This document shows positions 1 through 64,000 of a stretch of DNA of 64,000 nucleotides, in pieces. The stretch's first letter is position 1. The number at the start of each line of letters is the position of its first letter. A program made the translations under genes and the position numbers. Source of the stretch: Halorientalis sp. (lineage in GTDB: Archaea > Halobacteriota > Halobacteria > Halobacteriales > Haloarculaceae); the NCBI RefSeq assembly GCF_028275115.1, contig NZ_JAQCNH010000027.1, forward strand, positions 1 through 64,000, read 5' to 3'. The notes beneath the pieces were generated by a model that saw only the letters and a list, made by a program, of their open reading frames with translations, made no database searches and had not been told where the DNA came from.

Positions 1-20
1 TTAGCTGTTTTGCAGGCGCT

Positions 21-67
21 AAGCCCCCTTCCTCAAGGAGCGACCGGAGGGAGCGGGTAGAGGGGAT
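21..67 (+). repeat. Hairpin end of an IS200/IS605 (TnpB-type) element, copy 1
   Basis: This stretch opens AAGCCCCCTTCCTCAA and closes GCGGGTAGAGGGGAT, so CCCCT at 25-29 can pair with AGGGG at 61-65. The same layout recurs at 374-428. From memory, imperfect hairpins of this kind lie at the 3' end of haloarchaeal tnpB genes, where they form the element end and the guide-RNA scaffold. No transposase body is visible because the window begins here. The orientation is inferred. Confidence 0.4.
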
Positions 68-98
68 ACAGCGTCCCCGGAAATCTCCGATTTCTGGT

Positions 99-431
99 GT
101 GCGAACGAATCGCGGAGCGATTCGTCCACGCCGTCATCGTTTCACTTCCGCTACACTGCATGCCCTTACTATCCCTGCGGTCGAAGATGGTAGTACGATG
201 CTCACCACGTCTCTGGTGGTGTTCAAGCGCGACAAGAAGCGCGCACCGTCGGTTGTGGTCGAGTGTCCAACCGGTAGGAGTGGGACACTCCAAACCGCCT
301 GTAAAGGGAAATCGCCTGTGGAGTCTGGAACCGCTGTGGGAGTTGTTCCTGCAAGTTCCGACACAGAAACAGAAAGCCCCGACCTCAACAAGCGAGGGCC
401 GGGCAGGCCCAAGCGCGGTAGGTCGGGGTAG
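99..431 (+). pseudogene. Remnant resembling the C-terminal end of a TnpB-type protein
   Basis: A 110-codon open frame whose final third (about residues 54-110) resembles the degenerate tails of haloarchaeal TnpB proteins, for example GKSPVESGTAVGVVPA, and runs straight into the end hairpin at 374-428. The catalytic RuvC-like residues and the zinc-finger cysteines expected of TnpB are absent, so only the far C terminus could remain. The N-terminal part of the frame has no recognisable feature and probably lies outside the true coding remnant. The assignment rests on the tail pattern plus the hairpin. It could instead be non-coding element-end sequence. Confidence 0.35.
374..428 (+). repeat. 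Hairpin end of an IS200/IS605 (TnpB-type) element, copy 2
   Basis: CCCCGACCT at 377-385 pairs perfectly with AGGTCGGGG at 420-428, and GGGCC/GGCCC pairs form an inner stem. With copy 1 it shares AAGCCCC, CCTCAA, an AGCGA-type segment and a GTAG near the closing arm. It is probably the 3' end hairpin and guide-RNA scaffold of a TnpB element whose body is largely gone. TAGTTCAC follows directly, which may be the element boundary. Confidence 0.45.
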
Positions 432-499
432 TTCACTGCTTCGGCATTCACCTTTTTCGGGCAGCCCGCTACGCTCACCACCGCTCGTCGGAAAAGGTC

Positions 500-533
500 G
501 AAAAAAGACGCGCTCTCGTTCGGTTCGAGCGCG
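500..533 (-). terminator. Stem-loop plus U-tract downstream of purM
   Basis: On the minus strand, three bases after the purM stop, a 7-bp stem (CGCGCTC at 509-515 with GAGCGCG at 527-533, 11-base loop) is followed by TCTTTTTT. The form is like a bacterial intrinsic terminator. The T-run alone is what archaeal RNA polymerase usually needs. Confidence 0.6.
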
Positions 534-536
534 GTG

Positions 537-1514
537 TTACAACCGCAGTCCGCGGACTGCGACCGTCTCCTCGCCGTCCTCCACCGTGCCGACGACACGC
601 CCATCGGTCGCCGCGACCACTGCGTCGGCAGCCTCCGGTTCCAGCGCCGCCACGAAGCCGGTCCCCATGTTGAACGTGCGGTGCATCTCCTCGTCTGTTA
701 CGTTCCCCTCCTCCTGGACGAACTCGAAGACTGGCTGGGCCTCGAAGGGATCGGTGATCTCATAGCGGAAGTCGCCCATCCGGGTGAGGTTCCCCCAGCC
801 GCCGCCGGTGACGTGTGCCGCGGCGTTCGTGTCGTGGTCCCGGAGCGGATCGAGGAGGTCGGTGTAGATACGAGTCGGTTCCAGCAGTTCCTCGGCGATG
901 GAGCGGTCGGGGTTCGGCGGGAACGGGTCGGTGTACTCGTGGTTTTCCGTCGCGGCCTTGCGCGCCAACGTCAGGCCGTTCGAGTGGATGCCACTGGACG
1001 GAAACCCCACGATGGCGTCGCCGGCTTCGGCTTCCCCGGGGAACAACGCCCCCTTCTCGGCCAGTCCGGCACAGGTCCCGGCGATGTCCAGCCCCTTGAC
1101 GACTTCCGGCATCACCGCGGTTTCGCCGCCGACGAGTTCGACGTTCGCGCGGTCGGCCCCCTCGGCCAGTCCCTCGCCGATCTGCTGGCTGGTCTCGTCG
1201 TCGGGTTCGGCGACGGCGAGGTAATCGACGAACGCAATCGGGCGGACGCCCGCGGCCACGAGGTCGTTGACGTTCATCGCGATGCAGTCGATGCCGATCG
1301 TCGAGTAGTCGTCGATGGCCTCGGCGACGAGGAGCTTCGTCCCGACGCCGTCGGCCGCCAGCGCCAGATAGCGGTCGCCGATATCGAGCAGCCCCGCGAA
1401 GTCGCCCTCGAACCCTTCGGTCGCGCCGATCAGGGCGGCCGTCGCCGCCTCGCTGGCGTCGATGTCCACCCCGGCCTCGGCGTAGGTCATCCCGTCGTCA
1501 GCGTCGTCGGTCAT
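537..1514 (-). CDS. purM: Phosphoribosylformylglycinamidine cyclo-ligase (AIR synthetase)
   Basis: PurM closes the imidazole ring of FGAM to AIR using ATP, in cytoplasmic de novo purine synthesis. The 325-residue product has the family motifs in order: DGVGTK (55-60), NVND (81-84), GGETAVMP (129-136), SSGIHSNG (173-180) and HVTGGGWGN (234-242). Length is normal. The start at 1514 is preferred because an in-frame upstream Met at 1568 would add 18 residues unlike the family. The gene stands alone, with a terminator-like hairpin just downstream. Confidence 0.95.
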   Translation of the reverse strand: MTDDADDGMTYAEAGVDIDASEAATAALIGATEGFEGDFAGLLDIGDRYLALAADGVGTKLLVAEAIDDYSTIGIDCIAMNVNDLVAAGVRPIAFVDYLAVAEPDDETSQQIGEGLAEGADRANVELVGGETAVMPEVVKGLDIAGTCAGLAEKGALFPGEAEAGDAIVGFPSSGIHSNGLTLARKAATENHEYTDPFPPNPDRSIAEELLEPTRIYTDLLDPLRDHDTNAAAHVTGGGWGNLTRMGDFRYEITDPFEAQPVFEFVQEEGNVTDEEMHRTFNMGTGFVAALEPEAADAVVAATDGRVVGTVEDGEETVAVRGLRL

Positions 1515-1598
1515 ACGCGAGAACGTGCCCGGCGCGCGCAAAAGCCCGTCGGTCCCCCGCCGACACACAGGCTCCTTCGCCGAGTCCGCGCCGCAGTG

Positions 1599-2447
1599 TC
1601 AGTTCACCTGGGCCACCGAGTAGAGCTTCCACCGGCCGTCTTCGGGCCGCAGTTCGATCCGGACCCGGTTCTGCACATCCTGGCGTCGGTCCGCCGACGA
1701 GAGCGTCACCGTGGCCTCGACCGTCGCGGTGTCGGTTCCCTCCTCGGCCAGCGTCACGTCGGCGACCGACAGCGACGCGTCCGCCATGTTGTCGGCCGCC
1801 TGTCCCGTCACGCTGACCCTCGCCTCGCTGTGGAGTTGTGCGTTTGCGGCGGTCCGGTCCCCGGCGTCGAGTGCGCTGTAAAACTCCGTGACGACCCTCG
1901 TCGGCTCGCCGGTCGCCTCCGATCCGGTCTCCGACTGGTCGTTTCGGTCCGGCGTCGGCTCCTGTGTCTCCGGGTCTCCGTACTGGACGCGCGGCCCGGA
2001 CGCGTAGATCCGCCACTCACCGTCCTCCGTCCGGAGTTCCATCTCGATGGAGTCGGTGATCGGTTCGCTCATCTCCGGCGCGAGAATCCGTACACTCGAC
2101 CGGACGATTACCTTCGACTCCCCGTCCTCTATCGTCTCGACCGACTCGACCGAGAGTTCGCTCTCGGTGAACCGGCCGTACCGCTCCTCGGTCACCGGTT
2201 GCTCCAGCGTCTCGCTGTGCAGCCGTTCGTTTGCGGCCTCGAACGCGCTCTGATTCAACGCCCGGTAGAACGTCTCCACGACCTCTTTCGGGCCTGCCGA
2301 GTCGGACTCGGGTGTGTCCTCCGAATCGTCGCCCGATCCGTCGTCGCCGCGGTTTCGCTCAGCGTCACTGAGCGCGTCCTGACAGCCGCTCAATCCAGCG
2401 ACACCGACTGCAGCGACCAGATATCTGCGTCGCGTGGCCTCGTGCAT
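1599..2447 (-). CDS. Tat-exported lipoprotein with two NTF2-like repeats
   Basis: The N terminus carries a twin-arginine signal (RRRYLVAAVG, residues 6-15) followed by a lipobox ending at Cys22 (LSGC), so the protein is predicted to be Tat-secreted and lipid-anchored outside the cell membrane. After an acidic linker come two similar domains. Each opens with VVxxFYxAL and LHSE and closes with a GEWRIY or GRWKLY strand, which fits a tandem NTF2-like (SnoaL/DUF4878-type) fold. No catalytic residues are evident, so ligand and role are unknown. The start is fixed by the Tat motif. Confidence 0.8.
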   Translation of the reverse strand: MHEATRRRYLVAAVGVAGLSGCQDALSDAERNRGDDGSGDDSEDTPESDSAGPKEVVETFYRALNQSAFEAANERLHSETLEQPVTEERYGRFTESELSVESVETIEDGESKVIVRSSVRILAPEMSEPITDSIEMELRTEDGEWRIYASGPRVQYGDPETQEPTPDRNDQSETGSEATGEPTRVVTEFYSALDAGDRTAANAQLHSEARVSVTGQAADNMADASLSVADVTLAEEGTDTATVEATVTLSSADRRQDVQNRVRIELRPEDGRWKLYSVAQVN

Positions 2448-2507
2448 ACGTCACTCCAGGCCAGGAGTTACATAAACCCCGGATCGCTTCCGTCCGCCGA
2501 GCTGCCC

Positions 2508-3110
2508 TCAGAACAGACCGAACCCGAACAGCGCCCACAGTCCGAGGGCCAGCGAGGGAACGAACACGACCACGAACACTGGGACGTTCCACTCTTTCAC
2601 CGTGTTTCCGTCCAGCGGCCCGAACGGGACCATATTGAACGCCGCGAGAACGAGGTTGATCGATAGCCCAAGCCCGCCGATTGAGCCGACAAAGCCGTCG
2701 CCGAAGAACGCGAGCGGCGCGAAGAGAGCCGCGAGGGCGAGGTTCATTATCGGCCCGGCGAGCGCGATCAGGCCGTTCTGTCGGAGCGTCGACCGGCCTC
2801 GATGATACACCGCGCCAGGTGCGGCAAAGAGGAAGCCGACTGCTGCCCCCATGATTGCGACGAACAGCATACTGTAGTCCGCCCGGAACTCGGCGATCTT
2901 ACCGAATCGGATCGCGACGATCTTGTGAGCCAGTTCGTGCAGGAGGAAGGCGACGCCCACGGTGAGAAAGCTCAGACCGAAGGTCCGGGTGGCCATCGGG
3001 ACCGAGATGCCCCGGAGGCCGGGAATCAGCAGGATACTGAACGCCACGCTCAGCGCGACCCAGGCGGCCCCGAGGTCCAGCAGTTCACGGGACGAAAACC
3101 GGATGTTCAC
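2508..3110 (-). CDS. Site-2 protease-like M50 membrane metalloprotease
   Basis: A 200-residue polytopic protein with the zinc motif HELAH at residues 58-62 on a transmembrane segment and the second M50 motif NMVPFGPLDG at 159-168, whose Asp completes the metal site. Such proteases cleave substrates within the membrane. The start is GTG at 3110, overlapping the stop of the upstream TraB-family gene by four bases (GTGA), so the pair is probably translationally coupled. There are no PDZ or CBS domains, making it a minimal S2P. The substrate is unknown. Confidence 0.88.
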   Translation of the reverse strand: MNIRFSSRELLDLGAAWVALSVAFSILLIPGLRGISVPMATRTFGLSFLTVGVAFLLHELAHKIVAIRFGKIAEFRADYSMLFVAIMGAAVGFLFAAPGAVYHRGRSTLRQNGLIALAGPIMNLALAALFAPLAFFGDGFVGSIGGLGLSINLVLAAFNMVPFGPLDGNTVKEWNVPVFVVVFVPSLALGLWALFGFGLF

Positions 3111-4645
3111 GCGACCAGCCCCCAGAGCAGGCGGGCGCTGTTCTCGGCACCCTTGGCCATCAGTTGAACGACCTCGCCCGTCGAGCCGATCTCGGCAAAG
3201 AAGTACGGTAACAGGACTACGCCGAACAGCGCGCTGGCGACCATGCTCCCGACGTTGGTCATCGCGACGATCAGAATGAGTCTGAACAGGGGGACGTTCT
3301 GCATTCGAGCGAACAGGTCTCGAACCGGTGCCTCCTCGTCGCCCATAATCTCGTTGAGCGTGCTGATGTCGCCGATATTGACCGAAGTGTACCGGAGTTC
3401 GACGTAGCCGGCGAACCAGCCCGGTGCCAGCAACGGGTTGAGGCTGGTGAGCCAGGCGACGGCTCCGCCGACGGTCGCGCTCTGCCAGTGTGCGCCGGCG
3501 AGTTTCGCCAGCACGAACGCGATGAGCCCGTTGATCAGGAACCACGAGCCGAAGATCTGGAGCAACAACCCAGTCGAAATGCCCTCGACACCGGTCGCGA
3601 CCGCCAGCACCAGCAGGGCGAAAATCGCCAGGAACCCGAGTGTGAACAGGTAGCCAAAGAGTTTGAACAGCGAGAACCGGCGACCGGACTCGACACCGAC
3701 GAGTGACTCCATCGGCGGGAGAGTCTCGGGTCGGTCGAGGTACCCCTCGATTCCCGCCCGGTGGCCCGCGCCAACGACGGCGACCACCGAGTATCCGGCC
3801 TCGCGCAACTCGACCAGATTGTGGGCGATATAGGCGTCGCGCTCGTCGATCAGTGCCTCCGCGCCACCGGGGGAAAACCGGCGGAACTCCTCCATCATCG
3901 CAGATACCACGTCCGTGTTCGTCATCTCGGACATGTCCAACTCCTCCAGGTCCGCTTCCTCGCCGGACCCGGACCCGGTAAGCAGGAGGACAACCGGCAT
4001 ACCGACCGCGAGACCGATAGTGACCACGAGCATCAGCCCGTCGAAAATACCGACGAGGACACCTGTCCCGAGTCCGACACCGCCAAACAGCAGGGGCCCG
4101 GCGAGCAGTTCCAGCGGAATCGCGAGGAACACACCGAGAGAGAATCCGACGGTCATCCCGGCGACGACGGGGTCTGCGACACCGGCCAGCAGTCCGCCCA
4201 GTAGTTTGACTTTCTCTACACCGGTGAGTCGGGACCAGAACCGCTGGATAGTGGTCTGAATGTCGCGGTCGACTAGTGCGACGCCGAGTCCGAAGGTCTC
4301 GGCCGTCTCGACCGCAGCCATCATATCAGCACCGGGGTCGACGTCGAACTGGTCGCCCAGTCGCGACTGGACGTACGACAGCATCCAGTAAGCCAGAAAC
4401 TGAAACACCGTGTTCCCACCGAGCAGGTCGCTCGGGTCGAGGTCGTCGGGGGTTTCGCCTTTGAGCTGGCGGTACCGTCCGTCGTCGAGTTCGACGGCAA
4501 CGACGTCCGGTTGTTCCGCTTCGATGGTCTCCTCGACCTCTTGGACGCTCTCTTCGGAGACGTGAGCGGTCCCGAGTACCGTCACACTCCCCTCCCCAGA
4601 AGGGTCCGGCGGATCGTTCGGCGGCGAAGCCGACCGTTCGGTCAT
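3107..4645 (-). CDS. TraB-family membrane protein
   Basis: This 512-residue protein joins a soluble TraB/PrgY-like domain to several membrane helices. Family signatures are GTAHVS (25-30), ELDDGR (52-57) and a later GAGHRAG before the transmembrane region; two further hydrophobic stretches interrupt the soluble domain around residues 140-230. Bacterial relatives act on peptide pheromones, and the conserved Glu/His residues suggest a metalloprotease-like fold, but the archaeal role is not established. The start at 4645 follows a poorly conserved upstream extension that was discarded. The gene overlaps the S2P gene, which hints at a shared membrane proteolysis role. Confidence 0.85.
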   Translation of the reverse strand: MTERSASPPNDPPDPSGEGSVTVLGTAHVSEESVQEVEETIEAEQPDVVAVELDDGRYRQLKGETPDDLDPSDLLGGNTVFQFLAYWMLSYVQSRLGDQFDVDPGADMMAAVETAETFGLGVALVDRDIQTTIQRFWSRLTGVEKVKLLGGLLAGVADPVVAGMTVGFSLGVFLAIPLELLAGPLLFGGVGLGTGVLVGIFDGLMLVVTIGLAVGMPVVLLLTGSGSGEEADLEELDMSEMTNTDVVSAMMEEFRRFSPGGAEALIDERDAYIAHNLVELREAGYSVVAVVGAGHRAGIEGYLDRPETLPPMESLVGVESGRRFSLFKLFGYLFTLGFLAIFALLVLAVATGVEGISTGLLLQIFGSWFLINGLIAFVLAKLAGAHWQSATVGGAVAWLTSLNPLLAPGWFAGYVELRYTSVNIGDISTLNEIMGDEEAPVRDLFARMQNVPLFRLILIVAMTNVGSMVASALFGVVLLPYFFAEIGSTGEVVQLMAKGAENSARLLWGLVA

Positions 4646-4756
4646 TGCACCGTCATAGACAACCCCCGGTCTTACGATTGTCGGGACAACGGCGCCCGGT
4701 CGGTCGCGGTCGACGGCTCGGAAGACTCCGTTTGTGCCGACTGGAAGCCGGGGCAG

Positions 4757-5212
4757 ATGCCGGCTCTGATGGACACGTACATCGAGAACCGCACGACGAT
4801 CCGGCCCAGCCACGCGAACAACCTCGACACCACCCACGGCGGGAACGTCCTGAAGTGGATGGACGAGATCGGCGCGACGTCGGCGATTCGGTTCGCCGAG
4901 AGCGACGTTCTCACGACTCGGATGGAACAGACCAACTTCGGTGGACCCATTCCAGTCGGCGAGAGCGGGGTCATCGAGAGCGACGTCTCCAAGCTCGGGG
5001 ACACGACTATGTGCGTCCAGGTACGGACCGTCCGTGAGGGCCTCCGAACCGCCGAGGCGGAGCGAACCACAGAGTCCCGCCGCGTCTACGTCGCTATCGA
5101 CGAGTCGTTCGAGTCCCGGAGTGTCCCCGAACTCGCGGTTCCGAGCGACCGGGGCAAAGCGTTCAGAGAAGCCGCCCGGGAGAGCAACGAGAACGACGAC
5201 CACGAGAACTGA
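4757..5212 (+). CDS. Acyl-CoA thioesterase, hotdog fold
   Basis: The 151-residue product matches the acyl-CoA hydrolase (YciA/BACH-like) group: an N-terminal ENRTTIRPSHAN segment, then THGGNVLKWMDEIGA, where the Asp/Glu region forms the active site. It probably hydrolyses acyl-CoA thioesters in the cytosol. An alternative start is Met5 (4769). The C-terminal tail is short and acidic. It is divergent from the TraB-family gene, with a 111-bp gap. Confidence 0.82.
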   Translation: MPALMDTYIENRTTIRPSHANNLDTTHGGNVLKWMDEIGATSAIRFAESDVLTTRMEQTNFGGPIPVGESGVIESDVSKLGDTTMCVQVRTVREGLRTAEAERTTESRRVYVAIDESFESRSVPELAVPSDRGKAFREAARESNENDDHEN

Positions 5213-5276
5213 CAGACAGTCGGCCGGACAGAGTCCGAAGGCCGCTCTTTTCACCGCCGCCGTCCTACTACGGATC

Positions 5277-5732
5277 ATGGAACTAGATGTTGACGCCCCC
5301 GACCCGCCGGAACTGGAAGCGTTCGACCCCAACGAGTACGAGGACGCCGAAGTCGTCGGTGACACGGACTTTCGGCGCGACGAAATCGAGGAGTTCCTCG
5401 GTGACGGGGCCTGGGACCGGGCCTTCGGCAAGTGGTGCGACAGTACGGATATAGACGCCGAAGAGTACGATATCGTGACCGATCTCGAACTGGTCGAACG
5501 GTTCGACTTCTTCTGGGACTCACACGCCGACCGCGTCGGGTACCACGCCCCAGGGCTCCCAGAGGACTGGAAACAACACGACCTCCACCCAGACCTGGAC
5601 TCGTGGGGGACCGTCTCATCTATCAACGCGGGGCTCACCGAACTCGGCCAGATCGTCTGTGAGGTGCTGAAAGACGACTACATCGACTGGGAGACCGACT
5701 ACGAACCCCCCGACGACCTCCCCGACTTCTAG
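5277..5732 (+). CDS. Conserved acidic protein of unknown function
   Basis: A 151-residue, very acidic protein rich in Asp, Glu and Trp (FDFFWDSHADRVGYHAPGLP is its most distinctive stretch). It has no signal peptide, transmembrane segment or metal motif. Codon use and composition match neighbouring real genes. The ATG lies about 30 bp after an AT-rich CTCTTTTC element, compatible with a leaderless transcript. I recognise no function. Confidence 0.7.
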   Translation: MELDVDAPDPPELEAFDPNEYEDAEVVGDTDFRRDEIEEFLGDGAWDRAFGKWCDSTDIDAEEYDIVTDLELVERFDFFWDSHADRVGYHAPGLPEDWKQHDLHPDLDSWGTVSSINAGLTELGQIVCEVLKDDYIDWETDYEPPDDLPDF

Positions 5733-5876
5733 CTACTCGCGCGGAACGGCGATATTACGCACCTCGCCGCCACACTCCTCACACGACGACAAGTGGCCGT
5801 CCGTTCGGATTTGACGGCTACAAGACACACACTCGTACACTGATTCTCCTGGTTTGTACGGGTCGATTCCATTCAT
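5733..5876 (-). CDS. Small zinc-ribbon protein
   Basis: A 47-residue protein with CVSC and CEEC pairs that form one rubredoxin-like zinc ribbon, flanked by ECVSCSRQIR and GGEVRNIAVPRE. Haloarchaea carry many such minimal zinc-ribbon proteins, often annotated rubrerythrin-like. The start at 5876 gives the usual short N terminus. Its stop adjoins the stop of the gene at 5277-5732 (tail to tail). The function is unknown; nucleic-acid or protein binding are both possible. Confidence 0.75.
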   Translation of the reverse strand: MNGIDPYKPGESVYECVSCSRQIRTDGHLSSCEECGGEVRNIAVPRE

Positions 5877-6007
5877 ACGGGACGATGGCAAATGAACCAA
5901 AATAATCTTTTCGTTCCGACTCGGCGGCCGACCAGTCCACCGACGTGCGGCGGTCGATTCGACGGCAGTCGGGAGCTTCATATTGGGTGGCTACCCTCCT
6001 GTTACAT

Positions 6008-6187
6008 ATGACAGAGGTCATCCCGCCCACGGAACGGGTTTGCGAGCGCTGTGGCCGCCACGACCGCTGGGAAGCGGAACGTGACACCTGGGTCATCGTC
6101 ACAGACGGCGAGGAGAAAGCGGTTGGTAACCCTCACTGTCTTCACGAGTGGGACATCAACGGCGATTACAACCCCTTCGAGGGGTGA
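6008..6187 (+). CDS. HEWD-family small zinc-binding protein
   Basis: A 59-residue protein with CERCGRH near its N terminus, a later Cys-His pair (NPHCLHEWDINGDY), and the HEWD tetrapeptide that names this haloarchaeal family (from memory). The four Cys/His ligands suggest one structural zinc. A CATATT element about 25 bp before the ATG suits a leaderless transcript. No role is known. Confidence 0.75.
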   Translation: MTEVIPPTERVCERCGRHDRWEAERDTWVIVTDGEEKAVGNPHCLHEWDINGDYNPFEG

Positions 6188-6345
6188 CCGTTCCCGCGGA
6201 GCCGACGGCGGTCTCGCCGGTCACGCGGGCCGGTCGGCCGGTTTCTGAGCCGCCGTCTGGTGCCCACGGGGGGTGACGACCGACTCAGCGTCGTCAAGCA
6301 CTGACCGGCGGAAGGCGTTTTTGCCCGCCGACCGTCGTTCGAGCC

Positions 6346-6657
6346 ATGCCGACAGTGTTCGTGACTGTGCCACCGGAAGACGCGGCATCGCTCGCCGAAC
6401 AGCTCGTCGAGGAACAATACGCCGCCTGCGTGAACCGCGTCCCCTGCCGGTCGACCTATCGGTGGAACGGCGAGGTTCACACCGACGACGAGGAGATTCT
6501 GCTGATCAAGACCACGGACGGCGAGTACGAAGCGGCAACGGAACGAATCGCCGAGTTACACCCTCACGACGTGCCCGCGGTCGAGCGGTTCGACGCTGCC
6601 GACGTCGCCGCCGACTTTGCCGACTGGCTCGCAGGGTGTGTGGGACAGACAGCGTGA
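6346..6657 (+). CDS. cutA: CutA-like divalent cation tolerance protein
   Basis: The 103-residue product shows the CutA1 core: an N-terminal VFVTVPP strand, EEQYAACVNRVP around residues 22-33, STYRWNGEVHTDDEEILLIKTT, and a C-terminal helix. CutA proteins form ferredoxin-like trimers that bind divalent metal, and a link to copper tolerance is documented in E. coli. Length is normal. It stands alone, convergent with the following gene. Confidence 0.9.
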   Translation: MPTVFVTVPPEDAASLAEQLVEEQYAACVNRVPCRSTYRWNGEVHTDDEEILLIKTTDGEYEAATERIAELHPHDVPAVERFDAADVAADFADWLAGCVGQTA

Positions 6658-6678
6658 GGCCCCGGCCCGACCGAGCCG

Positions 6679-7203
6679 TCAGTCTTCCTCGGGGACGTGC
6701 GCCTCGGCGATGGGCTCGTCGGTTTCGGCGTGCTCCCGGGCAATCTGTACGTACTGGTCGCCCGCGTACTTCCAGACGGAGTCTTCGACTTCCTTGACCA
6801 CGTCCGCGGGCTGACCGGCGACCAGCACGGACTCCGGAACGTCGGTGTCCTCGGTGACGACGCTGTTCGCCCCTACGAGACTCTCCGCACCGATAGTCGA
6901 GCGGTCAAGCACGATAGCGCCCATCCCGACCATCGCTCGCTCCCCGACCGTCGACCCGTGGACGATGGCGTTGTGTCCGACCGTCGCGTACGGGCCGACC
7001 TCGGCGCCCTCGTGGAGCGTCGCGTTGTCCTGCACGTTCGCGCCCTCCCGGAGGACGATTCCGCCGTGGTCGCCACGGAGAACCGTCCCGGGCCAGACGC
7101 TGGCCTCCGCTTCCAGCGTGACGTCACCGATGACCGTGGCCGCCGGGTCGACGTACGCGGAGTCGGCGATGGCCGGTTCGACACCGTCGAATGCTCTAAT
7201 CAT
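6679..7203 (-). CDS. Gamma-carbonic-anhydrase-like hexapeptide-repeat protein
   Basis: A left-handed beta-helix protein of 174 residues with repeated hexapeptides (VIGDVTL, SVWPGTV, ATLHEG, ATVGHNAIVHG, MVGMGAIV, LVGANSVV). The His in ATLHEG and the two in VGHNAIVHG occupy the three zinc-ligand positions of the gamma class (Cam/YrdA/PaaY). It may hydrate CO2 or be an inactive relative; the acidic loop of the methanogen enzyme is missing, as in the CamH/YrdA branch. Confidence 0.88.
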   Translation of the reverse strand: MIRAFDGVEPAIADSAYVDPAATVIGDVTLEAEASVWPGTVLRGDHGGIVLREGANVQDNATLHEGAEVGPYATVGHNAIVHGSTVGERAMVGMGAIVLDRSTIGAESLVGANSVVTEDTDVPESVLVAGQPADVVKEVEDSVWKYAGDQYVQIAREHAETDEPIAEAHVPEED

Positions 7204-7449
7204 CGTGCGTGCTGTCCAGCCCCAGCGGCAAAAGCGACCCGGCTCGGCGCGCGTTCCCGACACCGTCCCAGTCGGACGCGCACTCGACGACGGACGACCC
7301 GTCACCGCGTGTGTCCCCACGCGCGTCAGCGCTCCGTCCGACGAGCGTTCTCGAAACCGGTAGTACCCTCCTGCCCGGTTAGAGATTGAATTTTCATATT
7401 TCGTAACTGGCACCCTGAACTTATTTCGGATGTCAGACGAGTAGGATGT

Positions 7450-7692
7450 ATGCCAGCGAACGGACGTGACATCGCGGTTTTCGTCTTCGGACTCGCCGTG
7501 GCCGGTGTGGCCCCGATTCTGGCGTTCCCGACGCTCGAACCTGCCCCGATGCTCGCGCAGTTTTCCGCACTCGCAGGCGTCGTCCCGATACGGCACGTTG
7601 GCGTCGTCGTCCTCGTGGCGCTCGTGACGGCCGCCTGGGTCGACACGGGGCCCGACAGTGATACGAGCGACCGCGAACACTGGGACCAGTAG
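7450..7692 (+). CDS. Small two-helix membrane protein
   Basis: An 80-residue protein with two predicted transmembrane segments (about 8-28 and 38-62) and a short acidic C-terminal tail. An overlapping ATG at 7446 is in another frame and is ignored. Its codon use is compatible with a real gene. It lies between a hexapeptide-repeat gene and aglB with no clear operon partner. The function is unknown. Confidence 0.6.
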   Translation: MPANGRDIAVFVFGLAVAGVAPILAFPTLEPAPMLAQFSALAGVVPIRHVGVVVLVALVTAAWVDTGPDSDTSDREHWDQ

Positions 7693-7733
7693 ACCGAACC
7701 GGAGACGGCTACGCCGAAACTGTCCCGTGGCGG

Positions 7734-10700
7734 TCAGGGCGCGACGATATTAGCGCCGCCTGCGGGTTCGGCTATCAACGGCTGACTCTCCGACCCGTCG
7801 GCCGACGTGTTGGTCGAGTTGGTCTCGCTGGCTCCATCACTCGTCTCGTTCGTCACACCATCGCCGCTCGTCTCGTTCGTCGACGGCTCGCTGTCGTCGA
7901 TTTGTGGCTGGCTGAGGTTCGTTCGCGACAGTTCGACCTGCACTGGTGAGTCGTCCTCGCCGATGACCCTCCCCTCGCTCACCTGGGCCGTGGTGTTGTA
8001 CAGGTAGCTTCCGCCACTACCCAGACTCCGGAACACGGGCGTGCTGATCCGGTATGGGCCGTTGGCTTTGACGGCCACGTCGGTGTAGCCCGCCTCGGTG
8101 CCCCAGTTCTCGTAGCCCGTCGTCGAGTACGGCACCGTCATATTGAACTCGCCGTCCGGCCCCGTCTGGGCGCGCTGGGTGTACCGGAACGTCGCGTTCG
8201 TGGTACTCGGCTGCATCTGGACCGACGCAATCACCGTCCGATTTGCCGGTCCGGTTCCCTCGATAGTCGCACCGGGAACGCGCTCGAACACCTTCGTCCA
8301 GGGCGGTGCCGGGTTGCCCCGTCCGAGCAGGATGTTCTGGATGCCCCGCAGTTGGTTGCGTGAACTGTTCCGGACTTGGCCGACACCACCCGCCAGCGAG
8401 GACACCTCACGCTGGAACCCGCGGGCGTACGGACTCCCGCGTTGTATCGCGGACGTGTCCGAGCGGTGGACCAGCCGATAGTGTTCCAGTGCGTCGACGG
8501 CCTCCGGCGGGTTCGGCCCGACACCACCGACCTGTGCGGTACTGTCGTTCTGGACGAACTCACGCGCCCCTCGCATCGAGTTGAAGACGCGGTACGGCTG
8601 GCGATCGTCCGTCGGAAGCACTTTCAGCTCCCCGCTCTGGGCCTGCCTCGTGTCGTAGTCCATGACGATGGGCTGTGGTTGCTGGCCGCTCCCGTGGAAC
8701 TGCCACAGACGGTTGACCATGCTCTCGTAGTAACGCTGGGTCTTGAGGTTGTATCCGACCCTTGGTTGTCCGCTACTGATGTCGATCACGCGGCTGTAGT
8801 AGTCCGTGGCCGTGGTGCTCTCGTTGAAGACGATCGGTGCGAAGAACTTCCCGCGTGAGAGCCGCGAGTACGTGTTGACCATCTTCCAGTCGATCACGAC
8901 GTACCGCGTTTTTGCGTTGTCTTCACTGACGGTCGCCAGCACGTCGTTCGCCTGTTTCTCGTTGGGTGCGAGCAGGAAGTTCGCCGCGTCGCCCGCGCCC
9001 TGCTGGAACGGGTTGGCGTTCGGGATACGTTCTGCTCGCTGTGTGATCCAGTGTCCGTAGTCCCACCAGGACATCACACCGTATGCCCCGCCGGGATAGT
9101 CGTAATCGTCCACTCTCGGGAACGACCCGGTGAACTCCATCCGGTTGTCCGCACCGCCGTACGTCCCTGGAGCCGGGGTATTGTTCTCCATCCAATCGAG
9201 GCTGTCCGTCCAGCCGACGACACCGGAACTCGGCCCGGCCCGGCTTCCGGCCTGGACCGCCGTCGAGGAGTTGCTGGCCAGCGGCACGATCATCGGGGCG
9301 ATGACCAGGATCAGAACCGCGATTATCGTCAACACCTGGAACGTCTCGACCTCTTCGAGCGACCCACTCGGGGAGATGTACTTGGCGATCAACGCGACGA
9401 GGTAGGCGTTCAGCACCGCGACGGGGAGCGAGAGGTAGTACCCGAAGCGGACCTGGGTCAACGTCGCCAGCAACATCATCACCGTCCAGAGCATCACGAA
9501 GACCGTCTCCCCTCGGCGTTCTGTGCCGCGAATCTGGCCGATCAACAACACGAGCAGGCCAGCGAAGGCACCGAACCAGGCAAGGCCGTAGTTTCCGAAC
9601 AGCCGCGGGAGCAGGTCACCGATCGGGAGCGGTTGTGCCTCGCCGATGGTCTGTGCCTGCGCACCGCCGCCCAGTCCGATGAACCGTTCCGTGTTCTTCA
9701 CGATGTAGCCGAAGACTTCGGGGACCGCCACAGCCGCCAGCACGGCCACAGCCGCGATGGCACCGAACACGATGCCCGGGTACGCCCGCCGGTCGATGTC
9801 GGCACTGTCGACCTGCCGGGCCAGCCAGGCCATGAACACGGCCCCGGCAGCCACCGCGAACGCGAGCAACGGCTGCATGAACGAGAAGTCGACCCCCGTC
9901 ACCTCGAACGTGCTGACCGGGACGAGCGAGAGCAACCCGGTGACTCCGAGCGCGACCACGCCCACGAAGGCGACGTGCTCCGGGCTGTGACCGCGGAGGT
10001 AGTCCAGATTCATCTGAATCACGAGAAAGACGCCGAAGATACCGACCAACAGGAGCGCGGGGGGCCACACCCAGATGTACAGCGCCAGAGCGACGCCGGC
10101 CAGTGTCGCCCAACCCGCGGGCCGCCGAAGCGCGTCCCACTCCCGGTTGGCGACGAGTTCCCAAACCGGCATCTCCTCTTCGGCGACCGCGATGGCGGTC
10201 ATAATCGCCAGTACCGCGACCATCTGGAACAGCGCCTCTGCGACCTGGTGGTCGGAGAAGCCCACGAGACTCCGGTTGAGGAAGCTCCCGGAAGACAGCG
10301 CCAGGATCAACACACTGACGAGACCGCCGAACCGACCGCCGAGTCGCCTGCCGGCGAAATACACTGGAATCGCCACGAGCGTCCCGAACACGGCGGGTGC
10401 GACCAGTAGCGTCATCGCGACCGTCTGTTCGCTCGGGTTTCCGAGCCCGACGATCAGCGCCGCCGTCGCGACCAACTGGTCGAACAGCGTCCCGAACTGA
10501 CCGGACGCAGTCCCGTACGGAAAGTACGTCCACGGGTCGAACGGCATCGTCTGTGGCCACTGGTTCACGACGTAGAGGGTCTGTCTGTAGTGATACCACG
10601 CGTCGTTCCCGGAGAAGAACACCCGTCCGTCACCGACGAAGTTGCTCCAACTCTGCACCCGGACCCACAACATGAACCCGAGCAACACGACCAGCGTCGG

Positions 10701-10778
10701 AATATGATACCAGTCTTGGACGTCTTCGAGGACGGTGCCGATATCGAAATCCTCGAAGTACCCCCGGCGTTGACTCAT
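7734..10778 (-). CDS. aglB: Archaeal oligosaccharyltransferase AglB (STT3)
   Basis: AglB moves the dolichol-phosphate-linked glycan to Asn in N-X-S/T sequons outside the membrane. The 1014-residue protein has an N-terminal multi-helix domain with a catalytic acidic motif (SGNDAWYHYR, near residue 58), a second acidic loop (GFSDHQVAEAL) and a soluble C-terminal domain with the sequon-binding WWDYG motif near residue 570. The far C terminus is a Thr/Ser/Asn-rich tail with five sequons of its own. It anchors the glycan locus that follows, as in Haloferax volcanii. Confidence 0.96.
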   Translation of the reverse strand: MSQRRGYFEDFDIGTVLEDVQDWYHIPTLVVLLGFMLWVRVQSWSNFVGDGRVFFSGNDAWYHYRQTLYVVNQWPQTMPFDPWTYFPYGTASGQFGTLFDQLVATAALIVGLGNPSEQTVAMTLLVAPAVFGTLVAIPVYFAGRRLGGRFGGLVSVLILALSSGSFLNRSLVGFSDHQVAEALFQMVAVLAIMTAIAVAEEEMPVWELVANREWDALRRPAGWATLAGVALALYIWVWPPALLLVGIFGVFLVIQMNLDYLRGHSPEHVAFVGVVALGVTGLLSLVPVSTFEVTGVDFSFMQPLLAFAVAAGAVFMAWLARQVDSADIDRRAYPGIVFGAIAAVAVLAAVAVPEVFGYIVKNTERFIGLGGGAQAQTIGEAQPLPIGDLLPRLFGNYGLAWFGAFAGLLVLLIGQIRGTERRGETVFVMLWTVMMLLATLTQVRFGYYLSLPVAVLNAYLVALIAKYISPSGSLEEVETFQVLTIIAVLILVIAPMIVPLASNSSTAVQAGSRAGPSSGVVGWTDSLDWMENNTPAPGTYGGADNRMEFTGSFPRVDDYDYPGGAYGVMSWWDYGHWITQRAERIPNANPFQQGAGDAANFLLAPNEKQANDVLATVSEDNAKTRYVVIDWKMVNTYSRLSRGKFFAPIVFNESTTATDYYSRVIDISSGQPRVGYNLKTQRYYESMVNRLWQFHGSGQQPQPIVMDYDTRQAQSGELKVLPTDDRQPYRVFNSMRGAREFVQNDSTAQVGGVGPNPPEAVDALEHYRLVHRSDTSAIQRGSPYARGFQREVSSLAGGVGQVRNSSRNQLRGIQNILLGRGNPAPPWTKVFERVPGATIEGTGPANRTVIASVQMQPSTTNATFRYTQRAQTGPDGEFNMTVPYSTTGYENWGTEAGYTDVAVKANGPYRISTPVFRSLGSGGSYLYNTTAQVSEGRVIGEDDSPVQVELSRTNLSQPQIDDSEPSTNETSGDGVTNETSDGASETNSTNTSADGSESQPLIAEPAGGANIVAP

Positions 10779-11000
10779 TGCCCGGGGTAAAAACGAACTG
10801 GCGGATAAGCTTTGTCAAATCGTCTTCCTCTCACCCGCGACCTCCTGGCTCGGAGACCGGCTCGTCAGGACTTCTGCGGCCGTCCGTCCGGAGTTGCGGT
10901 CTTCGAATCGAACGTCGACACCAGCACAACACTCAGGTGTGCCTGCCGCAAAAAATCGGGAACCCCGTTGCGTCCGCATCGACGCGCCGGTTCCTCGACG

Positions 11001-11468
11001 ATGACCCGACAGGACTCACAGCGGACGGCCCGAAGCGACGAACGCGCCGTCACCGTGACGGACAGCGTCGCCGCCGGGTCGCTAATCGTTATGGCCCTGC
11101 TACTCTCGGCCGGCCTCGGGCTTGGCGTCCTGTACGCCCCATCCGCAGACGAGGGCAACGAGACGCGCGCGGAGTTTTCCTTCGAGCACTTCCCCGACGA
11201 CTCGGCGCTGGTCGTGACGTTCACTGGAGGCGATTCGATTCCGGCTGGGGAGCTGGCGCTCGTCAGCGATGAGACGAACGTCACCTGGGCGACACTCGCC
11301 AACACGAGCGAATCGGAGACGATTTCCCAGGGCTCGACCATCCAGCTGACCGGAACCGGAACGTACGGCAAGCCAATCACGACGGACACGTCTGTCCGAG
11401 TCGTCTACACCGGCGGGAACGAGACCCGGACGGTGGGCAACTGGCCACCCGACAGCGCAGCTGGATAG
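11001..11468 (+). CDS. Type IV pilin-like protein
   Basis: A 155-residue protein with an N-terminal charged segment, then ERAVTVTDSVAAGSLIVMALLLSAGLGLGVLY, a class III signal-like hydrophobic helix as in haloarchaeal pilins processed by PibD. The extracellular part is beta-rich and holds four N-glycosylation sequons (NET, NVT, NTS, NET), which suits its place between aglB and aglG. The start at 11001 gives a normal short leader. The canonical SPVIG cleavage context is not exact, so secretion as a membrane-anchored protein is the alternative. Confidence 0.65.
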   Translation: MTRQDSQRTARSDERAVTVTDSVAAGSLIVMALLLSAGLGLGVLYAPSADEGNETRAEFSFEHFPDDSALVVTFTGGDSIPAGELALVSDETNVTWATLANTSESETISQGSTIQLTGTGTYGKPITTDTSVRVVYTGGNETRTVGNWPPDSAAG

Positions 11469-11503
11469 AAATACCTTTGCCGGCCGGAAGCACAGCGGCC
11501 GGT

Positions 11504-12424
11504 ATGCGGGTCTCGGTTGTTCTCTGTACCCACACGCTCGACCGTTACGACGCCTTCACCGAGGCCGCCAACAGCGTCCTCGAACAGACACACGACGACA
11601 CGGAGCTGGTGCTCGTCAGCGACGGCTCCGAGGCCGTCTACGAGCAGTTCCGGGCCGGCTTCGGTGACCACGAGGACGTGATTACCCACTGCAACGACGA
11701 GAACGTCGGCCTGCTGGAGAGCCGAAACAACGGAGCCGAAATCGCCACCGGTGACGTGGTCGCGTTCATCGACGACGATGCTGTCGCCGACGAGACGTGG
11801 GTCGCCCAACTCGTCGAGGCCTACGAGCACCGGGAGGCTATGGCCGCCGGCGGAAAGATGACGCCCGAGTGGGTTGCCGGTCGGCCGACGTTCCTCCCGG
11901 AGGAGTTCTACTTTCTCGTCGGGGTCACCCAGCGCGGCTTCGCCGACGGCCCCGGCGAGGTTCGCAACACGTTTGGCTCGAACATCTCGTTTCGTCGGGA
12001 CGTGTTCCTCGAACTCGACGGGTTCGACACAGACATCGGCGGCCGGCAGGGCGACGAGAACCTCCAGGGTGGTGAGACCGAACTCTGTGCCCGGCTGAGC
12101 GAAACCCACGACGCCGGGGTCTATTACAATCCAGACGCACGCGTGGCGCACAAGGTGTTCCAGTATCGGACCGAACCGGCGTGGTTGCTCGACCGCGCCT
12201 TCTGGCAGGGCTACTCCAAACGCGGGATGGAAGTGCTGGTCCCCGAATCGACCGGCGAGGAGTACGACTTCCTCGGTCAACTGCTCGGGGAGTTCGTCCC
12301 ACAACGGCTGAAGGGGCTCTTCGCGGCCCCCTCACGCGAGAAGGCGCTCCAGTTCGTGATGTTGTTCGTGTTCACCGCCGCGGTGGGACTGGGCTACCTC
12401 TACGGCGCGACGAAGTGGCGGTGA
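11504..12424 (+). CDS. aglG: GT2 glycosyltransferase of N-glycan assembly, AglG-type
   Basis: A 306-residue GT-A enzyme with an N-terminal VSVVLCTHTLDRYD nucleotide-binding strand, the metal-binding FIDDDAV motif (DDD near residues 88-90), and a C-terminal transmembrane helix (about 284-302). The layout and sequence match AglG, the glucuronosyl transferase acting on the dolichyl-phosphate glycan in Haloferax volcanii. Sugar specificity is inferred from resemblance only. It opens a co-directional run of glycan genes; an AAATACC element lies about 30 bp before the ATG. Confidence 0.85.
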   Translation: MRVSVVLCTHTLDRYDAFTEAANSVLEQTHDDTELVLVSDGSEAVYEQFRAGFGDHEDVITHCNDENVGLLESRNNGAEIATGDVVAFIDDDAVADETWVAQLVEAYEHREAMAAGGKMTPEWVAGRPTFLPEEFYFLVGVTQRGFADGPGEVRNTFGSNISFRRDVFLELDGFDTDIGGRQGDENLQGGETELCARLSETHDAGVYYNPDARVAHKVFQYRTEPAWLLDRAFWQGYSKRGMEVLVPESTGEEYDFLGQLLGEFVPQRLKGLFAAPSREKALQFVMLFVFTAAVGLGYLYGATKWR

Positions 12425-12483
12425 AACCGCCGGTTCGTTCCGTCGTCGGTACGCTTAAGCGCGCGCCGTTGCTGGCCCCGACA

Positions 12484-13665
12484 ATGAGAGGCGGGGCGAC
12501 GAACGGCGACACCGGTGCCGGCGACGCGACGACCACGACACTCGCCGACCTGGACGTGGCCGTCGCACACTGGGGAATCAACGCCTGGGGTGGTGCCGAG
12601 TACCTCGTCACCCACCTCGCCGAGGCACTGGACTGTGACCGGGTCTACACGCTCGGGGAACCCGACCCCGTCGACCCCAATCCCTACGGCGACGTTCGGT
12701 TCGTGAACGTGACTCGGGACCTCTCCCCGTCACTGTTCCGGCAGCTCCAGGCGACGGCCGGCCGCGTCTTCGAGTACGCCCTCTGGGAGGACGTGGACTG
12801 GCGCGAGTACGGTGACCTGGACGTGTTGGTGACCTCGGGCGCGACGACGCGGGCGGTCATCACACCCGACGATACCCTCCACCTGAACTACTGTCACTCG
12901 CCGCCGCGGTGGTTCTACGACCGCTACCACGACCGGAAAGACTCGCTCGTCGGGCAACTCGCCCGGCCGCTGGTGCGGTACCTGCGGATGCGCGACGCCA
13001 CCGTCGACCCGCGCGTCGACGGGTACTTCGCCAACAGTCCGGTCGTCGCCCGCCGTATCCGGAAGTTCTACGACCGTGACTCGGAGGTTCTGTACCCGCC
13101 GGTCGATCTCTCCGAATACGAGAACCGCGGCGACGAGGGCTTCTATCTCCACCTCGGCCGACTCGACGAGGAGAAGGGCGTTCCCGCCGCCGTCGAGGCG
13201 TTCGCAGGGAGCGACCACCGACTCGTGCTAGCGGGCGGCCGCGGCGACGTGAACGAGCGGGTGATGGACCGCATCCGACGCGCCGACGCCATCGACTACC
13301 GCGGGTTCGTCGACGAGACCGAAAAGTACGATCTGCTCGCGACCTGTCGCGCGCTGGTGTTCAACGGCCACGACGAGGACTTCGGAATCGTCCTCATCGA
13401 GGCGAACGCCAGCGGGAAGGCCGTGTTGACCCGCGACGAGGGGTTTCCCGGCCTCTTCGTCGAGGACGGCGAGAACGGCTACCGACACGACGGGACGCCA
13501 GCAGGGATCGGCGACGCTGTCGAGCGGTTCGAGCGGGATGGCATCGCGGCCGAGCCACGCGAGGCGGTCGAAACCTTCTCAACGGACGCCTTCGATGACC
13601 AACTCGAATCGAGTGTCGCCCGGCGGTACAACCGGTTCCGGGCGACGGGGGACCGATATCAATGA
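12484..13665 (+). CDS. GT4-family glycosyltransferase
   Basis: The 393-residue GT-B enzyme starts its first Rossmann domain with VAVAHWGINAWGGAEYLVTHLA and ends with the GT4 EX7E motif in EDFGIVLIEANASG (near residue 300). LNYCHSPPRWFYDRYHD is typical of bacterial and archaeal mannosyl- or rhamnosyl-type GT4 enzymes. It probably transfers a sugar from a nucleotide donor to the lipid-linked glycan on the cytosolic face. Its stop overlaps the next start by four bases (ATGA). Confidence 0.87.
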   Translation: MRGGATNGDTGAGDATTTTLADLDVAVAHWGINAWGGAEYLVTHLAEALDCDRVYTLGEPDPVDPNPYGDVRFVNVTRDLSPSLFRQLQATAGRVFEYALWEDVDWREYGDLDVLVTSGATTRAVITPDDTLHLNYCHSPPRWFYDRYHDRKDSLVGQLARPLVRYLRMRDATVDPRVDGYFANSPVVARRIRKFYDRDSEVLYPPVDLSEYENRGDEGFYLHLGRLDEEKGVPAAVEAFAGSDHRLVLAGGRGDVNERVMDRIRRADAIDYRGFVDETEKYDLLATCRALVFNGHDEDFGIVLIEANASGKAVLTRDEGFPGLFVEDGENGYRHDGTPAGIGDAVERFERDGIAAEPREAVETFSTDAFDDQLESSVARRYNRFRATGDRYQ

Positions 13666-15173
13666 CTGAGACGATCGTACTCGGCCTCGACGGGGCCAAC
13701 TGGGCGTTGCTCGAACCCTGGCTGGAGGAAGAACGACTGCCAAACATCGCGGCGCTTCGCGACGAAGGGGTCTGGACCGACATGCACAGCTGTTTCCCGC
13801 CGGTGACCTGCCCGAACTGGCGGTGTTACTCGACCGGAAAGAACCCGGGCAAACTCGGCGTGTTCTGGTGGGAGACCATCGACACCGACCAGCGGACGCT
13901 CACGACACCGGATTCCCGGTCGTTCAAGAGTGCGAACTACTGGGACTATCTCAACGAAGCGGGCCAGACGGCCGGAATCGTGAACCTCCCGATGACGTAT
14001 CCGCCGTTCGAGGTGGACGAGTTCATGATCGCCGGCGGGCCGGACAGTGAACAGGAAGCGTACACGCATCCGCCGGAACTCGGCAACCGGCTCGACATGG
14101 AGGGGTACCGGCTGCAGCCCGACGTCCCGGTCACCTCGAAGGACGACCGCGACGAGGCCGAGGCGGTGGTCGACCTGATCGAACAGCGACTACTCACGTT
14201 CCGGGAACGACTGGACAACAGCGACGTGGACGTGGCACACTGTACCGTTTTCTACATCAACGTGCTTCAGCACTTCTTCTGGCGCGGTGGGCCGACCCGT
14301 CGAGCCTGGGAACTCATCGACGAACAAATCGGCGCGATTCGAGCGGCCCACCCCGACGCGACCCTGCTATTGATGTCCGACCACGGATGCAGGGACGTCG
14401 ATACCGTCTTCTATGTCAACTCCTGGCTCGAAAAGCAGGGATATCTCGTCACCGACGACACCGCGGGGCTGCTCACTGAGTACGGGATGAACAAGCAACG
14501 GCTCTCGAAACTCGCTCACAAGTTGGGTGTCCACGGTTTAGTGACCCGGTTGACGCCGGATTCGGTCACCGACCGACTCCCCGAAGACGACGAGGGGTTC
14601 AAACGCGAGCAGAAGCTCGAAAAAATCGACTGGGAGCGGTCGAGAGCGGTCGCCAGCGGACAGGGGCTCGTCTACGTCATCGACGACGACTCCGGAACGG
14701 TCGACGCGCTGCTCGACGATCTCGCGTCTCTGCGGGACGGTGATGGCGACCCTGTCACACGACAGGTGATGCGGCGCGAGGAGGCGTACGACGGCCCCTT
14801 CGTCGAAGACGCCCCGGAGATCGTCTTCGACCAGCGACCGGGCGTCCACACGAGCGGCGCCATCGGCACCAACCCAGTGTTCGCGGACGCGGGCCAGTGG
14901 GACGCCGAGAACGTTCGGACTGGGCTCTTTCTGGCCGACGGACCGGCGGTCGAAGCGACCGATATCGACGGCCCCATCTCGATCACCGACGTCGCTCCGA
15001 CGGTCCTCCACAGCGTGGACTGTGCCGTTCCGACCGACGTGGACGGGACGCCGCTGGCGCTGTTCGGCGGTCGCGAGGTCAAGACCTGTGAGCCACTCCC
15101 CTTCGACGCGGCTACCGACACGGCACGCGAGGATGTCCAAGACCGACTCGAAGACCTCGGGTATCTCGAATGA
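13662..15173 (+). CDS. Alkaline-phosphatase-superfamily phosphodiesterase or pyrophosphatase
   Basis: The 503-residue protein has the type I phosphodiesterase/nucleotide pyrophosphatase plan: GLDGAN with metal-ligand Asp10, a Thr49 nucleophile in PPVTCPNW, and LMSDHGCRD near residue 242 for the second metal site. It ends with LEDLGYLE, a tail shared with four other proteins of this cluster. There is no signal peptide, so it is probably cytosolic, unless it associates with membrane. Wedged between a glycosyltransferase and a deacetylase with ATGA overlaps on both sides, it probably acts on a phospho- or nucleotide-sugar of the glycan pathway. Confidence 0.82.
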   Translation: MTETIVLGLDGANWALLEPWLEEERLPNIAALRDEGVWTDMHSCFPPVTCPNWRCYSTGKNPGKLGVFWWETIDTDQRTLTTPDSRSFKSANYWDYLNEAGQTAGIVNLPMTYPPFEVDEFMIAGGPDSEQEAYTHPPELGNRLDMEGYRLQPDVPVTSKDDRDEAEAVVDLIEQRLLTFRERLDNSDVDVAHCTVFYINVLQHFFWRGGPTRRAWELIDEQIGAIRAAHPDATLLLMSDHGCRDVDTVFYVNSWLEKQGYLVTDDTAGLLTEYGMNKQRLSKLAHKLGVHGLVTRLTPDSVTDRLPEDDEGFKREQKLEKIDWERSRAVASGQGLVYVIDDDSGTVDALLDDLASLRDGDGDPVTRQVMRREEAYDGPFVEDAPEIVFDQRPGVHTSGAIGTNPVFADAGQWDAENVRTGLFLADGPAVEATDIDGPISITDVAPTVLHSVDCAVPTDVDGTPLALFGGREVKTCEPLPFDAATDTAREDVQDRLEDLGYLE

Positions 15174-15967
15174 CCGTCTGCATCACCGGCGACGTACACC
15201 ACATGTCGATGGCGACCCGCGACCAGGAGTTTCTCGATGGGACCGAACTCGAGGCGGCCGTCGAGTACGCCGAGATTGCAGCCGAACACGACGTTCCGGT
15301 GACGCTGTTTTGCACGGGCAAATGCGTCGAGGAAGACCCCCAGCGGATACGCACGCTGGCAGAGATGGACAATGTCGAACTCGGAGGGCACAACTACTGG
15401 GCGTTCACCACGCCCGTCCACTCGGCCTGGCGCGCGCTGGGAAAGCTCACCGCCGGCCGGATCGGCTCGTGGAACGGGCCGCGCGTGTTCCAATCCTACG
15501 AGATACAGAAAACAATCTCGTCGTTCGCCGACCTCGGTGTCGTCCTCCGGTGCTGGCGGGACCACGCATACCGGCACGACAGTCACACTCCTCGACTCCT
15601 CTCGCGGTACGGAATCACCCACTTCTCCGACGCCGTCGAGCCCGACGGAGACGTCCGGACTGTCGACAGGCTGACCGTCGTTCCAATCAACACACCGCCG
15701 GACCACGAGCACGTGTACCACGCGTTCCGGACGCGCGACTTCGTCGCTGAAGACGAGTTCGAGGGACCGTTTGGGACCGAGTCGCACGCGCCCGCCGACT
15801 GGGCCGAGTGGGTACTGGAGTCCGCCGACGCCCACCGTGATGCCGGCACCGTCGGGACTGTCCTGGCGCATCCGGCGTGTATGCAACTTGCGGACAGGTT
15901 CGAGGCGTTCGAGCGGTTGTGTGTCGCCGCCGACCGCGGCGTGTTTCTTTCGGACATCGAGGCCTGA
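15170..15967 (+). CDS. Polysaccharide deacetylase-like protein
   Basis: A 265-residue NodB-type protein with the metal motif start CITGDVHH (Asp8, His10), a following GGHNYWAF segment and a late VLAHPACM motif. Such enzymes remove N-acetyl (or similar) groups from sugars using a divalent metal. It has no signal peptide, so a cytosolic, lipid- or nucleotide-linked substrate is likely. It overlaps the upstream phosphodiesterase-like gene by four bases. The substrate is inferred from context only. Confidence 0.78.
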   Translation: MTVCITGDVHHMSMATRDQEFLDGTELEAAVEYAEIAAEHDVPVTLFCTGKCVEEDPQRIRTLAEMDNVELGGHNYWAFTTPVHSAWRALGKLTAGRIGSWNGPRVFQSYEIQKTISSFADLGVVLRCWRDHAYRHDSHTPRLLSRYGITHFSDAVEPDGDVRTVDRLTVVPINTPPDHEHVYHAFRTRDFVAEDEFEGPFGTESHAPADWAEWVLESADAHRDAGTVGTVLAHPACMQLADRFEAFERLCVAADRGVFLSDIEA

Positions 15968-16024
15968 TTCGCCCGCGGCACGACTCGGAATGCTTTATCA
16001 GACACGCGACTGACCTCTCCACCG

Positions 16025-17413
16025 ATGAAGACGTTACTGCTGACCGTCGACGCGCTCCGGGCCGACCACCTCGGTCAGTACGGGTACGAACGCGACACGA
16101 TGCCGGTGCTGGACGACCTCACGGGGGCGGGGACTCGGTTCGAATCTGCGTTCGCAAACGGGACGTACACCCGCATCTCCGTCCCGTCGTTTCAGACGTC
16201 GCGCTATCTCGCCTACGAGAATCTGGACGCCAGCCGGAAACTCGCGCCGACGCTCGAGGCGAGTGGCGTCGAGACGGCCGTGATCGGGACGCAAACCGGT
16301 ATCGGACTCGTTCATGGGGGGTTCGAGTACGGGGAGACGCTTGACCTCGGCCGCGACGAGAACTTCGACGAGGCTAACGCCGACCGACCGGTGACAGAAC
16401 TGATCGGGTATCGGGTGAACAAGGTGGCGACGTGGCTCAGTCAGCAACTCCAGCGCCGAGGCGCGAACGGGCTCTACGAAGCACTGAGACGGCCGTACCG
16501 GAAGCTCTACCCAGAGACGCCGTTCGAGCACAGCGGCTACACCGAAGCCGAAGCCGTGACCGACCGGGTAATCGACTGGTTCGAGGCTGCGGACCGCGAG
16601 GAGTTCTTTCTGTGGGTCCACTACATGGAGGCCCACCGCCCGTACGGCGTCCACGACGACGACCCGGCGTACCTAGACGGCCCCGTCGACCCGGACCGCA
16701 TCTACGACCTGATGGAGACCGCCGGGACCGACCCCGACGCGGTTTCGGCCGCCGACCGCCGACTGATGACCGACCTCTACGACTCGGACATCCGGTACTG
16801 TTCGCGACACATCGCTCGCCTGTTCGACTATCTCCGTGAGAAGGGGCTCTGGGACGAGACGAATCTCCTGTTTTCCAGCGACCACGGCGAGGAGTTCTAC
16901 GACCACGGGAACTACTTCCACCGCAACTACCCCTACGACGAACTCCTCCACGTCCCTCTGTTGGCCAAGCGAGCGACAGACCCGACGGGCGGCGCGACGG
17001 TCACCGAGCAGCGACAGTTGCTCGACCTCGCCCCGACCATCTGCCAGTTCCACGGACTCGACCCGGGCGAGTACGGATTCCAGGGAACGCCACTGTTCGA
17101 GGGTGGCTCACGCGAAGTCGTCGCACTCGGTCAGCCCAACGACCGGGACCCAGCCGTCGCGGTCCGGCACGACGGCTGGAAGTATATCGACACCGGAGAC
17201 GGTGAAGAGTTGTACGACCTCACCGCCGACCCGGACGAGACCGAGAACGTCCTCGCGGACAACCCCGACGTGGCGTCACGTCTGACGCGGTGTATCCCCG
17301 AGTCGGTCTTCGAACGCGACGTCGAAGACCCACGTCAGCCGGAGGACGACGTCGACCGCGAACAGCTGGAAGCGCTCGGATATATGGAGCTGCGCGAGGA
17401 GGAGGAAAGCTGA
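16025..17413 (+). CDS. Sulfatase-fold protein with Thr nucleophile (1)
   Basis: The 462-residue alkaline-phosphatase-superfamily protein has the metal Asp in LLTVDALRAD (Asp9), Thr49 in GTYTRISVP where sulfatases have formylglycine Cys, and FSSDHGEEFYDHGN for the second metal centre. The sulfatase CxPSR motif is absent, so sulfate-ester cleavage through formylglycine is unlikely; phosphoglycerol- or phosphoethanolamine-transferases of the fold use Thr. It ends with the LEALGYM tail shared in this cluster. A CTTTATC box about 30 bp before the ATG suggests its own leaderless transcript. Confidence 0.85.
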   Translation: MKTLLLTVDALRADHLGQYGYERDTMPVLDDLTGAGTRFESAFANGTYTRISVPSFQTSRYLAYENLDASRKLAPTLEASGVETAVIGTQTGIGLVHGGFEYGETLDLGRDENFDEANADRPVTELIGYRVNKVATWLSQQLQRRGANGLYEALRRPYRKLYPETPFEHSGYTEAEAVTDRVIDWFEAADREEFFLWVHYMEAHRPYGVHDDDPAYLDGPVDPDRIYDLMETAGTDPDAVSAADRRLMTDLYDSDIRYCSRHIARLFDYLREKGLWDETNLLFSSDHGEEFYDHGNYFHRNYPYDELLHVPLLAKRATDPTGGATVTEQRQLLDLAPTICQFHGLDPGEYGFQGTPLFEGGSREVVALGQPNDRDPAVAVRHDGWKYIDTGDGEELYDLTADPDETENVLADNPDVASRLTRCIPESVFERDVEDPRQPEDDVDREQLEALGYMELREEEES

Positions 17414-17427
17414 GAACCACTCGGCCG

Positions 17428-18879
17428 TCACTTCACGTATCCGAGAGCTTCGAGCTGGTCGCCGAGGTCGTCGGGTTCGACCGCGTCCTCGATGGCGTAG
17501 TTTTCGTAGGCGTCGAGCGCATACTGATCCGCGACGCGGTCGATCATCGCATCGACCGTTTCCGGATTGGCCGCCGCGCAGTCGTTCTGTTCGTACTGGT
17601 CCTCGGGGATGTAGAACAGTTCGTCGGCGTCCTCGTCACGGACGGAGGTGATGAACTTCCACTCGTCGGTCCGGCATGCAGTTAGCCGGTTGTTCAGGTC
17701 GATTTCCCGCCAGCCCCCTGCCGCGACCTGGCTGAAGACGGGCCGGTCCTCGGGCATCGGTTCCTCGCCCCGAAGGATGGGGTCGAGCGAGAGACCGTGG
17801 AACCGCCTGGGGACGGTCGCGTCTTCGACTGTCGAGTCGAGTAGAGTCGGCGCGATGTCGATGGTCGAGGTCACGCCCTCGGGGAACGATATCGACTCGT
17901 CGCCACGCCGGACGATGAGCGGTACGCGGACGAGTTCGTCGTAGGGTCGGCCGCCGTGTGCCAGTTCGCCGTGTTCCCGGAACTCCTCGCCGTGGTCGCC
18001 ACAGAGAATTGCCATCGCGTCTTCCCAGTAGCCACGCTCACGGAGGCCCTCGACCAAGCGTCCGATCTGGTCGTCAACCTCTCTGATAGAAGCGTCGTAG
18101 AGATCCGAGATTATCGAAACTTCACGGTCGGTCGCGTCTGCCTCGTTCGTATTCACCTTGTCATTGATGCGCCACATCTCACTGTCCGAGAGCGGTTCGT
18201 CGAGGAACTGCTCGCGGTAGGACCTCGGCGGGACGTATGGCGAGTGTGGCTCCATGAAGTGAACCCACAGAAAGAGCGGTTTCTCACCGGGGAGCGCGTC
18301 CAGGTACCGGAAGGCGCGGTCGACGGCCTCGCTGGCCGACGTGTGAGGTTCCGAACGGGTCGCTACCCGTCGATAGGCGGATTCGACCAGTCGGTATGGG
18401 AGGCCATCCTGGTCCAGCGAGGCGTATACTTTTTTCTTGGCCGTCTCGACGAACTCCGCCGCACGTGAACCGTCGTCGCTACTGTTGCCGGTCTCTATAT
18501 CGAGTGACTGGTCGTCGACCAGCGTCCGTTCGTTGTTGTAGTACACATTGAAGCCGCGGTCCCAGCCGAACCGTGAGTGCAGTTGCGTGTTTGTATTGAC
18601 ACCGACGGTCCGGAATCCTCGGTCCTGAAACGCCTCGCTGACAACCTGTCGGGTGCCCGTCAACTGGGCGTACCCACCGTACATCAGCGGATAGGTCGAA
18701 CAGAGAATCCCCGGAAAACTCGTACGGGTGTTCGGCCCCGTCGCGATGGCCTCGTCGCAGAAGGCCCCCGCCTCGGCGAGCGCGTCCATCGTCGGCGAGA
18801 CGAGCCGGTCATAGCCGGCGACTGAGAGCCGGTCGTACCGCAAACAGTCGACGGTAATCAGGATTGCGTGACGTGGCAT
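17428..18879 (-). CDS. Sulfatase-fold protein with Thr nucleophile (2)
   Basis: A 483-residue protein with metal-ligand Asp in ITVDCLRYD (Asp11), Thr51 in GPNTRTSFPG aligned to the sulfatase Cys, LWVHFMEPHSPY, and GDHGEEFREHGE. The C terminus is LEALGYVK. There is no signal peptide or transmembrane helix. It lies tail to tail with the preceding paralogue and head to head with the next, so it is a separate transcription unit. The role is probably phospho-group transfer or hydrolysis on a glycan or lipid; most annotation systems would call it a sulfatase. Confidence 0.85.
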   Translation of the reverse strand: MPRHAILITVDCLRYDRLSVAGYDRLVSPTMDALAEAGAFCDEAIATGPNTRTSFPGILCSTYPLMYGGYAQLTGTRQVVSEAFQDRGFRTVGVNTNTQLHSRFGWDRGFNVYYNNERTLVDDQSLDIETGNSSDDGSRAAEFVETAKKKVYASLDQDGLPYRLVESAYRRVATRSEPHTSASEAVDRAFRYLDALPGEKPLFLWVHFMEPHSPYVPPRSYREQFLDEPLSDSEMWRINDKVNTNEADATDREVSIISDLYDASIREVDDQIGRLVEGLRERGYWEDAMAILCGDHGEEFREHGELAHGGRPYDELVRVPLIVRRGDESISFPEGVTSTIDIAPTLLDSTVEDATVPRRFHGLSLDPILRGEEPMPEDRPVFSQVAAGGWREIDLNNRLTACRTDEWKFITSVRDEDADELFYIPEDQYEQNDCAAANPETVDAMIDRVADQYALDAYENYAIEDAVEPDDLGDQLEALGYVK

Positions 18880-19012
18880 TGGCGGTTCGAGTCGTTCCTA
18901 CAACCGCTAGAGAAGACCCTATATGTTTGGATTTCCGAGGACTACGGAATAGACGGCTTCGAACCCTCGACGGGAAAAACTGATATAGACGCTGTTGAAA
19001 GTCGGACATAAA

Positions 19013-20371
19013 ATGTCCGTCTCGAACGTGGTTCTCGTCACCATCGACAGTCTCCGCTACGACAGAGCTCTCCAGTCGGACAGGGCGGCTCCCCCGGCAC
19101 CCACCCTGTCACGTCTCGCCAGGGACGGGTTCTGCTTCGACAGGGCGTTTGCGAACGGACCCAACACGCCCTCCAGTTTCCCGACCCTCCTGACCGGCAC
19201 GTACCCCGCGATGTACGGCGGGTATCGGTACCTGGACGGGCGGCGACCCTTCCTCTCTGCCACCCTGCAGGACGCGGGTATGCGAACGGTGGGGTACCAC
19301 TCCAACCCCCATCTGGGCCCGGAGAAGAACTACAACCACGGGTTCGACACGTTCAACGACGGTGCGGAGGACGACGACGACGCTCGTACAATAAAGAACT
19401 TTGTCGACGAGCAAGTTCCGTCCGACTCACGGCTTTACCGCATCCTGCGGCGCATCTGGCACTACGTGACGATGACAACGGATACCTCCGCCTACGCGCC
19501 GGCAACAGAGATAACGGATCGGGCCATCGACTGGCTGGAGACCGACTGGGACGGCGACTCGCCCTACTTTATGTGGCTCCACTATATGGATGTCCACTAC
19601 CCGTTCACGCCGCCGGACCGGTTCCTCAGAGACATCGATGTCGACCCGCTATCGACCCGGCGGACCGCCGACCTCAACGGCCGGATGCAGGAGGATCCTG
19701 ACTCGCTGACCGCGGAGGACCGGTCGGACCTGCTCGATCTCTACGATGGAGAGATTCGCTACATGGATCATAACCTGAATCGGCTTCTCGAAAAACTCGA
19801 GACACAGGATGCCCGCGAGAACACGGCCGTCGTCGTGACGGCGGACCACGGCGAGGCGTTCGGTGAACACGACAGATACGGCCACCATCCGTATAATTAC
19901 GACGAACTCGTCCACATCCCGCTGGTGTTCGACGTGCCAGGCCGTGAGGGTCGGCAGATCGACCAACAGGTGTCGCTCATCGACGTACCCCCGACGCTGT
20001 ACGACCTGCTGGGCATCGAGACGCCCGAGGCCGTCCAGGGCCGCAGTCTCGAACCGCTAATGACTGGCGAGGACCGAGAGGACCGAGTCGTCGTTTGCAC
20101 CGCCTCGGGCGGCGAGATGCTCGCCACCCGAACTCCGGAGTGGAAACTCCTGTGGGACCGCAAGGCCGACACCGTGGAGTTGTACCACCTCACGGAGGAC
20201 CCCGGCGAAAAACACGACGTGAGCGCGGAGAGTCCCGAAATCGTCGAGCAATTCCGCGCTCTGCTGGAAGACCACGTTGCCGAGGCTCGAGCTACCGATA
20301 CCGACCTCCCCGAGGTCGAAGAAAGCGACGAGGTGAAACGGCGACTCGAAGACCTCGGATACGTTGAGTGA
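19013..20371 (+). CDS. Sulfatase-fold protein with Thr nucleophile (3)
   Basis: A 452-residue paralogue of the two neighbours: VTIDSLRYD (Asp12), Thr52 in GPNTPSSFPTLLTG aligned to the formylglycine Cys, MWLHYMDVHYPF, and VTADHGEAFGEH. It ends with LEDLGYVE. The ATG at 19013 lies about 30 bp after a TGATATAG box; an in-frame Met six codons upstream is less likely. It is divergently transcribed from the previous paralogue across a 133-bp gap that must contain both promoters. Confidence 0.85.
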   Translation: MSVSNVVLVTIDSLRYDRALQSDRAAPPAPTLSRLARDGFCFDRAFANGPNTPSSFPTLLTGTYPAMYGGYRYLDGRRPFLSATLQDAGMRTVGYHSNPHLGPEKNYNHGFDTFNDGAEDDDDARTIKNFVDEQVPSDSRLYRILRRIWHYVTMTTDTSAYAPATEITDRAIDWLETDWDGDSPYFMWLHYMDVHYPFTPPDRFLRDIDVDPLSTRRTADLNGRMQEDPDSLTAEDRSDLLDLYDGEIRYMDHNLNRLLEKLETQDARENTAVVVTADHGEAFGEHDRYGHHPYNYDELVHIPLVFDVPGREGRQIDQQVSLIDVPPTLYDLLGIETPEAVQGRSLEPLMTGEDREDRVVVCTASGGEMLATRTPEWKLLWDRKADTVELYHLTEDPGEKHDVSAESPEIVEQFRALLEDHVAEARATDTDLPEVEESDEVKRRLEDLGYVE

Positions 20372-20392
20372 GGGAATTCCGATCCCGAGTGC

Positions 20393-21253
20393 TCAGAGAT
20401 AGCCCAGGTCCTTGAGCCGAGCCTGAACCCGTTCGCCCTGGGCCTGACTGGTCTCGCCCGCGCGGATCTCGCGGCGCTCACCGTCGAGGACCGCCCAGGG
20501 CACTTCGACGAGTCCCGGCAGTCGGAGTCGTGGTTTGTGGCCGCCCAGCCCCAGCGCGTCCGCGAAGCCGGTCGCGTGAGCCTGTCCGTGGTCGGCCGTG
20601 ACGACGGTTTTCCCGGGGACGGCGTCGATTACGTCGTCGGCGTATGGGAGGACGTACTCGAGGTTGTCGGTGTAGGCCTGCCAGTATTCGGTCTCGTCGG
20701 CGTACTCGCCGGCGTTCTCGCTGCCGATGAACGGCCCGTGTGGTTGCATGAAATGGACAATCAGCCGCTTGTCGGGGAACTGCTCGTAGGCTTCGATTGC
20801 GGCGTCCCGGACGACCTCCGGGCGGACGACGCCGGCGTCGTCGTCGAAGTCGGTCTCCCAGAGTTCGACCACCTGATGGAAGGCGTCGCCGGCCTCCAGC
20901 GCCGTGTGGGGGTTGGCCGACACGTACACCGTGTCACCGAATGCCCCGCCCTGGAAGTTCCGTCGGGTCCACTCGCTGGAGTGGCTCCCGAGGCTGACGC
21001 GGGACCGGTACTCGTCGAACCGGTCGAGGTCGACGGACCGCTCGAAGTAGTCCGCCCGGCAGGCGTCGAGGACGACCATCGTATCCCAGTCTTCGTTCAT
21101 GACGTGTACGGCTTCGTCGTATCCGGGGTACCCCGGATACAGCCGTGTCGCCGTGCCGAAGACGAACGGGACGAGCACCCGGTTTCGCCACCAGTTGAGC
21201 GAGGTGAAGTTCTTCCGCACCTCAGAGAGGGCGTGTCGTGGATCGAACCCCAT
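20393..21253 (-). CDS. Short alkaline-phosphatase-superfamily protein
   Basis: The 286-residue protein keeps the sulfatase-like core in reduced form: MVVLDACRADYF (metal Asp near residue 63), a Ser-rich SLGSHSSEWTRRNF where the nucleophile should lie, HFMQPHGPFIG, and VVTADHGQAHATG. It is about 170 residues shorter than its neighbours and ends with LKDLGYL. It probably acts on the same class of substrate. The nucleophile cannot be assigned with certainty from the sequence alone. Confidence 0.75.
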   Translation of the reverse strand: MGFDPRHALSEVRKNFTSLNWWRNRVLVPFVFGTATRLYPGYPGYDEAVHVMNEDWDTMVVLDACRADYFERSVDLDRFDEYRSRVSLGSHSSEWTRRNFQGGAFGDTVYVSANPHTALEAGDAFHQVVELWETDFDDDAGVVRPEVVRDAAIEAYEQFPDKRLIVHFMQPHGPFIGSENAGEYADETEYWQAYTDNLEYVLPYADDVIDAVPGKTVVTADHGQAHATGFADALGLGGHKPRLRLPGLVEVPWAVLDGERREIRAGETSQAQGERVQARLKDLGYL

Positions 21254-21357
21254 TATGCGTAGGTGTCAGAGCGGTCGAGTTAGGTGTACTGGTTTGCCGA
21301 GGAGTTTCGGCGTCCGGCCCTACGAGAGCCCCCCGTCCACCGCGGTTCACGCGGGTC

Positions 21358-22914
21358 TCAGTTCGCCAGCCAACGGATAACCGCGTCGAATCGTCCCAGC
21401 GGGAGTCCGTACTGCTCTTCGGCCGAGCGGACGACCATCACGTCAGTCTCAGTGAGTCCGAACACGAGCAGGACCGCGATCAGGTAGACGACCGACGTGA
21501 GGCCGGTTACCCCGACCAGCCACAGAAGCGTCCCGGGGGTCGCCGGAGCGACGACCGTCGACACGAGCCACAGAAACGGCACTGCCAGTATCGCTGGTCG
21601 AACGCCGCGCCACGAGAGGGGCGTCTCACCCAGTGCCAGGTACACCTGTGCCGCGGCCAGACCGTCTCTGAGGAAGAAAGATGCGCTCGTGGCCACGGCG
21701 GCTCCCAGGATACCGTACCGGGGGATGAGGACCCAATTCAACGCGAGGTTCGCGACGGCCGCGAGAGCGCTATTGAACGAGAGGAGTTTCGCCCGACCAA
21801 CCGATTCGAGAATGGGGTTGTGAACGCTGAGTACGTTTTTCAACGCGAACCCCACGGCCAGCACCGCGAGTACCGTTCCACCGCTGGCGTACTTAGCCCT
21901 GTAGATGATGGTGATGAACTCCGTGGCGAACACCCCGAGCGGAACGAGCGCGCAGACGCTGACGACGATCAGCCATCGGACGACCGCCCGAAACATCTCC
22001 ATGGCATCCCGTGCGTTCCCGTCGCTCTCCAGTCGGCTCGCGATGGGCGCCCCCAAGAAATTGAACGCCGTCGAGAACATTCCCATGAAACTCACTGCAG
22101 CGTAAGCGACGCCGTAGATTCCGTTGGCGAACTGGCCTAAAAAGAACGCGATCAGGAAGATGTCGATGCTCCGGTAGACGAAACTCGACACTCCCGTGAC
22201 GGTGAACGGTAGCGAGTAACGAGTGACCTCCGCCAGACGCCCGGTGTCGACGGCCAGTCCGTCTCGGGGTAACGCCCGGTAGAGGAGGGCGAGCCCGACG
22301 ATAGCGCTGACGACGTACGGGATAGCATACGCCCACGCGAACCCCGCTTGTCGCTGTGCCTCGGTGAGGCCCGCCCGGTCGAGCGTGTACGCTGCCACAC
22401 CGACGACGAGGGTGATCCGGGCGAGCGGGTGGACGATGTTTTTTACGACGACCCAGTACGTGGACCGCTCCTGACCGCGGATACCGCCGACAGTCACGTT
22501 CAGGACTGTCGCAAACGGGATCGCCGCCCCGAAGATCCGGACGGTGACTGCGACGCCTGGGTCCCCGAATACCTCCGTGGCGATGGCCGAGGCATTGAGC
22601 GCGACGACGGCCCCCAGTACTGTCGAGGTGAGCAGCGTCACGGCGACGGAGAACAACGCGAGTGAGCGTTTCTCGCCGTCCTCGACACGCGGCAGATACC
22701 GGGTCAGGCCCGACGCCAGTCCGAGGCCGGCGACGATAGCACCGACGTCGACGATGGCCGTCCCGATGACGATGCCGCCGAAGCTGCCGACGTCGAGAAT
22801 CCGAGCCGCGATGACCTGTGCCACGAACGCGATCAGTAACTCCAGAAACAACCCGACGGTGACGACGCTGGCACCCTTGACTACGTCCCGGATGGCCTGA
22901 TCGATGTCGGTCAT
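21358..22914 (-). CDS. Wzx-type lipid-linked glycan flippase
   Basis: A 518-residue polytopic protein of the MATE/MOP superfamily, with about 12-14 predicted helices starting at ASVVTVGLFLELLIAFVAQVIAARIL. It resembles RfbX/Wzx and the haloarchaeal AglR, which help move dolichol-phosphate-linked sugars across the membrane. Its start overlaps the stop of the upstream GT4 gene by four bases, so the two form one unit. The exact substrate is not visible in the sequence. Confidence 0.87.
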   Translation of the reverse strand: MTDIDQAIRDVVKGASVVTVGLFLELLIAFVAQVIAARILDVGSFGGIVIGTAIVDVGAIVAGLGLASGLTRYLPRVEDGEKRSLALFSVAVTLLTSTVLGAVVALNASAIATEVFGDPGVAVTVRIFGAAIPFATVLNVTVGGIRGQERSTYWVVVKNIVHPLARITLVVGVAAYTLDRAGLTEAQRQAGFAWAYAIPYVVSAIVGLALLYRALPRDGLAVDTGRLAEVTRYSLPFTVTGVSSFVYRSIDIFLIAFFLGQFANGIYGVAYAAVSFMGMFSTAFNFLGAPIASRLESDGNARDAMEMFRAVVRWLIVVSVCALVPLGVFATEFITIIYRAKYASGGTVLAVLAVGFALKNVLSVHNPILESVGRAKLLSFNSALAAVANLALNWVLIPRYGILGAAVATSASFFLRDGLAAAQVYLALGETPLSWRGVRPAILAVPFLWLVSTVVAPATPGTLLWLVGVTGLTSVVYLIAVLLVFGLTETDVMVVRSAEEQYGLPLGRFDAVIRWLAN

Positions 22915-24026
22915 TCGATCACCCGACGCAGGTACCGCTCGTACCGCTCGTACAGTGCCGACCAGGAGAACTCCGTCTCGACGGCCCGCCGGCCCTGCTG
23001 GCCGAGGCGGTGGCGTCGGTCTCCATCGCTCGCGAGGGAGTCCAGCTGCGCGGCCAGGTCCGCAGGCCGATGCGCTCCACAGAGCAACCCCGTCTCACCG
23101 TCCGCTATCACCTCGGGGACACCTCCGACCCGGGTCGCAACGACTGGCGTGGCTGTCGCCTGCGCCTCGAGGACGACACGGGGCAGCCCCTCGGTGTGCG
23201 AGGGGAGAACGAAGGCATCGAACTCGTGGTACAGCGCGGGTATCTGCTCGTACGGGACGGAGCCGAGAAACGTCGCCTGCTGGCCGAATCGTCCTTCCAG
23301 CCGGTCACGCTCCGGCCCGTCGCCGGCTACCAGGAGGTGCCAGTCCCGTTCTGTCCGGTCCAACGCCGCCGCCAGGTCGCCGAGGCCCTTGTACGACTGG
23401 AGCCCACCGACGTAGCCGAGTCGGAGTGCGCCGCAGGTCTCGGACTCGGCGAGGCGGTCACGGAACCGGTCGGCGAGCGGCGTCGGGACCGTTTCCGGGT
23501 GAAATCGGTCCACGTCGACGGCGTTTCGCACGTCGAAGATGCGGTCCGCGGCGACGCCACGCTCTATGAGTTGTGCGCCGATGTGATCACAGACGACGAA
23601 GTAGCCGTCGTGTGGAACCCGTAGCCGCGCAGAAAACGACGCCAGGTTGACCCGTTCGAGCAGGCCTTCGACCGGTGGGTCAAGACTCGACCCGACGTGG
23701 ACAATGTGGGGGACGCCGAGTCGTCGGGCCGCGAACAGCCCCGGGAGATACGTCTTCCGTGTTTTCGAGACGACCACGTCGACGGTCCGTCGTCCGCCGA
23801 GCCGGACCGCCTGGCTGACGGTTCTGAGTGGCCCGTCGACGAACCTGGTTCGGGGAGCGACCGAGGCCTGGAACGGGCGCTCCGGTGTGTCGTTCCAGTC
23901 CAGCAGGATCACCTCGTGGCCTCGGTCACGGAGGCCGATGACGACGTTCCGGACGTGGATGGCGCCCCCTCGGACCATCGCGTCGGTGAACGAGATGGCC
24001 TCTTCTGTGAGGTAGAGGACGCGCAT
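22911..24026 (-). CDS. GT4-family glycosyltransferase
   Basis: The 371-residue GT-B enzyme begins MRVLYLTEEAISFTDAMVRGGAIHV and carries the GT4 EX7E motif in EGLPRVVLEAQAT (near residue 285), plus GYVGGLQSYKGL in the second Rossmann domain. It probably adds a sugar to the lipid-linked glycan or an exopolysaccharide. The start at 24026 is used because the upstream in-frame extension to 24071 is unlike the family. It is coupled to the downstream flippase. Confidence 0.86.
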   Translation of the reverse strand: MRVLYLTEEAISFTDAMVRGGAIHVRNVVIGLRDRGHEVILLDWNDTPERPFQASVAPRTRFVDGPLRTVSQAVRLGGRRTVDVVVSKTRKTYLPGLFAARRLGVPHIVHVGSSLDPPVEGLLERVNLASFSARLRVPHDGYFVVCDHIGAQLIERGVAADRIFDVRNAVDVDRFHPETVPTPLADRFRDRLAESETCGALRLGYVGGLQSYKGLGDLAAALDRTERDWHLLVAGDGPERDRLEGRFGQQATFLGSVPYEQIPALYHEFDAFVLPSHTEGLPRVVLEAQATATPVVATRVGGVPEVIADGETGLLCGAHRPADLAAQLDSLASDGDRRHRLGQQGRRAVETEFSWSALYERYERYLRRVIE

Positions 24027-24074
24027 GTCCCGAGACGTGCATGGGCCGTTAATATATCCCGCGGTCCACACCGG

Positions 24075-24923
24075 TCAGCCCGGATAGTCCGCGACGCTCT
24101 CGTGTTCCCAGACGAGCTCGAAGTACCGCTGGAGGCCGGCGACGAACGATCCGTTGTCGGTCAGTGCGGCCTGGCGCATGTGGAGGGGCACGTCTTTCTC
24201 CTCGACGAGGATAATCGCGCGGCCGGCTTCGTAGTCCATGCTCGGGTCGACGACTGTGCCGCGCCAGGGGAGCTGTTCGCTGCTGAACCGGAGGTCGACG
24301 GCGGGGTACTCGGTCCGGAGCTGCTCGACGATGTCTGCCTGTACCGGGCGGTTCTCCGCCTCGAGCAGGTCGGGGTGGAGAAAGAGCGCGTCCACGTCAA
24401 TACCCCGTTCGATGGCGTTCTCGAAGGCCGGCCTGACCGAGTCGAAATACTCGAAGCTCTTGGTGATGATCCGAACCTGGGCGGTTGCTTCGTGGTAGAG
24501 CTGTCGAGTCTCGCGTTCGCTGGGCTGGCCCACGTCGACGACGTGGAACAGTTCCTCGGTGGGCGTGATGTCCTCGCTGGCGCGCTCGAAACGGGGCTGA
24601 AACTCCGCGAGGAACTCCGCTCGCACGTTTTCGAGTGCTTGGACGAACCCCTCGAACTCCTGGCGCCGGTTCTCCTCGGCCCGGTCGAGAATCTGCTCGG
24701 GCGATTTGGGCTGGTACTCCTTGGGCCGACCGGGAATGATCTTGATGAAGCCTCGATCAGAAAGCGAGTCCAGAACCCCGTAGATTCTAGCCTTTGGGAT
24801 GCCCGTCGCCTGTGCCAGGTTCGGGGCCGTCGTCCGTCCCAGTGTCAGCAACTCCCGCAGCGCCGTCGCCTCGTACTCGGTCAGGCCGAGCCGGTCCAGC
24901 AGGCCGACCGCTTCGTCGGTCAT
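24075..24923 (-). CDS. TrmB-family transcriptional regulator
   Basis: The 282-residue protein has a TrmB winged helix at the N terminus (LGLTEYEATALRELLTLG, then GIPKARIYGVLDSLSDRGFI), a short coiled region (about 80-110) and a C-terminal TrmB effector domain with PLD-like YHEATAQVRIITKSF. In archaea such factors sense sugars and control sugar genes. It lies between the GT4/flippase pair and aglJ, and divergently from a small Cys protein; the shared 89-bp gap holds a 7-bp inverted repeat at 24991-25011 that could be its operator. Confidence 0.88.
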   Translation of the reverse strand: MTDEAVGLLDRLGLTEYEATALRELLTLGRTTAPNLAQATGIPKARIYGVLDSLSDRGFIKIIPGRPKEYQPKSPEQILDRAEENRRQEFEGFVQALENVRAEFLAEFQPRFERASEDITPTEELFHVVDVGQPSERETRQLYHEATAQVRIITKSFEYFDSVRPAFENAIERGIDVDALFLHPDLLEAENRPVQADIVEQLRTEYPAVDLRFSSEQLPWRGTVVDPSMDYEAGRAIILVEEKDVPLHMRQAALTDNGSFVAGLQRYFELVWEHESVADYPG

Positions 24924-24990
24924 GTGTCGGTCTGTTGCCGGCCGGCCTTGTAAACTCGCCGAAAGGTACTTACAACTCGTCGACAAAACA

Positions 24991-25011
24991 GTTACTCACA
25001 GAACGAGTAAC
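24991..25011. promoter_or_regulatory. Inverted repeat, candidate operator
   Basis: GTTACTC (24991-24997) and GAGTAAC (25005-25011) form a perfect 7-bp inverted repeat with a 7-base spacer, ending one base before the ATG at 25013 and 68 bp before the TrmB-gene start. The position overlaps the expected transcript start of the small gene, so a bound factor would block it. Binding by the adjacent TrmB protein is inference. Confidence 0.45.
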
Positions 25012-25012
25012 C

Positions 25013-25126
25013 ATGTCAGACGACCGGGCACATCAGGACGCGGACGAGCATTTGGACGACGTGAGCGACGGATGCGGGTGTACCGAGATGTGGGAACACA
25101 TGAGCGACCATCGGGACGAGGAGTGA
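25013..25126 (+). CDS. Small acidic Cys-containing protein
   Basis: A 37-residue peptide with a GCGCTEMWEHMSDH core: two Cys, two His and several Asp/Glu that could bind metal. Similar very short proteins with a DGCGCTE-like centre occur in other haloarchaea (from memory). An AGGTACTTACAA element lies about 40 bp upstream. The function is unknown. Confidence 0.6.
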   Translation: MSDDRAHQDADEHLDDVSDGCGCTEMWEHMSDHRDEE

Positions 25127-25201
25127 GTGTTGCGCCGTCCCGGGGTGGCTTCGTGACCGGGAACCGTACCTTTTTGCGCGCGCCGTAACGATAAGCCGAC
25201 C

Positions 25202-26245
25202 ATGGTCGACCGCTCGGCGGTCTGCGTCCTGGTGCCGACGCTCAACGAGGCCGAGACTATCGGCACCGTCGTCGAGTCGTTCTTCGAGCACGGCTTCGAG
25301 AACGTACTGGTCGTCGACGGCGACTCCACCGACGGCACCCGCGACGTCGCCCGAGAACACGGCGCTCGGGTGACCGTCCAATCGGGGAGCGGGAAGGGGC
25401 AGGCGGTTCAGGAGGCGTTCCAGCAGGTCGACGCGCCGTACATCCTGATGCTCGACGGTGACGCCACGTACCGAGTCGAAGACGCCGAGGCGATGCTCGA
25501 ACCGCTGTTCTCGGGACGCGCCGAACACGTCATCGGGAACCGGTTTGCGGACATGGAGCCGGGTGCGATGTCCCGACTCAACCGCACCGGCAATCGAATC
25601 ATCAACCGTGCGTTCCGCTGGATTCACGGTCGGAACCTCGAAGACATCCTGAGTGGCTACCGCGCGTTCACCCGCGACTCCGCCGAGCGACTCTCCCTGT
25701 CGGAGACGGGCTTTGGCATCGAGACCGAGATGGCCGTCGAGTGCGTCAAACACGGGGTTCGGACGGACGTGGTCCCTATCCGGTACGAGGCGCGACCGGA
25801 CGAGTCGGAGACGAACCTCCACCCGCTCCGGGACGGCGCGACGATTGTCCTCACGCTCTACCAGATGGCCAAGACGAACAACCCGCTGTTTTATTTCGGG
25901 AGCGTCGGCGCAGTGAGTTCTCTCGTCGGTTTCGTTCTCGGCGGATACGTCGCCTACGACTGGTTTGTTCCACCTCGAACGTCACACGAGGTCATCGCTA
26001 TCGTCAGCGTGTTCTCGATTCTCGTCGGCGTCCAGCTCCTGATTTTCGGCGTCCTCTCGGATATGATCGTCGCGCTGAATCGCGAGCAAACTCGCCGGCT
26101 CGAGGAACTCGCCGAGCAACTGGGCGGCGAACGAGCCGACAGAGGACAGGGTAGTCCCGGTGGCGGGACGCCGGCGAACGAAGCGGCCGGAGTGGACGGT
26201 GACTCGGAGGCTGACGAGATTGCCTCGGCCAGCGAACGCGATTAA
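25202..26245 (+). CDS. aglJ: Dolichyl-phosphate hexosyltransferase AglJ
   Basis: A 347-residue GT2 enzyme similar to AglJ, which loads the first sugar on dolichol phosphate for S-layer N-glycosylation. VCVLVPTLNEAETIGTVV opens the GT-A domain, LMLDGDATY holds the metal-binding DxD, and two C-terminal transmembrane helices (about 228-250 and 262-285) anchor it. The last 50 residues are a charged Gly/Ala tail. It is the only dolichyl-phosphate sugar loader evident in the locus. Its stop overlaps the convergent stop at 26242 by three bases. Confidence 0.93.
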   Translation: MVDRSAVCVLVPTLNEAETIGTVVESFFEHGFENVLVVDGDSTDGTRDVAREHGARVTVQSGSGKGQAVQEAFQQVDAPYILMLDGDATYRVEDAEAMLEPLFSGRAEHVIGNRFADMEPGAMSRLNRTGNRIINRAFRWIHGRNLEDILSGYRAFTRDSAERLSLSETGFGIETEMAVECVKHGVRTDVVPIRYEARPDESETNLHPLRDGATIVLTLYQMAKTNNPLFYFGSVGAVSSLVGFVLGGYVAYDWFVPPRTSHEVIAIVSVFSILVGVQLLIFGVLSDMIVALNREQTRRLEELAEQLGGERADRGQGSPGGGTPANEAAGVDGDSEADEIASASERD

Positions 26246-26568
26246 AATGGAACGAGCGCACGCAACTGCATCAGTACGCTCGAAGAGGCCGATTCTCGCA
26301 TCTCCTCGAACACGGGATGAAGCGCATTCAGCAGTTCCTGCTCCGTCTCGAAGTGCTCCTTGTTGGAGCGGTCGATGGCGTCCGAGATGGTGACTTTGTT
26401 CCCGGTCGCGTTGTACGGAATCTTCCGGTCGCCGAGCGCGGTGACGATGCTCTCTTTGTCCGCCGGGAACGCCACCCCCGCGTCCGTGAGCCAAGCGTCC
26501 AGCGCCGCGATGCCGAACTCGATGGCATCCGGTTCGTCGTCGTCCTGTTGTGGTGGCCGAACTCCCAT
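26242..26568 (-). CDS. Conserved haloarchaeal protein (DUF5789-like)
   Basis: A 108-residue soluble protein with the pattern AIEFGIAALDAWLTDAGVAFP, then VTALGDRKIPYNATGNKVTISDAI. From memory this resembles the haloarchaeal DUF5789 family. It has no metal-binding or catalytic motif. A small helical, possibly nucleic-acid- or protein-binding role is conceivable but unsupported. It is convergent with aglJ. Confidence 0.7.
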   Translation of the reverse strand: MGVRPPQQDDDEPDAIEFGIAALDAWLTDAGVAFPADKESIVTALGDRKIPYNATGNKVTISDAIDRSNKEHFETEQELLNALHPVFEEMRESASSSVLMQLRALVPF

Positions 26569-26649
26569 CGTTACACTTCTTTCTGTTCCAGCCCCGAAAA
26601 CTCTATCCCTCGCGCCCTGGTTGTCAGCTTCGTTGACACCTCGGTCGGC

Positions 26650-26747
26650 GTCCGCGCGAATGGCTTGAGCGCGGGCTCGGGGGGCAGTATGTCACGCGGT
26701 GTCCGCGCGAATGGCTTGAGCGCGGGCTCGGGGGGCGGTATGTCACC
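26650..26747 (+). repeat. Two-copy 51-bp tandem repeat
   Basis: GTCCGCGCGAATGGCTTGAG begins at 26650 and again at 26701. The copies differ at one base (CAGTATG versus CGGTATG) before diverging after GTCAC. The 51-bp period is a multiple of three. It lies between the DUF5789-like gene and the CopG-like gene, perhaps in the latter's 5' region. Confidence 0.85.
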
Positions 26748-26793
26748 TGGCAACAACACAATCCATATCCGGCCGGTCGACGTGCAACTCCAC

Positions 26794-27003
26794 ATGACAG
26801 ACTACACGACCGTCTCGATTCCACAGGACCTGGCGGACCGTGTCGATGAGACCATCGAGGGAACCAGTTTCTCGAGTACGAGCGACCTGGTACGGTTTTT
26901 GCTTCGCAGTATCGTCATCCAGCACGAGAAACGTGGGGAACTCACCGAGTCCGAGTTTCAGGAGATAACCGAACAGCTTCAGAATCTGGGTTATCTGGAC
27001 TAA
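26794..27003 (+). CDS. CopG/RHH-family transcriptional regulator
   Basis: A 69-residue ribbon-helix-helix protein. YTTVSIPQDLADRVDETI is the DNA-contacting strand and first helix, and SSTSDLVRFLLRSIVIQHEK is the dimer helix. The start at ATG 26794 gives the standard length. An in-frame open stretch continues upstream through the 51-bp tandem repeat but lacks RHH homology. The likely role is a local repressor. The target is not visible; its own promoter is the simplest candidate. Confidence 0.85.
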   Translation: MTDYTTVSIPQDLADRVDETIEGTSFSSTSDLVRFLLRSIVIQHEKRGELTESEFQEITEQLQNLGYLD

Positions 27004-27410
27004 ACGACACGTTCTTCGGGCGGCTCGGCGTCGACAATCTCCAGGTCTTTCCGGCGGCCGCTCCGGTCGAACGCCGCCAGCGACCCGTCGTCCCAGGGTG
27101 GGACTGCGACGAAGACGACTTCGGCGAGGTCGTCCCGCTCTGACACCGAGAGCTCCCCAACGGGGTGTGAGACGAACAGTCCCTGGGTCTGTCCTGCAGG
27201 CGTTCCGAGGTCGATGCCGAACACCGCCCCGACCGAACCGCCGGCCTCCGGCATGTAGAAATGCGTGAACACCGGCGTTTCTGGGGGCAGGTCGGTGTCG
27301 TCGAGTTCGCTCGCGGGCATCACCGAGAGGCGAATCGTGACCGACTCCGGATCCCGGTCATCCCCGAGTCTGAGCAACGTTTCAGCTAGCCCCCGCGTAA
27401 TGTAAACCAC
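27000..27410 (-). CDS. Conserved haloarchaeal protein of unknown function
   Basis: A 136-residue soluble acidic protein starting at GTG 27410. Its distinctive parts are ETPVFTHFYMPEAGGSVG, FGIDLGTPAGQTQGLFVSHP and VFVAVPPWDDGSLAAFDR. The arrangement of short strands hints at a small beta-rich fold, and a remote link to MPN/JAB-like folds is possible, but no HxH zinc motif is present. Its stop overlaps the CopG-like stop (convergent). The function is unknown. Confidence 0.65.
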   Translation of the reverse strand: MVYITRGLAETLLRLGDDRDPESVTIRLSVMPASELDDTDLPPETPVFTHFYMPEAGGSVGAVFGIDLGTPAGQTQGLFVSHPVGELSVSERDDLAEVVFVAVPPWDDGSLAAFDRSGRRKDLEIVDAEPPEERVV

Positions 27411-27574
27411 AGCAGTTGTTCGTGGTACGGCTGTTTAATTGCATCGCCCCGTCGGCCCCGTGAATCCAGAGACGACGACTCCCCTCGGGAGGCGGAACAC
27501 ACCGCGGACCGACCGAAAACAGCTGTTTCATTGTCGACACGCTTTTGCCTGTCAAACTGTAACATACGACAACG

Positions 27575-27868
27575 ATGGACAACCTAACTGCGTTCCAGCG
27601 CGACGTGCTGTACGCTCTGGCCGGACTCGACGAGGCTTATGGGTTGGCAATCAAGGCCGAACTGGAGGATTACTACGAAGGTGAGGTCAACCACGGACGG
27701 CTCTATCCGAACCTCGACGACCTGGTTGAGCACGGCTACGTCGAGAAGGGACAGATAGACCGCCGGACCAACTCGTACGAGTTGACCGACATCGGGGCCG
27801 AAGCTCTCTCGAAGCGCCGCGAGTGGGAAAACTCGTATCTCGGCGACCCGGAGCTCGCGATTACATGA
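27575..27868 (+). CDS. PadR-family transcriptional regulator
   Basis: The 97-residue winged-helix protein has the PadR core: LTAFQRDVLYALAGLDEAYGLAI, a recognition helix in HGRLYPNLDDLVEHGYV, and the wing VEKGQIDRRTNSYELTDIG. It lacks the longer C-terminal dimer domain of phenolic-acid PadR, so it belongs to the short group common in haloarchaea. The upstream gap to 27410 is 164 bp. The regulated gene is not evident. Confidence 0.88.
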   Translation: MDNLTAFQRDVLYALAGLDEAYGLAIKAELEDYYEGEVNHGRLYPNLDDLVEHGYVEKGQIDRRTNSYELTDIGAEALSKRREWENSYLGDPELAIT

Positions 27869-27918
27869 GCTGTGCTGCCTGATTGAATCGTTCGCGGCCG
27901 GCGCGTCGAGCGCGAGTG

Positions 27919-28599
27919 TTACCCGAAGACGAACTCTTTGCCGATTTTCGCGTAGAGTGCAGGCGTCCGAGAGCGAGACCTAGAGACAGCGTCGTCGAGC
28001 GCCTCGGCGGCGTCCTCGTGGACACCGGCCCCGTGGCCGACCAGAATCGTCTCGGGTGAGAACCGCTTGAGTTTGGTCGGGGGCGTGAGCCGCAGCGCCG
28101 GGTGGACACCCAGCCGCTCCGACGACGACAGGAAGTAACTCGCCGTCCCGACGGATTCGGGGACGATCAGCTCGTCGTGTTCCTCGACCGAGACGACGGC
28201 CTCCTGCCAGAGCCGGTTGTCGACGAGTTTGTGAACGCCTACACCGGTGTCGTCGAGTTCGACGTGGACGCGTTCGACCGGCGCGTCGAGTTCGCTGGCG
28301 ACACCTGACATCCAGTTGGGAACGTAAACGGGGACGTCGTGACGGGTGGCGACATCCGCTGAGTCGCGTTTGTGCCGGTCTAGTAGGGTCAGGACGCCTG
28401 CGACCTCGCCTAGGTCCGTGAGCAACTCGTCGAGTCCGTCCACGTCCACTGGGTCGACGACGTACACGTCGCCGCCGACCTCGAAGGCGTGGCTGGCCCG
28501 CTGCATTCGTTCGTTCGGGTAGGCCACCCAGCCGACGCCGTGTTCGCGGCGGTCGATCTCACGGTACTCCGTCGCCGGCCCCGAGCCTTTCATCGGCAT
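27919..28599 (-). CDS. Conserved protein, possibly metallo-beta-lactamase-fold
   Basis: A 226-residue soluble protein with VYVVDPVDVDGLDELL, LLDRHKRDSADVA (a degenerate HxHxDH-like position) and ILVGHGAGVHEDAAEAL (second His segment). The order is that of an MBL-fold protein, yet most metal ligands are missing, so it may be catalytically reduced. From memory, similar proteins are widespread in haloarchaea and uncharacterised. An upstream Met pair (residues 1 and 3) leaves the exact start slightly open. Confidence 0.65.
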   Translation of the reverse strand: MPMKGSGPATEYREIDRREHGVGWVAYPNERMQRASHAFEVGGDVYVVDPVDVDGLDELLTDLGEVAGVLTLLDRHKRDSADVATRHDVPVYVPNWMSGVASELDAPVERVHVELDDTGVGVHKLVDNRLWQEAVVSVEEHDELIVPESVGTASYFLSSSERLGVHPALRLTPPTKLKRFSPETILVGHGAGVHEDAAEALDDAVSRSRSRTPALYAKIGKEFVFG

Positions 28600-28812
28600 G
28601 TAACGGCTCTATGAGGTCGGGGCTGAAAAAGAACCGTGAACTGGCAACGACGTCTAACCCGTTGGCTATCAGTGTTGACCGCTGTCGGCTCGGCCGTACC
28701 CGGTCAGGCGGGCCTGTCGCCATTATTACTGGACGGAGTCAGGACGGCGTGTGCTCACGGACCTGCACTGGCTCGCGCTGGAAGCAAAGTATCTCGACCG
28801 CGCACAGTCGTT

Positions 28813-29985
28813 CTACCCGCTCGGTTCCGTCAACGAGCCCTGAACGCCGCTGAAACTGATTTTGGCACCGCCGGTTTCGGTCTCGCCGACAGCTATCTTC
28901 CAGCCGTGGGCCGACGCGATGCGACGCACAATTACTAGACCGAGTCCAGTGTTTCCACTTTTGCTGGTGTATCCCGGTTCGAGGACCGACTGGTGTTCTG
29001 ACTCCGGGATGCCCGGCCCGTCGTCGGCCACGTAGAATCCGTCTGCAGTCGCGCCGACGTCGACGGCCGTGTCGGAGCCGCCGTGCTCGACGGCGTTCCG
29101 GAACAGGTTTTCGAGCAGGCGCCGGAGTCGGCCTTCGTCGGCCAGTACGGTCCCGTCCAGATCGGTTTCCAGGGTGGCGTCGGCAGTGTCGACCAGTTTC
29201 CAGGTAGCGCGTACACACGACTCGATGTCGACCGGGGTGTGGTCCTCGACCGGTTCGTCGATGGTCGCCAGCGTCAGGAGGTCGCCGCTGATATCGTTCA
29301 TCCGCCGGTGTGCGGTGTCGATGTGTTCGAGCGAGTCTCGGACTGTGTTCTGGAGGTGTTCGAGGTGGCCCTGCGCGGTCTGGAGTGGGTTCCGGAGGTC
29401 GTGAGAGACGAGCGTGGCCAGTTCCTCGATACGTTCGGACCGCTGCCGGTGCCGTTCGAGCGTGGCCTCGACACTCAGTTCGCGGCTCGCCCAACTCGCC
29501 AGGAGGTCAACGAAGTCCAACTCCACCTCCGAGAGTGGCCGCTCCAGCGGTTCCGGTGCGGCAAAGCAGAACGTTCCGTACGTCTGTCCACCGAACTCGA
29601 CGACCGACCCGACGTAGCTCTCGATTCCGAACCGATCGTGGGCGGGGTCGTCGTCGAACCCCTCCGCCTGTGCATCGGCGACGTGGAAGCAGCCGTCGGT
29701 GGCGTTGAGCGTGTGGCGACAGTACGACTCCGACAGCGGTGCCGTGTTTCCGGACTGTAAGAGGTCGTGACTACCGTGTGCGACTTCGATGGTCTGCGTA
29801 TCCGTAGCTGGTTCGGTCCGGGTCAGGAACCCGTACGAGAGCCCCAGCGTTTCGGACTCCGTCGAGAACAGTAGCCCGAGTTTCTCACGGAACTCTCTGC
29901 TCGGATCACAGATGAGTTTACAGACATCGGTGAAGTGACCGAGCGCCTCGTCGCCCGTCTCGGCCCGGTTGAGAGTACGTGTCAT
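28813..29985 (-). CDS. Soluble GAF-domain histidine kinase
   Basis: The 390-residue sensor kinase has an N-terminal GAF domain (about 15-160; SESYCRHTLNATDG, SYVGSVVEFGGQTYGTFCFA), a short linker helix, the H-box LVSHDLRNPLQ near residue 197, and a HATPase with ENLFRNAVEHG (N), DDGPGIP (G1) and GNTGLGLVIVRRI (G2). There are no transmembrane segments, so it senses a cytosolic signal. No response regulator is adjacent; the HalX regulator at 47618-48184 is distant. The start at 29985 is used; an upstream Met at 29997 is possible. Confidence 0.9.
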   Translation of the reverse strand: MTRTLNRAETGDEALGHFTDVCKLICDPSREFREKLGLLFSTESETLGLSYGFLTRTEPATDTQTIEVAHGSHDLLQSGNTAPLSESYCRHTLNATDGCFHVADAQAEGFDDDPAHDRFGIESYVGSVVEFGGQTYGTFCFAAPEPLERPLSEVELDFVDLLASWASRELSVEATLERHRQRSERIEELATLVSHDLRNPLQTAQGHLEHLQNTVRDSLEHIDTAHRRMNDISGDLLTLATIDEPVEDHTPVDIESCVRATWKLVDTADATLETDLDGTVLADEGRLRRLLENLFRNAVEHGGSDTAVDVGATADGFYVADDGPGIPESEHQSVLEPGYTSKSGNTGLGLVIVRRIASAHGWKIAVGETETGGAKISFSGVQGSLTEPSG

Positions 29986-30005
29986 TGTAAAATACAACGA
30001 CGTTT

Positions 30006-30181
30006 TCAGGTAAACAGTTTGTGGTAATTACATAAAACCGCAAGGACATCCAGTTGGTTGAGCCATCCCGGGCCGCCGAAGAGCGCCTCGTAGATGTCAA
30101 ATAAATCGACGCTAACCCCAGCAAACCCACAAGCCCCCAGAACCAGAAGTGGTAGAACGCGGGATCGATCGGGTCGCACAT
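30006..30181 (-). pseudogene. Small membrane protein gene with a one-base frameshift
   Basis: Starting at ATG 30181, the frame reads MCDPIDPAFYHFWFWGLVG with high GC at third positions, then loses that bias. The GC-rich third-position pattern resumes in another frame as VDLFDIYEALFGGPGWLNQL, ending at TGA 30006. Adding one G to the GGGG run near 30115 joins both parts into a 58-residue one-helix membrane protein. It may be a decayed gene, a sequence error in a homopolymer, or a -1 slip. A CATATAT box lies about 30 bp before the ATG. Confidence 0.5.
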
Positions 30182-30270
30182 GCAGGCGTTATCGTATTCT
30201 CGTCGATATATGACTCACGATTGTGCTGGTCATCGCTGGACGTGCGCGCGAAGATAGACGGCACCTACAC

Positions 30271-30561
30271 TTACAGCCGCCCGGTGTCGATGACGACGCC
30301 CGGTGGTGTCACAAGCAGGAAGTTCCGAAAGCGCATCAACTCGCCGCCCCTCTCCGTGATTTCCCGGGCGAACCCCGACGCGAGTTGGTTCACGTCGCCC
30401 TCGACGTCCAGCACGAGCACGGCACCGCCGTCAACCGCCGCGACCCACTCCTCGTCGGGCGTCGAGCCGTCGAGAATCCCGAGCACGATTCGACCCCCTT
30501 CGCGCTCGTCCCCGTCCATCTGGTCTTCGACCGCCTGCAGGTCGAGGTCGAAATCGCTCAT
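30271..30561 (-). CDS. Conserved haloarchaeal protein (DUF5779-like)
   Basis: A 96-residue acidic protein, MSDFDLDLQAVEDQMDG at the N terminus and MRFRNFLLVTPPGVVIDTGR at the C terminus, with an intervening beta-alpha pattern (GRIVLGILDGSTPDEEWV, AVLVLDVEGDVN). From memory it matches the haloarchaeal family DUF5779. No catalytic motif. The start at 30561 drops a 39-residue upstream extension that is arginine-rich and unlike the mature protein. Confidence 0.7.
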   Translation of the reverse strand: MSDFDLDLQAVEDQMDGDEREGGRIVLGILDGSTPDEEWVAAVDGGAVLVLDVEGDVNQLASGFAREITERGGELMRFRNFLLVTPPGVVIDTGRL

Positions 30562-30619
30562 ACCGGCTCTCTCGCACTGGCCCGGCAAAAACCCCTCGCA
30601 ACGTCTGACGGGACGCCGT

Positions 30620-31282
30620 TCAGGTGAATAGCCGGAACGGTCGAAGGATGCGCTGGGGGAGGCCGTCGATCCGCTCACGCGCCCGCCGCCGTTCGGTCCG
30701 GAGTGTGTCGGTGAGGCTCCGGTCGTCCAGCCGCGACGTGTAGCGCTCCCCGTCGCGTTCGATTACGTCCAGATTCAGCAGGGTGTCGAGTGCGTCCTCG
30801 ATCCGCGACCGGGAGAGGTCGAGCGATTCGTCCAGTTCCGGGACGGATTTCGGCCGTTCGTCGAGGGACTGGCCGACGATGGACGCGTCACCGAACCGGT
30901 CCATGGCGTCGGGTGCACCCGGGTCGGTCCGGCCAGCACCGGACTGCAGGTCGTAGACGCCGTCGAGTGCCAACCACGCGCCGACGACCAGGAACGCCAC
31001 TTTGAGAGCGTCGTTGCCACCGGTGAACGCGAGGGCGTACGCGCCCAGCCCGATCAGTGCGAGTCCGAGCGGGAGCTTGCCCCAGCCCCGATTGATCCCG
31101 TAGCGCCGCCGGACGTGGGGCCAGACCGTCGCCGCGGTGATTCCGATCGCTGCACCGCCGAGGCCGCCGGCCGAGATGTCGGTGAAATACCAGACGAGGA
31201 GGAGCCCGGTGGCCGTACCGGCGAGTTCTAGCGCCAGGGAGTACCGCCGGAGGAGGGCGATAGGCCGCGATTGCAGGGACAT
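30620..31282 (-). CDS. Membrane protein with C-terminal winged-helix-like domain
   Basis: The 220-residue protein has about four transmembrane helices in its first 110 residues and then a soluble part resembling a winged helix (GDASIVGQSLDERPKSVPEL, RSRIEDALDTLLNLDVIERD, GERYTSRL). Membrane-tethered wHTH proteins are common in haloarchaea and may regulate DNA-proximal targets or act in signalling. It is divergent from leuA, so its promoter shares that intergenic region. No target is known. Confidence 0.7.
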   Translation of the reverse strand: MSLQSRPIALLRRYSLALELAGTATGLLLVWYFTDISAGGLGGAAIGITAATVWPHVRRRYGINRGWGKLPLGLALIGLGAYALAFTGGNDALKVAFLVVGAWLALDGVYDLQSGAGRTDPGAPDAMDRFGDASIVGQSLDERPKSVPELDESLDLSRSRIEDALDTLLNLDVIERDGERYTSRLDDRSLTDTLRTERRRARERIDGLPQRILRPFRLFT

Positions 31283-31389
31283 AATCCGACCTGTGGCCCG
31301 GAATATAAAAAATCCTGCTGAGGGTCGGCCATGGCAGTTCCCCGTCGGATATATGACAATTAAACGCACACGCCATGTCGCACGGACAG

Positions 31390-31398
31390 TTTTATATA
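31390..31398 (+). promoter_or_regulatory. TATA box of leuA
   Basis: TTTTATATA (31390-31398) lies about 29-36 bp before ATG 31427. That is the spacing expected for a leaderless haloarchaeal transcript, so transcription should start at or very near this ATG. This matters because the ATG is out of frame with the LeuA body (see leuA). Confidence 0.6.
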
Positions 31399-31418
31399 TC
31401 ATACGTGGGTTGCATGAA

Positions 31419-32648
31419 TTGCTACAATGTCCAACGATACAGAGGGCACGTCGGAATCCCCGGCGGATCGAGTTCTTCCAGGGCACACTGGATTCCACTT
31501 CTGAGATAACAGAAGCACGCATTTTCGACACCACGCTGCGCGACGGTGAACAGTCGCCACGCACGTCGTTCTCGTACGACGACAAACGCGAGCTAGCGGC
31601 CGTGCTGGACGACATGGGCACCCACGTCATCGAGGCAGGGTTCCCCGTCAACTCGGACGCGGAGTTCGAGGCCGTACGCGACATCGCCGAGTCCGCACAG
31701 AACAGTGAAGTCTGTGGACTCGCGCGCGTGGTCGACAAGGATATCGAGGCTGCACTCGACAGTGGCGTCGACCTGGTGCACGTGTTCGTGTCCACCAGCG
31801 ACGTCCAGTTGCAAGACTCCATGCACGCCACTCAAGCGGAGGCCAAACAAGCCGCCGTCGAGAGCGTCGAGCGTGTCACGGAGGCCGGCGTCGAGTGTAT
31901 GTTCTCGCCGATGGACGCCACGCGGACCGACGAGTCCTTCCTGATCGAGGTCGTCCAAGCTGCCGATGCGGCCGGCGCCGACTGGGTGAACATTCCGGAC
32001 ACCTGCGGCGTGGCCACACCCCGGCGGTTCTACGACATGGTCGAGAAGGTCGTCGATGCGATTGACGCGCGCGTGGACGTTCACACACACGACGACTTCG
32101 GGCTGGCAGCGGCGAACGCCCTGTCCGGCTTCGAAGCTGGCGCGAGCCAGTCGCAGGTGTCGGTCAACGGCATCGGTGAGCGGGCGGGCAACGCGGCCTA
32201 CGAAGAGGTCGTGATGGCCCTTGAGAGTCTCTACGACGTGGAGACCCACATCGACACGACCCGCATCACCGAGCTGTCGCGGCTCGTCGAGGACCGGTCG
32301 TCGATCCCGGTTCCGGCGAACAAGCCGGTCGTCGGCGAGAATGCCTTCTCTCACGAGAGTGGCATCCACGCCGCGGGCGTCATCGAGAACTCGGACACGT
32401 TCGAGCCAGGCGTGATGACGCCGGAGATGGTCGGGGCCGAGCGCGAGCTCGTCCTCGGGAAACACACCGGCCAGCACTCCGTCCGGGAGCGGTTGGTCGA
32501 TGCCGGGTTCGACCCCACGGAGGAGGAGGTGCGTGAGGTCACCCGTCGAGTCAAGGACTACGGCGCCGAAAAAAAGCGGGTCACGATGGACGTACTGGAG
32601 AAGTTCGCTCGCGAGGTCGGTGTCTCCGAGGAGGAGGTTCGGGTCTAA
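31419..32648 (+). CDS. leuA: 2-isopropylmalate synthase, short form
   Basis: LeuA condenses acetyl-CoA and 2-oxoisovalerate, the first step of leucine synthesis. Motifs: FDTTLRDGEQSP at the N terminus, HTHDDFGLAAANAL (metal ligands), NGIGERAGN, and ENAFSHESGIHAAGV. The body of about 395 residues lacks the C-terminal regulatory (LeuA dimer) domain of bacterial enzymes. No ATG or GTG in this frame lies between the TATA box and the conserved IEFFQGTLDS; the start given is TTG. The well-placed ATG at 31427 reads MSNDTEGTSESPADR in another frame, and losing one C from the CCCC run near 31470 would join it to LeuA. A frameshift at the 5' end is therefore likely. Confidence 0.85.
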   Translation: MLQCPTIQRARRNPRRIEFFQGTLDSTSEITEARIFDTTLRDGEQSPRTSFSYDDKRELAAVLDDMGTHVIEAGFPVNSDAEFEAVRDIAESAQNSEVCGLARVVDKDIEAALDSGVDLVHVFVSTSDVQLQDSMHATQAEAKQAAVESVERVTEAGVECMFSPMDATRTDESFLIEVVQAADAAGADWVNIPDTCGVATPRRFYDMVEKVVDAIDARVDVHTHDDFGLAAANALSGFEAGASQSQVSVNGIGERAGNAAYEEVVMALESLYDVETHIDTTRITELSRLVEDRSSIPVPANKPVVGENAFSHESGIHAAGVIENSDTFEPGVMTPEMVGAERELVLGKHTGQHSVRERLVDAGFDPTEEEVREVTRRVKDYGAEKKRVTMDVLEKFAREVGVSEEEVRV

Positions 32649-32713
32649 AATGGACTCCTCTCGGGGTGTTCGCGCCCATCAGCAACCGGTGAAGAACGTC
32701 ACGACTCGGAAGA

Positions 32714-32722
32714 ATTATATTA
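32714..32722 (+). promoter_or_regulatory. TATA box of the ilvB leader transcript
   Basis: ATTATATTA at 32714-32722 is centred about 29 bp before ATG 32747. The transcript should therefore begin at or just before the leader-peptide start codon, about 185 bases ahead of ilvB, leaving a long mRNA leader that contains the leader peptide, a hairpin and a second mini-ORF. Confidence 0.6.
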
Positions 32723-32746
32723 TTGGGCAGACCTACTCAGCACACG

Positions 32747-32830
32747 ATGACCGCGCGAGCTGGACCCGGAAGCGTCCTGGCGCCCAGCAGTGCGCTCGTT
32801 ATTCTCGCGGGTATCGTAGGGGCCGTATAG
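32747..32830 (+). CDS. Candidate branched-chain amino-acid leader peptide
   Basis: A 27-codon ORF, apparently leaderless, starting MTARAGPGSVLAPSS and ending ALVILAGIVGAV. Seven of its last 12 residues are Ile, Leu or Val, the products of the operon it precedes. Its last codons and stop lie inside the 8-bp hairpin at 32816-32837, so a ribosome finishing translation would open that hairpin. It resembles the bacterial ilv leader peptides in logic, not in sequence. Such control is not known to me in haloarchaea. Translation is inferred, not shown. Confidence 0.55.
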   Translation: MTARAGPGSVLAPSSALVILAGIVGAV

Positions 32831-32837
32831 CCCCTAC
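32816..32837 (+). promoter_or_regulatory. GC-rich hairpin at the end of the ilv leader peptide
   Basis: GTAGGGGC (32816-32823) pairs perfectly with GCCCCTAC (32830-32837) around a 6-base loop that contains the leader's last codons. The leader stop TAG (32828-32830) is at its 3' shoulder. No strong U-run follows, so a simple intrinsic terminator is unlikely; a pause, an RNA-binding site or ribosome-dependent switching are alternatives. Confidence 0.6.
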
Positions 32838-32892
32838 ACATGCTTTCACCCCGAATTCTGCAGCACAGTCGGTAGCGGCCGGGAGGCGACAG

Positions 32893-32934
32893 ATGCACAC
32901 GACCACTCACACCACGATGGAGGAATCGACATGA
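32893..32934 (+). CDS. His/Thr-rich mini-ORF coupled to ilvB
   Basis: A 13-codon ORF, MHTTTHTTMEEST, preceded by a clear Shine-Dalgarno GGGAGG at 32881-32886. Its TGA overlaps the ilvB ATG by four bases (ATGA), so ilvB translation may depend on it. Six of 13 codons are Thr; threonine is the precursor of isoleucine. A GGAGGA inside it (32919-32924) is placed to serve ilvB as well. It may be a second leader peptide or just a coupling device. Confidence 0.45.
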   Translation: MHTTTHTTMEEST

Positions 32935-34724
32935 GCGATAGCGCACAGACACCACACACGGACGAAGTCGAGACGGAGGCAACGGACAGACAACCCGACG
33001 AACCGGAGAGCGAGAGCCACGTCGAACCGGTCGAGACGGGGGCAGACGCGGTCGTCGCGGCGCTGAAAAACGCCGATGTTGACCATCTGTTTGGCGTGCA
33101 GGGCGGAGCGATCATGCCCGTCTACGACGCGCTGTACAGCGAGTCGGATATGACGCACGTGACGATGGCTCACGAGCAGGGGGCGGTCCACGCCGCCGAC
33201 GCCTACGGAATCGTCACGGGCGACCCCGGCGTCTGCATGGCAACCTCGGGGCCGGGTGCGACCAACCTGGTCACCGGCATCGCGGACGCCAGCATGGACT
33301 CTGACCCGCTGATCGCGCTGACGGGACAGGTGCCGACGGACCTGGTCGGTAACGACGCCTTCCAGGAGACCGACACCATCGGCGTCACACAGCCGATAAC
33401 CAAGTACAACCGCTTTGCGTCCCACGCCGACGAGGTGGGCGACGACGTGGCCACGGCCTTCGCGCTGGCCGACGAGGGTCGCCAAGGGCCGACGCTGGTC
33501 GACCTGCCCAAGGACGTGACCCAGCCCGAGACCGACGTGGAACCGGGCAGGCCGGAGACGCCGGACACGTACAACCCGCCGGAGAAAGCCGATGAAGACG
33601 CCGTCGACGAGGCGGCCGACGTGATTTCGGCTGCGGAGAAGCCGGTCATCCTGGCTGGCGGTGGCGTCATCAAGGCCAACGCCAGCGACGAGTTGCGGGC
33701 GTTCGCGAAGGAACACGAGATTCCGGTGCTGGCGACGATGCCAGGTACCGGCGCCTTCGACCAGACCCACGAGCTGTCGATGGGTATCGCTGGCATGCAC
33801 GGCACCGGCTACGCGAACATGGCGATCACGCTGACCGACTGCATGCTCGCAGTCGGAACGCGCTTCGACGACCGGCTGACCGGCGACGTGGAGACGTTCG
33901 CGCCGGATGCGGACATCGTCCACGTCGACATCGACCCGGCCGAGGTCAGCAAGAACGTCGAGGCCGACTACCCGCTGCTGGGCGACGCCAAAGCGGTCGT
34001 CGACCAGTTGGGCAACGCGATGACGGACTCGCCGGAAGCCGACCTGTGGCGCGAGCAGTGCCAGACCTGGAAAGACGAGTACCCGCTGGACTACGAGATG
34101 CCCGAGGACCGGCCGCTCAAACCCCAGTACATCGTCGAGCAGTTCGACGAGACCATGCCCGACGACACAATCGTCACGGCCGGTGTCGGCCAGCACCAGA
34201 TGTGGGCCTGGCAGTACTGGACCTGGACGGAACCTCGGACGTGGGTCACCTCTCACGGCCTGGGGACGATGGGCTACGGCTTCCCCGCGGCTATCGGCGC
34301 GAAACTCGCCGCCCCCGACAAGGAGGTCATCGCCTTCGAGGGCGACGGTTCCTTCCTGATGACGAGTCAGGAACTGTCCGTGGCGGTGCGGGAGAACCTC
34401 GACATCACCATCGTTATTCTGAACAACGAGGCGGTCGGGATGGTCCGGCAGTGGCAGGACGGCTTCTACGAGGGCCGCCGGATGGCCTCGGAGTACCCGT
34501 GGGTGCCGGAGTTCGACAAACTCGCGGAGGCCTACGGCGCACGGGGCTTCCGGCTGGAGGACTACGACGAGGTCGACGACGTCATCGAGGCTGCGCTAAC
34601 ATACGACGGGCCGGCGGTCGTCGACGCCATCATCGACCCCGAAGAGAACGTGTACCCGATGGTGCCGAGCGGCGGTGACAACAGTCTGTTCGCACTCTCG
34701 GAAGCCGATCTGGACGAAATCTAA
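32931..34724 (+). CDS. ilvB: Acetolactate synthase, large catalytic subunit
   Basis: A 597-residue ThDP enzyme that joins two pyruvates (or pyruvate and 2-oxobutyrate) at the head of valine/leucine/isoleucine synthesis. After an acidic N-terminal extension (about 40 residues) come LFGVQGGAIMPVYD, HEQGAVHAADAYG with the ThDP-activating Glu, and the ThDP-Mg motif GDGSFLMTSQEL...NN near residue 470. Haloarchaeal proteins often carry the extension. It works with the IlvN subunit two bases downstream and is expressed behind the candidate leader system. Confidence 0.97.
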   Translation: MSDSAQTPHTDEVETEATDRQPDEPESESHVEPVETGADAVVAALKNADVDHLFGVQGGAIMPVYDALYSESDMTHVTMAHEQGAVHAADAYGIVTGDPGVCMATSGPGATNLVTGIADASMDSDPLIALTGQVPTDLVGNDAFQETDTIGVTQPITKYNRFASHADEVGDDVATAFALADEGRQGPTLVDLPKDVTQPETDVEPGRPETPDTYNPPEKADEDAVDEAADVISAAEKPVILAGGGVIKANASDELRAFAKEHEIPVLATMPGTGAFDQTHELSMGIAGMHGTGYANMAITLTDCMLAVGTRFDDRLTGDVETFAPDADIVHVDIDPAEVSKNVEADYPLLGDAKAVVDQLGNAMTDSPEADLWREQCQTWKDEYPLDYEMPEDRPLKPQYIVEQFDETMPDDTIVTAGVGQHQMWAWQYWTWTEPRTWVTSHGLGTMGYGFPAAIGAKLAAPDKEVIAFEGDGSFLMTSQELSVAVRENLDITIVILNNEAVGMVRQWQDGFYEGRRMASEYPWVPEFDKLAEAYGARGFRLEDYDEVDDVIEAALTYDGPAVVDAIIDPEENVYPMVPSGGDNSLFALSEADLDEI

Positions 34725-34726
34725 CG

Positions 34727-35374
34727 ATGACAGGGAAACTACCAGGGCCGGGCCCAGGCGAACGGATGCGCCCCGAGGGCCGGCGTAACGAGGACGGTAT
34801 TCGTATCGACCCCGAAGCCGAAGCGAAACACGAACCGCGCCGTGCGGTGCTGTCGGCGCTGGTCGAACACCAGCCGGGCGTGCTGGCGGAGGTCTCCGGC
34901 CTGTTCAGCCGTCGGCAGTTCAACATCGAGAGTCTCACTGTCGGGACGATCGTCAACGAGCGTCGGGCGCGCATGACTATCGTCATCGAGGAAACGCGAC
35001 CCGGAATTCAGCAGGCAAAAAAGCAGCTGCGGAAACTGGTTCCCGTCGTCTCGGTGCGTGAGCTGGCTCAGGATTCGGTCCAGCGCGAGCTGGTGATCGT
35101 GAAAGTCAACGGCGAGGAACCTGACAAAGTCCACGCCATTACGGAGATGTACGGCGGCGAAACGCTGGACGCGGGCCCCCGGACGATCACCGTCGAGATC
35201 ACCGGGAACGAGCAGCAGGTCGACGACGCCATCGACGCGTACGAGCAGTTCGGCATTCGCGAGATCGTCCGGACCGGCTACGCGTCGCTCTCCCGTGGCG
35301 AACAGCAGACTGCGGCGGTCGAGCACGACACGAACGTGACAGCAGACACGGAGGTGCCAGCAGACGATGACTGA
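34727..35374 (+). CDS. ilvN: Acetolactate synthase, small regulatory subunit
   Basis: A 215-residue regulatory partner of IlvB. An ACT domain (about 38-110) shows [20 protein letters not shown] and FNIESLTVG, the valine-binding signature of the family, followed by the second ACT-like half and an acidic tail. It should give end-product inhibition and raise IlvB activity. It starts two bases after ilvB and overlaps ilvC by eight, so the three are one operon. Confidence 0.95.
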
Positions 35375-36368
35375 CGAGTTTACCAATGAAATCTACTACG
35401 ACGAGGACGCAGACGTGTCGAACATCGAGGACAAGACCGTGGCCGTGCTGGGCTACGGTAGTCAGGGCCACGCCCACGCGCTGAACCTGCAGGACAGCGG
35501 CGTGGACGTGGTCGTCGGTCTCCAGAAGAGTTCCGCGTCGCGCGAGGCCGCCGAAGACGAAGGGCTGGCGGTTACGACGCCGGTCGACGCCGCGTCCCGA
35601 AGTGACATTGTGACCCTGCTCGTTCCCGACACCGTACAGCCCACGGTCTACGAGCAGATCCGCGACGAACTCGACGCCGGCGACACCCTCCAGTTCGCCC
35701 ACGGGTTCAACATCCACTACGGCCAGATCGAACCGCCGGCGGACGTGGACGTGACGATGATCGCCCCCAAATCGCCCGGCCACCTCGTTCGCCGCAACTA
35801 CACGAAAGACGAGGGGACGCCCGGACTGCTGGCCGTCTATCAGGACGCCACTGGCGAGGCCAAGGACGAAGCACTGGCCTACGCGAAGGCTATCGGCTGT
35901 ACGCGCGCTGGCACAATCGAGACCACCTTCCGAGAGGAGACCGAAACTGACCTGTTCGGCGAGCAGGCCGTCCTCTGTGGCGGCGTGACCGACCTCGTGA
36001 AGGCCGGGTTCGAGACGCTGGTCGACGCGGGCTACTCCCCGGAGATGGCCTACTTCGAGTGTCTGAACGAGATGAAGTTGATCGTCGATCTGATGTACGA
36101 GGGCGGCAACATGGAGATGTGGAACTCCGTCTCCGACACCGCCGAGTACGGCGGGCTGACCCGTGGCGAGGCGGTTATCGACCGCGAGGGGATGGAAGAG
36201 ATTCTCGAGAGCGTCCAGAACGGCGAGTTCGCCCGCGAGTGGATTTCGGAGAATCAGGCCCACCGGCCGGCCTACAAGCAGTACCGACAGGCCGAACAGG
36301 ACCACCAGATCGAGGAGGTCGGCGAACGCCTGCGCGACCTCTTCGCCTGGGGAGCGGAACAGGAATGA
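35367..36368 (+). CDS. ilvC: Ketol-acid reductoisomerase, class I
   Basis: A 333-residue enzyme that isomerises and reduces acetolactate using NAD(P)H. The Rossmann motif [17 protein letters not shown] lies near residue 30, and the knotted C-terminal domain has [16 protein letters not shown] and [19 protein letters not shown], which hold the Mg-ligand Asp and Glu. Length matches class I KARI. The start overlaps ilvN; the stop overlaps the next mini-ORF (ATGA). Confidence 0.96.
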
Positions 36369-36481
36369 CAGACGAGACCGACCGACAGCGGATGCGCGAC
36401 GTTGACCACACACCGCCAGACGGCGAGGGCGCGGAACGTGCCTTCGAGCGTGGCACCGAAGAACGAGACGAGAGAGTATGA
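36365..36481 (+). CDS. Small conserved ilv-leu operon protein
   Basis: A 38-residue acidic peptide, [20 protein letters not shown] at the start, with no Cys and no hydrophobic segment. It overlaps ilvC upstream by four bases (ATGA) and the next mini-ORF by four. From memory, a similar MRDVDHTPP peptide lies between ilvC and leuC in other haloarchaea, which argues that it is a real gene. The role is unknown; assembly or stabilisation of LeuCD is one guess. Confidence 0.6.
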
Positions 36482-36564
36482 GTTCCGATAGACATTCCTG
36501 CTCGCTGCGCTTCGCGGGCTGTGACTATCGACCTCATGCTCAATCACGAGGTGATTTCGCATGA
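36478..36564 (+). CDS. Second mini-ORF before leuC
   Basis: A 28-codon [23 protein letters not shown] at its start, that overlaps the previous mini-ORF stop (ATGA at 36478-36481) and the leuC start (ATGA at 36561-36564). Such double overlap suits translational re-initiation through the gap to leuC. The peptide itself is Cys- and Arg-rich and unlike neighbours, so the coding product may not matter. Confidence 0.35.
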
Positions 36565-37982
36565 GCGAAGCAACTCTGTACGACAAGGTCTGGGACAGGC
36601 ACAAAGTTACGACGTTGCCCAACGGGCAGGATCAGCTGTTCGTGGGCCTGCACCTCATCCACGAGGTCACGAGCCCGCAGGCTTTCGGGATGCTCCAGGA
36701 ACGCGACCTGGACGTCGCCCGACCTGACCTGACGCTGGCGACCGTTGACCACATCGTCCCGACGGCCGACCAGTCCCGGCCGTACAACGACGACGCGGCC
36801 GAGGAGATGATGTCGGAACTGGAGGAAAACGTCCGTGACGCGGGAATCGAGTTCCTCTCGCCCGAGACCGGTGAGCAGGGCATCGTCCACGTCATCGGTC
36901 CGGAGCAGGGGCTGACCCAGCCCGGCAAGACCATCGTCTGTGGCGACAGCCACACCTCCACTCACGGTGCGTTCGGCGCGCTGGCGTTCGGAATCGGCAC
37001 CAGCCAGATTCGGGACGTGTTGGCGACCCAGACCATCGCGATGGAGAAACAGAAGGTCCGGAAGATTCAGGTCGACGGCCAACTCGGCGAGGGCGTCGAG
37101 GCCAAGGACATCATCCTGGAGATCATTCGTCGCCTCGGCACCGAGGGTGGCGTCGGCTACGTCTACGAGTACGCCGGCGAGGCCATCGAGGACCTGGGCA
37201 TGGAAGGTCGGATGTCCATCTGTAACATGTCCATCGAGGGCGGCGCTCGCGCGGGCTACGTCAACCCCGACGCGACCACCTACGAGTGGCTGGAGCAGAC
37301 CGATTACTTCCAGGACCAATCGGAGACGTTCGGGGAACTGAAGCCGTACTGGGACTCCATCCGCAGCGACGAGGACGCCGAGTACGACGACGTGGTCCAC
37401 ATCGACGCCGACGAACTCGAACCCGTCGTCACCTGGGGCACCACACCCGGTCAAGGCGTTGGCATCACGGACCCGATCCCGGCTCCGGAAGAGCTATCAC
37501 CGGAAAAACAGGATACCGCTCGGCGCGCACAGGAACACATGCGCGTCGAACCCGGCGACACGATGGAAGGGTACGATATCGACGTGGCTTTCCTGGGCTC
37601 GTGTACGAACGCCCGACTGCCCGACCTGCGCCGCGCAGCGAAGATCGTTGAGGGCCGTCAGGTCCCCGACGACGTGCGGGCGTTCGTCGTGCCCGGCAGT
37701 CAGCGCGTGCAGAAAACGGCCGAGGCAGCGGGCCTTCGTGACATCTTCGAGGACGCGGGCTTCGACTGGCGCAACGCAGGCTGTTCGATGTGTCTGGGGA
37801 TGAACGAGGACCAACTGGAGGGTGACGAGGCGTGTGCCTCCTCCTCGAATCGAAACTTCATCGGCCGGCAGGGGTCGAAGGACGGCCGGACGGTCCTGAT
37901 GAATCCACAGATGGTCGCCGCGGCGGCGGTCAACGGCGAGGTCACAGACGTTCGGAAACTGGAGGAGGTGGTGTCGGTATGA
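36561..37982 (+). CDS. leuC: 3-isopropylmalate dehydratase, large subunit
   Basis: A 473-residue aconitase-family enzyme that isomerises 2- to 3-isopropylmalate with LeuD. The 4Fe-4S ligands appear as the Cys in [12 protein letters not shown] (near residue 345) and the CxxC in [11 protein letters not shown] (near residue 410). [20 protein letters not shown] near 130 is the family substrate loop. Length is normal. It overlaps leuD by four bases. Confidence 0.96.
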
Positions 37983-38593
37983 GCCGCGAGAACGAGGTCG
38001 AGATTCCGGAGGTAAAGAAGGCGTCGGGCTCCGGTATCCCGATCCGCGGAAACGACATCGACACGGACCAGATCATCCCGGCGCGGTTCATGAAGGTCGT
38101 CACGTTCGACGGTCTCGGGGAGTTCTCCTTTTTCGACCTGCGTTTCGACGAGGACGACAACGAGAAAGAACACCCGATGAACGAGGACCGGTTTCAGGAC
38201 GCGAACGTGATGATCACCAATGCGAACTTCGGGTGTGGCTCCTCCCGGGAACACGCGCCACAGGCACTAATGCGCTGGGGGATCGACGCGTTCATCGGCG
38301 AGTCCTTCGCCGAGATTTTCGCTGGCAACTGCCTGGCGCTGGGTATGCCGACCGTGACGGCCGACCAGGAGACCGTCGAGGAGTTGCAGGACTTCGCCGA
38401 CGCGAACCCCGATGCCGAGATCGACATCGACGTGGCCGGCCAGACGGTCACGTACGACGGGAAGACGGTCGACGTGACCGTCGACGAGGGTCAGCGGAAG
38501 GCACTGGTCGACGGTATCTGGGACACGACGGCGCTGATGAAGTCCAACCAGCAGTCGATCTCGGAGGCGGCCGAGAGTCTGCCCTACGTCTGA
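37979..38593 (+). CDS. leuD: 3-isopropylmalate dehydratase, small subunit
   Basis: The swivel-domain partner of LeuC, 204 residues. [20 protein letters not shown] near the N terminus and [15 protein letters not shown] near residue 80 are the family motifs. It starts at ATGA overlapping the leuC stop, so both subunits are made in step. Length is within the usual 160-210 range. Confidence 0.95.
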
Positions 38594-38715
38594 GGCGACT
38601 CACCGGGACGCCACCCGCTCCGAACCGGAACGTGACGGCGTAGCAACGGCTATGGTCCCGTCGTCGTTTCGGGAAACCGCAAGCCTATTCGCCCGGGCAC
38701 ACGCCTGAGTGGGTA

Positions 38716-39696
38716 ATGACACATCGGATTGCAGTCATCCCCGGGGATGGAATCGGCGGCGAAGTCGTGCCGGCAGCCGTCGAAGTCCTCGAAGCCCTCG
38801 AACTGGGCCTCGAGTTCGTCGAAGGCGAGGCGGGCGACTACGTACAACAAGAGCGTGGCGACGCGCTCCCACAGGAGACGTACGACCTCGCGGCAGAGGC
38901 CGACGCGACGCTGTTCGGCGCGGCGGGCGAGACCGCTGCCGACGTGATTCTCCCGCTCCGTGAGGCGGTCGGCTCGTTCGCCAACGTCCGTCCGGCCCGT
39001 GCGTACCCGGGCGTGGACGCGGTCAAGCCCGAGACGGATATCGTGTTCGTCCGGGAGAACACCGAAGGGGTCTACGCCGGCATCGAGGACGACCTGACCG
39101 ACGACGTAACCACGCTCACACGGGTGATAACCGGGTCGGCATCGCGACGGATCGCGGAGTACGGCTTCGAGTACGCCGAGGAGAACGGCTTCTCCGACGT
39201 GACGGTCGCTCACAAGGCGAACGTCATGCGGAAGACCGACGGCCGGTTCCTGTCGGCCTGTGAGGCGGTCGCGTCTGAAGAGGAGTACGAGTACGACGAG
39301 GCGCTGATGGACGCCCTGGCGATGCACCTGATACTGCACCCGGAGGAGTACGGGGTCGTCATCTGTCCGAACCTCGCTGGGGACATGCTCTCTGACCTCG
39401 CGGCCGGTCTCGTCGGCGGTCTCGGGCTGCTCCCGAGCGCGAACGTCGGGCCGGACAACGCGCTGTTCGAACCGGTCCACGGCTCGGCGCCGGACATCGC
39501 GGGTGAGGGAGTCGCGAACCCGACGGCGACGCTCCTGAGTGCGGCGATGCTGCTCGACCATCTGGAGTTCGAGGACGAGGCAGCGCGCGTCCGGGACGCG
39601 GTTACGACCGTTCTGGCGGACGGCCCGCAAACGCCGGACCTGGGCGGCAACGGGACGACCGGCGACGTGACCGAGGCGGTGCTGGACGCACTGTAG
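38716..39696 (+). CDS. leuB: 3-isopropylmalate dehydrogenase
   Basis: A 326-residue NAD-dependent beta-decarboxylating dehydrogenase. [28 protein letters not shown] and [17 protein letters not shown] (Lys/Asp ligands) are in family order, then a C-terminal [13 protein letters not shown]. It lies 122 bp after leuD, so it may have its own promoter. The enzyme completes the leucine branch. Confidence 0.93.
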
Positions 39697-39909
39697 TCCA
39701 GCCGACCACCGGCGGGAAGCGGAGCCGCGCCACGAGACTCAACTGTGCCGGTTCGGCGGCGACGTGGAGCGTAACAGGCCGAGAACAGTCGGTGTCTGCC
39801 AGACGTCGGTCTCGGCGGGGAGACGAACGGACTGCGGAGACTGATCGACGACTGCGCCGGCGACTACCAGGCCGAGGAGACGACGCCGCCTCGAAAGCAG
39901 CGACGAAGG

Positions 39910-40377
39910 CTACTGATCGGATTCGGCGGCCGCGGCCCTGACTGTACTCCACCTGTCGGTTTCCTCGAGATGTGCTTGGAGGTCGGCGGCGTACTCGTCG
40001 GCGAGTCGCTCGGCCGCCGCCAGACGCTCCTCGTCTCTGTCGTCGCCGCCTCCGTCGCCGCCGAGTCCGAGGGCGTCTTTGATCCCGCTCAGGACACCGC
40101 CGTCACCGCCGCGGTTACCCGGCCCGGCGGAGCTACCCGGTCCGGCCATCGGGTGTTCGTCCATCGAGTCGAGTTCGGGGATAACAGACGGGAGCGCGGA
40201 CGTGTCTGCGACGAGCCGCGCGACTTCGTTGTCAGCGGGATCCTCGATCTCGAACTCGATTGCGGTCATAACCAGCCCCCACTGCTGGCGGGAGAACGGC
40301 GACGACTCGACACGGTCGGTGAACTGCTGGTCGACCGTCATCCGGTCGCCGACGATCCGATCGGTCCAGTGTTCCAT
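39910..40377 (-). CDS. Conserved haloarchaeal protein (DUF5799-like)
   Basis: A 155-residue acidic soluble protein. EHWTDRIVGDRMTVDQQF and FSRQQWGLVMTAIEFEIEDP are highly typical of the haloarchaeal family DUF5799 (from memory); a Gly/Asp-rich linker precedes a helical C terminus. No catalytic motif. The start at 40377 drops 13 upstream residues not typical of the family. Confidence 0.75.
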   Translation of the reverse strand: MEHWTDRIVGDRMTVDQQFTDRVESSPFSRQQWGLVMTAIEFEIEDPADNEVARLVADTSALPSVIPELDSMDEHPMAGPGSSAGPGNRGGDGGVLSGIKDALGLGGDGGGDDRDEERLAAAERLADEYAADLQAHLEETDRWSTVRAAAAESDQ

Positions 40378-40699
40378 ATTCGGACTGTGGCGACCGAACG
40401 GCTTCAGCGTTGTCACGGCCGCGTCGCCGTGTTATCCGGTCGAGAAGAAACGGAGTTCGCGGCGGACGATGCGTGTTGGTGCCACCCCCACGTGGCAACT
40501 GGGTCCCCACCCATGGTGCGTCGTCCGACAGGCCAGAGCCTGTAACACAGTGCCCCTCGGTCGCTGGTCCCACCCCCCGACCGAAGTAGCGTCTATCATA
40601 ACTCCCCAACCCCAACTGATAGTGTCGCCGGTTATGGACGGTCGTTTATCACAGTGAGGTGTTGCCATGCCGACGCGCACGAGAGAGGACTGCTCGCAG
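40378..40699. other. Intergenic stretch with a short hairpin, no gene seen
   Basis: This 322-bp gap separates two minus-strand genes. A perfect 6-bp hairpin ACAGGC/GCCTGT with loop CAGA falls near 40529-40544, and C-rich tracts follow. A plus-strand open frame that begins here and runs into the next gene is a shadow. I find no tRNA, C/D box or convincing promoter. Confidence 0.3.
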
Positions 40700-41428
40700 T
40701 CACACCGCGTCCAGGTCGACCGACTCGTCGCCATCGAGGACGTGAACGTCGGCGTCACTGTCCGTCGCTGCCACTTCGTCGACGAAGCGATCGGTGTCGA
40801 TTTCGATTGGTGGGAAGGTGTCGTAGTGCATCGGGAAGACGTGGTCTACGTCGAGCCAGTCGGTTGCGACGGCGGCCTGCATCGGTCCCATTGTGAAGTG
40901 GTCGCCGACCGGAACCGCCGCGGCGTCGGGTTCGAGGTACGGGGCGATGACCTCGCGCATCTCGGTCATCAGGCCGGTGTCGCCGGCGTGGTAGAACGTC
41001 GTCGCGTCCTCGCCGGCCACCTGTGTCGGCACGGCGTCGCTGATGATGTACCCGGCACAGTTACCGCCGCTCGGGGAGACGAAGCCTTCGCCCATGCCGT
41101 TCGTGTGGTCGGCGCGGTGCATCGTCACGTGCGCGTCGCCGAACTCGACGGTCCCACCGAGGTTGAAGCCAACCACGTCGTCCTCAGCGAAGTCGTGTTC
41201 ACCCGAGAGGTGGCCGACGACTTCGGGCGTCCCGCCGAGGGTGGCGTCGGTGTACTCGCCCACGTCCGCGACGTGGTCGTCGTGACCGTGTGTCACGAGC
41301 ACCACGTCCGGGTCGAGGTCGGCAGCGTCCGTGTCGGTCTTCGGGTTGCCGAAGAACGGGTCGATCAGGATGTCGGTGTCGTCGACCGAAACGCTCCAAG
41401 TCGCGTGACCGTACCAGGTGAGTTCCAT
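40700..41428 (-). CDS. Metal-dependent hydrolase, MBL fold (UPF0173-like)
   Basis: A 242-residue MBL-fold hydrolase. [13 protein letters not shown] opens the family fold, [12 protein letters not shown] holds the HxHxDH zinc motif (near residue 47), FYHAGDTG the Asp ligand, and [10 protein letters not shown] the last His. The UPF0173 group is widespread and its physiological substrate is unresolved. The start at 41428 gives the canonical N terminus. Confidence 0.9.
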
Positions 41429-41548
41429 TGCAGGAGCCTGTTCGGTCGAAACCCACTTAAGCGTACAGGAGACCGCAGAGCCGGCCGGGTCAGTCCCGGA
41501 GATGAGCGCTTGTAAACGCTTATCAGGCGGCGCTGCGAGTCGCGGGAC

Positions 41549-42322
41549 ATGAAACGCGTGCGCTTCCGGGATTCTGCGGGCAACGTGCGTGGGGGTCGCT
41601 GGACGGTCGAGGACGGAGAAGAGTTCGTGACGGCCGCGGCCGGACCGTACGGGCGCATCTCGTTCGGTGACGAGAAATTCGCCCCGGACGAGGTCGAAAT
41701 TCTTCCGCCCTGCGAACCGACCAAGATCGTCTGCGTCGGTCTCAACTACGCCGACCACGCCGACGAACAGGACAAAGAAGTTCCGGACCGACCGCTGCTC
41801 TTTCTCAAGCCGCCGAATACGGTCACCAGCCACAACAAAACGGTCGCGCTCCCGGCGAACAAGGCCCGCATCGACCACGAGGCCGAACTCGCGGTCGTAA
41901 TCGGCGAGCGGTGTACCGGCGTCAGCACCAGCGAGGCCATGGACTGTGTGTCCGGGTTCACCTGTCTCAACGACCTCTCGAACCGGGACGACCAGGAAGT
42001 CGAGCAGAACTGGGTCCGCGGGAAAGCGTTCGACGACGCTGCCCCCATCGGCCCGCTGGTGGCGACTCCGGAGCACGTTCCCGAAGACGCGACCATCGAG
42101 TGCCGCGTCAACGGGAACCTCGAACAGCAGTCCTCGCGCGACCAGTTCATCTTCTCCATCCCCGAACTGATAGCGGAGATCACGACGTACATGACACTGG
42201 AACCCGGCGACGTGATTTCGACGGGCACTCCTGCCGGTGTCGGCCCCCTGGCGGACGGCGACGAAGTCGAGGTGACGGTCGAGGGCCTCGGGACTCTCCG
42301 GAACACCGTCCGAATCCCCTGA
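41549..42322 (+). CDS. Fumarylacetoacetate hydrolase family protein
   Basis: A 257-residue FAH-fold enzyme. [28 protein letters not shown], and the metal ligands in [11 protein letters not shown] and [14 protein letters not shown] are typical of the single-domain acylpyruvase/decarboxylase group that acts on 2-oxo acids with Mg2+. It has a short extra N-terminal domain (1-55). The exact substrate cannot be told from sequence. Confidence 0.88.
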
Positions 42323-42380
42323 ACTGCGCGTTCGTTGCCGGATGCTCCGTCGTCCGGCGGCCGACACCAGAAGCCATAAG

Positions 42381-42395
42381 TTTAGGCTCACCTAA
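42381..42395. promoter_or_regulatory. DtxR/IdeR-like palindrome
   Basis: TTTAGGCTCACCTAA has TTAGG and CCTAA half-sites with a 4-base centre, close to the iron-box half-sites bound by DtxR-family metal repressors (Idr/SirR in haloarchaea). It sits 12-26 bp before the ATG of the GMC oxidoreductase, where it overlaps the expected core promoter. Iron or manganese control is inferred. Confidence 0.5.
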
Positions 42396-42406
42396 TCCCG
42401 GTCAAG

Positions 42407-44035
42407 ATGGACCGACGGCCGAGCGAACGGGTCGACGTGTGCGTTGTCGGGGCGGGCCCGGCCGGCGCGCTCGCTGCACATCGACTCGCCGAGCGGGGCC
42501 ACGGGGTCGTCGTGCTGGACGCAGGGCCGCGATTCGACCGCGAGTCGCGCCGCGACCGAATGGAGCGGGCCATCAGACCGGCCCACTCCGACACCTCGGT
42601 GTGGGAGATGGGTGGCGAGCGTGACGCGTACACGAGCAGTGGTGACCGGAACTACCCGCTGAACGCTGCGCGCGTCAAGGGGGTCGGTGGGTCGACGTTG
42701 CACTGGCAGGGGATGGTGATGCGTAACCACGAGGCCGACTTCGAGCGCCGAACGCGGGACGGTGTCGCCGCCGACTGGCCACTCGGTTACGAGGACCTGA
42801 AACCGTACTACGCTACGGCGGAGACCGAACTGGGCGTCGCAGGAGCCTCGGACAACCCCTTCGCACCGCCGCGTGACGAACCCCACCCACTCCCGGCGTT
42901 CGAGCCGTCCTACAGCGACTCGTTGTTTGCCGAGGCCTGCCAACGGTTGGGCGTCGTCATGCACTCGGTCCCGAACGCTCGCAACTCCGAGCGCTACGAC
43001 GACCGGAGCGCCTGCGTAGGCTACGGGACCTGTCAGCCCGTCTGCCCCTCCGGTGCGAAGTACAGCGCCGACGTGCACGTCCGGAAAGCCGAGGACGCGG
43101 GCGCTCGCGTGGTCGACCGCGCACCGGTTCAGGAACTCGTCACCGACGAGTCCGGACGGGTCGCCGCCGCCCGCTACGCCACGCCCGACGGCGAGACACA
43201 CCGGCAGACCGCGCGGGAGTTCGTCGTCGCCTGTGGCGGTATCGAGACGCCCAGACTGCTGCTCATGTCGCGCTCCGCGGACCAACCGGACGGGCTGGCC
43301 AACAGCTCCGGACTCGTCGGCCGGTACTTCACCGAACACCTCTTCTGTGGCGCGGGCGGCCTGCTGGACGAGCCGACTCGACAGAACCACGTCGGGTTCC
43401 TCACCAGCGAGTGCCACCAGTTCTACGACGACCCCGGCCGGGCCACAGCGGGCACCGACGGCGGGATTCCCGGGAGTGACGCCGACCTCGGGCCGATCAA
43501 ACTGGAGTTTCTGAACTACGCCGGCCCCTCGCCCGTGGAACTGGCGCTCGGAGCCGAGGAGTTCGGCGACGACCTGCTCTCCTCTCTGCGAGGCGCCTAC
43601 GGTACCAACATCGCTATGGGCGGGCTAGTCGGGCAGTTGCCCCGAGAGGAAAACCGGATCACGCTCGACGCGTCACGAACCGACGACCACGGCAACCCCG
43701 TCCCGGACATCACGTGGTCGCTCGACGCACGGACCGAGCGGACACTCCGGCGGGCCAACGAGATACAACGCGCAGTCCTCGAAGAACTGGGCGTCGATAT
43801 CGGCTGGACTGTCGGTCCGGCGGACACCGGTCCGGCCTACCATCACATGGGGACCACCCGGATGGGAACCGACCCCGCCGAGAGCGTGGTGAATCCACAG
43901 CTACGGACCCACGACGTGCCCAATCTCTCCGTGGCGTCGAGTAGCGTGTTCGTCACGCCGGGCGCGCTGAACCCGACGCTGACCATCGCGGCGCTGTCGC
44001 TGAAGTGTGCGGACCACGTCGACGAACGGTTGTAG
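42407..44035 (+). CDS. GMC-family oxidoreductase
   Basis: A 542-residue FAD-dependent glucose-methanol-choline oxidoreductase. VDVCVVGAGPAGALAAHRLA gives the N-terminal FAD-binding Rossmann fold, GGSTLHWQGMVMRN the GMC signature, and YHHMGTTRMG plus NPTLTIAALSL the C-terminal catalytic region with His. An insert with CVGYGTCQPVCPSGAK (residues 203-218) has three Cys in ferredoxin-like spacing, as in gluconate/sorbitol dehydrogenase flavoprotein subunits. No signal peptide. Substrate unknown. An iron-box-like palindrome precedes it. Confidence 0.87.
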   Translation: MDRRPSERVDVCVVGAGPAGALAAHRLAERGHGVVVLDAGPRFDRESRRDRMERAIRPAHSDTSVWEMGGERDAYTSSGDRNYPLNAARVKGVGGSTLHWQGMVMRNHEADFERRTRDGVAADWPLGYEDLKPYYATAETELGVAGASDNPFAPPRDEPHPLPAFEPSYSDSLFAEACQRLGVVMHSVPNARNSERYDDRSACVGYGTCQPVCPSGAKYSADVHVRKAEDAGARVVDRAPVQELVTDESGRVAAARYATPDGETHRQTAREFVVACGGIETPRLLLMSRSADQPDGLANSSGLVGRYFTEHLFCGAGGLLDEPTRQNHVGFLTSECHQFYDDPGRATAGTDGGIPGSDADLGPIKLEFLNYAGPSPVELALGAEEFGDDLLSSLRGAYGTNIAMGGLVGQLPREENRITLDASRTDDHGNPVPDITWSLDARTERTLRRANEIQRAVLEELGVDIGWTVGPADTGPAYHHMGTTRMGTDPAESVVNPQLRTHDVPNLSVASSSVFVTPGALNPTLTIAALSLKCADHVDERL

Positions 44036-44055
44036 CAGGCTGGAGTCGCGTTCGG

Positions 44056-44511
44056 TTACACTCCACCGAGCAACAGACCAGCGTTCACGAGCAGACCGAG
44101 CGCAGACACGGAACCGGCGAGAAAAAACGGCCGGGCGTTGTTCGCAGGCTCGCGGAGCTTCCGCTCTGCCAGGCCGTCGCTGATTTTGCTGGTCCCGACC
44201 TCGACCAGACCCGCCAGGGCCAGCCAGAGGACGATCATCGCAATGACGAGGTAACCCCGGGTCGAACCGGTGAGGCTCCCGACGGTGTAGAGGTTGCCCG
44301 CGAGGTGCCCGCCGGTGAGGAACAGAACGAGTGCACTCGCCCGCGAGAGCGTGAGCAGGCGGCTCGTGATGTCGGCGAAGGGGTCGGTGTCGATACTGCC
44401 CTGCCGGGCCACCGGAAGGATGCCGTAGGTCATGAACAAGACAGCGCCGGTCCAGAGGCCGGCGAACAGCATGTGGATTACGTACCCAATCGTCAGGTCG
44501 ATAGACGCCAT
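44056..44511 (-). CDS. CopD-like four-helix membrane protein
   Basis: A 151-residue protein with four predicted transmembrane helices; IGYVIHMLFAGLWTGAVLFM, a mid-helix GGHLAGNLY and conserved His residues suit the CopD family of copper-import or heme-binding membrane proteins. The cytochrome-b561-like His pair pattern is partial. It is convergent with the GMC gene, leaving 20 bp between stops, and divergent from hisC. Confidence 0.7.
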   Translation of the reverse strand: MASIDLTIGYVIHMLFAGLWTGAVLFMTYGILPVARQGSIDTDPFADITSRLLTLSRASALVLFLTGGHLAGNLYTVGSLTGSTRGYLVIAMIVLWLALAGLVEVGTSKISDGLAERKLREPANNARPFFLAGSVSALGLLVNAGLLLGGV

Positions 44512-44604
44512 ACTTCAGTGCTGGAGGTATCACCCCTTCAACCTGGTGAGTTCCGGCCGTCTCGTTCAAGCAGGCTTAATAATCGTGGTCCGTTTTGCTC
44601 GGAC

Positions 44605-45723
44605 ATGGAACCACGGGACCTGTCGGACCACTCGATATACCGGGCAGGACGGGGAATCGAAGAAGTCGCCCGGGAACTGGAACTCGACCCCGGAGAGCTA
44701 GTGAAGCTCTCCTCGAACGAGAACGTGCTGGGTCCCAGCCCGAAGGCGGTCGCCGCGACCCGGGAGTACGCCGACGTCGTACACCTCTATCCGAAGAGTT
44801 CACACACCGATCTGATCGACCGCCTGGCCGACGACTGGGGCCTCGCGCCCGAGCAAATCTGGCTGGCTAACGGCGGGGACGGCGTCCTCGATTGCTTCTC
44901 CCGTGCAGTCCTACGCCCGGACGAGCGGCTGTTGGTACCCCAACCCGGCTTCGCTTACTACGGTATGAGTGCCCGCTACCACCACGGCGATACCGAGAGC
45001 TACCAGCTCTCGAAGGCCGACGGCTTCGCTCAGACGGCCGACACTGTTCTGGAGGCGTACGACGGCGAGCGGGTCGTCGTCGTCACGAGCCCCCACAACC
45101 CGACCGGGTCGGTCATGCCGCTGGACGAGGTGGAGCGCCTGGCCGAGGAGACCGACGAGGACACCCTGGTCCTGGTCGACGAAGCCTACGGCGAGTTCGC
45201 GAACGTCGAGAGCGCGGTGTCGCTCGTTCGAGAACGCGACGACGTGGCCATCCTCCGGACGTTCTCGAAGGCGTACGGACTGGCCGGAATGCGACTGGGC
45301 TACGGGCTGGTCCCGGAAAGCTGGGCCGACGCCTACGCCCGGATTCACACCCCCTTCGATACGGGCGAACTCACCTGCCGGGCGGGATTGGCCGCACTCG
45401 ACGACGACGAACACATCGAACAGACGGTCGAGATGGTCGAAACGGCCCGCGAGTACCTCTACGAGAACCTCGACGCCCGAACCTGGAAGAGCCAGGGCAA
45501 CTTCGTGCTGGCGGAGGTCGGAGCGGGCGAGGGAGCCGGTCCAGCCGGCGGGCAGTCGGAGACCACGGGCGGGGAGGCCGTCACCGACGCCGCCCAGCGC
45601 GAGGGGATTATCGTCCGTGACTGTTCGAGTTTCGGCCTGCCCGGCTGCGTGCGGATCACCTGTGGCACCTCCGAGCAGATGGAACGCGCGGTGGCAGTGC
45701 TGAACGAGGTGATCGACGCGTGA
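44605..45723 (+). CDS. hisC: Histidinol-phosphate aminotransferase
   Basis: A 372-residue class I/II PLP aminotransferase of histidine synthesis. KLSSNENVLGPSP and VYLY-type YPKSSHTDLIDRLA open the domain, SPHNPTGSVMP and LVDEAYGEFA bind PLP, and FSKAYGLAGMRLGYG holds the Schiff-base Lys (near residue 223). A low-complexity Gly/Ala/Glu insert (about 305-325) is unusual. CTTAATAATC lies about 26 bp before the ATG, suiting a leaderless transcript. It overlaps the next start (GTGA). Confidence 0.9.
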   Translation: MEPRDLSDHSIYRAGRGIEEVARELELDPGELVKLSSNENVLGPSPKAVAATREYADVVHLYPKSSHTDLIDRLADDWGLAPEQIWLANGGDGVLDCFSRAVLRPDERLLVPQPGFAYYGMSARYHHGDTESYQLSKADGFAQTADTVLEAYDGERVVVVTSPHNPTGSVMPLDEVERLAEETDEDTLVLVDEAYGEFANVESAVSLVRERDDVAILRTFSKAYGLAGMRLGYGLVPESWADAYARIHTPFDTGELTCRAGLAALDDDEHIEQTVEMVETAREYLYENLDARTWKSQGNFVLAEVGAGEGAGPAGGQSETTGGEAVTDAAQREGIIVRDCSSFGLPGCVRITCGTSEQMERAVAVLNEVIDA

Positions 45724-46226
45724 GAGTTGCGGTCACGGGCACGCCGGGGACGGGCAAGACGACTGCTACCGACCTGGTCGAGTCCGACCTCGAACCCGTC
45801 CACCTGAACGAGGTCATCCGTGAGGAGGGACTCGCCACCGGACGGGACGAGGAACGCGACAGCCTCGTGGCCGACATAGCGGCCGTCGCCGACTGGCTGG
45901 GCGACCGCGACGACCTCCTGATCGACTCACATCTGGCCCATCGGCTGAACGTGGACCGGGTGGTCGTCCTGCGCTGTCATCCCGACGAACTCGAACGGCG
46001 GCTCATAGAACGGGGCGAACCACCGGCGAAAGCCGAGGAGAACGCCGAGAGCGAGGCGCTCGACGTAGTCCTCGCGGAAGCGGTCGAGCATCACGGCGAG
46101 GATTCGGTCTACGAGGTCGACGCGACCGAGCGTGACCCCAAGGGCAACGCCCGGGAGATTGAGCGGGTGATCGGGGGGGAGCGCGAACCGAGCGCCGGGA
46201 CCGTTTCGTTCGTCGAGTACATATGA
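45720..46226 (+). CDS. Fap7-type adenylate kinase
   Basis: A 168-residue P-loop kinase. RVAVTGTPGTGKTTATDL is the Walker A, LIDSHLAHRLNVDRVVVL the NMP-binding/CORE region, and RCHPDELERRLIERG the lid. It belongs to the AK6/Fap7 group, which in archaea and eukaryotes also helps small-subunit rRNA maturation; nucleotide or ribosome role cannot be told apart here. The start is GTG, sharing GTGA with hisC. Overlaps the next gene by four bases. Confidence 0.85.
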   Translation: MRVAVTGTPGTGKTTATDLVESDLEPVHLNEVIREEGLATGRDEERDSLVADIAAVADWLGDRDDLLIDSHLAHRLNVDRVVVLRCHPDELERRLIERGEPPAKAEENAESEALDVVLAEAVEHHGEDSVYEVDATERDPKGNAREIERVIGGEREPSAGTVSFVEYI

Positions 46227-46849
46227 CGCTAGACAGGCTCAGGCCGCTGGCCGACCGCGCCCTGACGCCGTTCGTGAGTGCCTCGTCCCGGCTGGGCGTC
46301 ACACCGAACGTCGTGAGTGTGCTCGCGTTCTTCCTCGCGGGGGCTGCTGGCGCCGCGTTCTATCTCGGCGGCGGCGGCCCGGCGGGACTGGGGGAGCCGG
46401 CCTGGTATCTCGTCGGCGCGCTGTTCGTGTTCCTGAACGGCTGGCTGGACCTGCTTGACGGTGCACTGGCCCGACAGTTGGGTACGGACTCACAGGCCGG
46501 CGACCTGCTGGACCACGTCCTTGACCGCTACGCCGACATCGTGATGATCGTCGGACTGGCGGCGGGTGTCGACCGCTACCCGCTCGGTCTAGCGGCCGTC
46601 ACCGGCGTGCTGATGACCTCCTACCTGGGCACGCAGTCAGAGGCGGTCGGGCTAGACCGGGTGTACGGCGGTCTGCTCGGGCGAGCGGACCGACTGGCGC
46701 TGCTCGGTGTGATCGCCCTGTACTCGTTCGTCATCCCTGCGGAACTCTACGGGCTGACGGCGGCGGGGTGGTTGCTGGTGGTCTTCGCGGTGGTCGGTCA
46801 CTTCACGGCGCTCCAGCGGTTCGTCGGGGCCTTCCGGACGCTTTCCTGA
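46223..46849 (+). CDS. CDP-alcohol phosphatidyltransferase
   Basis: A 208-residue integral membrane enzyme with about six helices. The signature DGxxARx8GxxxDxxxD is complete: DGALARQLG then GDLLDHVLDRYAD (near residues 78-100). Such enzymes make phospholipid or inositol/glycerol phosphate headgroups from CDP-lipid; haloarchaeal members include archaetidyl-inositol-phosphate and -glycerol synthases. It overlaps the Fap7-like gene by four bases. Headgroup unknown. Confidence 0.87.
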   Translation: MTLDRLRPLADRALTPFVSASSRLGVTPNVVSVLAFFLAGAAGAAFYLGGGGPAGLGEPAWYLVGALFVFLNGWLDLLDGALARQLGTDSQAGDLLDHVLDRYADIVMIVGLAAGVDRYPLGLAAVTGVLMTSYLGTQSEAVGLDRVYGGLLGRADRLALLGVIALYSFVIPAELYGLTAAGWLLVVFAVVGHFTALQRFVGAFRTLS

Positions 46850-46894
46850 ACCCCCTCTGTGACCGTGTCGAACGGCTCACGAGTTCGGTCGCGC

Positions 46895-47014
46895 GAGGCC
46901 AGCTCTCACGAGGAGCGTCTCGCTTTCCTCGACGCGACGGACACCAGTGGCTTTCGGCGCGTGTCCGCAGGTCACGTCGGAGAAACGAGGGCGCTCCTCG
47001 TGAGAGCTGGCCTC
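46895..47014. repeat. Long near-perfect palindrome (candidate fold-back element)
   Basis: GGCCAGCTCTCACGAGGAGCG at 46897-46917 is the exact reverse complement of 46992-47012. Inner blocks CGACG/CGTCG and CGGACAC/GTGTCCG continue the symmetry to the centre, so about 120 bp could fold into one hairpin. It lies between the CDP-alcohol transferase and MBF1-like genes. No transposase or TA/direct repeat borders are evident. A MITE-like or REP-like element, or a termination hairpin, are possibilities. Confidence 0.75.
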
Positions 47015-47069
47015 CTCGCGCCACCGCGGCGGGGTAACATTCAAACGCGGGCGTGGCAAAGTATCCGTC

Positions 47070-47621
47070 ATGGTCCAGTGTGAGATGTGCGGGGCCGACA
47101 CGTCCTCGCCGAACACGGTGAAAGTCGAAGGGGCGGAGCTCGACGTGTGCGACGACTGTGCCGACTTCGGCACCGAGGTCCGCACCCAAGAGAGCTCCAG
47201 TTCGTCCACGAAGTACTCGACGAGCAGTTCCTCGGGGTCGGGCTCCGGCAGTTCGGACGGCGGCGCGTCGAGTTCCGGCACGGGCAACACCTCGAGTGGT
47301 GGCGGCGGTCGTCGTCGTGATATGTTCGACCAGATGGACGAGGTGGCGCAGGATTACGACCAGCGGATACGCGAGGCCCGGGAAGCGGCGGGCATGAACC
47401 AGGAGGAACTGGCAAACCAGCTCAACGAGAAGGCCAGTCTCATCCGCAAACTCGAACTCGGCGACACGCTCCCTAGCGACACGGTCCAGACCAAACTCGA
47501 GCGAGCGCTGGACATCGTGCTGACCGAGGGTGGCGGCAGTGCAGACGACACGGAGTGGAGCGGCGGCTCCAGTGACGGCGAGTACACGCTGGGCGACGTG
47601 GTACAGCGAAAGGACTCCTAG
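47070..47621 (+). CDS. Archaeal MBF1-like HTH protein
   Basis: A 183-residue multiprotein-bridging-factor homologue. An N-terminal zinc ribbon (CEMCG near residue 4, CDDCADFG near 27) is followed by a Ser/Gly-rich linker (about 42-80) and a Cro/C1-type HTH (AREAAGMNQEELANQLNEKA, then LIRKLELGDTLP). In archaea MBF1 associates with the translating ribosome or transcription machinery. The Ser-rich linker is longer than in many homologues. Its stop overlaps the next gene's stop by four bases (convergent). Confidence 0.9.
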   Translation: MVQCEMCGADTSSPNTVKVEGAELDVCDDCADFGTEVRTQESSSSSTKYSTSSSSGSGSGSSDGGASSSGTGNTSSGGGGRRRDMFDQMDEVAQDYDQRIREAREAAGMNQEELANQLNEKASLIRKLELGDTLPSDTVQTKLERALDIVLTEGGGSADDTEWSGGSSDGEYTLGDVVQRKDS

Positions 47622-48184
47622 ATGTGACGCTGGACGTCCTCGATGGAGAGGTCCTCACCGATCTCGTCGAGTTCTGACTCGAGCCGTTGTATCTCGCCGG
47701 TCAGCCGCTCGAACCGCTCGCTACGCTCTAGCTCTGCGGCGGGTTTCTCGATCTCGAGAACATTGCGTTTTAGCTTCTTCGAGGTCAGCTGCTGGTGTTT
47801 CTCACTGTACTCCGAAAGTTTGAGCAGGCGCTGGATCACCTCGAGCAGGTCGTCGCGGGCGATGGGCTTGACGAGGTAGTCGTCACAGCCCATGTCGATG
47901 ATGTCGAACCCGGGGTTGACGGCGGTCACCATCGCGACCCGGCAGTCACAGCCGTTCTCGTTGATATCCGCGAGGACCTTGTCACCCGAGAGGTCCGGCA
48001 TCCGACGGTCCAGCAGGGCCACGTCGACGGTGATACTCTCGTCGTGGAGGATTTCGACCGCCGCTTCGCCGCCGTATGCCGTCAGTATCTCGTAATGTTC
48101 GGTCAGGAAGTCGGTGTAGAGGTCAGCGAGGTGCTGTTCGTCCTCCGCCACCAGCACCGTCGCCTCCGAAGTTGACGCTGACAC
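47618..48184 (-). CDS. Response regulator with HalX output domain
   Basis: A 188-residue receiver protein. VLVAEDEQHLADLY has the acidic pocket (near 12-15), VALLDRRMPDLSGDKVL the phospho-acceptor Asp (near 58) and DDYLVKPI the conserved Lys. The C-terminal helical part (KLKRNVLEIEKPAAELE, then LESELDEIG) is the HalX domain found only in haloarchaea. Its role is signal output without a DNA-binding domain. No kinase is adjacent. Confidence 0.9.
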   Translation of the reverse strand: MSASTSEATVLVAEDEQHLADLYTDFLTEHYEILTAYGGEAAVEILHDESITVDVALLDRRMPDLSGDKVLADINENGCDCRVAMVTAVNPGFDIIDMGCDDYLVKPIARDDLLEVIQRLLKLSEYSEKHQQLTSKKLKRNVLEIEKPAAELERSERFERLTGEIQRLESELDEIGEDLSIEDVQRHI

Positions 48185-48286
48185 GAGTATCGATTCGGAG
48201 GTACTGGCTGTGGCGTCTTAAAACGGCCCTCCGACTCACTGTGCCGAACTCCCATCCTTTATTGACGCTGCGGTCGCCCTCCCGCT

Positions 48287-48934
48287 ATGTTCGTCCTCGT
48301 CAACCTGAAAGCGTACCCGTGTGACCCGGTCGCAGTCGCAACCGCGGCGGACGAAGTCAGCGAGTCCACGGGTGTCCGTATCGCTATCGCACCGCAGGCC
48401 GCACACCTCTCCGCCGTGGCCGGCACCGGCGTCGAGACCTGGGCCCAGCACATCAGCCCAGTCGACCACGGCAGTCACACAGGGTCGACGCTCGCGGAAG
48501 CCGCCACCGACGCGGGCGCGGTCGGCACGCTGTTGAACCACTCCGAAAACCGGCTCCGACTCGCGGGACTCGACGCCGGCCTCACCGCCGCCGACCGCAC
48601 GGACCTCGAAACCATCGCCTGCGCGAACAATCCCGACCAAGTCGCCGCCGCCGCGGCACTCGGCCCGGACGCCGTCGCCGTCGAGCCCCCCGAACTGATC
48701 GGAACCGGAACACCCGTCAGCAAAGCCGACCCCGACATCGTCCGGGACGCCGTCGATGCCGCGGCCGCCGTCGACGCCGCCGTGGACGTGCTCTGTGGGG
48801 CCGGAATCTCCTCGGGTGAGGACCTCGCGTCCGCAAAGGAACTGGGTGCCGACGGCGTTCTGCTCGCCAGTGGCGTCGCGAAGGCCGACGACCCGAGGGC
48901 CGCACTTGAGAACCTCGTCGAACCGGTCGTCTGA
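48287..48934 (+). CDS. tpiA: Triosephosphate isomerase, archaeal type
   Basis: A 215-residue TIM-barrel enzyme that interconverts DHAP and glyceraldehyde-3-phosphate. [10 protein letters not shown] opens with the catalytic Lys (Lys8), [11 protein letters not shown] holds the His, and [17 protein letters not shown] the Glu. [28 protein letters not shown] is the phosphate-binding end. The length is typical of the short archaeal form. A TTTATT box lies about 26 bp before the ATG. Confidence 0.95.
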
Positions 48935-48968
48935 CCGGGGTCGGCCGCCCATGTGAGGGCACAGCTAC

Positions 48969-50324
48969 ATGAGAGTCCAAGCCGAGAAACCTGTCAGTGA
49001 CCAGCGACCGATGACCGAGACGGTTCCGTTCACGCCCCTGGAGGAAGCGATATTCTACATCGAACGCAAACACGGTCCCTGGAACGTCCAGTTCGAGGTC
49101 GAGACCACGGCACGTATCGACGCCGACCGGCTCCAGGCGGCCGTCATCACGGCTTGCAACACGCATCCGCTCGCTCGGGCACACCAGCAACCCCACTCGG
49201 GAATGGACGTTCGGTGTCGGTGGAAGATTCCCGACGCTATCGAGCAACTCCCGGCCGACACTCTCACCGTAACCGACGGCCTGACGTCGACCGATCGGTC
49301 GCGGTTCTACTACGAACCGTTCGACCCGACCGAGGAGTTGCCGTTCAGGCTACTCGTCGACCGCGGCGATGGGCAGAGCGGCGGCGACCGAGTGCTAATC
49401 TGTGCGAATCACGTCGCCGTAGACGGTGTGGGCGGCGCACGGTTCGCCCGCTCGCTCTGCCGTGCCTACCGCGGTGAGGATCTCGCCGACCCCGTGGCCC
49501 TCACGACGGCCCGCGACGCGGTCGACGACGCCAGTTCGCCGGGTCCAACTATCGGCCTCGGTCTGCTCGGCGACGCCCTCGATTACATCGCGAACGCGGT
49601 CGAGTCGCCGACCCGGGTCGCCGGCGACGGCGGTGTCGACACGGCCGGTTGGCTCTTCGAGCAGCGACGACTCGGCGACGGCCTGACCGCACAGATGATG
49701 CAGGAGCGCCCCGAGGGGTCGTCGGTCAACGACACGATGCTGGCGGCGCTTCACCGCTGTGTCGACACCTGGAACCGGAATCACGGTGAGATGGCACGAA
49801 AAATCAGTGTGATGATGCCGCTGAACCTGCGTCCGAGGAAGTGGTTCTACGACGTGGTGGGCATGTTCACCGCTTTCGACAGCATCACCACCCGGCAACG
49901 GGACCGGCAGGACCCACGGACGACCCTCCAGACGGTCGTCGACCAGACCCGTCGAATCAAGGACCGCGACCGGGCGACAGTGCCCCACGAGGCGCTGAAA
50001 CTCGTCCCGCCCGGGACACCCGTCGGCCTGAAACAGCGGTTTCCGGAGCTATTGAACGGACCAGGCCGTCGGCTCGTCGACACCGCGGTGTTGTCGAATC
50101 TCGGTCGGATTCCCGACCCGCTTCCGGGATTCGCCCCCGACGACGACCCCTCCCTGTGGTTCTCACCGCCCTCGATCACCCCGAGCCCGGTGGGTATCGG
50201 CGTCGGGACCGTCGACGGGACCGTCCACGTGACCGGCCGTTACCACCGCAACAGGTTCGACACCGACGCCGCGGCGGCGTTCACCGACCGCTATCTCGAC
50301 TGCCTCGAGAACGTCGTGTCCTGA
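48969..50324 (+). CDS. Condensation-domain acyltransferase-like protein
   Basis: A 451-residue protein of the HxxxDG acyltransferase superfamily. ICANHVAVDGVGGARFARSL carries the catalytic HxxxDG motif (near residue 143); VSVMMPLNLRP-like ISVMMPLNLRPRKWF follows in the second lobe. Relatives include wax-ester synthase/acyltransferase and peptide-synthetase condensation domains. There is no carrier protein nearby. Start: ATG 48969 or, more like relatives, Met15 at 49011 (MTETVPFTPLEEAIF). Function unknown. Confidence 0.75.
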   Translation: MRVQAEKPVSDQRPMTETVPFTPLEEAIFYIERKHGPWNVQFEVETTARIDADRLQAAVITACNTHPLARAHQQPHSGMDVRCRWKIPDAIEQLPADTLTVTDGLTSTDRSRFYYEPFDPTEELPFRLLVDRGDGQSGGDRVLICANHVAVDGVGGARFARSLCRAYRGEDLADPVALTTARDAVDDASSPGPTIGLGLLGDALDYIANAVESPTRVAGDGGVDTAGWLFEQRRLGDGLTAQMMQERPEGSSVNDTMLAALHRCVDTWNRNHGEMARKISVMMPLNLRPRKWFYDVVGMFTAFDSITTRQRDRQDPRTTLQTVVDQTRRIKDRDRATVPHEALKLVPPGTPVGLKQRFPELLNGPGRRLVDTAVLSNLGRIPDPLPGFAPDDDPSLWFSPPSITPSPVGIGVGTVDGTVHVTGRYHRNRFDTDAAAAFTDRYLDCLENVVS

Positions 50325-50327
50325 ACG

Positions 50328-52124
50328 TCAGTTCAGGAACGCTGCCTCGACCGCGGCCACGAGCGCGTCGCGTTCCTCGGCGTCGTGTTGGCGACTGGCC
50401 TCCGCTTCGACGAGGTCGGACAGGCAGTAGTCGTAGTAGCCCCGGCCCACGTGTTCGATGTAGCCGTGGGTTCGAAGGGTTCGGTTGTGCGCGTATGCGC
50501 TGGTGCGGTCACCGTCGCCGCCGCCCGCGAAGAACGCGTCGAGCGGCTTTGCCGGCCCCTCCGCCCGGTAGTAGCGTAACATGCCGCAGGTCTTCGGCGG
50601 CATCGTATCGATGGCCTGCCGCAACTGCTCGACGAGTGCTTCCTCGTCGGGCGGCATCTCGCCGGGCCAGGAGGCGATGTCGACTCCGGCAGCATCGCCG
50701 GACTCGCCGTCGACGGCCCTGTCCTCGTCACCGACTGTGGCCATCGCGGCTGCCACGTCGCCGTCGTCGGCGCCGTCGCCCCAGCCGTTTCGGTCGCCAC
50801 CCACCTCCGCCGCACCGTCCCCACCGGGCGGACCATCGAAAAACGACGTCGTGGTCGTGGCCGTCGCAGCACCGTCGGCCTCGGTTCTCGCTAACTCACC
50901 GGAGTCGGGCGTCGGTTGGAGGGCGGACTCCCCATCGGCGGCACTACCGTTCGATTCCTCGGCGGGGGCGTCCGCGACGCTCGAGTCGCCTGCCTCGTCG
51001 ACCGGCGGGTCGCCGGTCGACAGTCGCCGTCGCTCGCGCATCCGCTCCTGCTCTGTCCGGCCGGGGTTGACCCCTTTGACCGTGTCGAGCAGGGCGTCGA
51101 CGAACTGGTCGGCCATGCGTGACATATCGCGGGCGTCCTGCAACTCCGTTTCCAGTTCCGCGATTCGGGAGTTTCGCTCGTCGAGTTGCTCCCGGAGTTC
51201 CTGTACACGGTCCTCTGTGCGTTGTTTTTGCTCGCTGATCGCCTCCAGTTCTGAAACGAGGTCGGAACTCACGGACTTGAGGTCGGGGCGATCCACGTCC
51301 TCCAAGCCGGGCGTCGCACCGGCGTCGAAGGTCTGCTTGCGGTGGAACTGGACGCGCTGGACGCGTTCGGTCCAGTCGTTCATCATGAACGCCTCGCCGT
51401 CGCCCAGGTCCTCGACGGCCTCGGCGTACTCGCTGCCCAGAATGCGGCTGACGACCTTCGTGTCGTTGTTCCAAGTCAGCCGGTGCCAGACCAGCCAGTC
51501 ACACTGGGTGATGAAATCTTTCTTTACGTCGGCCGGCCGTTGACTGATTCCGACCATCCCGAGTCCGTGTTTGCGGCCCCGTTTGCCGATCTTGATGAGC
51601 ATCTTTCCGGCCTCTGTGACCGACCCCTTCTCCGGAATCCACTCGTGAACCTCCTCGACGAGCATCAGGAACGGCTGTTTCAACTTCTTCTCCTTGGCGA
51701 ACAACTGCTTCGAGACCTCGGTCAACAGCGTCTCGGCTTCGTCCTCGTCGAGGAACGAGGACACGTCGAGGATGATGGGAACGTTCTGCTCCAGTGCCAG
51801 CGAGGCTATCTTGCCGGCGTGTTCGGTCGTCACCTGGATGTCGCACTCCTCGTCGGCCCCGACGTGGAGTATCTCGTACTCCTCTTTCAGGCCGTAGTAC
51901 TCGCCGTCGATGTCGACGATGAGGATACCGAAGCCGGCGTCGAGCAGGTTCTCGGCGATGACGCTGGCGGTGTTCGACTTCCCGCTCCCGCTCTTGCCGG
52001 TGACGAAGCCGCGCCCGGTCAGAATCTCGACGACCGGTAAGTCGACCGACCGGTCCGGGGTGGTGCCGGTCGGTGGGCCGTCGCTCAGTTCGGCGACAGT
52101 GATGCTCTCTTTCTCGTCTCCCAT
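50328..52124 (-). CDS. HerA-like ATP-binding protein
   Basis: A 598-residue ATPase of the HerA/FtsK superfamily. TGKSGSGKSNTA (Walker A, 43-50), FLMLVEEVHEW (Walker B, near 157) and GMVGISQRPADVKKD follow the family order. After residue 280 comes a coiled coil to about 345, then an acidic Gly/Ala/Asp linker, and a C-terminal winged-helix-like part (about 515-598). HerA-type ATPases process DNA ends or translocate DNA. Unlike canonical HerA it lacks a neighbouring NurA. ATG 52124 is preferred over an upstream GTG at 52142. Confidence 0.85.
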   Translation of the reverse strand: MGDEKESITVAELSDGPPTGTTPDRSVDLPVVEILTGRGFVTGKSGSGKSNTASVIAENLLDAGFGILIVDIDGEYYGLKEEYEILHVGADEECDIQVTTEHAGKIASLALEQNVPIILDVSSFLDEDEAETLLTEVSKQLFAKEKKLKQPFLMLVEEVHEWIPEKGSVTEAGKMLIKIGKRGRKHGLGMVGISQRPADVKKDFITQCDWLVWHRLTWNNDTKVVSRILGSEYAEAVEDLGDGEAFMMNDWTERVQRVQFHRKQTFDAGATPGLEDVDRPDLKSVSSDLVSELEAISEQKQRTEDRVQELREQLDERNSRIAELETELQDARDMSRMADQFVDALLDTVKGVNPGRTEQERMRERRRLSTGDPPVDEAGDSSVADAPAEESNGSAADGESALQPTPDSGELARTEADGAATATTTTSFFDGPPGGDGAAEVGGDRNGWGDGADDGDVAAAMATVGDEDRAVDGESGDAAGVDIASWPGEMPPDEEALVEQLRQAIDTMPPKTCGMLRYYRAEGPAKPLDAFFAGGGDGDRTSAYAHNRTLRTHGYIEHVGRGYYDYCLSDLVEAEASRQHDAEERDALVAAVEAAFLN

Positions 52125-52256
52125 CGCTTGTCGTCTACTCACACCGCGGCGACATAATCGTCAGTCAGCCAGCCGTCAGACGCGAGTCCCGCGGCCGATA
52201 CGGGCCGAACCCATATTACCGAGTGGTGAGAAAACGTTACACCGAAGTCGTTCACC

Positions 52257-52616
52257 ATGCGCCGTCACGAAACCACCGTCGAGGACGGGACCGTCTACGT
52301 CGAGACCGACGACGGACAGCTAGAGGTCGGCGCCCTCGACCGGATCGTCGACGCCGTCGGCGGCCACGCCTGGACCATCGAGTACTCCGACTGGGAGCGC
52401 GAGTACTACGATGACCTCGACACCTCCGACGAGGGGATGATCGTCGACGTGGTGGACATGACCGAAGCCATGACCCACGGTGAGTCGTTCGTGGAGATGC
52501 TCAGGACACATCCGTCGGAACCGGCGGCCACGACCACCGAGCGGAGCGCCCTCTCGCCGCGGATGGGGTTGTTCGTCGGCAAACTGCTCGAAAATCTCGA
52601 GAGCGGTCTGGGCTGA
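52257..52616 (+). CDS. Small acidic protein of unknown function
   Basis: A 119-residue protein. RRHETTVEDGTVYVETDDGQ and WTIEYSDWEREYYDDLDTSD look like a small beta-rich fold; a basic-to-acidic tail, RMGLFVGKLLENLESG, forms a C-terminal helix. No zinc or catalytic motif. It is divergent from the HerA-like gene and convergent with the methyltransferase gene. I recognise no function. Confidence 0.65.
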   Translation: MRRHETTVEDGTVYVETDDGQLEVGALDRIVDAVGGHAWTIEYSDWEREYYDDLDTSDEGMIVDVVDMTEAMTHGESFVEMLRTHPSEPAATTTERSALSPRMGLFVGKLLENLESGLG

Positions 52617-52646
52617 GCCCGCCGGTCCAGCGACCGTTCCCGTGAC

Positions 52647-53264
52647 TCAGACGACCCGGAACAGACGAATCGTATCCCGTTCTGTGGGTTCGCGAATCAA
52701 CTGAGCGAACCCCCTGTCCGAGAACACCCGTTTCCAGTCGCGGTGATACAGCGGGAACTCGTCGTCGACGTAGCTCACGTCGGTCTCGCCGCGACCGCGG
52801 TCCGGGCCGTTACCCTCGTTTTCGGCGGTCACGAGCAGGTCGGTCGTGAGCCGCTGGAACTCGTCGAACACCCACGCGTCGTCGGGATGCACGTGCTGGA
52901 GGGTCTCGACCGTGTATATCACGTCGAAGGCCCCGTCGTCGAACCTCGGAAGCCGGTCTTCGAGGGCGCCGGTGTGGAAGGTTCCCGCCGCGGCGAGGTG
53001 GGGGTAGTGGTCGGCCAGCACCTCGAAGGCGTCCTCGTTGATGTCGACGCCAGCGAGGTTCTCGAATCCCTGCCGGCGAAGGTGTTCGAGGTGGCGGCCA
53101 CAGCCACACCCCACTTCGAGAACGTTCGCGTCGTCGGTCGCGTAATGGCCGAGGACACGACCGATGGTTTCGCTCACCTCGTTGGGACCGATCTTCGCGT
53201 AGTAGATGGGCGAGAACCGGCCGGAGCGTTCGGCCCAGTCCTGGCGCACGTCGTCCGGGTCCAT
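52647..53264 (-). CDS. SAM-dependent methyltransferase
   Basis: A 205-residue class I methyltransferase. Motif I is VLEVGCGCGRHLEHL (near residue 50), motif II NLAGVDINEDAFEVL, and motif IV FDVIYTVETLQHVHP. The substrate-binding part is short, typical of small-molecule or lipid methyltransferases. The start at 53264 removes ten unlikely upstream residues. It lies 44 bp before DNA polymerase IV gene's stop on the same strand; no shared role evident. Confidence 0.85.
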   Translation of the reverse strand: MDPDDVRQDWAERSGRFSPIYYAKIGPNEVSETIGRVLGHYATDDANVLEVGCGCGRHLEHLRRQGFENLAGVDINEDAFEVLADHYPHLAAAGTFHTGALEDRLPRFDDGAFDVIYTVETLQHVHPDDAWVFDEFQRLTTDLLVTAENEGNGPDRGRGETDVSYVDDEFPLYHRDWKRVFSDRGFAQLIREPTERDTIRLFRVV

Positions 53265-53307
53265 GTATTCACCCTGACGAGGGCGAGTAATCAATCGACT
53301 GGTACCG

Positions 53308-54582
53308 TCACTCCTCGAACTCGGACAGCGAGGTCTGTCCCCGCGGGTCGGCGTCGTCGCGTTCGTCGTCCTGCGTCGCGAGGAACTCGCCCAGCGAGTA
53401 GTTTTCCCGCACGCTGGTCGCTCCCGAATCGTCGCCCTCGAATCCGTCGAGACTGGCCTGTTGGGCGTTCGAGAAGTCCAGATTCGAGACCCGAACGCCT
53501 ATTTTCCGCACGTCGGCGTCGCGGAACTCTTTGAGGAGTTCGAGCGCCACCTCCGCGACGAGGCCGGCGTCTTCCACCGGACCCGGGAGCGACTCCGCGC
53601 GGGTATTAACCTCGAACGGGGGTGTGACGATTTTGATTCCGATGGTCCGGTAGAGCGCGTCCTCGCGCTTTGCGCGTTCGGCAACGTCGCCGGCCAGCGC
53701 CCGGACGCGCTCGCGTTTGCGTTCGATGTCGTCGGTTGCCTCGGTGAACGCCGACTCCCGGGAGAGGCTCTTTGGCTTCCCGACGGGTTCCACGATTCTG
53801 TCGTCCTCGCCGCGGGCGTACGACCAGATCTCTCGGCCGCGCCCGCCGAAGCGGTCCTCGAGGCGCTCCGGGTCGGCGTCGGCGAGGTCGCCGGCCGTCT
53901 CGACACCCATCGACCGGAGTTCACGGGCGGTGACGGGACCGACGTTGTGGACTTCCTCGACGTCGAGCGGGGCCAGAAACTCGCGGACCTCGCCGGGTCT
54001 GACGACCACGAGGCCGTCGGGCTTGTCGTGGTCGCTGGCTATTTTAGCCGCACTCATCGCCGGCGCGATCCCGACGCTGGCGACGACTCCTACCGTTTTT
54101 TCAATCCGGTCTCTGAGCGTCTGTCCGAACGCCGCGGCCTCGCCCCAGTCCACCGTGCCGGTCACGTCCAGATAGGCCTCGTCGATGCTGACCTCCCGGA
54201 CCGTGTCCGCAGTGTCGTGCAGGACGCTTTTGACCTCGCTGGCGACCGACTCGTAATACTCCATGTCGACCGTGCGGTAAAATCCCGCTTCGCTGGGGTC
54301 TACCTCTGGGTCGTCGACGGCGTCGATTCTGCGGGGGAGCAGTTCGAGCGCCTGCGAAATGGGCATGGCGCTCTCGACGCCGAACTCACGAGCCTCGTAG
54401 GTGGCGGTGGCGACTGCACCGTGGGTCTCGCCGGACTCGTAGCCCATCCCGACGACGAGCGGTTCACCCCGCAGCGCTGGCTCCCGGAGTCGCTCACAGG
54501 CGGCGTAGAAACAGTCCATGTCGACGTGACAGATGACCTGCTCCGGCGAGTCGTCGTCGACACCCGGCAGCCGCCCGTCCAT
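53308..54582 (-). CDS. dinB: DNA polymerase IV (DinB, Y-family)
   Basis: A 424-residue translesion polymerase. HVDMDCFYAACERLREPAL (catalytic Asp-Phe-Tyr) and REVSIDEAYLDVTG (catalytic Asp-Glu) are complete, and two helix-hairpin-helix-like motifs (VHNVGPVTARELRSMG) follow. Little-finger region is normal. The last residues, GQTSLSEFEE, form a QxxLxxF PCNA-interaction motif. The start at 54582 gives the family length; an upstream in-frame Met at 54630 is less likely. Confidence 0.94.
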   Translation of the reverse strand: MDGRLPGVDDDSPEQVICHVDMDCFYAACERLREPALRGEPLVVGMGYESGETHGAVATATYEAREFGVESAMPISQALELLPRRIDAVDDPEVDPSEAGFYRTVDMEYYESVASEVKSVLHDTADTVREVSIDEAYLDVTGTVDWGEAAAFGQTLRDRIEKTVGVVASVGIAPAMSAAKIASDHDKPDGLVVVRPGEVREFLAPLDVEEVHNVGPVTARELRSMGVETAGDLADADPERLEDRFGGRGREIWSYARGEDDRIVEPVGKPKSLSRESAFTEATDDIERKRERVRALAGDVAERAKREDALYRTIGIKIVTPPFEVNTRAESLPGPVEDAGLVAEVALELLKEFRDADVRKIGVRVSNLDFSNAQQASLDGFEGDDSGATSVRENYSLGEFLATQDDERDDADPRGQTSLSEFEE

Positions 54583-54647
54583 GCAGCGGCGTTCGGACCG
54601 CCCCCACCTAAGTCCCTCGCCCCGCGACACGCGGTGGCGAGACGGAT

Positions 54648-55217
54648 TCAGCGACTACCCGGCCCGGCGGTCAGCCGCGGCGTCGGCCCATCGAGGCGGT
54701 CGCGGTTCTCCTCGATAGCTAGCCGCGATTCGTCGCTCACACCGGGGAGAAAGCCCACGGCGACGACGGCCTCGACGGGATGGGCCTCCAGCTGACTGCG
54801 CGCCTCAAACAGCCGCCCGTAGCCGTCCGACCCCCACTCGACGTCGCTGGCGAACACCATCTCCTGGAACGTCCGCCCGTAGTTGGCTGCTGCCTTCTGC
54901 GAGAGCGTATCCAGCCGCTGGGTGATCGCCGACCCCTCCCTGTGAGTTCCGAGCAGAAGGTCAGTTAGCGGGTAAGACGTGTCGTCCTCGATGGGTGACG
55001 CGTACGCACCGGGAATCCTGGTGAGGTGAGGTCCCTCGGCGCCCCCAGCCGCGGTCCCAGCGTCGCCCTCGGGGTCGTCCCCGGTCCCGCTGGTCACTTC
55101 GTAGGCGAGGAATCTAGGGACACCGGCCTCGTAGAGGTGTGCGACGACGGCGGGTTCGAGGCCGCCACCCAGCGGCGGGGCAGTCCCGATTTGGACGACG
55201 GCGGTCAGCGCACTCAT
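54648..55217 (-). CDS. Uncharacterised protein coupled to AGPS-like flavoprotein
   Basis: A 189-residue protein with MSALTAVVQIGTAPPLGGGL, RFLAYEVTSGTGDDP and a helical C terminus (RLFEARSQLEAHPVEAVVAV). It overlaps the AGPS-like gene by four bases (ATGA), so they are expressed together and probably work together. It has no cofactor-binding or membrane motif. I recognise no function. Confidence 0.65.
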   Translation of the reverse strand: MSALTAVVQIGTAPPLGGGLEPAVVAHLYEAGVPRFLAYEVTSGTGDDPEGDAGTAAGGAEGPHLTRIPGAYASPIEDDTSYPLTDLLLGTHREGSAITQRLDTLSQKAAANYGRTFQEMVFASDVEWGSDGYGRLFEARSQLEAHPVEAVVAVGFLPGVSDESRLAIEENRDRLDGPTPRLTAGPGSR

Positions 55218-56848
55218 CGTTCCTCGAGCAGTGCGCCCGGGTTCATGATGGCGGCGGGGTCGAGGCGCGCTTTGGCCGCCTGAAGCGCGTCGCGGAAGTC
55301 GTCGGGTGACTCCTCCTCGTACCACTCCCGATGGGTCCGGCCGACGGCGTGGTGGTGGGTGATCGTCCCACCGTGTTCCTCGATCACGTCAGACGCGGTG
55401 GCCTTGATTTCGCGCCACTGTTCGAGTTCGCGCCCCACGTCGGCGGGTGCCAGCAACGTGTAGTACGGTGCCGGCCCGTCGGGGTAGACGTGTGTGAACC
55501 GACAGGAGAGAAAGCCCGCGCCGCATTCCTCCCGCATGACTTCGGTTACCTGCTCGGTTATCTGCTCGTGCAGGGTGTCGAACTGGTCCCAGGTGACGGC
55601 CGTCTCGAAGGTCTCGGCGATGACCCCGAGGCTCACCATCGCGTTGAACTTGTACGGTGCCTCGAAGAAAGCCGAGCGCCACTCGCCCGCCTCCTCGCCG
55701 CGGTCGTCCCCGGCGTCGTCCGTGTCCAGATGCGGGCCTTCGTAGCTGGGGTCGCCCGAGACGTTGCCGCCGTGGTCCTCGGCGATTTCGAGGGCACGGG
55801 CGAGGTCGTCGTCGACGGGGTGGTCGACGGACTCGAAGCCCAGCACGAGAACGTGGCTGCCGTCCATCGCGACCTCGTTCAGCATCGCCTCTCGACTGTC
55901 CAGCAGGCGGCAGTTCGCCGGGTAGAGCCGTGCCTGGACGATTTCGCGGGTCGCGCCGACCGCCGCCTCGAAGTCCGAGAATCGGACGGTCGCACGAGCA
56001 CGATATGACGGGCGGGGCTGGACGCGGAGCCAGCCCTCGGTGATGACGCCGAGCGCCCCCTCAGAGCCGAGGACCAGCCGGTTCGGGTCGGGCCCGGCAC
56101 CGGACGCGGGAAGACGGCGCGACTCGAACTCGCCGGAAGGGGTGAGCATTCGGACGTTCTCGACGAAGTCGTCGATGTGCGTGTAGACGGTTGCGAAGTG
56201 GCCGCCAGCGCGGGTCGCGATCCACCCGCCCAGCGTCGAGAACTCGTATGACTGGGGGTAGTGACGCAACTGGAGGTCGTGTTCGCGGAGCTGGTCGTTG
56301 ATCTCCGGGCCGGTCGCCCCGGCCTGTATCCTCGCAGTGCGGGAGTGAGCGTCGACCTCCAGCACCTGGTCCATCTCCCGGAGGTCCAGCGAGCAGACGC
56401 CGGCGTAGCCGGACCCGTCACCCTCCGGGTCGCACTCGACGCCGGCGACGACACTCGTGCCACCGCCGTACGGGACGACCGCAATCGCCGCTTCGGTCGC
56501 CCAGTCCAGAACGGCACGGACCTCGTCACCGTCCGCGGGTTCGGCCACCACGTCCGGAGCCGACGAGAAGTCGCCGTGGAACCCGCGGACGAGGTCTCGG
56601 TACCCGCTGCCGTAGGTGTGGCGAATCCGGTCCTCGGTCGCGGTCGAACAGACCCCGGCGAGGTGGTCCGGGACCGACACCGACGACTCGGGAATCGACA
56701 CGTCCGAGAGAGTTGGCGGGTCCAGACGGGGGCGTTCGGGGAAGCCGAGCATGGTCTCCATCCGGGTCGCGAGTTCGTCCCGCTCGGCCTCGTCCGGGAA
56801 CTTCTCGGTGTAGCCCCAGCCCCAGAAACTCATGTCGCTATCTGGCAT
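55214..56848 (-). CDS. FAD-linked oxidase of the alkyl-DHAP synthase type
   Basis: A 544-residue VAO/PCMH-fold flavoprotein. VVPYGGGTSVVAGVE (near residue 125) binds FAD pyrophosphate, YEFSTLGGWIATRAGG and LVLGSEGALGVITEG follow, and GTITHHHAVGRTHREWY (near residue 500) matches the HHH motif of alkylglycerone-phosphate synthase. The N-terminal MSFWGWGYTEKFPDEAERD is also typical of this group. Because archaeal ether lipids are made another way, a D-2-hydroxyacid or related oxidation is the more likely role. Confidence 0.85.
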   Translation of the reverse strand: MPDSDMSFWGWGYTEKFPDEAERDELATRMETMLGFPERPRLDPPTLSDVSIPESSVSVPDHLAGVCSTATEDRIRHTYGSGYRDLVRGFHGDFSSAPDVVAEPADGDEVRAVLDWATEAAIAVVPYGGGTSVVAGVECDPEGDGSGYAGVCSLDLREMDQVLEVDAHSRTARIQAGATGPEINDQLREHDLQLRHYPQSYEFSTLGGWIATRAGGHFATVYTHIDDFVENVRMLTPSGEFESRRLPASGAGPDPNRLVLGSEGALGVITEGWLRVQPRPSYRARATVRFSDFEAAVGATREIVQARLYPANCRLLDSREAMLNEVAMDGSHVLVLGFESVDHPVDDDLARALEIAEDHGGNVSGDPSYEGPHLDTDDAGDDRGEEAGEWRSAFFEAPYKFNAMVSLGVIAETFETAVTWDQFDTLHEQITEQVTEVMREECGAGFLSCRFTHVYPDGPAPYYTLLAPADVGRELEQWREIKATASDVIEEHGGTITHHHAVGRTHREWYEEESPDDFRDALQAAKARLDPAAIMNPGALLEER

Positions 56849-57081
56849 CAGTGTATCTGTGTCTATCTGTCTCAAAAGCGTTGGGTCGCAGTACTGAGGT
56901 AGGGGTACCAGAAAGATGGACCCCGGAACACGCGCCGGCTGGCCAGCCGTCCGCCGGGAGTCCCGGTCGTTCGCCGATGCCAATTCACGAGTGGTTACGA
57001 CGGTGATTCCCGTCGAGAATCCACAGCGAATCGGGGTTCTATTACTTTGTCGAACAGTGACAAACATAACTCTTTCGCCGG

Positions 57082-57915
57082 TCAGCGGGCCCGGGTGTAC
57101 CGTGCGGTCAGCGCCGCTCCACCGATTCCGTAGAGAAAACCGGCGGCGTGGGCGAAGACGTTCGTGACCGCACCGTCCTCGACGATGGTGGGCGGGAACA
57201 GGACGGAGACGAAGCTCACCAGGAGGACGACGACCAGCGCGGTCTGTGTGACCTGAATCAGTTCGGCTCGCGAACTGGGCCGGGACTGTATCGTCGGTCC
57301 CTTCGACTCCCGGCTGATACCCCACGCACAGACTCCCCAGCCGACGGCGAAGAGGCCGGCGACCGGGAGCGTCACGGTCCCGACGTAGATGAGATACACC
57401 TCGAACAGGAGCAGGAGCCAGATGGCGAGCCCCGCGTACCCGGTCACTCGATAGTCGTACAGTCGGTTCAACGCCGCCAGCAGGGCGACGAAGACGAAGC
57501 CAGCGAAGCCCGCCCCGACGCCGGAGAAGCCGCGGCTCACCGGTTCGATGCCAGGATACAGCAGGCCGATGACAGCGTAACTGGTGAGACTCACCGCGAC
57601 CGGCAGGACGAGCAGGAAACCCGCGAACGTGACGCGAAACCACCGCCGGTGATCGACCTGCACACAGAGTCCGTACGCCACGAGAGCGGCAGCGACGTAG
57701 CCCGCGACGTTACCGACCAGGTGGGCTACGTCCAAGTGAACGAACGCGCTGGTGTACAGTGAGACGGGGTCGATTGTCTCGTGACGAAAGGCCAGTCGCG
57801 TGCGGACGGCCGGCGGAAGCGCGACGTGGGCCCAAACGAGGACAGCCGCGACGACCCCGATCAGCCCCAGGTCGCGGAGAGCCGTCCGTGACCGGTCGAC
57901 AGTGGCGGTACCCAT
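57082..57915 (-). CDS. Rhomboid-like intramembrane protease
   Basis: A 277-residue protein with about seven predicted helices. The rhomboid layout is present: HLDVAHLVGNVAGY in the first helices, catalytic Ser in GFSGVGAGF (GxSG, near residue 133) and a catalytic His in NVFAHAAGFLYG (near residue 258). The Asn-rich loop of canonical rhomboids is weaker, so activity is likely but not certain. A long cytosolic loop (about 200-230) is basic. It is divergent from the malic enzyme gene. Confidence 0.82.
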   Translation of the reverse strand: MGTATVDRSRTALRDLGLIGVVAAVLVWAHVALPPAVRTRLAFRHETIDPVSLYTSAFVHLDVAHLVGNVAGYVAAALVAYGLCVQVDHRRWFRVTFAGFLLVLPVAVSLTSYAVIGLLYPGIEPVSRGFSGVGAGFAGFVFVALLAALNRLYDYRVTGYAGLAIWLLLLFEVYLIYVGTVTLPVAGLFAVGWGVCAWGISRESKGPTIQSRPSSRAELIQVTQTALVVVLLVSFVSVLFPPTIVEDGAVTNVFAHAAGFLYGIGGAALTARYTRAR

Positions 57916-58065
57916 CGACCAATTCGAGGGCCCCCAATGGCGAATAACTCCCGGTTCCGGTGACCGGTCGCGCCGCCGGCGCGAGGCCTCGGTAGCCGCT
58001 CAGTGTGCCATCTGTCCGCGTGTCTCGGGCACGATTTTTTGTCCGCGCGGCGACTGACTTGCCCT

Positions 58066-60318
<2,253 letters not shown>

Positions 60319-60475
60319 CGGGCGAACGAAACTCGCTGAGTCGCGACCGTCCACCGGGCGCCGTGTCGCTCCGCTCGCGCGGCGTCGGAGTTCGGGGTCG
60401 ACGGCTCGGTCCGGGTCCATCCAGCCCGGCCAGCCGGTATGCGTCCGGTCGCAGTGGCGATTCCAGAGCGAGTGC

Positions 60476-60808
60476 TCAGTCCCGAATGCGGCCGTCTCGT
60501 CCGGCACCGCTTCGATTTAGGTAAACCCGGCTCGGCGGCAGGTCGCCGAGTATCCGTCCAGGCTCACCGCGACACAGCGACAGGCTGTCGCCGTGGTCCT
60601 CGTCCCGGGTTGCGTGGTCGACGACCGTCTCGTAGCCGAACCGTGGTCTGGCGTCGCAGACTATCCCGCTCCGGTGGAACTGCGAATCGAACAGGTACAC
60701 CGGACCGGACGGGGGCTGGTCGTCAGCGGCGGCCGCGTCGAGTGCCGCGTTGCCCCACGGTCGACGGTCGTCGCGGTATCGGACTGCGATTCGCGGCGTG
60801 GAACCCAC
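60476..60808 (-). CDS. Possible small hypothetical protein
   Basis: A 110-codon frame beginning at GTG 60808 (MGSTPRIAVRYRDDRRPWGN) with GC-rich third positions and several short strands (VYLFDSQFHRSGIVCDARPR). Coding potential looks better than in the flanking frames, but no family is recognised and no good promoter was found. It may be a real orphan or chance. Confidence 0.4.
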   Translation of the reverse strand: MGSTPRIAVRYRDDRRPWGNAALDAAAADDQPPSGPVYLFDSQFHRSGIVCDARPRFGYETVVDHATRDEDHGDSLSLCRGEPGRILGDLPPSRVYLNRSGAGRDGRIRD

Positions 60809-60920
60809 CTGGAGTCTGGTCTCTGAGAGTGGGTCCCGGATGACCCGCGCCCGACCTCACTCCGGTCTGTGGTACTCTCTCGTGGGACACGTCTTTTACT
60901 CGCCCGCTGTAAGGTCACGT

Positions 60921-61289
60921 ATGACCGACGAGCAGAACGTTCTCGGCATGGAACTGGAGCCCTGCAGCAAAGACCCGATGACCGGCTTCGAACGGGACGG
61001 GTGCTGTCGTTCCCACCCAGCCGACACTGGCCGTCACGAACTCTGTGCCGTCTTGACCGAGGAGTTTCTGGAATTTAGCAAGGCTCGCGGCAACGACCTG
61101 ATGACGCCTCGACCCGAACTGGACTTCCCCGGCCTCGAACCCGGCGACCGCTGGTGTCTCTGTGTCGGCCGCTGGCTCGAAGCGATAGACGAGGACGTCG
61201 CACCACCTGTCGTGCTGAAAGCCACGAGCGAGGCCGTGCTGGAAGATGTCGAGCTCGCGACTCTCGAAGACTACGAGTTCGACAGCTGA
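60921..61289 (+). CDS. DUF2237-family protein
   Basis: A 122-residue protein with the DUF2237 core: NVLGMELEPCSKDPMTGFER near the N terminus, GCCRSHPADTGRHELCAVLTEEFLEFSKARGNDL, and PGDRWCLCVGRWLEA. Conserved Cys and His residues are typical. Members are found in many bacteria and halophiles and remain uncharacterised. CTTTTACT lies about 25 bp before the ATG. Confidence 0.85.
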   Translation: MTDEQNVLGMELEPCSKDPMTGFERDGCCRSHPADTGRHELCAVLTEEFLEFSKARGNDLMTPRPELDFPGLEPGDRWCLCVGRWLEAIDEDVAPPVVLKATSEAVLEDVELATLEDYEFDS

Positions 61290-61474
61290 AACCGGCGTAG
61301 GTGCACCCTGGGCTGCGGCGCGCTATCGGCCCGGACGACCCCCCTGGCCGGGACCTGTCGTCTCTCCAGTCCGAGCGTGTCGCCCGGGGATAGGTCGGTT
61401 GCATCGACGGTGCCACAGACCGCGGGAGCGCAGTAAACCAATGCTTGATGACCGTTCGGTCCGTACTCTACGGC

Positions 61475-62383
61475 ATGCCTGCGGAGACAACGACCAAGAG
61501 CACCAGCCGTTTCACGGCAGTCTTGAGGGTCGCGCGTGCACCGTTTCTCGCACTCCCGCTCACCCTCGCCGCGGTCGGCGTCGGTGCAGCGGCTGTCACC
61601 GGTGGCGCCGACGTCGGCCGCGCTGTGATCGCTACGGTCGGCCTGACCGCCGCACACGTCGCTGTCAATGCCCTCAACGAAGCGCGGGATTACGAGACCG
61701 GAATCGACCTGGAAACCGATCCGACGCCGTTCAGTGGCGGGAGCGGGACCCTTCCGTCCGGCGAACTCTCGCCACGTGATGCTCGCCGCCTTGGCTACGC
61801 CGGTCTCGCGGTAGCTGCGGTAATCGGTGTCTGGTTCGTCTCCTTGGTCGGTCCGGCACTCATTCCGGTCGTCGCTCTCGGCGGGGTGACGGTCGCGGCC
61901 TACACGCCCGTGTTCACGAAATACGGTTTAGGCGAACTCGCCGCCGGACTTGGCCTCGGGTTTCTGCCCGTCGTCGGCATCGGCTTCGTCCAGACCGGCC
62001 AGTTCACTCCCGCGCTCCTCGTGACCGCGCTCCCACCCCTGTTTCTCACCTTCAACCTGCTGTTGTTGAACGAGTTTCCGGACCTCGAACCCGACCGTGA
62101 CGGCGGTCGCCGTAACCTGATCCACCGATTCGGCCGCCGAGCAGGCGGCCTGCTGTACGTGCTCGCCGGCGGTGCCACGGCCCTCGCCGTCGTCACTGCT
62201 GTCGCCACCGGGACGCTCCCACTGCCCGCACTCCTCGCGCTCGTCCCGTTCGTCCTGTTCGGCCGCTGTGCCCGCTGGGCGCTGACACGACCCGACACCG
62301 ACGTTCCGACCGCGCGACTCCGGGACAACGTCCTCTGGATTCTCGCGACGAACGTCGCGCTGGCCACGGGGCTTCTCGTCTGA
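61475..62383 (+). CDS. UbiA-family prenyltransferase
   Basis: A 302-residue integral membrane protein with about nine helices. NALNEARDYETGID (near residue 70) is the first Asp-rich motif in a variant form, and NEFPDLEPDRDGGRRNL near residue 205 the second, as in MenA-like members that join polyprenyl diphosphate to a quinone precursor or other acceptor. The Met at 61475 is the likely start; an upstream in-frame start adds ten residues. Confidence 0.85.
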   Translation: MPAETTTKSTSRFTAVLRVARAPFLALPLTLAAVGVGAAAVTGGADVGRAVIATVGLTAAHVAVNALNEARDYETGIDLETDPTPFSGGSGTLPSGELSPRDARRLGYAGLAVAAVIGVWFVSLVGPALIPVVALGGVTVAAYTPVFTKYGLGELAAGLGLGFLPVVGIGFVQTGQFTPALLVTALPPLFLTFNLLLLNEFPDLEPDRDGGRRNLIHRFGRRAGGLLYVLAGGATALAVVTAVATGTLPLPALLALVPFVLFGRCARWALTRPDTDVPTARLRDNVLWILATNVALATGLLV

Positions 62384-62463
62384 ACGTTCGGAACACAGTT
62401 CCAGAAACAGCGTTCGGCCCCGATGTCCGTCCTACTGAGTCGCCTCGAGCGGTAGCGGTCCAG

Positions 62464-62736
62464 TTACTCGTTTTTCGGCGGTGTGTCGAAGTAATCGAGT
62501 GCGTCGAGAACCGCCCCGATAATGAAACTGATCACGGCCACGGCCAGGACGAGGCCAGTTAACAGGAGCGAAATCGGATCCGGGAGCGTGAACTGAAACG
62601 CCGCGATAAATACGCAGGTGATGATCGCGACGACGAGCAGGAACGATCCCGCACTGGGGTCTTCTCCCGTGAGAAACTCGATGCCCGAGAGGAACGTCGA
62701 GCGCTGTGTATCGTCGTCGACGGTGTCTGCGCTCAT
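62464..62736 (-). CDS. Small membrane protein
   Basis: A 90-residue protein with an acidic N-terminal segment (FLSGIEFLTGEDPSAGS) and two predicted helices (about 30-50 and 58-80). It starts where the stop of the 62736-62972 gene ends (TGATG overlap), so the two form a pair. The function is unknown. Confidence 0.65.
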   Translation of the reverse strand: MSADTVDDDTQRSTFLSGIEFLTGEDPSAGSFLLVVAIITCVFIAAFQFTLPDPISLLLTGLVLAVAVISFIIGAVLDALDYFDTPPKNE

Positions 62737-62972
62737 CAGGCCGACCCCGCTGTCTGCTGTTCGGCGGCTTTCTGCACGATCTGCACCAGGTGTGACACCC
62801 AGATGCCGGCCGTGAATCCAAACAGCGTCGAGACGACGACGGACTTGACCAGTAACTCCAGTGGCGCGAACGCTGCGATTAGACAGAGTGCACCGAACAA
62901 GAACATCAGTCCGTACTGGATTCGGGTTTCGAGTTCGAGCTGTCGGATTTGGTCTCCTACTGTTGTGCTCAT
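62736..62972 (-). CDS. Small membrane protein
   Basis: A 78-residue protein with two predicted helices (about 20-40 and 48-65) and an amphipathic N terminus (GDQIRQLELETRIQYGLM). Its stop overlaps the next start by one base, so it is co-translated with the 90-residue protein. Two-gene membrane pairs of this sort might form a complex. Function unknown. Its promoter lies in the long region upstream. Confidence 0.65.
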   Translation of the reverse strand: MSTTVGDQIRQLELETRIQYGLMFLFGALCLIAAFAPLELLVKSVVVSTLFGFTAGIWVSHLVQIVQKAAEQQTAGSA

Positions 62973-63600
62973 GTTGTATCGTTGGTGTTTTGATCGGGTT
63001 GGAGCCGCCGGTTTCCGCAGTCACGGAGACTGCTATCACTCGGTCGGTGTCCAGTCTGGCGGAGTACCCGTCGGACGCTCACCGGCAGACCAAGACACCG
63101 AACTCCGGTGTGAGAAGGGACCTACGAGCCCCGTACACGGGTCCGCACCGCGAGTACGGGTCACCATCCGACGGGAGCCGTACCTGCGATACGGTGTCCG
63201 CATCGCCGCTCAGGCTTGGTGCGCCGGTCCTTTTTGAGTATTCTCACTTAGAAATCTGGTACGAATCCCAGACGTATTAATCACTGGTTCTGGCAAACGG
63301 CGCGGCTCCGCTCCTCGACGGAGCCGCGTCCGTATGATGCGGGAGAGCCACGTCACCGGGACGTGGCAGGCGTTACACTCTACCCGTTTCCAGGTCCCGC
63401 CGGCTGCCCCGAATCAGCGTTGCCGCGAGCCGGTCGCGTTTTGCTGTCGCCGCCGGTAGACGGCCGCCAGTATCGTGAGGTTGACCGCGCCGGGGCAGTT
63501 TCGATGACGGGTTCAAATCCTCACTCGAAATCTCGACCCTCGAAACAGAACCCTGTAGCAGCAGGGCTGTGCGGTGGATTTAATCGGATGAAGTGAGGTT
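62973..63600. other. Long non-coding region with candidate structured RNA
   Basis: About 630 bp without a supported gene. 62973-63235 may be a long 5' region of the minus-strand membrane pair. On the plus strand TATTAAT at 63276-63282 is 26 bp before two hairpins: CGCGGCTCCG/CGGAGCCGCG (63301-63328, perfect 10 bp) and GCCACGT/ACGTGGC (63347-63367). Further on, GTTTCGA...TCGAAA (about 63507-63535) and CCCTG/CAGGG (63551-63566) can also fold. This fits a small non-coding RNA starting near 63300, but it matches no class I know. Confidence 0.4.
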
Positions 63601-63601
63601 A

Positions 63602-63779
63602 TGGGGTCGGAGAGATTTGAACTCCCGATCGACTGATATCTCCGGTCGCGCCTCGGAACCCCAGAGGGTCATCAGCGCGGACGGTGATCAGCCGTCCGCT
63701 CAGTATATCAGTCTGGAGTTTCGTCACCGGGCGCGGTGCCTCTGGAGTCAGTCGCCATGCCGGACTTGGCCACGACCCC
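63602..63779 (-). tRNA. tRNA-Trp (CCA) with a 104-nt box C/D intron
   Basis: Exon 1 (63742-63779, 38 nt) and exon 2 (63602-63637, 36 nt) fold as a cloverleaf with acceptor stem GGGGTCG/CGACCCC and anticodon CCA; 3' CCA is not encoded. The intron (63638-63741) sits after position 37, the common site, and carries C (GTGACGA), D' (CTGA), C' (CTGATGA) and a D-like CCGA box. The guide before D' (GACTGATAT) pairs with exon 2 and places U39 at the fifth base; the guide before CCGA (CTGGGGT) pairs with the anticodon loop and places C34 at the fifth base. This matches the intron-guided Cm34/Um39 methylation known in Haloferax volcanii pre-tRNA-Trp. Confidence 0.95.
63638..63741 (-). ncRNA. Box C/D guide RNA within the tRNA-Trp intron
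   Basis: Box positions on the minus strand: C 63721-63727, D' 63700-63703, C' 63669-63675 and D-like CCGA 63653-63656. The D'-C' spacer forms a hairpin GCGGACGG/CCGTCCGC. Both guides obey the base-five rule for Cm34 and Um39 of the same tRNA. After splicing the intron would act as a free guide RNP; whether it acts before or after splicing is not shown by the sequence. Confidence 0.85.
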
Positions 63780-63824
63780 GTGTTATTTGATTAGACTAGT
63801 TTCCGTAAAGAGATTTCGATTCGG

Positions 63825-64000
63825 TCAGTCCCGGTCCGTCTCCGACCAGTCGCAGTCCTGACACTTCTGTCCGGTGACGAACTCGGTGACGGAAGGCATG
63901 TAACCCACTTCGAGAACGTTGCCGCCACAGTCGGGGCAGTCCTGGCTCGCGTCTTCGATAGACTCTGCGTCCATCACGCTGTCGCCTTCGATAATTTCGG
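63825..64000 (-). CDS. Zinc-ribbon protein (DUF5795-like), partial
   Basis: The visible 57 C-terminal residues read EIIEGDSVMDAESIEDASQD, then CPDCGG and CQDCDWSETDRD. The two CxxC pairs form one zinc ribbon. From memory, GYMPSVTEFVTG followed by CQDCDWSE is typical of haloarchaeal DUF5795. The gene runs off the right edge, so its start is not in this window. Upstream of tRNA-Trp on the same strand but with its own stop 45 bp before it. Confidence 0.8.
   Translation of the reverse strand, partial: EIIEGDSVMDAESIEDASQDCPDCGGNVLEVGYMPSVTEFVTGQKCQDCDWSETDRD

Follow-up and report, generated by a model that had tools for sequence, protein, structure and literature searches.

The window, by which we mean the whole 64-kb stretch of DNA that was analysed, carries a run of branched-chain amino acid biosynthesis genes from ilvB to leuB on its forward strand (Table 1), which are probably co-transcribed as ilvBNC-leuCDB. 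The ilvB gene is preceded by a leader region that contains a TATA box, a short leaderless open reading frame (ORF) and two hairpins, P1 and P2, and leuA, identified by a strong NCBIfam match that stayed below the cut-off, lies directly upstream of this leader. In the window, the leader ORF ends in IVGAV, and 7 nt separate the Shine-Dalgarno-like GGAGG from the ATG of ilvB. The GTA codon that encodes the Val of this ending is rare, as it accounts for 4 of the 170 Val codons in five operon genes.

Table 1. Features of the ilvB leader region and of the neighbouring genes in the window.
Feature	Position	Strand	Basis
TATA box of leader transcript, AATTATATTA	32713..32722	+	sequence and relatives
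Leaderless leader ORF, 27 codons, MTARAGPGSVLAPSSALVILAGIVGAV-stop	32747..32830	+	ATG at 32747; frame kept in relatives
Upstream hairpin P1 within leader ORF	32752..32794	+	fold and covariation in relatives
Ile-Val codons ATC GTA, proposed sensing codons	32813..32818	+	Ile codon kept in ilvB leaders
Hairpin P2, GTAGGGGC-CGTATA-GCCCCTAC	32816..32837	+	perfect 8-bp stem
Stop codon TAG, spanning loop and 3' arm of P2	32828..32830	+	sequence
Post-P2 tract with short T-run (TTTC at 32844-32847)	32838..32852	+	sequence and relatives
Shine-Dalgarno-like GGAGG 5' of ilvB	32919..32923	+	sequence
ilvB, acetolactate synthase large subunit	32931..34724	+	TIGR00118 over cut-off
ilvN, acetolactate synthase small subunit	34727..35374	+	TIGR00119 over cut-off
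ilvC, ketol-acid reductoisomerase	35367..36368	+	TIGR00465 over cut-off
leuC	36561..37982	+	TIGR00170 over cut-off
leuD	37979..38593	+	TIGR00171 over cut-off
leuB (best match LEU3_arch)	38716..39696	+	TIGR02088, E 2.6e-111, below cut-off

The initial annotation had described a TATA box pointing to a leaderless 27-codon ORF whose end and stop codon lie inside a perfect 8-bp hairpin, and the window sequence agreed with this description base for base. Its statement that no strong terminator follows the hairpin was borne out by a simple terminator scan of 32600-33000, which returned a single weak site at 32779-32796, inside the leader ORF, and none at P2; there is no U-run 3' of P2 in the window. 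The pattern GTAGGGGCN6GCCCC, a palindrome and thus read on both strands at once, occurs with 0-1 mismatch at one place in the 64 kb, against a mean of 0.08 in shuffled sequence. The 41-nt P2 region and the first 100 nt of the ilvB leader folded better than their shuffled versions (z -2.7 and -2.2, respectively), while the entire 188 nt up to ilvB (z 0.15) and the 66 nt 5' of P2, which hold the P1 piece alone (z 0.03), folded no better. A comparison of 32600-33000 with Rfam gave no match to a T-box, riboswitch or other RNA family up to an E-value of 5, and the absence of such a match ruled out a described RNA family as the identity of the ilvB leader.

The leader was then compared across the class. 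With tblastn, 159 records containing ilvB were collected, some of them representing the same place twice; 80 loci were taken from named haloarchaeal genomes and further loci from other genomes of the class. Two records were too short upstream (L024 and L172), and among the 157 with enough upstream DNA three lacked the motif (L147, L167 and L171). The 154 motif-bearing records were reduced to 137 distinct sequences, which are related, so that binomial and Fisher values computed on them overstate independence, and 32 of which had been fetched by the element's own covariance model; as the motif search demands GTAGGG, the invariance of these letters is partly by construction. When the model-fetched loci were left out, the leader element was found 5' of ilvB in 104 of 107 usable haloarchaeal loci, namely in 79/79 from the named genomes and in 25/28 from a second set, the genomes of which had been picked for absent or weak covariance-model matches. 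Inspection of the three motif-less loci by hand showed a leader that has diverged, at a GGGCC/GGCCC hairpin, in L147, a leader of a different kind in L167, and no ilvB leader in L171.

At E<=0.01, the covariance model, built from 59 sequences, finds matches in 351 of the class's 391 genomes, 22 of which have more than one. The genome that contains the window is matched at this ilvB leader only, the next best site having an E-value of 9.9. A search of 120 genomes of the phylum gave 12 matches, all of which fall in the order to which the window belongs; there was no covariance-model match in the 13 listed genomes that lie outside this order, and 88 further match-free genomes are counted without being itemised.

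An incidental ATG would be expected to stand in any frame with respect to the hairpin. An ATG located 36-100 nt upstream of the motif and open into it was present in frame 0 in 133 of the 137 sequences, in frame 1 in 12, and in frame 2 in none. The four sequences without an in-frame ATG in this range have an in-frame GTG (three sequences) or an in-frame ATG at 108 nt (one sequence). A TATA-like box was found 20-38 nt 5' of an ATG in 116 of the 137 relatives, and the ATG with the best TATA box was in frame in 114/116 or, without the model-chosen loci, in 87.5/89 (ties shared in both counts). The distance from the in-frame ATG to the Ile codon took 17 different values from 48 to 99 nt; these refer to in-frame ATGs only and are multiples of three by construction, the frame test being the all-frame count given above. 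The leader ORF thus varies freely in length and keeps its frame. The conservation of the ORF and of its frame argues for a short leader ORF before the structural gene, which is probably translated. A chance origin of the ilvB leader was ruled out by the frame statistics together with the class-wide occurrence.

In the relatives, the leader ORF ends in Ile-Val-Gly followed by Ala or Val, at the GTAGGGG...CCCC hairpin. The codon before GTA encodes Ile in 135 of the 137 distinct ilvB leaders (ATT in 99, ATC in 36), so that its wobble base varies while the residue stays Ile; one of the two exceptions has a Leu codon and the other a Val codon. The codons kept at the putative sensing position are those for Ile and Val, not for Leu. 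The leader ORF had been described as rich in Ile, Leu and Val, which holds for its end but not for its start: in the relatives, these residues make up 347 of 1056 in the last eight positions before IVG and 126 of 1056 in the first eight after Met.

The frame and the Ile codon are kept, whereas the interior shows no codon-position bias, with 90, 84 and 74 changes at the three codon positions among 32 independent same-length pairs (p 0.45). Since the changes in the interior are spread evenly over the three codon positions, the peptide itself is not kept, as would be expected for an attenuator-like leader in which the frame and the end codons alone matter. On the same ground, we rejected the idea that the leader ORF is the source of a functional small protein. 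The frame and the C-terminal IVGA are both conserved, as they would be in such a protein, but the unbiased interior, the varying length and the coincidence of the conserved end with the hairpin make it exceedingly improbable.

All 137 distinct sequences can form a stem of 5 bp or more at the ORF end if G-U pairs are allowed, a count made without a shuffle control, and the inner 4-5 bp of P2 are symmetric in nearly all ilvB sequences. The stop codon begins in the P2 loop in 123/137 and after the hairpin in 14/137. Covariation of P2 was limited to one double change in each of two of the six pairs (59 sequences) because the arms hardly vary. One of these, a compensatory change to GGGCC/GGCCC, was seen at ilvB in L054, and the same change occurs at valS, the gene for valyl-tRNA synthetase, in L200. 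P1 appears better supported by covariation than P2: the double-changed cells numbered 32 against 14.7 ± 3.1 in shuffled alignments and 17 against 6.2 ± 2.1, the consensus structures having been derived from 23 and 25 relatives, that is, from the same sequences, with shuffles that keep relatedness in.

In the relatives, G makes up about 5% of the first 15 nt after P2 and T peaks at +11 to +15, and TTTC occurs within 45 nt after P2 in 68 of 137 sequences as compared to a shuffled mean of 26. A classical terminator, i.e., a GC hairpin with a U-run, was not found at the hairpin in the window, and the relatives show the TTTC enrichment only. The search for a mutually exclusive antiterminator yielded no clear candidate: the alternative pairings were weak and confined to one of the two alignments, with long-range pairing probabilities of up to about 0.4 in the set of 25 sequences. 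The distance from the hairpin to the ilvB match ranges from about 70 to 480 nt across the relatives. A second motif, CGNAYCG, was observed about 15-40 nt after P2 in 99 of 137 sequences (window region 32838-32900).

In the 22 genomes with more than one covariance-model match, there were 23 second matches, and all eight that were read (L136-L143) precede an ORF for a valyl-tRNA synthetase. An ilvB-type hairpin leader was present in 28 of 39 valS loci or, if model-chosen loci are set aside, in 20 of 31, the other 11 of these 31 having no GTAGGGG leader. Ile never stands directly before GTA in the valS leaders (0/28), and in 27/28 a Val was seen by eye one or two codons before it (V-V, V-F-V, V-R-V, V-G-V, V-L-V). 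In the genome from which the window comes, valS is preceded by a very short ORF, MGLMSSVVR.

Leaders were also found at other synthetase genes, selected by requiring FF or W in small ORFs. At pheS, small ORFs with FF near the end, e.g., GFGFFFAR, were present in 23 of 30 haloarchaeal loci (L203-L232) and absent in seven; in 14 of these 23 leaders the stop is enclosed by a perfect stem of 4 bp or more, with differing arms and counted without a shuffle control, and nine have no such stem. In one type of trpS, 15 of 16 loci (L233-L248) carry a Trp-bearing small ORF, 14 of them with WRW. For the other trpS type, with 14 loci, inspection by eye showed a Trp-rich TATA-linked leader in a single locus, that of the window's own genome (L256). 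No cognate-rich leader was found within 500 nt upstream of leuS (four loci, the leuS model having matched only 4 of 15 genomes) or ileS (15 loci), or within 1500 nt upstream of trpE (15 loci), and a rule for all synthetases and pathways was rejected for this reason. Where leaders occur, the codon set follows the gene, the codons being those for Ile and Val at ilvB, for Val at valS, for Phe at pheS and for Trp at one trpS type. The Phe-rich pheS leaders and the Trp-bearing trpS leaders merit study across synthetase and biosynthesis genes.

The palindrome GTAGGGGC-N6-GCCCCTAC could instead be an operator, bound by a protein that regulates both ilvB and valS, with the ORF being incidental. A near-invariant inverted repeat that is common to both genes and lies just downstream of the promoter would fit such a role. 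Against an operator stand the conserved frame of the ORF and the fact that pairing is maintained where bases differ, by G-U pairs or by a compensatory change. Moreover, TAC, the mirror of the outer GTA, occurs in 33/137 only, although GTA itself is kept (the GTA count being partly by construction), and at pheS and trpS the leaders bring cognate codons but not this palindrome. We therefore consider an operator very unlikely.

On the other hand, the near letter-for-letter constancy of GTAGGGG at ilvB and valS, as opposed to the varying arms at pheS, is not explained by a simple ribosome-sensor model and may point to something else that reads these letters as well. The leader could be translated and its hairpin or nascent peptide read by a dedicated trans-acting branched-chain factor, tRNA charging not being the direct signal. 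The identity of GTAGGGG at the two genes, including the rare GTA, exceeds the needs of a generic hairpin and would suit such a factor, as would the variation of the pheS arms, but a codon set that follows the gene is what direct charging predicts, and we judge a factor of this kind improbable.

The reading that we prefer, and consider probable, is that the leader is a cis-acting, translation-dependent Ile/Val sensor that lowers ilvB expression via the hairpin, likely by termination. The transcript would begin at the leader ATG or a few bases 5' of it, and a ribosome would translate the leaderless ORF. When Ile- or Val-tRNA is scarce, the ribosome would dwell on the Ile-Val codons, the rare GTA among them. 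The sensing codons abut the 5' arm of P2, and a ribosome paused on either of them should, given its size, cover this arm, while a finished ribosome should free it. The dwelling ribosome would block P2 and ilvBNC-leuCDB would be expressed; expression on scarcity follows if P2 is the off-signal. With ample Ile and Val, the ribosome would reach the stop codon in the P2 loop and depart, P2 would form, and downstream expression would fall. The sensor logic is well supported by the comparison, which shows a leader ORF held in frame, conserved codons within it, a hairpin, and codons that match the genes; stalling, the direction of regulation and the output we infer. The likeness to ribosome-dependent attenuation suggested in the initial annotation thus gains support from the frame, the Ile codon and the hairpin kept across haloarchaea. 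The ilvB leader appears to work like ribosome-mediated attenuation, and we do not class it as an attenuator of the classical type because a U-run terminator was looked for and not found.

The most likely output would be pausing and termination of RNA polymerase at P2 and the C/U-rich tract, perhaps with FttA/aCPSF1. In a reporter system of Haloferax volcanii, one hairpin is described to terminate 59% of the transcripts and a T-stretch ending in C 95% (PMC7237163), and FttA is described to prefer U-rich RNA (PMC11616081). Alternatively, the sensor could be the same and the output differ, so that the leader ribosome affects either how ilvB is translated, through re-initiation or access to its ribosome site, or how the mRNA decays at the hairpin. 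Such an output would be in line with the GGAGG ahead of ilvB and with the lack of a strong terminator, and a stop codon inside the hairpin could influence termination or recycling. However, the wide range of hairpin-to-ilvB distances disfavours direct pairing with the ilvB start, and TTTC is enriched after the hairpin; we regard an output by translation or decay as rather unlikely. Output by termination is favoured because the distance to ilvB varies widely and T-runs follow the hairpin.

Amino-acid sensing through leader translation is textbook knowledge in bacteria, where the enterobacterial ilv/ivbL, trp and phe attenuators combine a short leader ORF, cognate codons and a nearby hairpin in the control of biosynthesis and synthetase genes. 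These features are common to the haloarchaeal leaders, whereas the classical U-run terminator of the enterobacterial systems was not found at haloarchaeal ilvB, nor was a clear antiterminator. In the ilvB leader peptides of Actinobacteria (PMC1262725), branched-chain codons likewise overlap a hairpin upstream of ilvB, and some aminoacyl-tRNA synthetase genes (trpS, leuS) also have leaders. Candidate terminator hairpins with poly-U are reported there, in contrast to the haloarchaeal leader, which has no strong U-run, is archaeal and leaderless, and has a stop codon that usually begins in the loop. According to the same paper, codon changes at Streptomyces ilvB had no effect (PMC1262725).

For H. 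volcanii, mapped transcript starts give uORFs in the long 5'UTRs of pheS and of a Trp-tRNA ligase gene (PMC4983044), the same kinds of genes as those with Phe- and Trp-bearing leaders in the relatives. The portion of that report dealing with uORFs proposes neither attenuation nor cognate codons and gives no peptide sequences, and its uORF table is without ilvB and valS (PMC4983044). No description of archaeal leader-peptide attenuation was found in the literature searched, which did not extend to most subscription journals or to any preprints. If the preferred reading is true, archaeal transcription and translation would be linked closely enough for metabolic sensing, and the ilvB leader would offer a compact setting for studying coupling and termination in archaea that are amenable to genetics.

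The start of leuA (window 31390-31504) was also unusual. A TATA-linked ATG at 31427 opens MSNDTEGTSESPADRVLPGHTGFHF-stop, which is one base off the LeuA frame. Of 66 leuA loci, collected with a search that demanded GAGTT(C/T)TTC, 19 had too little upstream DNA. In the other 47, all distinct and with such an ATG visible, the frame was offset by the same step without exception, and in 29 of them the LeuA frame offers no ATG, GTG or TTG nearby. The loci have the site GAGTTCTTC in common, with the codons GTT CTT in the ATG frame, and CTT makes up 1 of the 134 Leu codons in the five operon genes. These observations make leuA a likely candidate for a programmed +1 frameshift, which is perhaps leucine-sensitive; leuA is not named in the sections of a frameshifting review that were drawn on (PMC5009743). 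Upstream of ilvB in L167, at about 1020-1120, a leuA-like ORF, MPHIEGTSVVPADRVLPRAA, replaces the usual leader, and its stop lies in a small hairpin.

A wider reading is that haloarchaea possess a general system of their own, equivalent to ribosome-mediated attenuation, of leaderless, cognate-coded leaders with a stop-codon hairpin at ilvB, valS, pheS and trpS, together with a conserved leuA +1 frameshift at a rare Leu codon; here we hold belief and doubt to be evenly balanced. If it is true, translation events would set branched-chain amino acid synthesis throughout the class.

Elsewhere in the window, ARAGORN lists a tRNA-Ala at 41232-41326 as its sole tRNA and thus passes over 63602-63779 on the minus strand, where Rfam gave a tRNA match of 178 nt, presumably containing a long intron.
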